Both the position numbers and the translations under genes were made by a program. Shown piece by piece: positions 1-64,000 of a DNA stretch of 64,000 nt. Numbering within the stretch: position 1 is the stretch's first letter; each line of letters opens with the position of its first letter. The notes under the pieces are model-generated. The model did not search any database and was not told the DNA's origin. It saw only the letters and a list, made by a program, of their open reading frames with translations. Origin of the DNA: Allacma fusca (taxonomy: Eukaryota > Arthropoda > Collembola > Symphypleona > Sminthuridae); assembly GCA_947179485.1 (NCBI GenBank), contig OX359250.1, forward strand, positions 6,717,661 to 6,781,660, given 5' to 3'.

Positions 1-7
1 GAATAGT

Positions 8-3000
8 TCAGGGGAAGTCAAACTCGAAAGGATCCACTTCAGAAGTAGAACCGCTGCTCAGGGTACTATTAGTACTATTAGTACTAACTTGACTATCATC
101 CATCGTCAGAGTTGCCTTGTCATCATTTGCTCTGCATAATACAGAAATCAAATTTGCTCAATCCTTGGATTGTTTCCTCGCTAGTGTCGCTTCCAAGAAA
201 TATTCCGTTATTATTAGTTCATTTATATTATTTATTTACTTCATTCCCAATCCTCCAAAAAATTGTATAATGCTAAAATATTAAAAGTAAATACCTGTCA
301 CTGCTGAAGCTATTTTGTTCTGGCTCCGGCTCATGTTCCGTGTCACTCGTAGTAGAACAATTAGAGTGAGAGCGAAGCAGGTAATGAGGAAGTGAGGCAC
401 ACTTCCGAAGTCCGGGTTTCATTTCCTGAGCCAATTTTTTGTCAATATCTTCAGTACTCAGATCACTCTGAAGGAATAAGTGCAGAGCCGCATCAGACAG
501 TAAGACATCAGAACGCATGACCCTATACGAAAACCAATTCAAACATATATTACTTTTTTCATTTGTAGACAGTTCTCCCCAAAGATAGCCGTTCCTGTGC
601 TAGAATGAATACAATTCTCAACTCTTTTATTCATCTGTCGCCTCCTGCACAGGTGATCAATAAAATATTCATTCTTTCCCATGTCACACTTACCTTTGCA
701 GGAACTTCCCGAGTCCAACTCTGCGTTCCTCAATCACCTTCGGGTCGAACTTGGTTACATGAACGAATCTCCGAGGCGGTAAAGGTGGAACAAGTCTATA
801 AGCATAAATACAGAATGTCGGAGATCAGCTTCCGTAACAATAAACTAGTGTCACATTTTGTAATTTAGCAGATAAATTATCTGCTGTTAATTAAATAATA
901 TAATAGTATCAAAAACATGTTCGTGTACTTGTTTGGGTGATGGTTCTTCAATTTTGCCCTCAGCCAGCAGAATTCCGAGTAGCGTCTGCGAACTTCCGAA
1001 GCTGGCAAAGAGAATGCCCAATGATTTGTCTGTAACAAATAATTTACGATTTTGACTTCTTCTTCAATGTACTTATGTAGGTGAAGGGTGCGTACCTGAC
1101 TTACATTTTAGGTGGAAATTGAAAAGTTCAAGATTCACATGTAAAGATAATCATAAATGCACGACAATTATACAAGCTACTAAACTCATTACGATTCTTT
1201 TGTTATAGTAAAAGCAGTTGTTGCTATAAAGTACTACACCAGACTCCTCTCACTGTAAACGAGGAAAGGCAAGACAGGGAAATTTATAATACCTCAATGC
1301 GAACCAGGTAAGAAGTGAAAGAGGTACTCCATGCGAAATGTTCCTTGGTGGTGACAGTAATCGGTTCAACAAGTTCCACTTTGATGTATCGCTGAAAAGA
1401 GCATAATATAAATTTTAAATTAGTATAATCAGATTAAATTTTACTATACTAATGGGGAAGATCCGCTCTATAATATTACGAAAGTTATACTACAGAGCAC
1501 TATCAATTTCCATAACTCTTACAACTAGCCGAGCTGTCATAACTCCTGACCCTTGAAGACGGCGTCTACCTGTTACTTATCATCACGCTTCTATATGACG
1601 AGAAGATAAATCCTACAAATTCCCGTCAAGGCTTTCAATGTTGTGTTACTAAACTTTCATCTAATTTGAAGTTTTTTTTTTCAACCAATAATTAAGATTA
1701 CAATAATTAGGGACAAAAAGGTCTTAGCAAGAAATAATTCAGTGTTCCCTTCCTTTAAGGTACATGATTACTCAACGCACAAAATATTGGAAGTTATGTG
1801 GCGCCTACTTGCCGTAATTCATTATTGAAACTGATAAGTTCCGAGTCAAAGGAATTATGAATCAAAGATCAATTATGTCTCAATGATCCAATGAATTAAT
1901 AGTTTTACATATAATTTCCCGTCGAGCTGTGCAAAATCCTGGCCGTCTTCCCACCAGCAACTATACTAGTTATGATTAATGTCAGGATACTAAAATATTT
2001 TGAACATAAAGTCTGGCTAATAAGTCAATCCTCCAAACGTGAACGTTAAACTTGACATTTACTTTTCCAAACGCTCCCTTGCCTATGATGTCGCCAAAAA
2101 GTAAGCGCTCGTGTAGAAGCGATAAAGAATGCAAACACGAAAACAACCTAATATTTCAAATCAATCATCTGTAGCTAACTTAATTACCATGTACATTACC
2201 GGCATTAATTCTCAGTCATTATGGTATAACATGAAATAAGTCATAGCTGCTGAAATTAACATAAAAGTTGCACAAGTCAATGGAGGGAAGGTACAGTATA
2301 TGCTTCCCGTCGCGAGAAAGAAAGAAAATCTGTGAGGAATTGCATTTTAATTAAAATTGTACTTGGCCCGTTTTGTATAGCAACTTCAATAATAATAATA
2401 ATTTCCAGTTCGCCTTGTGCCACCAGAGGTTTTTGCATGCATTATATCTGCATAATGTAAAGTACCAAACTGCAAACTACAGTCAAACATAATTACATAC
2501 ATAGTCTACATGGGGTAAGATGCAGCTAAAACGTGTCCGTCTAGCCTATACCTATACACTACAATCATATGTAAATAATTATATTAAAGGAATGGAAACT
2601 AACTGCAAGTTTCCTTTCCTTACTATACAAGTTGCGTTTTGGAGTGAAACATTAAACCAGTTATATCCTGATAACAAAATTTTTACATATTACGTCATCC
2701 AAATGTTAAGTTTTTAAATAATCCGTTCTGTTTGTTCAAACTTCAATTCAAACTGTTTCAAAAACAAGTGTGGTAGACCAGTAAATTCAAACAGAGGCTT
2801 CTGAACGCACCTAAAAGTACGACTACTATGGAGTGTGGGCATGAATATGTGAGATTACCAAGCTATTGTCCTTTTTTAAATATTTTTCTTTGCTGTCAGC
2901 TAATGCTGATGAAATATGTACTGTGGTGGAATAGCACACAAAAAATGCATCTCTACTTCCCAGAAATGAATGGGGGACTGACGGCTGAAGGCAAGCAGTT

Positions 3001-3300
3001 GAATAGTGCTTGTAATTTGTAAAAGGGAACAAGACATAGTAGTTTTAGTGACAAATTCTGCAGTTCTGCAGAAGGACCTGACGTGAATTTTAGGAGGAAG
3101 GAGGAACAGAAAAAATGCTAAATGGAGTGTGCTCATTCAGAACAGAACAGAACATAGCAGAGGCGGGAATAACATGTACGACCTTGAATGGGAATATTTC
3201 GCTTGTGAGATACTATTTGTATGTCGAATGAAATTCAAAATCAATATAATTGGAATTTTCTTACCTTCATTTTCTTGTCTCGAACTTCTAGAGGAGCCAT
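8..3300 (-). CDS. SNX10/SNX11-like sorting nexin (PX domain), six coding exons
   Basis: Coding exons, in order on the minus strand: 3300-3265, 1391-1293, 1029-929, 795-694, 522-295 and 131-8. They join in phase (36, 99, 101, 102, 228 and 124 nt) into a 229-residue protein. All introns are GT-AG. The PX domain covers roughly residues 12-145. It shows the phosphoinositide-binding RRRY at 59-62, a proline loop (PPLPPRR, 82-88), the ERRVGL helix (102-107) and the block LLSDAALHLFLQS that is typical of SNX10 and SNX11. Known family role: PtdIns3P-binding endosomal proteins; SNX10 acts in endosome/lysosome trafficking. The C-terminal tail is Ser/Thr/Asp-rich and includes a short STN repeat encoded by a 9-bp tandem repeat. 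The first ATG lies in a 12-codon exon ending in a good donor (GTAAGA). A possible initiator (TCAGTG) lies near 3338-3343. The family call is firm; SNX10 versus SNX11 is open. The 3' UTR runs off the window edge. Confidence 0.9.
2050..2110 (-). other. Isolated protein-kinase P-loop-like peptide in intron 1 of the sorting nexin gene
   Basis: In one minus-strand frame the sequence reads ERLLFGDIIGKGAFGKV. This contains a complete glycine-rich loop (GxGxFGxV), and the preceding residues resemble the entry to receptor-type tyrosine kinase domains. A donor-like GTAAAT directly follows the GGA AAA codons at 2062. No VAVK, HRD or DFG exon was found nearby on the minus strand. It may be a stray exon relic, a cassette exon, or chance. 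Coding status is not established. Confidence 0.3.
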
Positions 3301-3343
3301 TTTCAGTCTTGAATAATTAGGAAATTAATATAACCCGCACTGA

Positions 3344-6300
3344 CTGGAATCTGTGTGTTTGAGTAACGGGGTCCAATAAAGAGAAAGTTTTAGTGGAAAA
3401 AGTGTTTTTGATAATTTGTAGAAAAAAAAAGTTAAGCCCTTCAAAATGAGAAGGGTATGTCACGAAATTATATATTTATTAGAACTGAAATAATTTATTG
3501 GTAATAATGTTCATTGAATTAGAACAATTGAGGTTTTAGTCGTTGTCGTGAACTATTTGTTCTTCCGGTGCTGCCTTTAATGAAAACAGTGAAACTTTTT
3601 CTAGTCCAGTTTAATTTAATATTGTGACTTAAAATTTGATTTCCAAATCCGCCGTTGACCTGAGTTCCAGAGCCAAAATTCATACCAGCATTTAATAGCT
3701 GACTATGAAATATAACACAAAAAGAGAATAATCAGCTCACTACTACAATGTCTAATCTGCCTACACATAAGTATAGATTCGATTGACAGTCTCGGGGAGC
3801 ACTTTTAGTATTCCTCAGTGGCTTTTCAGGGCATTGAAAGACGGAGATAGATTTTATAATCGGAGCTATTAATTTCCGAAGCTATTGTTTTTATTGTACA
3901 ATGACAAGTGATCAGTAGTTAGTGTCACGAAGACTATAGATACAATTATAAAACTTAAAACTCAATCAAGGAACAAGTGTAATATAACACGGTAGTATGA
4001 GAATAATATGACTCTATCTCCCGTCCGTGTTGTCAGTTCTGCATCGTTCTGAAATCTGAAGCTGAGAACTCAACCGAGCTGTGGCTTTATATAAAACGCT
4101 AACTATTGCCTTCGAGCACCACGTATAGTTAGATAGACACGGTGGGTATAATTGGGTTTTGGGTTGTCCAGTCTCCAGCAGGGGCAACCTTATCACTTGT
4201 CATTGCCAAACAAGTATTGTCTAGTTCATAGCCGCACAGTACAGAGTATAGAATGTTTTCAGCATTGCATTTGACTGTGAAGATTGAGAGCTGAAATTAA
4301 AATAGAATTTAAATTTCCTTAGGTCAGTTCTTTACTTTTGTGAGCCCTCCCAAAATACATTGCCCTGTCTTAATTTAATAATAGAACTGTTAGCTCAAGT
4401 TGTCACTTGCCCTCATTCCACTGTCCATGACTTTGTTCTGTTTGCATTTTGGAAAGCCATTGTCCCTCCATTGAGCTGGGGCCTTTTCAAAACTCAACAT
4501 ATGTACATGTTGGCATTACTCATTCTCAGTCTTGACTACAGTCCTAAACAAATATTCTTCCATCAACAATCAATGAGACTAGATAGATCCTATGTTGAAC
4601 GCTGGATGAGGATGACAAATCAACGCCTAATTTATATTCATTTCAATCCACTTATTCATAGATACACGTCAATCCATATCATTAGCACAAATACATTTTT
4701 AAGCTTTTATTTTTACGAATTTTGACCGCAGTCGAAAGTTCACTTTGAAGGGCTCCAGGCACTTATATTTTGAATTATTTTATCCAATTTTTGCACATTG
4801 TTTGCATGGACATTTCTCGTGTTTTTCATCTGACACAACAAATACATACTTCATTGAAACAAATAAGGAATAGTAATTATTGGGTTTAAGGGCAAGGGTT
4901 AGTTGCAAGTACCATGAAAAGAGTCAAGGAAGGCCTTTTTTGAGCAAAGTTTAAAGACATTTGGATGTTCAAGTTAAAGAGGATGGGAAGTTTACACAAT
5001 TTGAAGACCATATTTGAAATAGTGTCAGAAATCTAAATATTGTAACATTTTTGAATATAACGTATTGTTTGTCTGCACAGCATAGTAGCACACTAATAGC
5101 TTAATTTTCTCATGTTAATACAAGAACCTTCACAGAAGCTTATGTTACATAAGTTATATTAAAAGCACGATCAATCCAAGATTAGAGACAGAAATAGCAT
5201 TAATAAGATTTTGTTTAAATAGCTTATGTTTGCACAGACGTTAAATGTGAGCAGTACCATCATCCTAAATTTCCGTGAATACTTTTTACAAGTAATATAT
5301 CGAGAGTAGGATAAATTCTGGAAGAGGATGATCTACAAAAGAGTAAGGAAACAGTTGCATTAGCGCTGTTAAAGATAATAATAATTACAGCCAATGCCAG
5401 ATGAGCATCATCAATTATTTCCACCAACTACGAGGAGTGACCACGATTGTGTACTACACTTGCATTTCATTGTATCATTTGTTGCGAAATTCACTTCCGT
5501 CCTCCAGCTCTAATCCATCGACGTATGATATAGTTCTGATTAAGATTTAAGGATGACGTGAGTATTTGCCACTCATGTATTAAATAGCGCATGATATTTA
5601 ATTTATTTGTGGCATTACGTGGGAGCTAAACAAGTACTACTGTATTTAGCGTTCAGTCCATATAGTGATGAGTTTTTGAATGTTGAAAGTTGATGACGAC
5701 TGGAAACAAGCCTGTCGCAATCAATGACGGCACCAATGGTATACTAATACTTGGGGTCAAATGAAACGCTGTCAGTACTAACTGCGTAAAAATGATATGG
5801 AATCAATACAGAGTACTGATTACTACGGTGGATAAATGTTCCAAAAAATGTACTTTCGCCTCGAGCAGTTCTTTCGAAGAAGCACCCCAGCTAATCTAAT
5901 AGTATGTGAAGAAGCGATAAAACAAGCACTGTTCCCGAATAGCATTTTATCAATTTGGGACCTTAATTGAGTCAAAAGTCAAAGCCAGAACGATTAGCAT
6001 TCAAACGAGTGCCTCAGTTGATTCAACTTTTTGAATTCATTAAGAAGCGTTGAAGCGGTCATTTTTTAAGTAACCCTTTTGTCCAGTTTTGAAAACGTTT
6101 GTTGCTTCTGAAATTCATGACCCTCCCTTATGGCCAACACGTGTAGACATAAATATTACCCATTGAACATCGTCTGAGTTTCATGGGTGAGTATATATAG
6201 TCATAAAATAGAAGTTTGCTATTTTAGATACATCTGTCGTTCTTTCCAACTCCTTTACTGCCCTCATATCATATTTTACACTCCGTGAGGTTCAGTATCC

Positions 6301-9300
6301 ACGCTAGTTTACTTTATCGTTCAAACTGCAAGAAACGCGTTTTATTTTATGTAAGCAAACATAAATTCTAATATGTACAACAAGTGAGCTGTTCGTTCAC
6401 GTTGTTTATATTCTACGACCACGTGAAGGATGCCTGTGTTGTGTCTGGTTGGGAAACAATGGCAAAAACTGCGAACCACTAACAGAAAAACATATGGGAC
6501 ACCAAGGGGGTATACTGTAATTGTGATGACAGTATAATACTGCAAAACTTCAAGGGCAGGCAGCTGAGTGGATATGGAATCAATAAATATTCATGTGCAA
6601 GTACCCAATTGCTCATGCTCTTGTATTATTGTCTGTGGCACAAGACTTGAAGACATGTTTCATGATTTCTAAAAGGAAATATTATAGCTCCAGTGCTTGT
6701 ATTTTGCAAGTACGTACATAAATTCATTAGTGCAAGTGTAAATACTAGCTACTGGACCTAAACTTTACCATGCGGCATCAAGCCTGATAAGGACTGTATT
6801 TGGAGGGAGGTGGCTACAGCCCATCGATATTTTATCCTTTCCAGCATCCAGCGTCTTTGGTATGTTTAACTGTAGTGTAGTACATAGACTCTACACGCCT
6901 CACTGTACTGTCCATATCAAAATGTCCAAAAGTATTTGTGCAGAACCAAAATTTTCCGGTTTCCAACTCAAGAAATAATTATTATAAAAGTATAAATTGA
7001 TAACAGTGACTGACTTCCCTGTGTAAGAAATTTTGAAAGATTCAAGTTGACCAATCCTGTTCAAACTGAACGTGTGCCACAAAGATTTCATACCAGATAA
7101 CCTTCCCTATACACAGAACAGCCTGTCAAGCTCCAAATGTGAATCGCGTGTTTAAATGAGGATTTCTACATGAAAAACATAACATTTACCATTCCCTGGA
7201 CAAAGGAGCAAATTATAGTAAAATGTAATTATGCATGAAGCCGTAAAATACTATCGGGATGCATATATTACGAAAGATGAGTGATTCCGCAAAATATCGA
7301 ATTTACTCAAGCAAGAATAATAGTAGTAACGTCAAGGATTTGTCAAAATCATAGGCTTTTTACGTTTCACGGGAAAAATAAATAAATATGGGAAGTTTCT
7401 GCAACATTCAGATTGACAGAGGGAGGAAAAAGTCTCCTAGCAAATCAGATTTAATGCGTTGTAGTTAGGCCCAACATTTATCATTATATTTGGCGTAATG
7501 GGAGTTTAATTAGCAATGTCTGGCGCCAAGTTAGGGTCAGTGCGTCAAGCAAATAGCAGATCTATACATTTGAAGATGCTCATTCGAAAAATTTCTGTAA
7601 ATGGAGCTTCTCAAGCGTCCCTCATTTCTTTGCTAGCTGCCTAACCTATAGCTATCCTATAGAACATTATATGTATGACGACTGATTCCATGGATCCATA
7701 TTCCATCTTGTTTATTCAATACATCCAGTCGATTCTAGATTCATTTGACCGCTTATTTGTATCTTAGGCTTCTGCATTTTCATATACTTTCTTGCTAAAT
7801 GACAAACTTTATTTTTCATTGACAAACACTTAATAAATGGTAGGTACTGAGAAAGAGTATGCAAACTTTTTACATGCAAAAATTACTAATAATTCATTCT
7901 CCCAATAATCGCTTCCACTACGGCGTACATATGTACACTACCATAAGGAACTACGTGTCCTTTTTACTAACCTACATGCATTCATGGTAGGGGGTTATAG
8001 GAATGTCAACCAAGATTTGGAAGTAGTATTTGTTGTAAAATACTACTACTTACACAGTCAAATCCGTATGTTTGTACATACTTATGCAGGGCCATACTTG
8101 GAAGGATCAGGAGTTATACAGATATTGACCAATTGATAATAAACTTATGTTGACGCTTCTCTGCTTCTTCTGACTGGATTCATTTAATTAATAAATATTC
8201 TACGTTCAGCTTGTCGTGATGATGATAGATCAATCCAATTTTGCATCTGTCAGCGTATCTCTGAACCTGCAAATAAGGAATTTTCCAGTTTCTGTGGTTA
8301 AGATGTGGTGCCATAGTGTCCCTGACTTTTGTGAAGTTAGAGCTCCTACTTTGATTGCACTGAAGACATTTATTGTTACTTACTGCTACTGATGAACTTT
8401 AAATTGTTTCTCAAACTAACAAACTATACGCAAGTACTGATACATAGAGGCCCGAACCCAATATAAACTGTATAACCATTTCTCCTTCCCAAAGATTGTT
8501 AACTTCACAGCATTGTTCATTATTGCATTTTCAGTAACGCTCCTTTACCAAACGTGGAATTTTGGCGGCGATAGCTACAGTGTGTCTGAAATCAGCTTAG
8601 TCAGTTCATAGAATGCAAAAAGAATTTAATTTTATGACCATAACATCTGGAGACGCTCCGTTGAACGGTAATCCCGAAGTTTGCAATAAAAATATCAACC
8701 TTGGACTTTTATCTGTCTGAGCTATGGGTCAATATGTGGAGGTTTTGCTCCTGGCAGTGACTTCGTATATTGTAAGTTTTTATTCTTAAGAAATGGGTTT
8801 CTCCGGAAAGGTTACGGAATGAAGAGAAAATCATATTCTTAGAAATATGAATAAGACCCTAACCTTTATACTCTTGTAGCATAGGTATAATTTTTTATGG
8901 ATGTTTATTTTTTTGCAACCTCACAGAAGTTCAATGTGCAAGGAAGTTCATAATTTATGTACTAGTATGTAATACAGTACAAGATAATCAGTATGTGTAT
9001 ATATATATTAAGCAGTCATTTATTTGCGGCATGGTCTATGTAAAATATTTTAGGATTATTGACAGATTTATGTAGTTATTTTTTAAATTATTGTAATTCG
9101 GTTAGGAATAATGAATGGTAATATTTTTGAATGAAATGATTTGTATACACACTAAATAATTCAATTCATTGGAGCGTGGAAGTATTCAGGCCGTCGTTAA
9201 AACTTGAATTATTCAAAAACTATTATTGTTGTTCAAATGAACTGAATGACCTTTAAACTTCTGTAAATTCAAGTCCAATGACTTCAGTGTATGGTAGATT

Positions 9301-12300
9301 TCCAAACAAAAACAAGCTTAAGTTTGATTTCAGCAACAGTTTTCAAATCATTAGTTCAGATTTAATCAGAATCATTAATATTCTGTATACTGTTCCAATT
9401 TTCATGCATCTGACCTGCTCGGTACCATTTAGACTGTGATGATTGAGAGTCAGTTGTAGAGTAAATGGTGAGTTTTTACTGTTTAAGAGGTAACTAAAGT
9501 TTATTTTTATCAGAAATAAAAATTGCTCTCGAGCTGCTTCTCTTTAAACATGGTTCCTCAAGACGTATAGTTTTTCAAGGAAGATGATAAGAAACATTGT
9601 ATTTTTCCACTGAGGGTTGAAGATGGTGCAGTTGATGATGAAGTAATCGGCACATAAATGATGACCATTTGGGGTAATTTAATTACCCCTATGTAAATCC
9701 CCATGATTTTTATTTGATGTAATCACTGACAAAAATTGGCCCTTGACTGCCGCAAAGAGAAAAGTGTAACAATGTTTGTAAACGGAACAAAGCTAGTAGG
9801 GAAATATCATTAGTTCCTCAACTTCAAAAACGAGAATAAGATCCGCCACGAGCCTGCATTTCTTATCTCGACAAGGAGATAGACCAAGGAAATGAACGAC
9901 ATTATACACACAACAACTCGAAGGATGCAATCGTAAGTGTAATATTTGGGTTATTTACAATGATTATGCAAGACAACTTGTCATCACGCATTTGGTTCAG
10001 ACGTCGCTTTCATTCTGCACTTTCTGAAGCCGTGTGTCATTTGCATCCGCAAACAGATTTACAAAATAAATAGATATGCCTGAGTCTTAAATAGATTTGA
10101 ATATTTTCCATTATCTAAATAAAAAATCCAACTGAAAATCCACCACGTACCTGAAATCATGACTTTTACATAACTTTCACAAGAATTTTCAATATTTACA
10201 TTTGTAAAGATATGCTGTCACCTCTAATATTCCCAGCGGAGAATGATCTTCGCATTAGTCTCGTCTACCTTTTCTTATAATCTCAGTGTCAGTCCCAGTC
10301 CCCAGTACAAAGAAAATGTCAGTGTACATCCAGACGTACATACGCATGTCAGAGTAAGCTTTATCATAGGAATTTGTAATGGTAAACAATTCCCTGTCTA
10401 TTTTTGTGGAATCTGTCCCTATAATATTCAATTCAATGACTATTTTACGTCCTATTTCCAGGTCAGTGTATAAATAGACGCTCTCTCCCGAACAGAATGT
10501 GAAAACAGAGCTATTTTTACAAGCACTATTGAATTTCAGATAGTTGTGAGAATGACAATTATAAACTGGATAGCCGCGACTTCCTTCTACCAGTCCTTAC
10601 TAAATTATTCCAACCTTCTTACAGGAATCCACAGTTTAGCTCAGAATAGTTCAGCAAAATTGAAATTCGCTCATTCGAGGATTTTTATTATTTGCTAAAT
10701 CCTTTCCCCTTCTAGCGAAGGAATCAAGAAGTACAGTCATGCAGGTACCTGTACCAGTATTTTACGCAACCAGCTCTTGAAACAAGTTCATACAACAAGC
10801 AAAGCAGGAAGGATATGATCGACCATTATGATGCTAGTTTTGGTATATGTATATGCAAGGTGATAGCCAGACTTTGAGGCCTTAAGATTTTAAGTGGTCG
10901 TCAAGTTTTCAATCCTCGTGTCGTGTCACTATCAGCGAGTCGGAGTCAGTCGTCCCCACATGTCAACAAATTTTTTCATCTTAAGTTTCAGTACATGGTA
11001 TGACCTAGACTTACGCAATTGAAATCCGTATTAACACTATTTATATAAATTGGAGTACGCTCATTTCAGTATTTTCTAATACATTTTAAGGAATAAAATA
11101 AATCCATGCACGTGGCAGTAAAAGGTCATTTCTAGAACAAATAAAGTGGCTTAACTATAGATCTACATACTTGAAGTGTTCAAGTATTCATAAATATCAT
11201 TCAATACAGTAGTCATATTGTACTTGTAATATTATCTACTATTTTACCTGAATTTTTTCGTAAATACTATACTGTTTTTGCAATCCGAGTAATGTAATGC
11301 TTAATTTAATTATTGCTGAATTGATAATTTTTCTAACTGAAGCTCATAAATACACTCAAAATTGAAAACAATTTAGCATGCAGATCAACCATTAATGTTA
11401 GTAAATGGATTTATAAACTCTGCTAGAAATGTCGGCTTTCAATCAAAGTTCAGCGTTACAGTGAAGACATCATTTATTCAATTGACTTACTTATGAAATG
11501 TATCAATTTAAATTAATCGTTCTGCAGCCTTCTCAGAAACTCACAACAACCGGCATAATACTGATTAGATGACAAGAGGGGAAGTGAAGAAAAGCATAAG
11601 TATTTGTATGATCTTTGTCCTAATAGGAAATGGAAGCGCTTGGAGGCAAATTAAGCTCGCAGAAGCAAATGCACGCACAAATCTCCTGTGCATGTACTTA
11701 CTGAATGCGAAAGCTTTTTGGCCAACAGAAAATTATTTAATATGACTGAAACCTGTTAGCCCTCATATTGGCTTTCCTATAGATATTATACTTCTGCTGC
11801 ACTCACACGTAATATTTCTTGTTGCTATTCCAAGTAGTGTCAACAATTCGCTCTAATAACATACTTTTAAATAAACCTCATAAATTCATCACTTACACAA
11901 ATATAAATCTAAACGAAACAGTAAGTAATTACATAAATATTTCTTCCTTCTGCTCAAAGCATGTTCCCAGAAATTAAATCTCACTACTATTTATCAGTAC
12001 TCACTTTAATTTTGTATATTGACCCGATGACTACAAAAATAATTATTATTCTAAAATATTTGAAAAATCGTTATTTGCATATTTATTAGCTTCATGGGCT
12101 ATTTAGACCCTTAAGGAAAATTTCGGCCGATATAATAATGAATATAAGAAATTAAAACTGATAATCAAGAATGAAAAATTGACTTTTGTACTAAAAAGAG
12201 TTGATTATGTGGGTTCAGGTTTATTTACTTTTTTTTAGCGTAGCTAATTTAGTGTATGTAATGCCACATGACACGTAAAAGTACAATAAATTCATATCTG

Positions 12301-13115
12301 TCATTTGAACTACGACATTAAAAAGCCTGTTCAAATTCATTGTCTTTATTGTAGTGTAACAAATTTCAGAAGGATGTTCAAATGGAGTCAAGGTAGGCTT
12401 TAACGCTAATAAGGTGGCCTCTAGTCATAATTACGAATCAAGCTGAAGTAACAAATTGGCTAGAATTTACAAAGGTTAGGATGTGCCATGTCTGCCAACA
12501 TTCAATTGTTGTACTTACAGGAAAACAATGATAAAAAAATATGTACCAATAGATCAAATAAATGGTTAAGCAAATCAAAGTAAAATTTCAGACATGTGAC
12601 GTGTACTTGCGAAGTGCCTGAATTTGGTGCAAAAAATCCGCAATGAGCATGAACATGTTAAAAATTACTGATAAATAATGAGCTCGACAATGTATAGACA
12701 CAACTAGCAAAGCTTACATGTCATAGCCTCTCATACGGACAGTAGCGTACCCATGGTAAAATCAGAAGATCAGTGGTAAGGTGTCTGTATGTTAGCAGGT
12801 GCGCTTTACTAATCAATCTTACCTTGATGAAATTTATTTAATAATGCACGTTCATAGCGTCCAACGTTCACTTTCTAGTAGTGACTTGACGAGAGCACAA
12901 ATCACATAATAGTTCACAGTTCCTGAATACTTAAAACTTTCATATTGTTCAGGAGTTGTTGACTTCATCAACGTTCCTGTCATTATTACTGGGCAACTAT
13001 TTGACCAGCTTTGTTTGCGCGAACTACTACAATAAATGAGCAGTTTCCTGCTGGGATAACTTGAGACAATTTTGATCAAAATTTTTCATTTGGCGCACGG
13101 CGCTTATCTTTTACA
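3344..13115. other. Long gene-free interval
   Basis: About 9.8 kb of AT-rich DNA with only short open frames, the longest 121 codons at 4360-4725. None resembles a family I know, and none is bounded by a convincing donor and acceptor pair. I see no tRNA, long tandem repeat or large inverted repeat here. The left edge should hold the sorting nexin promoter, and the right edge the CSP promoter. Confidence 0.6.
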
Positions 13116-14895
13116 ATGAGAAGCATACCCATCTTTGTGGTCCAGTGCATTTTCCTTTCAGGGGTGCTTTCCTTTCCTCAAGGGAAAGAGTTTCCGCTCA
13201 AACTTCAGCCAGAATTGGATATTCTAGATGTAGAAACTTACTTAAATAATCCTCGGCTTTTGAATCTGCAAATTAAGTGCATTTTGTATGACGGACCTTG
13301 TGATGTCGTCGGCCGATGGGCAAAGCGTGAGTATCCATTTAATAATTTTTTTTCCCATTTTATATTATCAATAATTTCATTCCTATTTTTTGTACACTAA
13401 ATGCACGTTGCAATTTCTCGTCGTCGTTTCGTACGTCTAGACAGTAAACAATCCATGAAGGCCTCTATTTCCCATGAGCCCATTGCTGGCAGTTAGAAAT
13501 CTTATGGAAGTGTGAATCTGTAACACAATTTCTCATATCAGTGCTGGTGTTTTTGTACTAGTTTTATTTTCTTCAGGTGACGTTTCTCAAGTAAGACGTA
13601 TATACTATCTAGTACAAATTTTGTACATTTTGGAAACTTGTGACGCAAGACACAATATCTATTGCGCTTTCAATACCAAGTCCATATCTTGCTTGATTCA
13701 GCACACGTAATGCAATTTTTATCCAAGATAATACATAGATATAACGCGGCCGTTAACATAGGGTCCTGGAATTAAACCAATTGTAAATTAAAACTCAGTT
13801 GGGCTCTATTACAGTAGTATTGTACAATCGATAGAAATGGAAACGTTGCTCTGTAACTTTCCTCATGCCAGTGAACGTGAACAAAGACAGGAAATATATC
13901 TGTGACTTAAGGCTACAAGCATATCGTCGTTGAAGAGGCAAAATGATCTACATGCTATGTATTTTGTACAGCATGTAGATCATTTTGCCTCTTCAACGAC
14001 GATATCCTCATTAATGGTTTATCAACGTGAAAGCATCCTTTTTATCACAATAAGTCAGAGAATAATAATAAACTGTAGAATTACACGGAACATCTAACAC
14101 ATGAATGGTCTTCTAAGAATAAGTCCGGAGTAAATCTTGTTACATTTTGGCACTCAAGTAGCTACACACATACTTGAAGTAAATAGATAAAGCCGAGATA
14201 ATGGCATAAAAACATGCAACAGTGTCATAACAATACGTCAGTAAGTTTGTGTAATTAATACATTGTGGGCCATAAAGTGCTTACCTCACTTATAAAACAG
14301 CGCTACTTAAATCATACTTTCGTTTTATGACACGAATAGAACTATGCAGATGTAAGAAAATGCATACTGAGAGCTCCTAGAGACAATATTATTACGAACT
14401 CCCTGATAATAGCCTCACCAAATAGAGACGAGTTAATATGAAGGACCTTGATTAGCGTTCAGCAGAGCCCATTTAAACCTGTGACCATAAAAATGCCATA
14501 ATGCCAAAGTAAGAAGTGGCACAAGTATCGAAAGTTTGTGTTTGACTAATTTATTCTCATGTGTTACAGCTCGTGTCAAAGCTGGTCTTCTTGGAGAGTG
14601 TTTGCTCTGCACGGAGAAGCAAAAGGGATGGTTGGACACCTGGCTCGAAAAACTCATCAAGAACTTCCCTGATCTGTACAGGGCTGGTGTAGCTAAATTT
14701 ATCCTTAACACCGGGATTCAAGTACCTCAGGACGAAGTTGACAAGTTAAAAACCACTTTTGATAGACTTGACAGAGATGGTCTCTTGTCGGAAACCAACT
14801 CTACTGTGGCAGCTCCTCAATCTTCCATCGTCTCCTCAACGACAACAACAACAACACCAGCATCAACTTTTCCAAATACCACCACCGTTCCTTAA
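13116..14895 (+). CDS. Chemosensory protein (CSP / OS-D family), secreted, two exons
   Basis: Exon 1 is 13116-13326 and exon 2 is 14570-14895, giving 178 residues. The donor is GTGAGT and the acceptor TTACAG. The phase-1 intron falls just after a lysine codon, the conserved CSP intron position. A signal peptide covers about residues 1-19 (hydrophobic IPIFVVQCIFLSGVL). The diagnostic spacing C-x6-C-x18-C-x2-C is exact, with Cys55, 62, 81 and 84. The core LYDGPC, ECLLC and DxYLNNxRLL segments match the family. Known family role: small secreted six-helix proteins that carry hydrophobic ligands, in chemosensation, development and cuticle. The protein is longer than the usual 100-130 residues because of a Ser/Thr/Pro-rich tail from about residue 147 that may be O-glycosylated. 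The start is the first ATG and gives the signal peptide. The intron carries a perfect hairpin element. Confidence 0.95.
13921..14005. mobile_element. Palindromic (foldback) mini-element, 36-bp perfect arms
   Basis: The arms at 13921-13956 and 13970-14005 are perfect inverted repeats around a 13-nt loop. Each arm begins ATATCGTCGTTGAAGAGGCA and continues AAATGATCTACATGCT. The element lies in the CSP intron. The sequence on both sides resembles 18399-18547, which lacks the hairpin and so acts as an empty site. A related pair of arms is at 20881-20939, and a degenerate single arm is near 34887-34910. Being symmetric, it would fold into a long hairpin RNA from either strand. Confidence 0.75.
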
Positions 14896-14962
14896 AGTTC
14901 AAAAGCAAGCAAGATATTCGATCTTGTGAATGTGTCGCATGCATACAAATTCTGTTATCTTT

Positions 14963-14968
14963 AATAAA
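14963..14968 (+). terminator. Poly(A) signal AATAAA of the CSP gene
   Basis: A canonical AATAAA lies 68 nt after the CSP stop codon on the same strand, within an AT-rich 3' region. Cleavage is expected 10-30 nt downstream. Confidence 0.7.
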
Positions 14969-14989
14969 ATGTAATTAGAATAGTACCAT

Positions 14990-16440
14990 TCTGTAGAAAG
15001 CCCTCTACGAAGATTGTACATATCGGTGTGTTTGTAGCTAGATGTGAAGCCCCATGAGTATCACAGTGCCCCTTAACCTATAAGGAAACTAATGTTTACT
15101 TGTATTAGTAATTTTCTATGTACAAGGAAGTAGTAGCATGCTTTTCGAAGTTAAAAGTCATGCACGATTATCCTACTTTTAAAATCCTATTAACTAATAA
15201 TATTTTGATCATTATTCAGCAGTGTGTGATATTTCAGTGAGTGCTCACTATTATACAATATGAATACATTACAAATCACAACCACACAGCACTGACTGAT
15301 CAAACGTACACAATGCATTCCCATTTCTGAACGATATTGTGAAAACTCCACAAATAAAAAATGCATCCCTGCCATTCAGTCTCTTGTATGTAATTAATCA
15401 TATGCATGCTACACAATTTCAAAAAATTGCCTGCAATAATTGCTCAATGAATCTTCACTGTTCTCATTTCCAACTCAAGATTTTTTCAGTTCACTGTGAC
15501 TGTGTGTGAGTGAGAAAAATCTCAAGTGGATATTGAACAAAATACTATATTTACATATGTACATATGGATACAATGAGTAATTATCATTTACGGGTCTTA
15601 GATTCATCAGGATTAGGATCTTGACCTGACTCGGGAAACTAGAAGAATGACATCCTGGATGCTGGATTGCAGTCACAAAAAATAAACCTAACTTGGATTA
15701 TTCTTCCACTATGATCCTTTAAATTCTTCCCGATTTCGTACTGTCAACTGTTCTAGGAAACGACACTCATCCATCTATATTGCAACTTTACATTGATTAG
15801 AACATAATGCTGCCACATGCCATAAGTACTGGTTTTCAAGTCACGTTAGTTTTAGTTTCATTATCAAATACATACACAAGTACGAATATGAAAAAAAAAA
15901 CACTTTTTTACCTGAAATTTGTGCTAAATTTATAAATCGTTCATATACATGTGTAATATGCAGCATCCCGGCAAAACAGCAACGGTTCAAAATTTATCCC
16001 ATGCGTTTCTGATTTGTATTCTTTTTGTTTATGCAAATAAATCATCATATATAGTTCAAGAACAAAGCTTAAAAGGAACACTATTACTTATATATCAGCA
16101 TGCATAATAGAATAGGGTATGACATACGATTAATGCTTACTTTCGAGCCACGTGAAGAACGCCTTGGCTAAGCTAAAATAGATGTTCCAGTTTCAGCAGA
16201 ATGCAGATACACTCTTTTGTTTTGTAAATATACAAATTGCATGTAGGTATAATTATGTGTGGGTTTAACTTTGTTACTTTTCTTGGAACTAAGTCCAGTC
16301 GATGCATGTATTGGACTAAGAATGGGGAACATTACTTCCGTGGGGTTGCAGCTGCCAATCAAATTTCAAAAAAAAAAGAATTGTTTTTATCACAAGAAGA
16401 AGAGGAAGCTTACTTTGAAGATTGATTCTTATTTTTACTC
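14990..16440. other. Gene-free AT-rich stretch after the CSP gene
   Basis: No recognisable coding exon. Two overlapping short frames at 16237-16450 are rich in lysine and glutamate from an A-rich run and match no family I know. A run of ten A residues lies at 15891-15900. Nothing else is supportable. Confidence 0.5.
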
Positions 16441-16452
16441 TTCCTGCTAAAT

Positions 16453-16478
16453 GACAAGCCTCCGTGGCTTGTCTTTTT
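16453..16478 (+). other. Terminator-like hairpin plus T-run
   Basis: An 8-bp perfect stem (GACAAGCC / GGCTTGTC) with a 5-nt loop (TCCGT) is followed at once by TTTTT. In a bacterium this would be called a Rho-independent terminator. In animal nuclear DNA it has no assigned role. It could be chance, a remnant of transferred bacterial DNA, or a structured RNA end. The short frames just upstream gave no bacterial match by eye. Confidence 0.35.
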
Positions 16479-16903
16479 GTATAGGGCTTGGAGGTATATA
16501 TGGGGTGTCTGGGGGGGAGACTGGAGGAGTGTAAGCTATTTAATGATGTTTTTGTTCACGTGGAACCGAAAGGTCAATCATGACTGACTCAAATTGCTTA
16601 TTTCCTCGAAAACATTCAGGATGATTTTGCTGGAAAAAGCGGTACTTGAACATTATGTCACTTGCTTTTTTGGTCACAAAAGGGTTAAATCATTTAGTCA
16701 TCCAGTAATTAGCAATGCATACATCAACACTGCTAATTATAAGTAAAATATGCATTCTTATTTGATTTCCCGAGGGGTCGAAAAGAAGAGGACTAATCAT
16801 AGATGTCATCTAGTACAATTCGAATGCGCATACGCACTGATTTCAAAAGTAGTTTAATCCAATTATTAGCCAGATGTTTTTCATGACGAAGCGATATACT
16901 GGG

Positions 16904-17098
16904 CTGGTTCGATCCGCTGGTGTCGCATGTTTTCCACTCGAGCCCATCGCCCAGGGACAACGCAGAGACATGGTAAACACAGGTTTGGAAAGCCCATGGC
17001 GTAAATAAGCGCAGGCAAATACCAGTTTTTCAAATTTCGAAATTTTGAACAAAAAATCAAAATTTCGAAAACAATGAAAAAACTCTATATGCACTATT
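16904..17098. repeat. Direct repeat, copy A (partner at 18125-18302)
   Basis: Shares long near-identical blocks with 18125-18302, including GGGACAACGCAGAGACATGG, GCGTAAATAAGCGCAG (one difference) and CAAATACCAGTTTTTCA. The unit carries a GGTTCGATCC block at 16906 that resembles a tRNA B box, but no cloverleaf forms. The two copies flank the hAT element, so the duplication is either older than the insertion or part of a dispersed repeat family. Confidence 0.7.
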
Positions 17099-17196
17099 GG
17101 GGTCACAATGGTTCAAGAGTAACGTCTCCTGCCGCATTGTTTTCGAAATATCTAAATTTGGTAAACATTTCCACCAAAATTTCACTGGATTGGGTC

Positions 17197-18124
17197 TAGT
17201 GTTTCTATCGGTAACAAATAGTTGGGCTCGACTCGACTCGAAACAAAAACCCGGTGTAAATTCCACTTTTGCCCTCGAACTCGAACTCGGGACATTCGAG
17301 TCGGGAAATTTTTTTGTACTCGAAACCGAGACCGTTAAGAAATGTTATACTCGAAACCGACTCGAACTCAAACCGAAACCAGATGTAAAATTTACGTAAA
17401 ATAAAAAATTACAGTCTCAAAAAATGAGCATCAAACAAAGCATTTTTTTTGTAAAAGCAAAATAAAGTAGCAATCACTGTGTCGGTTTCATTTTTTTCAA
17501 AATAATTTCAAATTTTCATTATAATTTGGTACAACCTGCCATCCCTCCGTAATGCTCTTCATTGTTGCTTCGATAAACTTGTTATATTCCAACTTTAACC
17601 ACGATATTAAAAGCGGTAACTTCCATCTCCTTGTTTAGCCAAACATTTCAGTGTTAAAATGTCGGAGCCAACGAAAAAGCACGCTCGATAGGAATGCCAG
17701 GAATACCCAAGAATTCACGCGCCATCCTTGCCAAATTAGGGTACTTAGCTTCGTGCGCTAATAAAACTTAGGTATGAGGATGAGGAGTGTTATACGGTCA
17801 TGTACAAATACTTCCTGCGTACAGATACTGTGTTGTTTTCTTTATTGTTTTACACAAAAACTTTTTTTTTAATCAGAGGTGGCAGGAAGGCCAAATTTTA
17901 TTGTTAAGGTAACATGAATCAATAATTCCAAAATAATTTTTTACTTTCGAGTTTTGGTAAGGACCGGTAGATTTTGCAAACTCGACCCGATTTTTTCGGG
18001 TCGAAAACTTGATACCCGAAACCGACTCGAATTCAAACGGTACCAAAAATATTAGGCTCGAACTCGACTCGAACCCGACTCGAACTCGAAACCTCGAGTT
18101 TCCCGAACTCGATCAGAAACACTA
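17197..18124. mobile_element. Non-autonomous hAT-type DNA transposon, 928 bp
   Basis: The ends are TAGTGTTTCT (left) and its inverted form AGAAACACTA (right). Directly outside both ends is the same 8-bp target duplication ATTGGGTC (17189-17196 and 18125-18132). Terminal inverted repeats of this form together with an 8-bp duplication are diagnostic of the hAT superfamily. Both ends carry clusters of CTCGAACTCG / GACTCGAAACC units in either orientation, which look like subterminal transposase-binding repeats. No transposase frame is present, so the element is non-autonomous. The exact target duplication suggests the insertion is not very old. Confidence 0.85.
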
Positions 18125-18302
18125 ATTGGGTCTATCCTTTGGAGTCGCGTGATTCCAAAGCGAGCCCCCCGGCTAGGGACAACGCAGAGACATGGTAAAT
18201 ACATTTTTGGAGAGCCCATGACGTAAATAAGCGCAGACAAATACCAGTTTTTCATATTTCGAAATTTTGAAAATAATGCGAAAATTCTATATGCACTCTT
18301 GT
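18125..18302. repeat. Direct repeat, copy B (partner at 16904-17098)
   Basis: Second copy of the unit described at 16904-17098, starting at the right-hand hAT target duplication. The order of conserved blocks is the same in both copies, and identity by eye is highest from the GGGACAACGC block to the CTATATGCACT block. Confidence 0.7.
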
Positions 18303-18398
18303 TTATACTCGCTTCGCTCTCCATGTGACCGCCCCGCGGTTACAAGATTCAGATTTTTCTAGTTACACGTTAGTATACATATGTTCGTGGTTTTGTTG

Positions 18399-18547
18399 AC
18401 AATCGAAACCATTTAAGTCTTCATGACACTAAACGTGAACAAAGGTAAAAATGTTTCTGTTTAAGGCTTTAAGCAGGTGCCCATTATTGGTTTATCAACG
18501 TGAAATCATCATTTTACCTCGCTGTCAGAGATTAACAATAAGCTGCA
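18399..18547. repeat. Paralogue of the CSP-intron segment without the hairpin
   Basis: Matches 13825-13920 followed by 14006-14092 (shared blocks include AACGTGAACAAAG, TTAAGGCT and GGTTTATCAACGTGAAA) but lacks the 85-bp palindrome. It therefore serves as a local empty site for that insertion. The junction reads AAGCAGGTGCCCATTA where the hairpin copy has AAGC, the element, then CCTCATTA. Confidence 0.65.
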
Positions 18548-18549
18548 GA

Positions 18550-19398
18550 GTAGAGATTGAGTTAATAAAATTCATTAATAAAAGTAAGGAGTCCACACAT
18601 AGCTATTAAATGGATATTAATAATAAATTATTATTATTGTTCTTTCTAGAACAGAATAGATTGCAATAAAACTAATCCAATTAAAATCATAAAATTAACG
18701 TTCATTATTTACCAAAACCAGAAAGCTGGCAAATTGTTTAATAAATCAGAAGTATTTTACAGACACACTTTACGGCCAGTATTTTGGAGTAGCCAAGCAG
18801 CATTCAGCGGTAGTTGAGCCTTACATCGGTCAAGGTTAGACTTAATCTTAAATTAACATAACTATTTGTACAGAAAAACTGGGCTCTGATCAATGCTTCA
18901 CAAATGAAAATACCACGGCGTTTTAGTTTTTACCTCTTTATGATTTTTATGATATTGTGAGTAATTTTATCATAGGGCATAGATTTTCGGCATATTTACC
19001 CAGTATTTTGAATGTGTAGTTTAAGCTAGGTATTTTTGACATCACAAATCACGCAATAGGAAATTGGGACTTAAAATATAAAACATTAAATTTAGAAACA
19101 ATGGGTCGAACAAACATAGGCGGTTTTTGAAAATTCAATTGTATTCTATGCTTAATATTTAACGTCAGGTTTTAAACTGTGTGACACATGGATCATTTGC
19201 GGCTGCTGTTACAAGTTGCAAGTTGCAGCAATTTTTGCTTCTGATAAAATATGAGTTGAAATAATCACCTAGCCCCCTTTGGTTTAGTTTTGCTTCATAA
19301 ATTAAGTATCTACGGGTATACGTACACACACAGAAATGAAGGCATACGTTGATCAGAAATCTACATGACAACGTTTATACAAATTCCCAGTATTTTTA
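18550..19398. other. Gene-free AT-rich stretch
   Basis: Nothing recognisable beyond short AT runs. The only open frame above 60 codons (19165-19371, minus) shows no family features. Confidence 0.5.
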
Positions 19399-20560
19399 CA
19401 GGGTGTCTTAAACATTTTTCTCCTCCTACCGTAGTCCATAGAAGGGGCAACGGTAAGAATATATTCCAATCCCCCATTTTGTATCAAATTTTCTTCCAGA
19501 TTTTTCAAAACTTGTTCTCCCCCCCCTCACCTTAGCTCAAAAACTCAAGTATTCAAAGCAAAAACTTAATTTGACGTTTGTCGTAGCAAATTTAAAGAGC
19601 TTTCAAATGAGTACAACCAGAGAGCACGATTTGTTAAGATACAGGCCGCAAAATGGTAAACCAGTTTCATAAATCTGAAAAGAAATTATTTTATTATATT
19701 ATAATTACATTATTATTTATTATATTTATTAGGTTTACATTAATTCGGGATTACCCAATGTAAGCACTTCCAGTAATCTGTAATCCTAATCCTCGCTTCA
19801 ATTTAAAAAATATATAATCCGTAATCCATAGTCAAAATTGTATGATTCGCAATACATAATCCTGAATCCCGGATCAAAGTAACGACTCACTAATCCGTAA
19901 ACGCGAAAGAATCATTGTGTAATTCTGATGATTCCTAATCATGTTTAGCACAAAAATTTATACAAATTAATTTTCGGGGTTGTATTTGATGAGTATGAAA
20001 CAAGTATGTATGTATGTAATACCGGTAATTGTAATCCCGGATTACTAAGAATGTATCAGTTACGCCCCTATCCAATCCATAAAATAATTTAATGAAAGTA
20101 ATCTTTAATCACTATTCACTCAGATGTTTTGAAAATGTTGTATGTAATGCTAATCCCACAGTCAAAGAAAAAAACGTAGTCCTTATTCCGGGATAATCCT
20201 TCAAAGTATATAGAATAATTGTAATCCGTAATCTGTAATCCCTAAACTTTGCAAAGTAATGTGACCAGCACTGGGTAAAAGTCAATGACATGACCTCACT
20301 GATTTGATCGGAAATAGTAGCCTTCTCCCGTCTCTTCTCATAGAGCTCTACCAACGAAAATGAGTGTTTCTGTGTTTATGATATAATCGTTATTTTGTTT
20401 GTTTTGGAAAAAAATGTGTGCGGTGGAAAGTTGGAAAAGATTGAGCAGTTCCTACGTAACTTCTTACTGGTTATTCAAGCTGATCAAATTTTCGAGTGAA
20501 TAAAGCTCGTTTTAAAAGATGAATAAATGTCGCCATCTCGAAGAAACTACCAAGCATGTG
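19399..20560. repeat. Dispersed repeat family, copy 1, interrupted by another element
   Basis: The left end reads CAGGGTGTC. The body has a pyrimidine-rich block, then CCCATTTTGTA, AAATTTTCTTCCAGATTT, GCAAAATGGTAAA and, near the right end, ATGACCTCACTGA followed by AGTAGCCTTCTCCC. The same ordered blocks recur at 25358-26010 and, more diverged, at 26420-27345. In this copy a TAATCC-rich segment (about 19735-20273) separates the left and right halves, so it is a nested insertion. No coding capacity is seen. Confidence 0.65.
19735..20273. mobile_element. TAATCC-rich nested element, hAT-like right end
   Basis: Contains many TAATCC / GTAATCC units in the same orientation across about 540 bp, a pattern typical of subterminal binding sites in non-autonomous DNA transposons. 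The right boundary fits an inverted CAGTGCTGGTCACATTAC end at 20273. The left end is unclear, and no target duplication was confirmed. It interrupts dispersed-repeat copy 1. Confidence 0.45.
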
Positions 20561-20880
20561 AAAAAGAATCCTCCACCTAAAATAAATTAAATCCCACCTG
20601 GACACCTTGGATCAACTATGAGACCGATGTTTCAGCTGAAATACGTGAGTGGTAAGTTGTCAGCATAACACGACCGAATTGTAGGGTAACAGTGAAATGA
20701 TCTTTATTTTAACCGTTTATGTTCTCTTTGTCATCTGATAGCCCTTAAGTAAAAGGAATATTTTCACGTCATTACAGTTCTCATGCTTCCCCATTGGTGT
20801 TTTACATGGTATCATAGCGAGAGCAATTAGCAAAAGGTAAAAGATTTAACAGTAGAATTATAACGAAGCAGTTTAACATA

Positions 20881-20970
20881 TCGTCGCTGAAGAGGCAAAA
20901 AGCATGCACACATATTCCATTTTGCCTCTTCAGCGACGACATTGTCGGTGAAGAGGCAAAATGAGTGCAC
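20881..20970. mobile_element. Second palindromic mini-element of the TCGTCG...AGAGGCAAAA family
   Basis: The arms at 20881-20900 and 20920-20939 are perfect 20-bp inverted repeats (TCGTCGCTGAAGAGGCAAAA) around a 19-nt loop. A third, direct copy of the arm core (TGTCGGTGAAGAGGCAAAAT) follows at 20943-20962. A further weaker inverted match (GAGTGCACAATTT near 20964 against 21034-21048) suggests a larger folded unit. It belongs to the same family as 13921-14005. Confidence 0.7.
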
Positions 20971-21340
20971 AATTTTGATTTGCTTTAACAAAGCTTTAGG
21001 TTAAGCAATATTGCCATTGCCGGTGCACTGGTAAATTGTGTGCACTCTATTAAATATGTAGCTGTCTTCATTCCTTATGTGGCAATTTCTGCACAAATAT
21101 CTTCCGGTAAAAATTGAAAGAAAATAAAGTAATTATGTATGTATTGTAAGCGTCTCATCTCTCTCATTGACTGGCCGAATATTGCAGTTGTAGTAATTGA
21201 ATTCGTGTATACACAATTACTTTGCAAATAAATACATCTAATTTTATTCGCAAACGGAAGAATGCGTACAAAGAATTTTATTTCAGGTTATGATGGTTGT
21301 AATATGTAACTAAAATATTTGGAAATCCAGCGTCAGACCA

Positions 21341-21346
21341 TTTATT
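21341..21346 (-). terminator. Poly(A) signal of the PRXL2B/SelU gene
   Basis: AATAAA on the minus strand, 23 nt downstream of the SECIS-like stem-loop and about 285 nt after the stop codon. This places the SECIS-like element inside the predicted 3' UTR. Confidence 0.6.
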
Positions 21347-21368
21347 GTCAGCAAATCTCAGTCAAATC

Positions 21369-21414
21369 ATCATTTCCTTTGGAATGTGTAAACATTTTAC
21401 CAATGGAAAATCAC
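21369..21414 (-). promoter_or_regulatory. SECIS element (type II form) in the 3' UTR of the PRXL2B/SelU gene
   Basis: On the minus strand the element starts GTGAT at 21414. Helix 2 follows: TTTCCATTGG (21409-21400) pairs with CCAAAGGAAA (21382-21373), nine Watson-Crick pairs and one A-A mismatch. The 3' side then reads TGAT (21372-21369). UGAU facing UGAU gives the U-U, G-A, A-G, U-U quartet that defines eukaryotic SECIS elements. Twelve nucleotides after the 5' GUGA come two unpaired A residues in a UAA bulge. A 4-bp minihelix (AATG / CATT) then closes a 6-nt loop, the type II form. Known role: recruits SBP2 and the selenocysteine elongation factor so that UGA is read as selenocysteine. The base before UGA is G rather than the commoner A. 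Helix 1 below the quartet is not obvious by eye. Confidence 0.85.
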
Positions 21415-21629
21415 GGGGCTGGGTCGCCACAAAAAATGGAATTATTCAACTGTCTGGTTCCTGACCAGGTAAATGTAAGACTTCTATAGTCTGTTGAATG
21501 TTCTTTAATAAATTATATTAGGTATCTGTATTGTTATACATTACCCAGTATATTTTAAAATACCCATTAATTTGTCTGGAATAAATTATAATTTATGCAA
21601 CTATGTACTACAAGCTTTTGGATCGTAGG

Positions 21630-22501
21630 TTAGGTATCCCCTGAAACGGAAACATTTTCCGGCTGAGTGATGATAGCGGACTTGATGTCGGAAATTGGCG
21701 CATTCTCATCAATATTTAATGCCTGAAGGATTTTTGAATTGTCCAAATGATCTGCCAGTCCTTTCATTTTGTAGGAAAGAATGACACGTTTCCCTCCCTT
21801 CTCAACAATAAGTGTTCCTCCCATTTGCAATCCATTACCTTTCCAATTGTTTTTGATATTGTTTTTCTTTCCCTGTGTATTTTTATTGCACATTTGTATT
21901 TTTGCGGAATAAGAAACCGGCGGATCTTCAAATGAAAAATCTGGAAGCCGGTTTTTCTGACACACAAAACATCTTTACAAAACGTACCTCAGCAGAAACC
22001 CTTTTAACGTCAGCACTGCAACAGACCGCACAACAGATATTGCAAATATTGTACGTCTTGTAACCCAGCGCCTTGTACTGCTCGTGGTTGGTATCCAAGA
22101 AGATATCCCCATCAAAGTATTTCTTTTCGAGAAATTCCTGGTAGCCAATCTCTTCCAGTCCTATCCCAATCAAACGAATGTTATGTGCTCGTAGCAAGGG
22201 TGCAATTTTGCTTAATTGGACAGCCCCTTGCCGGCACAATACTCATCCAAACCTCCGAAAGTAATTGATCACCACAGTTTGGTCCTCCCACAGGGAAGAC
22301 ATTTGTACTTCCTAAAATGTACATAATGGTCAAAGTTGAGCTACCTAAAAATGATTTTTTATTTTTGCGAAAACGTCTGCATTAAAGTAACAATGGACAA
22401 TATTCCTGTATTATTATTTCTACACACACCTCAAGATCAGGGATTTTTGTTACAGTTTTCCCTTCTACAGCTCGTAGTAGTTCTGAATTTTCAGATGCCA
22501 T
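21630..22501 (-). CDS. PRXL2B/SelU-type peroxiredoxin-like selenoprotein, three exons, in-frame UGA
   Basis: Coding exons 22501-22430, 22311-21988 and 21872-21630, all phase 0, giving 212 residues if the TGA at 22245-22243 is read through. The protein aligns along its length with the PRXL2B (FAM213B, prostamide/prostaglandin F synthase) branch of the SelU/PRXL2 family: SLWEDQ, YFRRFG-U-VLCRQ, IRLIGIGLEE, GDIFLDTNHEQYKALGYK, LQMGGTLIVEKGG and LQALNID. The thioredoxin-fold redox motif is U47-x-x-C50, where other members have CxxC. The ATG is the first after an in-frame stop 9 nt upstream. Intron 2 is 115 bp. A Cys-rich patch (CNICCAVCC) lies in exon 2. No frameshift or second stop is present. 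The family reduces substrates using thioredoxin; whether this protein makes prostaglandins is unknown. A pseudogene is the alternative, made unlikely by the SECIS. Confidence 0.9.
22243..22245 (-). other. Predicted selenocysteine codon (UGA)
   Basis: This TGA follows FG and precedes VLC, exactly where the first Cys of CxxC lies in Cys-containing homologues. It is the only in-frame stop between the start and the terminal TAA. With a SECIS downstream, it is best read as selenocysteine, residue 47. Confidence 0.87.
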
Positions 22502-22559
22502 CTCAAATCAAAATAGCTTGTTTCTGTAGTTTCACTTGATCGGTTTGAAAAATTCTACG

Positions 22560-24290
22560 TATTTATATTACAGTAATTTGTCACCCCTCCCTGTAAGTAA
22601 CTCGATACAAAGTTTGTATTTTTTCTTGTAAGCTCTTTCATAGGTTCCTGACTATCACTACTGTATGATGTTGTCAGAGGATGATGTATTTTGAACTGGA
22701 CCTAACTCTGTCGTATAAATCTGGCTCTTCTGGCTGTTTAGAATACTAGTGATTTTTAACCCAAACTTTAAATTCACCTTTTAAGACCCCTTTAGTTGCG
22801 TCCATCATAATATATGAAAAATATAATCAGAAAAAACCACCTAAAACCATTTTTATTCAATAAACGGTAATTTTGTAAGTTTTAAAATATTTTTTTGCCG
22901 ATTATGAAGTATACTCCAACCTCCAACAATAAACAAAATAATATTGATTTTGTGCTTAACAAGATTTTGTTCACATTCGTGACGACGTCATTAGCTTGTC
23001 TACAACAACCAGCACCAGCACATTATAATAATTTTGTATTGGAATAAATAAAATTAATTGCATCTATCCACAAGTAGATTTTTAGCCTCTTGTTTCTTGT
23101 AATCATTTCGATGTCATCCGTTTCTTCACCAAAAACGGTAAACCTCGGGGAAAGGCAAGCCCGAAAAAAATGAGAACTCCTTAATTTGAATTTTTAATGA
23201 TTTGATAGTTTGTAACGTCAGGAGTTGGTCCTTGTGATCATTTTGGTGGCATCCATTATTGACTTACCTTATTCGAGGAGAACCGGTAAAAAATAATATT
23301 TTGATTTGGGTAAATTGGAGGTTGAGGTTGGAGCCCAAGTTGCCTCCCGTCAGATAGCATTAGAGCACGTCCTCAGAGCTCCTTGCTCCTTTCAGTCTCA
23401 CAATTAAGTTTCAAAAGAATATTGTGATATACAATTGATCCGCTATTAAACCTGGGAATGCGAAGTACTGTCGGATTTATTATTCCTTATGTAACCTTTT
23501 TTCTGGAATATTTAATTATACTTGCATTATTCCTGTTTGACCTAATTACTCCCACAAGGAACTGAAAGGTATTCGGGTGCTAAACGCTCTTGCTGCTTGG
23601 AAGGCATTGCATTGCTTGAGACTAGACGTGGGTCAGTTGACTATGATGATTTGTGCTCTTGCTGGTTCGTAGTACTGAATTTTAAGGACGACCCGGGGTG
23701 ACCTTCCTTAGAGGTGTAGTGGAGTGACTCAGAGCGGAATTACATTTCTGGCACCAGCTAAGTACAAAAGTAAGTGGGTCGAGTTTACCTGACCCCGAAA
23801 CTACATGTCCTTACCATTTTGTTAGCTAGTCTCACTAAACCTGGGGCTTTTAACCAGTAAGAAACAAATCTCGAAGGGGTATTAACAGGTCAAATTTTTT
23901 AATAATTCATGGGTGTAAACCTAACCGAATAAAAAAAAAGAAATAATTGAGTGAGACGGAGTAAACGCAAGCGCTCATGCAGTGAAATAATTACCAGCGA
24001 CCTTCACCTTTGGCCCTTCGTAGCTCCGAAAATATAAGTTCATAGTACAAAATTCTTTCAGAAACGTGATCTACGCACTGAATTTACACAGTGCAAATTT
24101 TTTATTAAAATGTAATAATAGGATTTTTGGATCATTAGTAGGATCATTTGTTTGTTTGGGCACTGGTTGAAGCGTGATTATGAGAGTGTGTGTTAATGAA
24201 CATCGTGAATCCTGACTTTGTAGGGTTGGTAATATTGGTTGACTGTTGTATAATAATTTTGAAATAATTGGAATAATTTTGGGTCTGTTG
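22560..24290. other. Intergenic stretch between PRXL2B/SelU and PDP
   Basis: Divergent intergenic region of about 1.7 kb that should hold both promoters. No TATA box or other core element stands out. The part from 23440 to 24020 is less AT-rich than its surroundings and could hold a non-coding 5' exon of the phosphatase gene, but no exon boundary can be fixed. Two related short blocks (around 23107 and 23246) share a TCA-rich string and ACGGTAAA / CCGGTAAA. Confidence 0.45.
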
Positions 24291-24296
24291 CAGGAG

Positions 24297-27200
24297 ATGA
24301 CGATGCGGAGATGTCTGTTGTGTCTGTGTAGAAACAATGCAGAAACTATCCATTCTACAATGCCTTTAACAGCCAGTCACCTGCATCCCATTAAACACAC
24401 CTCTAGTCATAGTTATCAGTTCATTAGATCTTACGTTCGACTGTCACCGAATGAGGTAAGTACCCGTATGGTTACTTTACGTATGTATGTAGAGATGAGT
24501 CTTATGATGTTGGGGTTGTTAATCACGAATTTATCTATACTATTAGAAATATCAGGACTTGGTGTCGTAATTTCATGAAGATGTTTCTTGCTTTTTTTGT
24601 TATATAAGCCAAGGCCGGCTTCTCGTAAGATTTTTTAAGACAAAATTGTCAAAGGCTAGATGTCCGTTTGGAATAATTAAAAATAGATGAATGGGTGTGT
24701 CAGTCTAGTAACTCGGAAGGAAAGGAAATATCAAACCAAACAAGATCAGAAATATTTCAAGAATAGTCCGTATATTTTATTTTCGAACACAATGATCACG
24801 TGAAGTATCATTAGCAAAAGATACACAGTACATTTTCTTGAGTAATTATTACTCTTTGGTGAATAAATGGCTGAAAGGTTTTTGATTCAAGTCGTGAACA
24901 CGTTCCGAATGTGAATCTGTATAACTGAAATAAATACATATTAAGCATATTGCAGCTTTAGAAATTTCTTTAATCTATGATGACTAAATGATAGCAACTA
25001 ATTTAAAGTACTGAGGGTAGGGTTCTGTTGATTAAATAATTCTTCACATAGAAAAAAAGTACTCAGGAAGTCCGTACGTTGTTGAAGCCCCTACTAACAA
25101 TGAGTATTATATTGATGGTGTGGCGTTTTTAGGTTTCACGTATTCTTAGAAGGAACGAATTTTCTGCTGATGTGAACCTGGGTTCTGTCAAATCCTTTGA
25201 TACCAACCAGCTAGCATCGAACACTCCCATTGAAGACGCTCGATCAGAGGCGCGATGCCTGCTAACTACAGGTGTTGTTTTGATAAAGCTGCCACATATT
25301 TCAGTCAAAAACTAGTACACTTTTTGCAATGGAGATGAACAAAATTTGATCAATATTCAGGGTGTCGCAAAATGCTTTTCCCCCTAGCCCGTAGAAGGAA
25401 CAGTGGTAAAAAATATTCGCTTCCTCCCATTTTGTAGCAAATTTTCTCCAGATTTATCAAAATTTATTGCATCCCCAAGCCAAAAACTCTCGACACAGCG
25501 GTCAAGGAAGTGGACCAAAGTGAGGATTTTTTTGGACAAAGTGAGATTTAGAAAGTTTTGGATTTTTTTACACAAATTTTACAATTAAAAAAAAATGGTG
25601 CTCTTTTGTAGCATTTAAAGGACTTTCGAATAAGCACAATTTGAAACCATTGCATCGAATACTTTAGGCACATGAGACAAAAGTGTGAAGCAAATTTTTA
25701 GCCGCAAAATGGTAAATCAGCTTCACAAGTCGAAAAATAAAATGTTAAATAAACAAGTTTATTTCCTTTTGAAACCTCATTGAAAGTTTGTGATATGACC
25801 TCACTGACTAGTAGGATCTTCTCTGTGGATCTATCTATTACTTCTCATATTCAGACAAGACTATGCGTTTCTTCCTTTCCTAACATTGCACCAAAAAATT
25901 AGATGAATAAATTCAACATATTCCCATTTAACTCTAGATGTGTTTAAGAAATGCATACTTTTTAACAGTGTTAATTTTGGAACAGAATCCTCTTCAGCAA
26001 AAAGTTAATTTATGACTACACTAATTTTGTGACATTATATTCAATAGGAATGCATCGGTTTGGCTCGTTACAATTCACACAGTTAACTTCACCTTATATT
26101 GCGATAAGTTGGAAATTTTTCACTTATTTCATGGTTTAAAATATTTTTCCATCTTCTCTCGGGCATTTCAAAATTTGCTTAAAAACGAATGCAATGATTT
26201 TATCCTATGAGTACAAATTAATAATTTAAGCCATTGTAATATTTATATTATGAGTAACGAGTAATCATACTCATTGCTGACAACGTGGCAATTGGAGGAC
26301 TTAAATATCTGTGTTGTTGTAATAAAATAAAATGATTTTGCTTGAAGTTCATATAAGACCATGGTGCTTTTTGTGTAAAAAGTATCGTAGTTTTGAAAAA
26401 CCAAATTAAAGGTTTCTATAAAGGGAGCCACTTTTTCTCTCCCCTCCCCCTTCCTAGTCCCATTTTCTACTAAATTTTCTTCTAGATTTTTCAAAATTTA
26501 TTTAATACAGATCTAAAACTCTTAATACAGCGGTCAAATAGGTGGAACAGCAGGAGTTTTTGAAGATACTGAAATTTTGAACTTTCTTTCTTTTGTAAAA
26601 TTAAGAAATTTTCAAGAAAAAAGGTCAAGCTTTAATTTAAAAAAAAATCGCGGTAAACATTTTAAAAATCCGTTTAGCAATTCAAAATTTGATTAGGGAA
26701 TGCCACGTCGGTTGGAATGAGGTATTATATTATTATATATATTATTAGTATATATTATTATTAGCTGATTCGGGACTTGCATTGCTTTACTGTTTTCCCA
26801 CAAATTATATAGTATGTAATGTATGTAATGCTTAGGAAATAGCTGGTGTAAAACAGGAGGCATGAGTTTTTTAAAAAGAGGGCAAGTTTTAGCCATAAAA
26901 TATAAATCCGTTTTATGGATGCGAAAGAATTAAATCGTGCCAGTTATCAATATTTATTTAAAGTTAAATATATTCAATGACCTATTGACCTCGTTAAAAT
27001 TCGGTGGCATACCTCACCGATCCGAACGGGAGCAATAGCCTTCTCCACTCAGTTTTCAATACGAGCCAAAACGTTGCATTCCTACCGTTCCTATCGCAGC
27101 ACGAACGGGATCAACGCTTCCTCCGTGCTATTTTTTCTTACTCTTTCATCTTAGAATAGCATGTTCTGAATAATATGTGCTCATAAAGTTATCATTGTGC

Positions 27201-28726
27201 TGAGCAAAACATTTTTCAAAAATTAGATAAATAAATTGGGCAAAGTCATAGTTTAACTCATGGATGATTCTAGGAAAAATTAGTATTTCACAAAGTCTAA
27301 AATTTTGAACACAGTTATGTTCAGCACAATGCCAGTTTTGTGACCGATTCCTATTCATGTAATGACCATTAATATGGCGTGATTATTAATCATAATTTTA
27401 TTATGGCATACTATTCTACAGTAATGTTTATTTGATTTCCAGGGTTGTTATTTGGAGTTTTCGACGGACATGGGGGGCCAGCCTGTGGTCAAGTAGTGGC
27501 TAAAAGATTATTCCGTTATATTGCGGCGTCTCTGCTACCCCGAGATGTTTTGCACAATACAATGAATCCTGCTAGTCAAGGCTCAAACGGGAAAAATTTG
27601 TTAGGCGTTTTCAACGATAGATATGATCTAGTAGAAGATTTAAGTAAATTGTATGAACAAAGTTTTCAAGAATTTGTCAAACACTTGGCAGAAGAGAGTG
27701 ATGATTTTCGGATGAATTCAGCAATCGAAAAATCGTTTTTGAGACTTGACAATGATTTAAGTAAGGAAGCATTTGCAAATGGAAACAAAAATGATTCAAA
27801 AGAACAAAAAGAGGATAGCAAACTAGCCTTGAAAACAATGTCAGTGGCGCTTTCGGGTGCTGTGGCCTGTGTAACTCATATTGACGGAGAACATTTACAT
27901 GTAGCGAATTGTGGTGACTGCCGAGCAGTTTTAGGCTCCCGAAGTAGTGAAGTTGAAGACTGGGTAGCAGTGCCTCTGACAATGGAACATAATTCAGAAA
28001 ATATTTCTGAAGTGAAACGAATTTTGTCAGAACATCCTGAAAACGAAAGTGACACAGTTATCCGGAATGAGAGACTTCTAGGTCAGTTAGCTCCCTTGCG
28101 AGCTTTCGGAGATTATAGGTAAGACATTTTTACCTCACGTCAGTCATAATTTTGAATTTTCATCAAACTTTTATTTTTGCCAGTATTTAAGTGTATGTAT
28201 GAATTTCAGATTTAAGTGGACTTTAAGTGAAATTCGAGAATTGGTGGTTCCTTACCTCGGCGAGCAAGCCCTCTCTTCGAACTACTTGACTCCGCCGTAT
28301 CTAACCTCCCGTCCTGAAGTCACTTACCATAAATTAAGAGTAAAGGATAGTTTCTTAATAATTGCATCCGACGGATTATGGGACATGCTTTCCCCAAGTC
28401 AGGCCGTTCGTCTTGTTGGAGAGCATCAATCCGGAAAAACTGTATTAAGTCCGTATAAGTTACCCGAAAATCAGGGACATACGCTGGGAGACGTACATAA
28501 TACGCTACTGAAACGAATGGAGTCATTTAAATTGAAACCTACAGATCAAAATGCTGCAACACATCTCATCCGACACGCCCTTGGGGGTACCGAACATGGG
28601 ATAGATCACAATAAGATGAGCAATCTCTTGACCTTACCTGAAGATACAGTCAGATTATTTCGAGATGATATTACAGTCACTGTTATATTTTTTGATCCTG
28701 AGTATTTGAGTCAGCGACCACTGTAA
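24297..28726 (+). CDS. Pdp: Pyruvate dehydrogenase phosphatase catalytic subunit (PDP1 type), mitochondrial
   Basis: Exons 24297-24455, 25133-25271, 27443-28118 and 28210-28726 join in phase to 496 residues, close to the family length. Role: a Mg/Mn-dependent PPM-family Ser/Thr phosphatase that dephosphorylates the E1-alpha subunit of the pyruvate dehydrogenase complex in the mitochondrial matrix and so reactivates it. PPM motifs in order: FGVFDGHGG with metal-binding Asp107, SGAVACV (about 237), NCGDCRAVLG (about 255), SDGLWD with metal-binding Asp379, and RDDITV with Asp477/478. PDP-specific blocks: IEDAR in exon 2, LAPLRAFGD (about 320) and DQNAATHLIRHALG. The N-terminus is Arg/Cys/Ser/Thr-rich with few acids, as in a presequence. 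The start is the weakest part: a splice-acceptor-like CTGTTGCAG lies just before the ATG, and the frame stays open to 24246. Intron 2 holds two repeat copies. Confidence 0.95.
25358..26010. repeat. Dispersed repeat family, copy 2 (PDP intron 2)
   Basis: Starts CAGGGTGTC like copy 1 and keeps the block order: pyrimidine-rich run, CCCATTTTGTA, AAATTTTCTCCAGATTT, ACAGCGGTCAA, GCCGCAAAATGGTAAAT and ATGACCTCACTGAC. This copy is continuous, so it shows the arrangement expected before the insertion in copy 1. It lies wholly within an intron. Confidence 0.65.
26420..27345. repeat. Dispersed repeat family, copy 3 (diverged, PDP intron 2)
   Basis: Shares with copy 2 the blocks CCCATTTTCTA, AAATTTTCTTCTAGATTT, ACAGCGGTCAAATAGGTGGA and, near the right, CCTCACCGATC with AATAGCCTTCTCC. 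More diverged than copies 1 and 2, and the CAGGGTGTC end is missing. An AT-rich run sits in its middle near 26720-26765. Confidence 0.55.
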
Positions 28727-29044
28727 AAGCTCCCCATCCCAAGTTATTAATACGCATACAGAACAAAAGCTTCGCCTTATTTGCTGGTTTAAATTATTAT
28801 TCCAGGTGCAAAATAATATGTAGTCATTTGAGCGTGTCGGACTGTGCAACATTACCAGTGCACAAATTAGTCTTTAGTGTTAAAACGTGTATTATACTTA
28901 TTTGTTCAGTCATACCTGCTAGCTCTCAATAGCCGTTCAGCGCTGTTCACATACAATGTGTATTTGTTTTAGCAACGCAAAATACTGGCCAGTCGTTGTT
29001 TCAAAATAGTGTCAAATAGTAGCCAACATGGATTACCTATTACA

Positions 29045-29050
29045 AATAAA
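29045..29050 (+). terminator. Candidate poly(A) signal of the PDP gene
   Basis: AATAAA about 320 nt after the phosphatase stop codon, on the same strand. Other weaker variants exist nearby, so the true cleavage site is uncertain. Confidence 0.45.
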
Positions 29051-29708
29051 ACATTCAAGGTGCTCTTTCTGTACCCTACAAAAACTAGCTGTGCTTCAAT
29101 TCAAGTTAATAATAATTATTATTACTTGCACTGTTACACTACAAGCTACAAAATAGAATCAAGCTTGTAGAGTGTGCCTGCTCTGCTATAATAACATTCG
29201 CATTATTTCAACTATAAAAATATCTTATACTATTAGAGTACATGGATATTGTAATGAAAAATAGTAGATACAAATTTAATTATTGTTACCGTCAGTATTG
29301 CATTAGCAACTCAAGTTTTATTCCAAGAAGAGAAAATATCTCACGTTACATTTACCGACATACCGATTGCATGCAATGCCATGCTCCAATAAATCCAAAA
29401 TCGTATGTCCATGTCCATAGTCCATACCAAGACGTTCATAAATCGAGTTTCTGAGCCGAGGGTTTCGAGTTCACATACAAAATTTGAGATCCAACGGGAG
29501 ATTGAAGTTTGTTTTCGTTGGAATTCAAATTGGGCTCGGTCGCTGAGTCTAAATTATTGTATGCGAATCTCAATTACGTACTAGAACAGGAATTATTTAG
29601 CTATTTGCTGTTCGACTTTCAAAAATTAAAACTTGTCTACAAACCGGCAGTACAAAATATAGAGCGTTTTTCTCTTTTTTGGTAGGTAATTAGGTAAGGA
29701 TTAAAGAT

Positions 29709-30800
29709 ACTTGGCTGGCTGATTGTGAGTTTGACTTTTGCGTCAGATTTCATTTACCACCCAAGGCTATAGATAGTAACTATACTAGATACTATCTATA
29801 GCCTTGTTACCACCCCATAAAGGCACGTTACATGTGGCATTGTCACCCATTTTCTAACTACAATCTGACGACTACCTAAATATTTACCACCCAATTACCT
29901 CTGCTCAACGTCCCCTGTGTACCATGTAGTGCACGAACCGATCCAGATTAACGGTACTATGCGGAACAATGGGAAAGATTGGTTCGCATTGCAATATTAT
30001 TCATTTCGAATTTTTAGTTCCAACTAAAATCGTCTGGTTAAAAGTTTGTGAGCAAGTCCGGTTTATTCTCTATACACCTATTTTGATGAACATTGGTACA
30101 GATGTACTATTTGGTGAGCAGATTACGGATTTGAAAGAATGTTTTGCCGGACGCTTCCAGTTTCGGAGATATGAGAGGTCAAACTCAAAGGTCACGTATA
30201 TTATGTAATTATTAAAAGAGTAAGAATTTATTTGTAACGAAAGAATAATTATTATGCACACTTGTCCAGAGGCTTCACTTGTCAATTCGTGCCAAACCTA
30301 CCCACAGAAATTGAAAAAATTCAAACTTGGCAACAACAAAAAGTTTTACCCAAATTGGCAACTATCCCCTTTAATGACAGGTGCCCGAAATTAAGCATCT
30401 ATTCTCCAATTTAACAACTACCCCATACAAATTATGCCAACTGACCTGAAAATCGCCAAATACGTGAGGAGCTAATTTTTTGTCAGCTTCCTAACTACAT
30501 ATGTAGCGAAAATGTTGAAATTTGACAAGTTTTGTCAATTGGTACTGCTAACTAGATAGGGGAGTTTTGTCAACAACCCAGAATCACGGCGTCGCAAAGA
30601 TTTTTCATACCTATCCCTAATCTAACCGAAAAGAGGAAAACCTTGAAGAGGTGTAATCAGTAAAAAAAAAGAGTACATTTATAAGCTACAGATGACTGAG
30701 AGCAGAGATCTTTTGATGGTATCTGGGTGGTAACAGATGGTACACAATGGGTGGTAAATAAAATCATGTACAAAAGTCTAACTCAGCCAGATATTTCTAT
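29709..30800. mobile_element. Inverted-repeat element (MITE-like), about 1.1 kb
   Basis: The left edge (29709-29762) and the inverted right edge (30738-30800) share GGCTG, a GACTTTTG block and ATTTACCACCCA in the same order. TTACCACCC recurs inside at 29807 and 29883, and its complement at 30727. Just inside the left end is a perfect 16-bp palindrome (29763-29778 and 29790-29805, AAGGCTATAGATAGTA). A short frame inside shows no family features. Non-coding and probably non-autonomous. The target duplication is not resolved. Confidence 0.5.
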
Positions 30801-33580
30801 TTTCTTTTTAGCAATCAAAATCAAATGAAGTTCCATTTTTTCCCATATCCATTCCATTTTCCTAATAAAAGTTGAATGATACTATTCGAATTATTATTCG
30901 CCAGTTGTCTCATGAAATCTAGATTTTAAATTTTGCTCGAAATGAAAAAACTGGAATTTCTTATGGGAAATAACATAAAAATTCAGCTCGGATGTATCCC
31001 ACTGTTGACATTTTCAAGCGCAAAAATTTTAGCGTCCTGAAGCGCAGCTCTGAACAAATAGTAGAAACGGGTTGTGTCACTGAAGTCAACTACCTGAGTC
31101 GAGCGTCGAGCTTAGTTTCAGAAAAATATCTCTGGGACAGTGATGAAACCTGCCTTTTACTCCATACTGGTACTATGGCTCATAATTGTGAAGACAAGAG
31201 CATAATTACTCACACAATCAGCCAGCATATACGTAACACATACTGCGCTCCTTATATTGTACCACAGTCAGAATACTGCAAATGAATAGTTGCCTTTTGT
31301 AAAACTACCGTTACCACTGGACATCATGTTTAAACGGCATAGGATGCCAAATAGAAATGCTACTTATTAAAATTTAGCCAACTGTATGTTCCCCCATAGC
31401 CTCAATGAGGAAACCCTCGTCTAATTCTAATTGTAAGTTAGAAGTAGTCCTCGGCTCGTAAACTCAATCAGGGTTGACATTTAAACGTCCTACTCATAGT
31501 TTAAGTATTTACTTTCTGCTCACTCCCTTGATTGGTTTATTATTTTATTTATTACACTGCCCAAATAACAATAAGCGCTGCCTATCGGTTACTTCATGGA
31601 GGCTCGTTTAGTACATAACATACCCCTCCATAAGACGGGACATGAAGACATACATTCGACCCTTGCATTGCACAACTCCGCAACTAATTATAAACCATGG
31701 CATCGAATTGACAGTAAATTAATAATCAAAACACAATGAAGTGAACGTCAATATCAAAAAGGGGACTCCAAGCAGTGTTCACTCCTCTTCAACTCCAATG
31801 CTCAAAGTACAAAGTATCATTGTCCGGGGATACTACTAAAAAAACACACATCATTCCTACATAATTATAATATGAGTTTCAGCTGGGACGGAACTTGCCC
31901 ATTTTGACCCCTTGACTTTCCCATAATGGCAAATACTCAAGCTAGTTTTTCTTACATAACTTAAAAAGCGAGTCCAAAAGACCCTCAATGTGATATTTCG
32001 CTAAATTCCAGATGACCAAAATGTACCCATTCAAAATTCCTGGGTGGATCCCAAACTCAATACTCACTCCATACCATACTTCAAAATCAAAATTCATGAA
32101 CTTGTTCCAGTGGTCAATCCACATGGAAAAATATGATTTCAAAAAAGGTATACGTATATAGGGAATATATCAAATCCCACGAGTTTGGAATCCGTTTGTA
32201 AAGGAACCCCGAAAAGGATTAAATTTGACTAGTACAGCTCTTATTGTAAAAATAAAAAAATAAAAATAGGAACATCGTCGTCGGTTTAGTTTTAGTGGAA
32301 GTTTTATACATTTTTCTCTGTACACAAAATACTCTTAGGAGTTTCTCATAGCCAGTTCTCATTTCTCATTGCTAGGCTATTGATAGCTCATTGACAGTTA
32401 GTTCCTCATTGACAGGGTGCTTTGGAATAATTGAGAATGTGTGAGGCTGTGAAAGTTAGGAAGTGGTGAGTGCTGGAAATGAATGCATGTACGGGGTGAT
32501 TGTATGAGTAATATACCGAGAGTTCATATTAGGGAGTTTGTTCCGTTTGTAGACAGAAGGTTTTTTCAACTCTAAACTGTGATAGGATCGAGAGATGGTG
32601 CCGTTGGGTGTGGAATACCACAAACATAATTAGAATTACAGTCTCCTCTACTCTGACAGTTGCCTTGTGGTGATAAGACCATTTTTGGTAAAGCTTTTTC
32701 CTTGTATACTCCACATGCATTGAAGATTAACAATCGCCGTTTTTGCACATAGCTCCTGCTCACTACTTTCATACATGGTAATCCTGCGAACTTTTAAAAG
32801 GCCAAAACATTATACATTCTAAAAGTTCCATTATATAGCGAGGAAAGTAGTGACGAATGAAAGAGTGTAGGAGTGACTAATTCTCGTTTAGGTAAATCAT
32901 TCCCGTTGTCAGCCGTTGGACCCAAGCACTTCAGACTGCAGTTCATAGCTGACTGTCCGACTTGAGTTCCAATTTGGTTCCTTATTACATCTGAGAAGAC
33001 AATTATTTTTTTAGGAAGGAATCCGAAAACCCCTGTTAAAAGTGTAAGTGGATTATTTATTTACTATTCAAAATTTGTATTCAAGTATTCTTTGTGACAT
33101 TTCCAGCCCGTCCTTTCGGGGTGACAGTGACAATTGACTCATTTTTTTCAACCAAGGTAGTCATTACAGTCCTATAATCATAATAATTATTGTAAGTACT
33201 TGTCAACATGAATGTGGTGAGCGGGTCGGGGTTACTGAGTTTTACCTTTTTTTTCAATTTAAAAATAAAAATAGGTAAGGGCCCTTGTATCAATTAAAAT
33301 GTATTATTTTAAATCCCATTAGTAACTCACAAATCAACACAAATTTTGAAACTTTCACTTGTGTGGATTTGAACGTACGTGTGTGTACTTCTGGATATTA
33401 TTAGGTGCTCAAAATATATTTTTATTCTTTTGACTAAAACCAAGCCCTAACTATCCGAAACGACCACCACTAAGAACTATAGTCTGAAGTAGTGATGTCA
33501 AATGGTGATGTAATAAGAGACAAATAGGAGGAGTAGACGTGTTATAGGGAAAATCAATGAGAGATATAATAAGTATAGAA
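30801..33580. other. Gene-free AT-rich stretch
   Basis: Several short frames (for example 97 codons at 30992-31285) match nothing I recognise and lack flanking splice signals. No RNA gene or long repeat seen. Confidence 0.5.
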
Positions 33581-33587
33581 GATTGTG

Positions 33588-33735
33588 GTGGGGACTTGTG
33601 TATCGTTGATTCATATACTGAGTTGTGATTAAACTGGGGTCTGATATCATAGATCGTAGAATGAGTTTTAAAAAGTGATGACGGATATCGTATAATGGGT
33701 GTCAAAGGTGGGGACGGATATCGTAGAATGAATTT
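33588..33735. repeat. Degenerate tandem repeat, unit GGGGACGGATATCGTAGAATGA-like
   Basis: Three to four imperfect units begin near 33588, 33633, 33677 and 33708, about 30-45 bp apart. Two more units in the same orientation lie on the far side of the foldback element, near 35759 and 35795. Confidence 0.55.
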
Positions 33736-33864
33736 TGCCTTCCTTCCACTGCCTTCCCTTACCCCTCCCCCCAAAGGGTCATCTGTTCTCTCGACTTCTA
33801 GATTTGTCTTTTATTTTTCGGGACACACATTGTAAAAGGACTTAAAAAAAGTTGGGACGGAGTC

Positions 33865-35760
33865 TTATTAAAATGAGGGATCCCGGAGGTACGGAATGGA
33901 GGAATTTTGCAATAAAATACAGGTCTGGAGGATGGCGGGATTGACGGGATGAGGAATTAAAATCCGGGAATACAGGTTGAATCAACAATTACGGAACGGG
34001 CTAGCTTATTGAGTCCAAGAGATATGGATGGCGGGACTAGTTGGCGGAACGGGCTGGAAGAGGAGTTCAAGAACCATCGCAGTTGGTGGGACAGAATGAA
34101 GTGTATGTTCCCAGCGGAATAAAAAATCTTGATAAAACATTTGTATTGACTTCCAAACAGCGGACATGATTCTTCTGCGAATTTTATTCATCAAAACTTT
34201 TCATTGTTAATTCTGTATATCATGTTACGACTTTCAGGGTGATATTTAACTAAGGCTTGGCAAAATTTTCATGGGTTTGGGCAGAACAATTTCTCACGAG
34301 AAATTCTTTTCTTTTCTCAAACGTCACGGGACAATTTACCACGGGTAGGACACAGTCTCAGGGTCATGGAACCCCACGGAAAATTTCTTAGCAAACACTA
34401 TGGGACAATTCCTCAAGCAATGAACGAACCAGGTGCTTGGATGAAATGCGGGAACGACGAGAAGTGGGATGGCAGGATGTAGCTGTAATTTATTACTGGA
34501 CAGGAAGACGATGTGGGCTAGAAGATGAATTACACACAAAGTCCAGCAAAAGAATCCGCAATAGTTTGAAAACCAAATTAACGACGACAAATCTTCAAGA
34601 AAAATATTTGAGATTTGTTCAGTACTGTTGGGATGGATGCACTCACCGGAAGAGTGCAACACTGTGGCTTTCATTCAAGAGTACAGACCAAATGTGTGCA
34701 AGTGCTGGCTCATAAAGATGAACTCAGATAATTCTCTCTTATTAATAAGATTCAAGCTAAATTGAGACTGCTTGAATGTCAGTTTTTAGTAGAACTTAAC
34801 AAGTGTCAAGTTCAAGTAGTACTTTACCCCCTCCCCCTACTAGATCAACTCCACCCTATACGTGGTTCCGTAATTTTTATTAATTATACATCGTCGGTTA
34901 TGAGGCAAAATATTGTAGATTTTCGATAAAAATCATTATTTGTTCTGTACTCTTGAAGCATAACAGTACTGAACAAATCTCAAATATTTTTCTTGAAGAT
35001 TTATCGTCGTTAATTTGGTTTTCAAACTATTGCGGATTCTTTTGCTGGACATTGTGTATGATTCATCTTCAAATCCACATCGGTTTCCGTCCATTAATTA
35101 TAGCTTCATCCTGCCATCCCGCTTCTCGCCGTTCCCTCATTTTATCCAAGCACCTGGTTCGTTCGTTGCGTGAGAAATCGTCCCATACTGTGAATAGTGT
35201 CCTGTAAGAAATTGTGTCCCGTCCTCTGCCAAATTGTCTCGTAACCGGTGTCGGTCCCGTTCCCTAAATAACGGACCGGTCCAGTGATATCCTTAGTTTG
35301 GTACTTGATTTTATTGTTCTGTTGTGCCCTCTCGTCCGTTCGCTTAGTGTCATCCTTGAATGCCACAGTATAATACAATGCATTTATAACGAAACGTTTT
35401 ATAAATAAAATTCGCAGTAGAAACATGTACGCTATGTAGGAGTCAACTCAAATGTTTTATCAAGACATTTCATCAAATCGTGAACATAATACTTTCATTC
35501 GGTCTCACGAACTGATCTCACCATCCCATCTTTTAGATTCGTCATTCTAGCCCGTTCCACCAACTGTTCCCGCCATCCCATATCTTTTGGCCTCGCTAGC
35601 CCGCCTGCATTTTGTCGCTTCACCTCGTAATTCGGTATTGTATACCCTCATCTCTCCAACCCAGCAATGTACTGCTTCATCCCGCCATCCGCCAGTTCCA
35701 CAAGTTATTTAAAAATTCCGCTATTACGCCCCTGTGGGATCCTGCAATTTATTAAGAGCC
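33865..35760. mobile_element. Foldback element with about 0.8-kb inverted arms
   Basis: The left arm (about 33865-34690) and right arm (about 34935-35760) are inverted copies. The inner parts are close to identical (34400-34630 against 34960-35170, allowing small indels), and the outer parts are more diverged. GGATGGCGGGA-type units recur in both arms (near 33935, 34025, 34469 and their inverted partners), resembling subterminal repeats. The loop (34691-34934) holds an AAGTTCAAGTAGTACTT string and a degenerate arm of the TCGTCG hairpin family. The open frames in the arms mirror each other because the arms do, and look non-coding. It ends less than 200 bp before the myosin light chain start codon. 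Confidence 0.75.
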
Positions 35761-35820
35761 TGGGACAGATACTATAGAATGAATTGTAAAATAAACTGGG
35801 GACGGATATCGTAGAATATC
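35759..35820. repeat. Right-hand remnant of the GGGGACGGATATCGTAGAAT repeat
   Basis: Two units (CTGGGACAGATACTATAGAATGA and CTGGGGACGGATATCGTAGAAT, each abbreviated here by its start) stand in the same orientation as the units at 33588-33735, bracketing the foldback element. Confidence 0.5.
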
Positions 35821-35916
35821 TTTTTTGGTATCGTAATGTATGAGTGTAGTCCGTAGAAACTGACTATATGGAAACACAAAGTCCCAGTACCACTTCGTAT
35901 GGAGTTACGCTTATGA

Positions 35917-36743
<827 letters not shown>

Positions 36744-36941
36744 ACACATTCGTTGCACATATCTTGTACTTCCGAGTATGCGACATAATAACATACACAA
36801 TCTGTCCAACTAACATGTGAATTTTTATCTTGAATTCATAGAATTTACAAGGTATTACTACTAACGTTTTATGTTACATATTAGCATTATTTACATACCA
36901 AGAAAAAACGTAATCGCTGTTTTTTACAACTTTGCCAAAAA

Positions 36942-36947
36942 AATAAA
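36942..36947 (+). terminator. Candidate poly(A) signal of the myosin light chain gene
   Basis: AATAAA about 200 nt after the stop codon on the same strand. It is the first canonical hexamer in the 3' region. Confidence 0.5.
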
Positions 36948-36949
36948 AT

Positions 36950-39900
36950 AATACAACTAACACAAGAATTTTCTTGCTGTGCTTGAACTTCATATTATAC
37001 GCTCTCGTATGAAACGTAAATATTTACTACACATTTTGTAGGAGACTAGTAGTTTAAATGAAATCCAGTATTTCTTTCCTAGTGTACTAATATATCCTAC
37101 AAATTATTCCTGTACTAATTTATAAAATTTTATTTAAATTTTAGTGTCAAGTTTATTTCTTAAGTTTTGTTAGAGAAAATCGAATATCCTTTAGTCGTGA
37201 ATGTTGTCAACTCGTCTACATAAGAAGGATTTAAATTACAATCAGCATTAAAAAACTAAAATGTGTTTCTAAATCCCTTTATTTATGTACATTTTACCAA
37301 TCCGGAACTAATAGGCCTACTTTCCTTGTATTCTATTTTCCTCGTTTGCACAACAGCACACTTTCCACATTATAGCAACGAAAAACTTTTAAAAACTTCT
37401 TAAGCACATTCCAGTGTGAAAATTATCTGAAACATTCTAATGTATAGTCTTGTTTTATAGAAAAGTCTATCGGTGGGTTTAAAAGCATTCCCTTTTATAA
37501 CTTACAGCATCAGTGCTACCGTCTTCAGACACACGTGATTTATTGTTAGATATGTCTGCAATAATAAATTTCTCCATTGAATTCCAGTCTTCTTACTGGC
37601 TTCTCTAAAAAAGTCTTAAGTATGAATTATTTTGCACCTGCTTCAGCTTCTTTTGGCAAGGCAAGACAGTTGTCTCAACTATGAGAAAACCATGCCCTTA
37701 AAAGTTGCCCCTATTCGTAACGCAAGATTATTTTCAATTTTTTATTCGGTCACCACCAAAAAAATATAACTTCACCTACAAAAAACGACAGAAACCTTTC
37801 GAAGCTACAGCGTTGTACATCTGCAGTGGATAAGTATAAAATGAACTCACAAGAATACAGGAGGAAAGGAAAGAAGCATTCACTCAGTATCAAAAGAATG
37901 TCTACCGGTACGGGGAGTATTCAGGATGGTTCAACATATTTACGTAAAGAAAAAAAGGTAAACAATCTTCCTTCTCATGGTGTAATTATAGAAGTAAAAT
38001 AGCTTAAATTCCATTTTGGCATTCTGGATTACCAGCCTGGCCGAAATACAGAATGTAGTGATTAGTGATTATTTAAAGAGCTTACGCTCAACTGAATCTT
38101 AGTTTTTATTGAGATTAGTATGAATGAAAATAAAGACGCTTTTCAGTATTCCAAAAAAAATATTTTTTTCTTTATCCCTTATTTTTAAGACCGAACGTAC
38201 TTGCCAGTTTAAAACTCATTGGTGAAACATTTGCTAAAAAGAACAGACTTCTGTAGTGTAACAAGTAACCATTCCCGCTCAATTATGCACTGAAACCGAT
38301 TGTGAGTGGGAAAACACAGCCAACTCACAATCAGAACCAGCTCAAGTTCGCTTTACCCATCCAAAAAAAATTATTATTTTCTATTCTCGTTGCTTACTAT
38401 GGCTGATGTTATTTCCGAACTAATTGTGTGAATGCACAGCTTAATAAAGGTCTTTGCAGGAAAAAGTACATAGCTGGTATGCAATTTTATGCACTTGCTC
38501 TGCTTTCTTATCAACGCTTGCAAAACTTCATCCAAAAATAAATTTAACAAAACAACCTTAATACACCTGCTGACCTGCTAAACATAAAGTCATTGGTTAC
38601 ATTCAAAAGCACTATTTCTCTTTTTGTTACATTTTTGCATGCGTACTTTGGCAAGCGAATTAACAGAGAGTTAACACGGAATGTAGTATTTAGAACGCCA
38701 CGGAAATCATTACAGTTTGTGTAGTCGTCAATGATACGTTAATGGCCGAATAGCTGGACAAATTTCGAAAAAAATATAAGTCTAGTACTTCAGGCTGTCA
38801 GGCATGTTATTGTAGTTTACTTTAAAATGTTTAAATAAACCGTACAACTTATTGTTACAACTGATAATTTAACCATATAATGACAGTTTGTTTAGCTATT
38901 GTCCACTTGACGATTTGAAGGGTTAAAACTTGACTGTCATTATTGGAATCCTTTCATCATTTATTTTAATTTTAATCCTATTTTATCCTGTATATTATTA
39001 TGTTGGGTCAGAATATTTAAAATGCAATGAGCTTCCATGTTTGTGATATTTTGGCTTATTTGATCTATTCAAACAATTTCGCAAAAACTTAAAGGTCGCA
39101 AAACAATAATACTAAATTCTATCTATAATAGGGTTAAACATATTTGAAAATGAGCTAAACAATTTCCCGTTTCCTGTGTTGCATGAGGTGAAATATTATG
39201 GACACTGGTATTTCTTATGTATACCATTAAAATTTAGTTAATTATCTTAGCACTTTTGTCACAGTAACAAAATATCATGTGGATACATATAATCTTCAAT
39301 AAAACGGATACTTTTGGTTTACTGTGTTGTACTTAGTTACTAATTAATTGTATTATAAGAAACTTACTCTAAGAAGGGAGCTATTGGACAAAAGTCGTGC
39401 ATCCCACAATCCCACAATAAATTTTCAAGCGTCGCAAAATTTTAAATGTGTGAACGGATCCATTTAAATGATCGTCTTAAACCAGAAAATGGTTTGAGCA
39501 AAATAGTTGCCTCTCTCAAAGAATGTATACGCGCAGTTAAGATCCTGATGGCTTAACACTTAAAAAAATGAAGTTCGAGGGCAAGGTGATAGTGTTGAAT
39601 ATCTTTTAAAGTGTTCGAAGTTCAATTATAACTTGTGTTATTATCAATGTCAGTTTCAAGTAGCACTTGGCTACCTATAAGTTTAAGTAGCATTCATCAA
39701 ATTTCAAGTTTAAGCAGCACTTGACATATTTCAAGTTCAAGGGAAAGGCTGAGTATCGTTAAGTTGTAAGTCAATTATGACTTGGCTAGGAGTGCTACTT
39801 GAACTTAAAACTTGTCAAGTACTACTTGAAGATGAAACTAGTCAAGTGGTAGATATTTAAACTTGAAATTTGTCAAGTTCTACTTCCAACTTGAGTAACG

Positions 39901-42900
39901 TGGTCCCTCTTGATCTGGAGTGTTAGAGTAAGCTTAAAATTCGGTTTATTCTCTCACTTGAGCTCAAATGATCATATATTAAGCGAAATAACTTTTTTGT
40001 GTCAAACCTCAAAGAGATTTTGGAGGCCTCCAGTTTATAAAAATAAAAATTTCTTTCTTGGAAAAAGTAGACATTTAAAAGGATCCTGTCTTATATTATT
40101 TAAAATTCACTGACTTTTGAAAATTAAACTTTCTTATAGGATTTAGGATGTATGTAAGTATGACAGGGACCCTATTAAAAGGATGTCAAACATTTGACTC
40201 CTCTAGTGGAAGAACGGGTCAAAAAGTATTCAAGTTACTGGGCCCCTGAAACACCTTAAAAGAGTCTTGCTTTGTTTCGTTTTAATCCCAATGGACATGT
40301 CAGATTGCTCCCTTGTAAGGAAAGATATTTTCACATAATTACATATTTGGTAGCAACTAGTTGTGACTTCTATGTTATGTATTCATTTTTTGTTCACGAG
40401 ATATCTCGCACACCGGTACATTTTCGTTTTAAAAATTCATACATTTCATTAATCAGATCGGGAAGCAGTCCATTAACATGACTTCATTTCAATATCCTTG
40501 TTCCTATCTCCATTTTTAACCTTCAAGTTCTATCATTGTGAAAAGAAAATTCATAATGCATAGCTACCCGGTTGACGGTTTTGCTGAACGAAAAGAAATA
40601 AATGCATGGAGAACTATACGTATAGTAGGGAACGTGCGTCTTTATCCGAAGAAATCTTAACCTAGAAACCAATACAATGAAAAATGTATACAATTTTACT
40701 AGCACTGCAAAGCCAGCTATTTCATATAACTTCCCTATTTGCATTTGCCTTTTTGAGTCAGCAATAGCTGGCTGTACAGAGCTAGTAGTAGTAATATTGA
40801 CAATTCACATTTCCAATAAATTATTGTTATTTCCAATAACAATAATCTTGACGAGGGAAAAGCGCGGCGCTTACCCATGGGGCAAAACCGTCTTCACATT
40901 GTGATGACGAGTTGACAAATGATAAAGCTCAGCTGGATCATTATAATATGTTCTAACCCCCGAGTTTACTTTTTTTAACTTCAAGGTTTTTTTATTTGTC
41001 ATTTGATTGGCAAAACGTTTGAAACAAAATGGGTCAAGTATTTTTATTTATAATAACATTTACTAGAAGTTTAAAGACATTCAGCAGTATATGCACTATG
41101 ATGCAGTACATAATTAGTAGTAACTTAAGGATGCAGTAAATGACAGCTAGCAACCCCGTCTAAACCAAACTATACGCATTGAAAGCAGCAAAAGCAAAAA
41201 AGTCTTATACGTTGAGTTTTACAGGAAAATGCCGAAACACAGTCCTTTAGTTGCAAACTATTTTTATCGTTCGATCCTTTTACACGATAAACTGTAATTT
41301 GTATTTTTAAGCATAAATGCAGCAAGGTCATACACGAAATCTCATCTCGTTGCAGTGTGTTCCATGAAATATCCATATAGTTGAGGTCAGTTATCCGATA
41401 CCAAAAAACTTTCCCATACTCACTCAAATTAAAGAAACATGCGGACAGGAAATGTCAGTTTTGCTATATAGTGTTTCCCAAGTAGTTTTCTAAGCAAAAC
41501 TTCCACTGGCAGCTGCCCAAATGCTCTTGAAACATTTCGGTTGCATGAGTTCCTCGATTTGAGACTGTTCAGTTCGGTTCAGGTCAACTTTAATAAACGG
41601 GCGTGGACAAAAATTGAACACACGCTCTGTGGCCCTTTTCTATATCCAGCGTCATGTTTCATAGAAAATTTGTCCCCGTTAGGTTTAATGAGAACTATTT
41701 TGCACAGAAGAAGCCTTTGGCAAATCGCACAAAAAAACTCTTAAAAAAATAATCTGAATAGTTTATTTATAATAATTTTTGTTATACAAGACGAACTTAA
41801 TAACATTTTACGTTCCTGGGAATAACTAATCATCAATGCCAGTTGGAACCCTTCAAGGCTTAAGTCCACTTTAACTGATCGAACCAATCGGACATAATAA
41901 ATCTGGGAAAAAATGGTAATGTGAGACCTACAGGTTAATTAATTAATTAAGGTTAGGTCCTCATCCAACCGTAATGATCGGCTGCAACCGTAGCCAACAA
42001 AAACATGGTCGAAATCTCAACCACTCCACGGCAAAATTTTTGACACACTGCTTTTTTGGGGAATTATGCTGGAAATATAATGTTCTATAAGTAGGAGTTT
42101 GAAAGTTTCGGATGCTAACGGAGCGATTCTGCTATACAGATATTCAGAGATAAGATGGAAATAGCAAACTGGCATCTCTTCTCCCGCCGTTAAAATACCC
42201 TTTTCCCGATGTCATTGCCGTAGCGTTGCAAGGTTATGTAACTGCTGGATCCATAGAGGTACTTTACAATTGATGCATTCAACTAGCACATCTTTGAATC
42301 CTTATTGTCATTGGCATTGGAAATTTCAATAAAGGCTAAGATTGTGTGAATGGTATTACTCGCAGGATGAGGTAATAAACAAGATGTGCGTTGATAAAGG
42401 GACAAGCGCATCTTTTATTCTCCGAAAACACATAATAGGCACCAAATGTGTACATTGTATGGCTCAACTGTTCGATCGTCTTTATAACTTTCTCAAAGTT
42501 CTAACTTGTACTTGATGTGAAGCAATAAAAACGAATGACTCTACAACAATCCTCTGGACAGACCAACGGGTTATAAAGGGTAAATACATTTCTGACAACT
42601 TTGAAACGCTCAGCTGCATACAGTAAAGTTAAGAAGCAGAAGGAAATGTCATCAAAAGTTTTCAAATAAACAGTAAATTACTCTCAAAGAATGAATTTGG
42701 TTATGCCCCATTTTTTATGTATTCCAAAGGAATTTAATTATACGCCGCATTTCACCATTCAAATATTACTGTTTTGATTTGAATTTAGAAGAATTCATTT
42801 TGTTCGAAGTAAGTAACTATAAGAGTGTATAGTATATGGAGGTGATTATGCACCTTAATAAACCATATGCTCCTGTTTCACCCTGGCTGGGTCCATTACT

Positions 42901-43620
42901 ATATCACTTAGCCCGTTGTTCAAATCCGTGAGAATTTTTATATCTTTGAGGAGAGATGACCTCAATAAGGAATAACTCATCCTGCTTTAAACATTTCAGT
43001 TTTGTTCCCTTTGCCGACGAACTTATAAATGACTCTCTATTTAAAAGTATTTTGAATCCATTAGTCGACGAGGATATTTACACATACACATCCGTCACGA
43101 CTGATCCTTGATGCTAAAACATCTATTTGTTAAAAGTGAGGTGCGAGCTTTTGCACAGGATCCCAAGTGCGAAAAGATTGTTTTCAGTCAATGACATGAA
43201 CCAATAATTTTTTCTTGGGCAATCACACAGTTCAAAAGAATCAGGGGGTCATAAATTTCAAGACAAATATAATTTTGGGAAACATTGTCGTTCAACGTGA
43301 AAAGACCTGATGCTTTATCTCAACTTTAGTCACGATCCTCACAATCAGATGAACCTATCGGCATCAGCGCGGTCGTCTCATTTTCCGACATTCAAATCTG
43401 CATCAATGATATGGTCATATAGGTATATATTTTACGTGCTCTCTTCCAATTTAATGCTTAATGCTTAAACAACGGAGTGTGACTTATTTTCTTCGGTACT
43501 TAAATCCTGGCATTCCCACTATTTGTAAATGGCATACACAGAGAAGCTCACAACAGCCAGGCGTCGGAATGGCGGTCATAAAATATAACAATAAATGGAC
43601 CACGAATTCATCCCAAAGCC
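36950..43620. other. Gene-free interval after the myosin light chain
   Basis: AT-rich, with no recognisable exon. One ATG frame at 37842 runs 39 codons to a GTAAAC donor-like site but has no homology I can name. The region 39590-39900 holds a separate repeat. The rest contains nothing supportable. Confidence 0.5.
39590..39900. repeat. Cluster of AAGTTCAAGTAGCACTTG-like units in both orientations
   Basis: At least eight variants of CAAGTTtaAGTAGCACTTG and its complement lie within about 300 bp. Forward units are mainly on the left (39650-39730) and inverted units mainly on the right (39790-39890), so the stretch can fold back. A matching unit lies in the loop of the foldback element near 34800. 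It looks like a small mobile element or its subterminal region. Confidence 0.55.
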
Positions 43621-43625
43621 TTGAG

Positions 43626-43626
<1 letters not shown>

Positions 43627-43692
<66 letters not shown>
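43627..43692. repeat. (CT)33 microsatellite
   Basis: Uninterrupted CT dinucleotide repeat of 66 bp. It marks the start of the microsatellite-rich right third of the window. Confidence 0.98.
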
Positions 43693-43693
<1 letters not shown>

Positions 43694-44904
43694 GTCCGCA
43701 CCTAACTGGCTGTACATTGTGTACAATTTGGAAGGATGAGCATTTGAAATTCATTTGTAATCCATGCAAATCCAATGATTAAATGCACACAGGCACAAAG
43801 TTGTCCGCTTCGTTCATTCCTATTACCATCACGTCACATCACTATAAAACTCACTCCTGTATCTTAAACCGCTGGTGTTCACTTGCGCACGTAAACACAA
43901 TGCCCGCCAAACGGGGAAGTCGGTTTCGGTCCTCGCAGCTGCTACCAGCAATGCATAACGAACAAGAGTCACTTTTTACCTTCAATTACTGAATGTCAAA
44001 TTTAAGCCATCAGTGTATGTATTATGTACGATTTCATTAATATTATCTAAAAAAAACAAGGATATTTTTGAAAAATAATTTAATTACTATAATATTCATA
44101 GATATTTCCTAGTATGTATTTCGTACAATTAAAAATAAATGTACGACAATTTTTACTGTCACATTTTGCCTTGGCAAAGGCTCTATTCGAATTATAATAA
44201 ATAAAATGTTCGGTTCAGCTGCAGATCTTTGATAGTCCTGCCTGAGTCTGTACAGATTCGGTAATAAAGTTCATGTATTGACCCATTTTCAAAAATGGCA
44301 GTAGTAAATCAACTTTTAGAATAACGATCTAATAAATATGAATAAGGAAAGAAGGTCATATATGATAAATGTGAGCGGATGCATTTATTATGCATGGGTC
44401 GTCTGGGCTATGCACTTCAATTTCAGGGAACGGTGGGGACGAACTAACGAGTAAGGAAATTATTAGTACTGCATGGATAGAAGGAATTGGAGACACGCCT
44501 GAATAGTGAACATCATGTGAAGGAAATATTTTTACCAGCATCAGCTCACATCAAACACAAGTGCGACATACAGAATAGACACTACCTTTTCATACCTTTA
44601 GGTATTACAGTAGTACGTATATATTTTCAGGAGCGTATGTCTGTTGGAGCTGATCGAGCTGAGCGTCAAAGCCATAATCTCTCTCTCACCCGGTGCACTG
44701 TAATTGAGGACCGTTCAAGCAAATTATGTAAATTAAAATCAAGTTTTATCGCTTATGAAATGACTCATCAGGACAAAAAAATCGTCTATACTTGCCATAA
44801 AAACTACAATTTTCTCTAAGCACTTCCTGCAACCAGAAGTTCATTCAATCCAGCTCGAAGATTGGTAATAATGTTTTATTAATTTTTAATAATTTTAATG
44901 ACAT

Positions 44905-44923
44905 ACACACACACACACACACA
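44905..44923. repeat. (AC)n microsatellite
   Basis: AC dinucleotide run of about 19 bp. Confidence 0.9.
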
Positions 44924-47900
44924 GACGCAGAGGCATGAACCTTCTCTCGGAATGCATAAAAAAGCAGTAAAAATACGGGAAAACCGGAGTGAAAATTAAA
45001 CTAGGCAGATCATTACTGTGACTATACTCTTTCACTTCCACCCCTGCAATTTAGTCAAGACTATTGTTTTCATTAAAGATGACTTGGGTTTGGGGACTGT
45101 GCCTGAGTGATTGCTAAAATATCTATGTACACGCCTTGTCCTAATACAACATTACTAGCTAACAATAAGCCAATCGCTCTATTACCCTTGTAAACGTTTA
45201 CGAGCTAACTGTTTAATTTATTCAAGCAAATATGATTCGTTAGGGCTGTAAAATCCGTCGGCAGCCATGCATGCCAGCAGAGAGCGAAGTGAGAGATCCT
45301 CGTACATGCCTAACTACATCCGTGTAAACAACTACAAGAGTTTTATTGATTTAAAGATGCGCAAATCCGTGAATTGATTTTATAACTAACGGGGTATTTA
45401 TTTCCAAGAGCAACGTACCCCTTCCATGGCTTACTGTAATCATTTTCCAGAATTGGGACAATTAGTGTAACAGTGAACAGGGAGTATTTACACTAACATT
45501 TTCAGTGTGAACAACAGCCCAATAATTGATGCGAGAAATCAGTTGAGCAAAGGAAGACATCAAAGTGATGCAAGCAAAAATTATTGAGAAAAGTGATAAT
45601 CATTTTCAATTGTGGAGCTGCTCAATTTATGCCAGTGATAATTATTGATAGGGATTACAATAGTCGTCACTAAAAGCTTCAGAGGCTGACAATGAGAGTA
45701 AGTTTTCACGTAATTATATACCTGATGTAATATCTCATCCCATCCCTCCATCGTGGATTGCATAGTAATTCAAATGTAAATCAACAAATTCCAGCTTTTA
45801 CATTGACTATTCCTCTCCTGACTAAAACACCGCATTTGATGTGTGTAATCAATAGGAGATTAAAATGACGACCCAGCAAAAAAGAATACGAAGGACTAAA
45901 CGATAGCACAATTCTTTCACTTTGCAAAAAAAAAAAAAAACCTGCAATGTCTGAAACTTGAATACAGGTAGATAAATACAAATCTCTATATTTTACTATC
46001 CGTTCACATACGTGCATATACCATGCGAAATAATTTATCCGTATAAATACATACTAAGTTTCTATATCTACGTATAGACAGATACTAAAAATCTTGTTAC
46101 CTCAATTTGCATTTTCATTTTCATTTTCATTCTCAAGCATAGCATTTAATTTCATTAATACTTTTCCATATTCGCGTGCTCAATATATCTGTAATGCATA
46201 GTTGGTTTAGGATGAGGATGGTAGTTAGTTAGAGGTGCGAGCTATCTGGGTGCTCTTATATGAATTATATTTGATAGAGGGACAACTCATCTCCCCCTTG
46301 TCCAGTCAAGATCATTGCAGTAAGGAACATAAAAATGAAGATCGTGACAGGGAAAACGTGATGGAACTATTCACCAGGCAAATAACTTTGGATTAAAATT
46401 CACCCCTCAGCACAGTAGCATTATCGTAAGGAGTCGTTGCGAGAGTATTAGTAAATGTATATTAGTATTACTAACAACATTGTATACATTAGTAGTCCAA
46501 AGCTGTTTAGGTTGTTTCTTTGCAGGAAAACTTGTAGAGTCCAGTGCTGAGTTGTTGAGCATCAGGAATCCTATCTGATCATTCAATCAAACGTAATTTG
46601 CAATTATGGCTCATTTTATGCAAAGTATAAATGGTGGAGTCCTCCGACTCGGAACATGTTCTGCTGCAATTTCCCCATTACTATAGACTCGATATTCTAC
46701 GTGACAAAAGAAGACGGCTTTGGGTGGATGGAAGGGAGTGCATTAGAAAAGCTTGTGGTATGCTTGGGAAAAAAAATTGTTACACTTTCATATTATGACC
46801 TCCTCCCTTGTTATTAAATGCCGCGGAGGATATTCTCAAGCCGGGATAAAAATCAATAAGTACTAGGAAGAGCTATCCATTTATCTCCAGTGGGAAGAGC
46901 GATGACGTTGAGGGAGCAAGAGTTGGGAGACCACTCGACCGAGTACAGCACTGCGACTTTGACCTTTATTCTTGCATTTAACCCCAGCCTCTCCTCCGTG
47001 GATCGTTGATGTTATCCGTAACTAAATGCTATGTTAACCCTGGAACGGTTACACTCTTACTAGAAAGCCTTCTGTGTTTTATTTCCCAAGAGAAGAAGCT
47101 TCCCTTATAGAGGAGAAGCAGGAACAGTTACACCAAGTCCCATTTCAATGGAAAATGGAAAATAGCTTGCGAGATTCATGGCGTCCGTCTGTTTACGTAC
47201 AAGGTATTGTGTACGTTGCGCAAATAATAACGCTCATTTTACTCACTAAACTTTTACGATGTTTTTACGTTTCCGCTTCCACACTATCACTTTCAAATAA
47301 AAGCTAAGCTCTCTCATTCTAACTACAAGACCTAAGTTTATCGACCAGTGAAAGTGAGTATTTATAACAGCATAAGAACCAAAATTCCCGTTGCCCTCAA
47401 CCAACCGTGAGAGTATGCAGATATTGTTACACATGCTGATGTAGTAGTAGTAGTAGTCTCTCTCCGACCCGAGATTATTTCACAGTGCAAGTGAATATTT
47501 TATGAATTTATCCCGCGGACTCATTTCCCCACAGACTGGAACGAACAGGAATACTAAAGAACACATTGCTTGAGAAAATTCACCTGAAATCTATATAGAT
47601 TAACTTGAAAAATTACATTTTCAGCCTACTTACAGGGAATTACTGCAGGAATGATTTCACCCCTGAGTATCCATGCGGACACAAGTTACTTCAAAGACCC
47701 CCCTTTCGACATAGGGAAGCAATGTGAGAAAGTAGGGGAAAATATAATTTTATGATAATTTCATAGGGGACAGAAGAGGGCCCACGCAAGACGGAATTAC
47801 GCTCATGGTAGTAGCTCCTACACGGAGGAAAAAGTAGTAGTAAATTTTGGATGCAAAACCGACAATGAGAAACCTTCCTATGAGATTCTAAATGTTACAT

Positions 47901-47971
47901 ACACTAACCTGGGGAAATTTTGAGAAAACTTGATACACCTAATAAAAGCTTTCTATTTACACTGCTAGAGC

Positions 47972-47994
47972 GAGAGAGAGAGAGAGAGAGAGAG
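47972..47994. repeat. (GA)n microsatellite
   Basis: GA dinucleotide run of about 23 bp. Confidence 0.9.
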
Positions 47995-50176
47995 GGACAG
48001 GACAATAGGCACAGTGCGTTGAGATGATATACAGAAAAGGAGTAATAATGGAAAAGCCGGGAACTGTGGGTAGAATCAAGTACATTGTATTCGTAGTTGA
48101 GAGTGGAGGTGGTTTTCGTTTTGTCGATACCCGGGTTTCACTTCAAGTTTCTCTCCCACTCCACCGCTTTTCTGAGTATAGTGTGTGCCCCGGTGAAAGT
48201 AGAAATCCATTACATTATGTTATTCCAGGGAAAAATGTTCACATGGACGGGGTGTACCAGGACTCTCTGGATATGTAAGTCAGGTCGTGCCTGCAGAAAC
48301 CTCAACATGCTCACAGAGAAAGAGAGAGGGTGAACTGTGTAGCTCCGTTCAAGTAGCTATGCACAAGAGATGCAAGGAACAGTCAAGCGAATTCAGCCCA
48401 CACACAACATACAAAAAGGCTCGGATCCCTCCTATGAACATACAGACCTATCATCATGAGCAAAATACTGTACAATATATGTTGTATCCACGAGAGACGA
48501 GCTGTATCACCGCCTGTGCATGTTTACGTGTTTTGTGTGTGTGTGTGTGTCCCTTACTAAAATTTGAAAAGTTTTTGGCATATCTGTAGATACATGCCGT
48601 GCACATGCTACCTAACTGTATGTATCCCTGCTCCCAGCTCCGTACACTTGCACCGACGTGTGTTCCAAATGGAGAATAACACATTATAGAGAATGCGGGC
48701 CAGGACACTGCACACACCGCTGGATTTGAATGCTTACACTGTAGCAGAGTCAGGAATAGAAAAGTAGGAAAGCGCGAACGTGCTTCTCCCAAGCACTCGG
48801 GTCCTTGTACGTGGTGCATGCAGTGAGGGAAACTTATGCAATTCGGGTTTCGACAGTATGTATGCGGGCACAGTCGTAGTAGAGGCCGTATGTGTGTAAC
48901 TGTAGTAAACAGTATACATAAATTCATAGTCAAACATGACTACGGGTTTCCCCTACTGCTTCCTTCCTTGGTTGCTATTCCTCCTGCTACTAGTACTGCT
49001 TCCATTGAAGTAGGATTTTTCGAGAGTAGAGAGGAGGTTGAGAAAAGCTACTGAAAAGCACAGTACATGTTTAGATGGTTGTACGAATGGTAGGTTCGCA
49101 GCCTGCGCGTTCCCAGCACGTTGAGTCTTATCAGTCGGTTGTTTCAGCAACCACGGGAAAAAGGATGGTGAAAATCTCTCGGTAAGAGTCGAAGCCTCTT
49201 GTGTTCGCTGTCCTGTTCCTCATCAAGAATAGCCCAAAGAACTGATATTCCCATTTCTCTTGACTTCTCTGACCCATTCGTAGAGAGATCTGCTTGAGAG
49301 GACGAGGTTCCTCTGTCTGATACCTTCCTCCTTGTGAAGTGTGTACAAGCACCAGTAATATTTTGCCGGTCTTAACCGATTCATCTTTGCTTGTACTTCT
49401 CCAATAAATATAGATACCTGTTCCAAAAAAAAGTATTTCATCGCTCTTCAGCTTTTTCCGAACTTTCAATTGACGCTATACATCAACTCTACAACCCCAG
49501 TGAAAGGAATTCAATTTTATATCCTTCCTCCCAAAAACTAACCTATATGGATATTGATGAAGGTCTCCTCTTTGGTGTCAAAAAGGGCTGAGGTTCAACT
49601 GTGAATCTTATTATTAGTTCTGAAAAACAGCGTCACCCATTAATCCCGAGAGTTTCCTTCCAGTATTGATTTGCAAAGAGCAGGACACCTAGGAAATCAT
49701 TTCCTGTAAACGATACAATTTCTGTGTGATCGGAGTTCAGAGTGATGAAAAGGGAAACAAAACTGAAAGAGAGAAGTAATCGAATCACCTGTATTTACCA
49801 CACTGAGGCTGAGGCAGTAAAATAAACACCAGAAATTGGATTTGGAGGGAGGTATAGTCATAAAGAGGTATTTATTTACATTGTGAGTGTGTGTGTGTGC
49901 ACGGTCACTGGTAGTAATCAGCCTCATAATTGACATTTTGACTGACTTTCTCCACCACGAAGTGAGCAACAGTAGGCGAGAGAAACTGAAAGTCTTCAGC
50001 TGCATTGTATCCAGGTAAGCATCTACTTACTCTTCAACTGTCTCTAAAAATAAGATACAAGTAATACCACATTGGGGTCTAAATTTAGTCCAGGCTGCAT
50101 AAATAAGCAGTGGGAGTTCCTGCGAATGCAAATGAGGTTACAAATTTAGCGGATTTTCTCTTAATCCTTTTCTTTT

Positions 50177-50201
50177 GAGAGAGAGAGAGAGAGAGAGAGA
50201 G
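50177..50201. repeat. (GA)n microsatellite
   Basis: GA dinucleotide run of 25 bp. Confidence 0.9.
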
Positions 50202-50805
50202 TCACACAAATCATGACGGCAGTATCGATTTCTCCAATGCGGTTATTATCCCCTTTGTATATGTGCATGTGGCCCCCGAAGTAAATAAACACTTGAAGAC
50301 AAATTTACTAACTTGTTTTCCAACGGGCTGGTATAATTTATGGACAAGAGATTCCAGCTCCAACTGGACGGAGGTCTGTGATTAGGAGTAATTGTTAATT
50401 ACAGGGATTTGAGAGTGAGTCCTATGACATATATGTCTTATCAGAAAGGGCTATTACATGGCATTCATTCATTAATAACAATGACAGTAGCCTTTGAGCA
50501 TAACTCTATTGACAGTCTCAGCTAATTCCTTTAATGGAAAGTCCCATTTCCCTTCTGCCCCGACTCAACGGATTTAAAACCTGGAACCAGTCATTTCGAA
50601 AGGGATGCTTTTATTTATAATTAATGAGTGTATTAGGGGAGGAGGGTTGAAGAGAGGAGTCACTGAACGTAGTTATGAACTCATTTTTTATTGCATAATA
50701 TTATTTTTAAAATCATCGCTCCACTTCCACCGGCTTCCACTAATGGTATGAAATCCTAAAATATTTTGACAATCTTAAAACACTAACTAAAGTTTAATTA
50801 CCGCT

Positions 50806-50850
50806 AGAGAGAGAGAGAGAGAGAGAGAGCGAGATGTGTGTGTGTGCGCG
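50806..50850. repeat. (AG)n followed by (GT)n microsatellite
   Basis: An AG run of about 24 bp is followed within a few bases by a GT/GC run, giving a compound microsatellite. Confidence 0.85.
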
Positions 50851-52337
50851 ATGATGTTATAAGTAAATATGTTAAACGCTAATAAAAGAGGGGTATTCCG
50901 GTTGCGTGTCTCCACCCCATTATAATATATGCACTCGGTTGGGCTAAAGTAAAGGAAGTAAAGTACGATGCATTTTGACCCTACGAATCAGATTGATACG
51001 AGTGCCTAGGACTTGTACAGGGAATTAGTTTCAGGCTTAACCTCCTTTCAGCATAGAATGCACCTACTGAGCTATACCATATGATTAACTGTACACTCCA
51101 CATAACTATTATTCTTATGTATATCTACATAGATAACATTATCTGTGGTAGGGATCTACATTGAATTGTAACATTGTAGAAACTCCTGCATGTAGTAAGA
51201 ATGCTTTGAGTAAGTCCAAGTCGGGCTGACCAGAAAGCCAGATCATTTTATTCACTTGTCCGATATGTAGATATACTTATAAGCACAGATATAGGGACTA
51301 GTATGTGCTCTGTATAGCTGTGAGTACCTACAATATTCGGAGAAAAGTCTGACAGATGAAACGAAGGATTTTCCCTTATAAAATATTAAACCAATTATTT
51401 CCAAAGTTTTATATAATGTACATAAATAAATTTTACGTTCTTCTCCCATTCATTTGTATGCTCCCTGTCATTTTTTCGCATACGGGCCTTTTCACAGACT
51501 GATTTAAAATTCATAGAATTTTACTGGAACTGCAACTTGTCTTCCTATTGTAAGGGCAGGCCTTTTCAGGGAATAACTTTGGGCATATCTATATGTATAT
51601 AGAATGCGGGTAGTTTGTATGATTTTCCATATGAAAGTATCTTCATCATCTTCTTTTATGTATGACAGTTTCTTTTACCGCAGTCGGGTCTGTACTTTGA
51701 CAGTATATCATTTGCAGTAGAAAGTTCCAAGAGAATTTTATATTGATTGAAATTCAAATTGTAGCGTGGTCTCCTACACTAAGATCCAATGGAGTTTCCA
51801 TTCCATCCGCTGGAAGTAGATACTACATAGGGACCGTGGGGAAAAATGACGGGAGGACTTCCCTTCATGTAGATATTCCAATTAATGTCAACAAGGTCAC
51901 CCAAATCATTACAACTGACATTGACATTCGATTGTGAGTTGTAAAATAATTAGGCGGTATTCCATTACACACCCTCCTGTTGTCCCCATTGTTGGGAGTA
52001 TGTAGCGGGGAATGTCATTTTAATTACTGTTTTTCCTCACATGCTTTGGTGAAATCGTGAATTGATTCTGGGCTTTTCAGGTGCCATCCTTGTGAACATT
52101 AGGCTTCTGCACTATGACTATAATTAACAGGGTGTTTTTGATATTCCATTCTTCCCAACCAAATCCCATTCTTCACCCGGTTAAGTGCATTGTGGGGTAG
52201 AATTAAATGTCAATTTTTGGTCGGAAGTTTCATTGAAGCTCTACCACCTATCTACTTTAGGAGAACCTCCTTCTGTAAGTATATCATAAGTGAAATCATT
52301 CTACAGATATCAAATCTGTACAACCCAGAGCACCGTA

Positions 52338-52357
52338 CATACATACATACATACATG
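52338..52357. repeat. (ACAT)n tetranucleotide repeat
   Basis: Short tandem ACAT repeat of about five units. Similar CATA runs occur near 54871-54885. Confidence 0.8.
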
Positions 52358-55300
52358 AGAACTTGACATAGTTTTCTCTCCAAACGGAAGTCCTATTTTC
52401 CACACGAAATGCAACTTGCCAATCACCCGGTAAGAGCCAAGGCACACACACACAAAAAAAACTGATAAATATTTGACATTTCCAAACCCACTAGGGTATT
52501 GGATGAAAATCGTTAAAAATAATTAGGAAAGTAGTACGGAAGTGCAAACTGCACTTTGAACAGCTCTGGACTCACCAGTTGGAATATTAGACAGTGTAAG
52601 TGAGATACCCTTGGGTGAGCTCACTGCGACGTGCCAGCTCATATGTGTGACTTCCATCCATAGCCTTAATTAGGATCAGTTTCACCCATAGAATTAATCC
52701 TATACGATCATGACAGGCAATTGGAAGACTAAGTCAAGGTGAAATCAAGTCTCGGGTTACAACAGCTCACATATACGCTATTATTGATTATTAATGCTAT
52801 ATGAATCACCCTACTTCAGGATATCATTATTTACAATGAGTTCCCATAGTAGCACACATAATTGCCAATGCCTTATTGACATTCCTTAAACCCACCTTAT
52901 GGTATTAATAGTATTTACTTACTCATACCCGATTACATTGCTGTTCACTATCTACGATTTTATTCTCGTGCACAGTCTGCAGGCCCACAGTCCCGTCGGA
53001 TGATCCACTTGGCTATGAGTAAGTGGTGCAATTGATATGAAGTCTTGAATAGGATGGATTAACAACTCTGTGTAAGCAACGACGTAATTCCTCCTGACAA
53101 ATTTGACCAAATCATGTACATAATTATTTAAATGAGTTGAAAAAATTGGGAGGCGACAGCTCCGTCATTTGGTGTTTTCAAAAGTTTTTCAGTCCTCAAA
53201 AAACTATGGGGCTTGTTACGTCGAACATGTAAAGTCATAAACCTGACTACTACTCCTTGGAAGCTTATCTGTGTCTACGGAATGAAAAGTTACATAAATC
53301 CTTGAAAGTAATATTTCATGTCAGGTTCAGCAGGATGAACACTTCAATTTCCGGGTGTAAATTCAAATTCGTTGAGGTTTACAAGTCAACTCACGGAAAT
53401 TATCTCATCGACCGAGCGCGAAACAACATGTGAAATGTTCAGCATTAAGATTATCAAGGGAGATGCCTCTTTATTTGCTCCATTTTAATCCTTGTTTGCA
53501 AAAGGTACTTACTTTTACATGCAATAACTTGCTCATGTAACCACTAAATAATGCATTGCTAGTTGCGTGTACCGTAACCTCTACTTACACATTTGAACAT
53601 CCCCATTGTATCTACAGTATGTACATACATGGCGGAGAGACTGCATGTATGTATTTATGAATGTACTGCATGTACATAGCTCTCTTGTGGACATGAGAAG
53701 CTTCGTAAAAATGGAACTAACCTCACTCTCCTCGATGAGACTCAACTTTGACATTTCCTTGCAACATGTTCGTGGTTACATGGGAAACCATAGGAAATAA
53801 ACTGTCTTGACGTGTTTACAACTCTCTTAAACCTAATGACATCTCTAGAGATACATCGTGTGTTTTTTAATTTGCTCCTAATAAACAAATCTTTCCCGAA
53901 CCACATTTTCAAGTAATTCTCATCTAATTGGTATACTTGTAGATATCTGTGCAGGTCTGTTCTTTATGAATCATGATTCACGTCTGTGGTCGGGGCTATA
54001 GAACTATATTTCTATTTCTGACCTTTGAACATCTCTCTGGAATTTTGTATTTTGAGCGAGTTGGGTTTTCCGTGCGTAGGTTAAAGTCTGATTTCTTTTG
54101 TACAATGAGTTATTTGGGGAACTTATTGAATTTTATACTTCAGTGCGATTCAATGAACTCATTGGATTTTTCAAGGGATTTGGAATGACAGCCAATCGAG
54201 ATGACAATTTGAACCCATCCACTCTCTCCAGCGGAAAACTTGTTCAATTTCTTTGGGAAACTTCTTTTTAGTTCGGTACCGACTCAATAATTTCATTGTA
54301 AAGCACGGAACTTCATTTTGCAGACGTGAATAATTTGATTTGTGAAATACATTCCAATCCCCAATCAAGTACAGGATTGCAAAATCCAAACCCACTACAA
54401 TACATGGATTCAGCGTGCTTGCACATACATAAAACTCAATTTAATTCCTTAGTCAGGATGATGCGTATAAATCTGTTGGGTGTTCTGATGAGTATGAATG
54501 TATTCGGGACGGTCTTCCCTTTGTTTCATATCACGTCTCCTCGTTCCTGACTAATCCTTCCAAAAACGAAATTGAAAAATAGTCCCAAGCACGCATAATT
54601 ACAAAGGTGATTTCAAAACAGTGCTCAAATCCCACATATAATTATTACAGTTACTGGGTTGTATGGTATCATTCAAGAAAAGAGGAGAATATTCCTTAGC
54701 GTTTACGTGCCATTTCCATCAAATATGACTAAGAACCTTGTAGACAATGGGAGAAAATTCTCCCACATTAAATCTCAACCTCACACGCGTAAAGTTGGCA
54801 GTGGATGGCGGGTGGAGATTTTTGCAGGATACTTTTTGTCTGAAAATTATCTTTAATAATAATTGTATGCACATACATACATACATGTGTAGATACTTCA
54901 TACTGTTGAATTAGAATTGATAAGCATATGTTTGCATGGTACTCTGGGATGTCCCATTGATGATGTATACATAATGAATTTTTATATGAGCTGATTAGCG
55001 ATTTTTCCTTTTGCGAACCGGCTCCTATCATAAAGTATAAGTAGGGACGTGCATAAATAAGCAGAGGGACAAGAGCTCAATTATTTCTCATAGGATCACA
55101 TGAGCCCTAATGAACGCTGGTGTATGTATGTATCAATGAGGGAAAGGGATTGGAACTGTTTTGAAAATAAGGAAAATGCAGGGTATAAATAATCCCCCTT
55201 AAAATAAATCCGTTTAAAAATAAAGACATGCATCTTTATTGGATCTTGAATCTTTTAGTGGAAATTGATTTGAACAAATGGCTCACACAGAGGAGTATAC

Positions 55301-55958
55301 AAAAGTAAAGAAGGATACAAAAGCGCAAAAAAAAAAAATTACTACTTTGTCCGTGAACTTGGCTCGGATCTGAGAAGAGGATATATACTCACGTACATAA
55401 TGAGGGATGTTTGTTTGAACAAGTTGCAATAAGCACGGCTATAGTTAGTGATCTGTATCTGACCTATGAATAAGGCAAGGTAGACGTACTTGGAAACTCA
55501 CATCAGAAGTGTATCTATTTTGTACGTCCTTACTATTCCGACTCTTGTATCCTGCCGTGTGTGTTCTTAATATCTGCTCTTATTTTTTCCTCCTTTCAGT
55601 CCTAATCTAACCCGAGTGTTGCATATGTGTGTAGCAGTGTCATCCGTATAAAAAAAAAGTTAACTTTGGATTACAGTGTTTACTGTCTTCCTTGCCATTC
55701 CAACGTTTAACTGGTACCAACTTGTTTCTGTCGTTGTTGGCAATGACATTGCCATTGGCACCAGACTCCTATCAACGACAACATTTGCTCGCTGCCATCA
55801 TTTCAGAATTTAAATTCTGCTCCCGATTATTACGTACATAATCTACATATGACTGTACACACGTTCTAAACATGCAATTCCAGCGAGCAAACAAACTCGA
55901 TGAGACAAGGCAGATGATTTTATGTGCTGGCTGGGAAATGTCAAAAGGGTTCTGAATA

Positions 55959-55988
55959 CACACACACAAACACACACACACACACACA
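55959..55988. repeat. (CA)n microsatellite
   Basis: CA run of about 30 bp with one interruption. Confidence 0.9.
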
Positions 55989-58171
55989 TACTTACATACA
56001 AATATATACACACATGTACATCAAACCCTTCGAAAAACTTTTCAATTTCTTTGCAAATTTACAGGCACAAGTTTCATCTCAAGATGGTTTACATAAGGGT
56101 AGAGTTTGATTAGACAGACCATACGAGGAAGTTTGTTTCCGTAATTGAAAGCAGAAAAAGTTTATAATGATACTTGTGTGTTCCTCATAAGATTAAAATA
56201 TTTTCATATAATGGGAAAAATTATTCGAGTAGCAATTCATTATTACTGAATGTAATGACTGATAAATTAAACTTTTTCTTTGCAACCTTTCCACAGCCTA
56301 AGTTGACTCTTGCAAGTTCAAGCGCCTTCTTAGTGGTTGGGTTATGTAAGCTTTATCTTCAGTTGCACTTACAAAGTCACAATCAATAATCGTGTCTCTT
56401 CGTGCTCTCTTTGGGTTATCTTCAAGTACAGTGAATATTTAGCGTCACTGCAAACAAATCATACCATTACGGACAATTGGGTTTCATAGCCTCTGGCAGA
56501 GCCGATAAGCTCAAAATTCCGATTTGGAAGCCATCAATTCCGGGGTTATTTCCATAAATGACATATCTACAATATATTCCCAAAATTGTAATTTTGCACT
56601 CAGTATGTTCGGGCAGAACTTTCATGTAAGTAGTCTTCACAAATGGAGTGAAAATGAAACCATTGGACAAAAAAGACCTCTGAGGAAAATTCCATTAATT
56701 AAACAAATTCTACTTAAAGTTTATTTTCAAGTGAGCACGACCCTTGATCGAGTTTGGAGTTTCTGGAAAGTTAATTTGCCTTCCCCTCAAAGCGTTCACT
56801 GGTAATGGTAGAGTCTGCGCACAATATAGAGCCTGCTATATGAAGACTTGAGTGGCATCCGCACTGACAAAATTATAATGAGTAGACTCACAAATGCTAA
56901 AATGAGTTCCCTATTAGGTGAAATTAGTAAAAAAAAAAAAAGAGAAAAAAAAGAGAGAGATCACCTGCACAGTTTAGAAGATAAATACCTCACAAAGTTT
57001 CCTCCCCAGCAGTTCGTCTGCATCCCAAATTGAAAAGTTTAGGAAGGATTCAGTGTAAACACTCAGGTTAATTTGAAACTTTGCACATTTTCTCGGGAGC
57101 AATTTCGCGGTACTTTCAGCCTTTTCCCCTTTTTACTACTCGAACCTTCAATAGGAAAGTGAGCCTGGAGGAAGATTTCCTTCAGGTTTCGAAACTACTG
57201 AAATTATATGGAGTTATGTACATACAGACAGGGGCCGCATGATTGTAAAAGATACCTGGGATTGGGTAGATGCATAGATGACAAAAAGTTTTGTTTCCGA
57301 CCAATTTGAGCCTGCGGAACTTGATTAAAATTAGCTATTGCTCCAGCAGCCCCTGAAAAAGGTGTGAGTTTGGGTGGAAAGGAAATAGGAAGCCAATAAA
57401 AATGTAAGTACGATATGTTCAATGTTTAGTAATTATCTGGATCTTTGATTGTAATAAGGTATGAGGAAGACTGTAGCTTCTAGATAAACTTCATCAGAGA
57501 CCACACATTAGAGCATGTATGCATCTGCTGAGTGTTTATGGACTGTGGAGAGGATACTTGATCGATAAGAGAAAAACAGGATGAAACCTATTACACGGCG
57601 AAATTCACTTTGGCCAATGACTGGAAACACATGTAAATTGCAATACAACGCTCAAGTTCTGGCTTGTTGAGGGAATTTCACAGCTCTTTGCTCTATTTTT
57701 CCATGGAATACCGCAGGGGCTACATACATACATATCCTGAGCAAACTTAATCAAGTTTCGGCACTGACAAGCATGTTAACTTTCAAAGACACGTTGCCTT
57801 ACATGTCCCACCCCATATGCAGACCCATGAAGAAATATATGCTACAGCTAGAATTTGGAAAGTGCACAAATGAATGCATAGACGTTTGATGTGAGGACTG
57901 AGGACGACGACGGAAATTACATGCAAAAATCTCTGCAAAATGCACAGGCCAACAGTATCTTTTATGTGCTTTGGTGTGCTAACAATTTCATTGGAGGAAC
58001 TCAGCCCTTAAGAAAAATTGCAACAAGGTTCACATAAGGAATTTTTCGCATGCACATTTCCCACCAGAGAAAATAATAGGGACGGGGCGCACTTGAACGA
58101 GCAAACACTTGCATCCTTGTACTATCTTTATCCCTACCTTTTTAGTGAGAGGCAGCCCAGAAGACATATGT

Positions 58172-58194
58172 ACACACACACACACACACACACA
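58172..58194. repeat. (AC)n microsatellite
   Basis: AC run of about 23 bp. Confidence 0.9.
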
Positions 58195-59454
58195 AACACG
58201 TGCTTGTCATTACAACAGTGCTCACTCCGATACGCTCTAGCTGAATGCACTACACACACACATTCATGAAAATCAATAAAAAAATCGAAATTCCCATTAT
58301 AATTAGATTGGCGCAGATGCCGTTCCCTTGTTTAAATATATTTTCCAATATTTAGGAGAGCTTTAATTTTCAACACACAATGAACACCTGGGGAAGGTAA
58401 AATGTGTATCATGACAATGCATAATATATCATCCTCACAATGAGACACTTGTCCTCATGTAAAATCACGCTGGGGGAATATTTTCTGTACATTTTGCTCA
58501 CATGGGAGTATATTTCCCTACAATTTGAGCTTTAATTTATCTTCCACTACTGAAACTCGTTCCAAATTAAGATCACATTTGGGGAGGATTGAACAATATT
58601 TTCTCATTAATTACGCTCCTGCAGGAACATGTACGCTCATTGTTAGTCCTTACTTTTTTTTTGCTCCCAATTTCCCAACCGTTCCGAGTATATAGATTTC
58701 TCAATAAGTTTCAGCATTCATCCCGTCATAAATTAATACTAGAATGAGTTTCATTTCTGCTCATACAGAAATATCCTCGCATTTTATTGTTCTCTGTAAA
58801 TGAACTCCTATGAGTCTGCCAGGTACTCCTGTATCTTACTTGTATATACCTTATAATTACTTGAACGCTCTAATGTACCAGTCACTAGGTTATTTATACT
58901 CCGACAGTCATCTGAAGCACATGGAATCATTATCCAATTGCAAATTGAAGGTTTACAAAGAATTTGAGCATGCGACGTGCTCTGGTACACACTTTGCTCT
59001 TAATCTCTGCCGATGTTGTTAGTATTAGGTGACGTAAATCCTTGTCAGTTTTGCTTTGTGCGTCTAGTTCCTCAATGCATGACTGCATATATTTTACAGC
59101 ATATTTATGCTCAAGTCTGTTGTGTGTAGATATACTTAAAGTTTGGTAACAGTATCTCTGAGGCTTTCGGCAATTCGTACCAGCACTGGCTCTCCCTCTG
59201 ACATACACACATGTACAACAAGATTGTGCAGACGGTCCTATAATTACTACACCTATCCTCTATGAGGTTCCAGTAAAGCCCAGATAGATACGACTGATCA
59301 ATGGTAAGTACACTCGGTATGTAATTGTGTGTCGCTGGAAAGTAGGGAATCCTTTTTAGCCAATTTCGGAACTCGGAACCATTAGTCATCGCGGAAGCAC
59401 ATTGAAACTTGAACTTGGTTCATTCATATGTGAGTATATCTGGAGAGTGAAAGA

Positions 59455-59494
59455 GTGAGAGAGTGAGAGAGAGAGAGAGAGAGAGTGAGAGAGG
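59455..59494. repeat. (GA)n microsatellite, interrupted
   Basis: GA-rich run of about 40 bp with GTGA interruptions. Confidence 0.85.
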
Positions 59495-59860
59495 AGAAGT
59501 ACCCTCAAAATTCTGTACTCGTCGTCTTCGCCTCTCGCAGAACAATTATAAGGACGAGAGGTTCCCTAATAATTACTTAGCTGCAGAGATGCGTTTGTAT
59601 AGAGAGAGGCATTCTTTTGTAGGAAATTCTGGGATATGAGAGAGATCACATTTTAGCTGGGTAAATATTTTGCCTGTATTATACGCTATATGGCCACACA
59701 ATAGGGAGTGTTATGCATGTTTTCTGTCCCTATGTAAGTCAGGTAGGATCTGACACATGAGATTGACTACACTTTTGGCTATGGCCATATGCACTCCTGA
59801 GTCCTGTAAAAGCTGTAAAGACAACAAAATAGTTGTGGCAGAGCTATAAAGTGTACTTCC

Positions 59861-59864
<4 letters not shown>

Positions 59865-59898
<34 letters not shown>
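59865..59898. repeat. (CA)n microsatellite
   Basis: CA run of 34 bp. Confidence 0.95.
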
Positions 59899-59901
<3 letters not shown>

Positions 59902-60158
59902 CGACAGTACTACGGACAGCCCAAGAATATCATCGGGAGTAGTAGTAGTGAGGTTAAATGTGAAATCACACATGTGTATCATCAACAATAGAAGTTGAGC
60001 TTGTGGAAGTTGAAGTTGGTAGGAAACTAATAGAGGACCGTATGAGTGATGATATATAAGGAAGCAATAGGAATTTCAATGCAGATGCAGGCTCAAAATC
60101 CTGCGTATCTATAGATACATACAAGTACATAGCTCATAGCTCGTGCTAACGCTTTTTC

Positions 60159-60161
<3 letters not shown>

Positions 60162-60218
<57 letters not shown>
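60162..60218. repeat. (CT)n microsatellite
   Basis: CT run of about 57 bp, the second longest in the window. Confidence 0.97.
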
Positions 60219-60221
<3 letters not shown>

Positions 60222-60625
60222 GTCGCTCTGTCTACTGCATTTGCTGGGTACGTTTGGGTGCATGGGATTGCATCTGTTGGCTTTCAAAGGTTTCTTGTGT
60301 CTTATGTAACTATGAAATACGGGGAGTTGTATAATGAGAGAGGGAAAAAACTTGGAGTGGATACACACATATGTATATAGGTATATATGTGGTGGTGTGG
60401 GTTGTATCGACGTATGAAATCCAGCTTCAATGCATGTGTGTGCAAAGTATATGTAGCTCCTCTCGCCTGCTCGTAGCTCCCTTTGCCTTTCCCATCAATC
60501 CATCCGTCTGACTGAGTCAGTCTTATCGTCAGGACTCATTCGTTGGGTTCGTGTGTTGTTGTTCCGTTTTAGATCAGTGTACGGAGTCCCACTCAAGTGC
60601 ATATAAACTCTTGGAATGACAACAG

Positions 60626-60642
60626 GAGAGAGAGAGAGAGAG
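60626..60642. repeat. (GA)n microsatellite
   Basis: GA run of about 17 bp. Confidence 0.85.
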
Positions 60643-63470
60643 GACCCGAGAAAGGGAAGAACAACAAAAGTGTGCTGTAGAACGAAGCTTGTGTTTTAAA
60701 TCCTATTATCTTCGGGAATAACTTTCCTCTCTGCTGGGGACTCTCCACTCCACTCATTATCCATACATAGAGACACATTAAGTACACAAACAATAACAGC
60801 GAAGGTTGTCTCCTACTACTTAGACCGTGTTGATTGAAGACGTGGAATTTGTCAGTCATTCCTATTCCACCGTGTCTTTCTTTCCCCGTCCGACAACTCT
60901 CTCCAACATATACGCCGAAAAACAAGTGACAAGGATACTTTCAAAAATCCGAGATTTACGCCAGCAAGGTGTGCACTTGGGGTGAAAATTCTTTCTGTCA
61001 ACTCCCCATTTATATTAACGAGTATTTTTAACTTTCATCCCATTTAGTCCCACATATCTATACATATGTACATACGTTCACCTAAAGGAGTGCATTAAAA
61101 ACCCACAAAAGAGTTCTTCCCGGTGAAATTCTCTATAATTTTCAGTGCTTCAAAAAAAAAAATCCCCTCGACCAAAATAAATACTCTTGAAAATCCCCCG
61201 GCAATAGTTTTTGCAATGCTTTAAAACAACCTTGCTGACGATAAAGTGTCTATTCGTTCAGTGAGTTCAAAAATAAAATGGGATCTAGTTCCGCAATGAT
61301 AGATTAGACAATTTGAAAGGCATGGATGCTAAGTAGGAAGATTGTCGGAGACGAATTGCAAATCTCCAAGCCCAGTTTTCGTCGGGAGTTGTGAGAAAGG
61401 GAAGAGACACGTGAGAAATGCTCAAGGTATGTTCAAAAGATTTAGAATTGTTAGCTTGACCTTTCGATCCTCTCTGTGTGTGGAGGATTTGTTTGTAAAG
61501 GATTTTCTTCCTTGTGTATTTTTTTTTCCCGAAGCCGATGTTACTGAAACTAATGGTATTTACTACTTACCGGTATACTGTATGTATTTATGTATGAGTG
61601 CATTTTTGCTAAGTATTAGTGTAATGTATGAGACACGAAGCTCGTCCTTATGTAAAAGCTCTTGAACCGAATCCAATTTGATTCCTCATGTGAAGAAGCT
61701 CGTTTTTTCCCCTATCATTATTCTGTCGATGTCGTTTGGAGGGAAAAGACGAGCTGAAGATAAGGATGCACTTGAAGACATGTAACAGAAATTTTGCTGA
61801 AGAGCCGTGAAAAGGTCTTACATGCTTTAACTCATCTGCCAAAAACACGAAAATATTTTGACTTGACATTGGTAAAAGGTGACGATGAGGTTTTTCCTCC
61901 AAAGATCGATTCCCTGATAAAGACGAATGTCTGCAGAAAAATCCATCCATAGGAAGGCTACCACATTTACATATGCAGTTTACCATCCCAGTTTTACTCG
62001 CACGTCCGTATCATTTATCATCCCAGCTCACAATTAGTTAACCAATGTCTCTTGTGTTTGGTGTCCATTTTTTCCCCTTCCCGTCTTTCACTCGAAAAAT
62101 CCCAAGCGTGAGTCGGTTTTGAATTGTGTCTTCTTGCTTTGCTCAAAAATTATCCCTCGGGTGAGTTTCAAATTAGAAAAGCTTTGGATTTGTGAGATTA
62201 GGATTTATTTAGAGACCTCTGAAAATTCCAGGTTTATTAAATGCTCAGTTTTAAAGTGATACAGTGATTTACTAATAATAACATCGAAGTCCTTCACAAA
62301 AGGATTATAATTTATTTAGAGTACACAATCCAGGGAAGATTTTAGATTCCTCGAGAGATGAGACGTCCTATTGTGCAGAAGTTCAAAGATTAATGTACCA
62401 CTTACTAATTTATTGCTCAAGGCTCAATTACTTTTTTTTTCCTTGAAGGTTATTATTATACCCGTAGAGTTTTTATCAGTACGCATGCATATTCAATTCA
62501 CTATAAACCTACTTGGCAAGGCTACAGTGCGAAAACTTTTGAGGATCAAAGTGTTTGGTAATGGTTTCTACATGATAGAGGAGAACGCGGAGTATATAGT
62601 GAAGAAAAGTATTTTGGCCTCTGGTGAGCACTGAGATTTTTTATAGTTAACTCTAACCCTTTTTCACGACATTTTCCCCTTCCTCTGCGCTTTTTTTTCC
62701 TTTGGTAAACTTCATGCTGCAGTAGTTGCAAAACCATTATGTGAATTGCGAATTCAAAAAAGCTATTTCACTCTGATTTTGTAAGGAAACCATTTGAGTG
62801 AAAAATAGGCAAATAATTGTCCAGTATATTGCTCTGCATTTTCCAAATTTGTACTGTCGGCTTTTTCCCCCTACTACATTAGAATTCAAAGGATATTCCA
62901 GCATTTGCCAAATAATCTCAATCTTTTAAATTTCCTGTAAGTTCCTTCTTTTAATGTTTTTTTTAAACATGTTTTGGCTTCCAGACATTTTGAGAATCTG
63001 CAAGTCAAAAGTCTACAAGATGACTTTTAGTTAGTTAGGAACTTATTTTCTTGATTTTGTTCCTGCCATGTATCTATTTATTTTCTTGCCAACGAGTTCA
63101 CTTATCTGACAGAAGATTTTCCTGAAGGACTTCACCGCCATTTGATAACAAGGCACTTCTCAAGCCTGACACAAGCTTTTTCTGATTCTGTCAAGAGACG
63201 GACGTAGCCTGATCAAAGTGAAGGGATTGTTCGACATTAGCCCCGAGACTTGAGAGAAGGTTAATAATGGAGGCAGAGTCATCGTTCATGTCACTCACAG
63301 TCTGAGTAGAAAATACGAGCAGAGAAAATGGAGCAGAATCCAAGCATTTTTAGTGCCCAACCCATGTTCAAGTATTTCCTTTAAATCCTTTGGTTGTTGT
63401 AATCATGAATTTTTGTAAGGTTTCATTTCAAGTGAGTTCCTCTCTTTAACTTCTCTCTCCCTCACTTTAT

Positions 63471-63495
63471 CTCTCTCTCTCTCTCTCTCTCTCTC
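63471..63495. repeat. (CT)n microsatellite
   Basis: CT run of 25 bp within a wider CT-rich stretch that starts near 63440. Confidence 0.9.
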
Positions 63496-64000
63496 CTCAC
63501 TTAGTAATACACCATCCAGGTTTTATTTTCTATCTTTCGGATAAAAATTTTGGTCTGTGGAAGAGGAAAGGTCCCTGTGTGAAAGTGCAAGTCAACGATG
63601 AAAGATACATTGGGGAAGGGAGATCGATATACTCAACGGCCCGTTTTCCGTGCTTTTTGGTCTGTGAATAAGTTGCAGTTTTATGTGAAAATCTCAGGCC
63701 GGTGGTGAAGAGGGTGAGGTCTGGGAATGCGTAGCACAATATGGGAGCCTGTGTATACAGCCCCGCATGTACACTTGGAATGTTTTTTTCATAGTGAAAT
63801 AGTAACTCTTTGAGAGAAAATATGCATAAGAACCAAGGAGAACCTTCATACTCGGAGACATTTAGGCAGTCGGGTAAGAGTTTTTTTTTCTTGTGCGAAC
63901 TCAACCGTATGTTCAGAGACTGACTATAATTTTACTTTTTTTTTCTCCCTCCTTAGTTGTGCTGTGTGTTGAGAGTTGAGGGTGCGTGCGTTATTTTGGT

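Follow-up and report, generated by a model that had tools for sequence, protein, structure and literature searches.

The window analysed here, a stretch of 64,000 nucleotides of the springtail Allacma fusca (C9:6717661-6781660), carries on its minus strand, at 22501-21630, a gene of three exons separated by GT-AG introns, all in phase 0, that encodes a PRXL2B-type protein of 212 residues. The sole in-frame stop ahead of the terminal TAA is a TGA at codon 47 (22245-22243). The gene and the features downstream of it are as follows, all on the minus strand:

22430..22501, minus strand: exon 1, 72 nt, start codon at 22501-22499, residues 1-24
22312..22429, minus strand: intron 1, 118 nt, GT-AG, phase 0
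21988..22311, minus strand: exon 2, 324 nt, residues 25-132; holds the thioredoxin-like core and the active site FG-U-VLC
22243..22245, minus strand: in-frame TGA, predicted from the sequence and its homologues to be selenocysteine (Sec) 47
21873..21987, minus strand: intron 2, 115 nt, GT-AG, phase 0
21630..21872, minus strand: exon 3, 243 nt including the stop, residues 133-212 and the terminal TAA
21369..21414, minus strand: core of a SECIS-like element, with a GTGA quartet strand, helix II, a UAA apical bulge, helix III and a TGAT quartet strand
21341..21346, minus strand: AATAAA, a possible poly(A) signal downstream of the SECIS core
21243..21248, minus strand: AATAAA, second possible poly(A) signal

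This reconstruction bears out the preliminary description, which had read three phase-0 exons, a full-length PRXL2B-like protein with a single TGA, and an exon 3 that closes with the TAA at 21630. A homologous exon 1 that also bears an ATG is found in two sister genes, at loci L001 and L004. The contig carrying the window, C9, is chromosome X2, which is listed at 48.07 Mb in the paper on the assembly (qeAllFusc8.1), where 95 scaffolds, 392.8 Mb and a QV of 58.7 are given (PMC10427803).

The window protein matches the Pfam family AhpC-TSA_2 (PF13911; E = 7.1e-19, 68.7 bits against a cut-off of 27), and the better of the two solved-structure sequences that it matched is human PRXL2B (PDB 9us9; E = 6e-37), whose protein name is prostamide/prostaglandin F synthase. 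Human PRXL2B shares the domain and the active-site position with the window protein, and its first CxxC Cys sits under the window TGA in the alignment, as had been claimed earlier; the human protein has Cys at this position, whereas the springtail protein would have Sec. An alignment of exon 2 with all three human paralogues, which the preliminary description had proposed, gave identities of 47.7% for PRXL2B, 36.0% for PRXL2A and 30.5% for PRXL2C, the latter two values being provisional, and by sequence PRXL2B is thus the nearest of the three. Vertebrate SelU1 (PRXL2A), a group of which Sec-bearing SelU forms are described in fish and birds, belongs to the same Prx-like2 family and differs by this lower identity to exon 2. 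A tree of 15 exon-2 rows and 86 columns was mostly unresolved, with two of 12 inner branches well supported and seven open; in it human PRXL2A neighbours PRXL2B, and PRXL2C falls within the Sec copies, PRXL2A and PRXL2C both on very long branches. Family resemblance suggests that the product is a thioredoxin-fold reductase for peroxide-like substrates, and the springtail enzymes may use prostanoids.

When exon 2 was searched against the whole genome (392,743,791 bases in 91 contigs), 12 matches were obtained, 11 with exactly one stop and one without any. In all 11 the stop is a TGA, each at query codon 47, a recurrence beyond chance, and in the twelfth this codon is TGT. An 11-residue off-frame match at C8:44364315 (E 0.33), likewise with TGT, was left out of the count. 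Placed on the exon-2 query, the copies are:

TGA copies: the window gene; C1:18187250; C8:26528512
TGA copies, further on C8: 44268304, 44272281, 44278234, 44340394, 44342314, 44346006, 44364371 and 44367212
Cys copy: C8:44261514, TGT at codon 47

The window gene is a member of an expanded family with 11 Sec members and one Cys member, and nine of the 12 exon-2 matches lie within about 106 kb on chromosome 2. Active sites among the Sec copies are of the types FG-U-xLC, WG-U-KxC and WQ-U-KFC, together with two that are without the second Cys, namely FG-U-VLT (UxxT) of the C1 copy on chromosome 1 and FG-U-ILS (UxxS) of the copy at C8:44342314 on chromosome 2. The WQ-U-KFC copy at C8:44268304 (c44268, locus L010) lacks a clear splice acceptor where one is expected and may be decaying. 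A thirteenth PF13911 locus (L022; C10:10968435-10968602, minus strand) is more distant, was matched by the Pfam model only and not by the PRXL2B exon-2 query, and is possibly PRXL2C-like; its active site was looked for and not located.

Coding constraint is alike on either side of the TGA, despite near-saturated synonymous sites. By a simple Nei-Gojobori count over exon 2, pooled over pairs that are not independent and many of which are saturated in dS, pN/pS is 0.111/0.718 on the 5' side of the TGA and 0.110/0.625 on the 3' side among the seven FG-type copies, and 0.142/0.655 and 0.137/0.564, respectively, among the four WG-type copies. Only two of the 82 codon columns compared among the 11 Sec copies are invariant at all bases, the TGA itself and one Trp TGG, and within the seven FG copies alone nine of 81 non-TGA columns are invariant. 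Coding selection persists 3' of the UGA, as in eukaryotic selenoproteins.

A scan with our own pattern over the 1 kb 3' of the stop codon gave as its optimum in the window the element at 21414-21369, with GTGA, helix II, UAA, a five-pair helix III and TGAT, and a similar hairpin was found by the same scan 3' of all 11 Sec copies, seven of them with ATGA and four with GTGA as the 5' quartet strand. By scan score the element ranks first in nine of the ten sister Sec copies and is tied second in c44342. Downstream of the Cys copy the scan found nothing like it; an unlike site there scores 17, a value reached in two of 60 shuffles. The scan is non-specific by itself, three other sites of the window scoring at least 18 and the window element 17; with 60 shuffles per copy, the observed score was never reached in five of the 11 Sec copies, was reached once in three, the window gene among them, and was reached three times in c44268, seven times in C8B and 19 times in c44342. 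Among the seven FG copies 89.5% of cells are paired, and five of the 15 pairs show compensatory changes with both sides altered; neither 500 shuffles nor six slid versions reached the covariation score of these seven related sequences. Two of five covariation measures are weaker (changes on both sides of a pair, 13/500 shuffles; further pair types, 89/500), and six of the 15 pairs never vary in these sequences. A 22-base half-SECIS pattern built from five copies matches those five places only in the 393 Mb, and its reversed control matches none. Folding energy over the 91 nt around the window element is ordinary (z -0.50, with 54 of 200 shuffles as good). In Rfam, the window element matched none of the SECIS families at E values of 10 or below, and four loci that together hold six sister elements and that of SPS2 gave no match at E 5 or below; since the element of the SPS2 candidate described below (locus L039) is likewise unmatched, the Rfam SECIS models may be insensitive here.

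Selenocysteine machinery had been named as a further check, and candidates for tRNA-Sec, SPS2, eEFSec and SBP2 were all found, as were candidates for SepSecS and PSTK. The tRNA-Sec candidate (C12:50449629-50449714) scores 76.7 bits against 45.6 for the next best, and its anticodon is read as UCA. Exons of SPS carry LKG-TGA-GCKV with a SECIS-like site downstream, and the gene, having a TGA of its own, is therefore of the Sec type, SPS2. The eEFSec candidate lies at C10:21991442, with human eEFSec as its best solved match (5.2e-46), that for PSTK at C9:40528225 (E 7.6e-28), and that for SepSecS at C5:33.51 Mb, with six exon matches; the SPS, eEFSec and PSTK matches, made with exon pieces, are all under the curated cut-offs, and all six factors are candidates by sequence, mostly recovered as exon pieces. 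For SBP2 a fragment of the human protein gave one weak match at C10:16.94 Mb (E 0.134), and two exon pieces of this candidate match SBP2 in 7zjw (1.2e-27). Two other leads were set aside: a first eEFSec candidate at C12:48298640 is mitochondrial EF-Tu, and a Ribosomal_L7Ae search for SBP2 gave seven matches in five genes that are other L7Ae-type proteins by translation, which we take to be RPL7A, NHP2, SNU13, RPS12 and RPL30. The genome also holds eight matches to glutathione peroxidase (on C1, C8, C10 and C12), four of them with one internal TGA, which suggests further selenoproteins. About 5 kb separate one match that is free of TGA, at C1:18181772, from the Sec-PRXL2B copy on C1.

The gene is, with high probability, a working PRXL2B (SelU3, prostamide/prostaglandin F synthase-like) selenoprotein gene; the preliminary description had called it a live selenoprotein, and the SECIS-like element, the selection past the TGA, the ten sister genes with TGA and the six candidate Sec factors support that view. 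A 3' UTR SECIS hairpin would recruit SBP2, eEFSec and tRNA-Sec, enabling the ribosome to decode the UGA at codon 47 as Sec, which would replace the first Cys of CxxC to give a UxxC thioredoxin-fold reductase. For the window gene, transcription, Sec insertion itself, reductase activity and the substrate are predicted in this model.

Three other explanations were weighed against this one. A pseudogene or an assembly error, in which TGT or TGC was mutated to or misread as TGA and the protein is non-functional, could account for any single copy, which is just one base off Cys, and the sister copy c44268 may indeed be on that path; it is, however, hard to reconcile with a TGA common to ten sister genes at separate loci, and the low pN/pS 3' of the TGA, the intact splice sites and termination of the window gene and the assembly QV of 58.7 (PMC10427803) also make it very improbable. 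Ordinary read-through, with the UGA decoded as an amino acid other than Sec, we hold to be just as improbable: constraint past the TGA is compatible with read-through of any kind, but the TGA occupies the site of the family's first CxxC Cys, one sister gene has Cys there, and both SECIS-like elements and candidates for the Sec factors were found. Least probable of all are two short proteins: the TGA would end translation, and what follows it would be translated on its own or spliced in another way. Although a gene caller would stop at residue 46, such an arrangement would split the active site at one codon in 11 genes whose halves are conserved in one frame.

Selenoproteins of this kind have been described before. 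In Jiang et al. (2012), SelU3 is the prostamide/PGF synthase, and eight SelU3 proteins are given from seven invertebrate species, of which three are Cys forms from deuterostomes while Sec forms occur in non-deuterostome invertebrates (PMC3473315); a Sec-containing PRXL2B was therefore already a known kind. These proteins resemble the window gene in being of the PRXL2B/prostamide-PGF synthase type with Sec in the redox site, and a GUGA_AA SECIS is likewise given there for 12 of 21 sponge elements (PMC3473315). The springtail family, from a terrestrial hexapod, differs in having UxxS and UxxT forms, and in size: the table of that paper has at most four Sec SelU of all types per species, against 11 of one type here (PMC3473315). 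The earlier suggestion that a Sec-containing PRXL2B in this lineage may be undescribed is supported only in part: the protein type has been known since 2012 (PMC3473315), and the open-access literature searched, supplementary tables aside, gave no report of one in any springtail or other arthropod. Strigamia maritima, a terrestrial arthropod that is not an insect, has 20 selenoproteins and all Sec factors, and the main-text passages on its selenoproteome, whose table is in the supplement, do not mention SelU (PMC4244043). Six SeC tRNAs and four SECIS are given for the genome of the springtail Holacanthella, and the passages of that paper with selenium terms contain no selenoprotein analysis (PMC5644144); Collembola or springtails are not mentioned in a survey of tRNA-Sec (PMC5330540). 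The open-access literature searched appears to contain no report on springtail selenoproteins, nor were the springtail expansion and its UxxS and UxxT members found in it. Within that literature, the springtail host, the 11-gene expansion and the members without the second Cys (UxxS and UxxT) are new.

Springtails are hexapods near the insects. Insects, most of which lost selenoproteins, are known for such losses (PMC2375036; PMC2500217; PMC4244043). We propose, tentatively and with somewhat less than even confidence, that in springtails a Sec-PRXL2B gene multiplied until its SelU set exceeded every one described in the literature consulted, that selection kept Sec through near-saturated synonymous divergence, and that the chemistry diversified, the UxxS form on chromosome 2 and the UxxT form on chromosome 1 having dropped the resolving Cys to become single-selenol enzymes that act on new substrates, against the view that selenoproteins were shed by terrestrial arthropods. 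That a land hexapod has an expanded Sec family still under selection argues against simple loss on land. Natural UxxC, UxxS, UxxT and CxxC variants of one enzyme offer a chance to test the benefit of Sec, and standard annotation readily truncates or misses such genes.

Elsewhere in the window, a protein phosphatase 2C gene with at least two exons lies at 27436-28723 on the plus strand, and a weak match to OS-D, an insect pheromone-binding family, is found at 13065-13397 on the plus strand, under the curated cut-off. At 20877-20961, 3' of the PRXL2B-type gene, TTTGCCTCTTC...GAAGAGGCAAA form an inverted-repeat motif, of which there is also a third, partial copy; the motif is perhaps a small mobile element.
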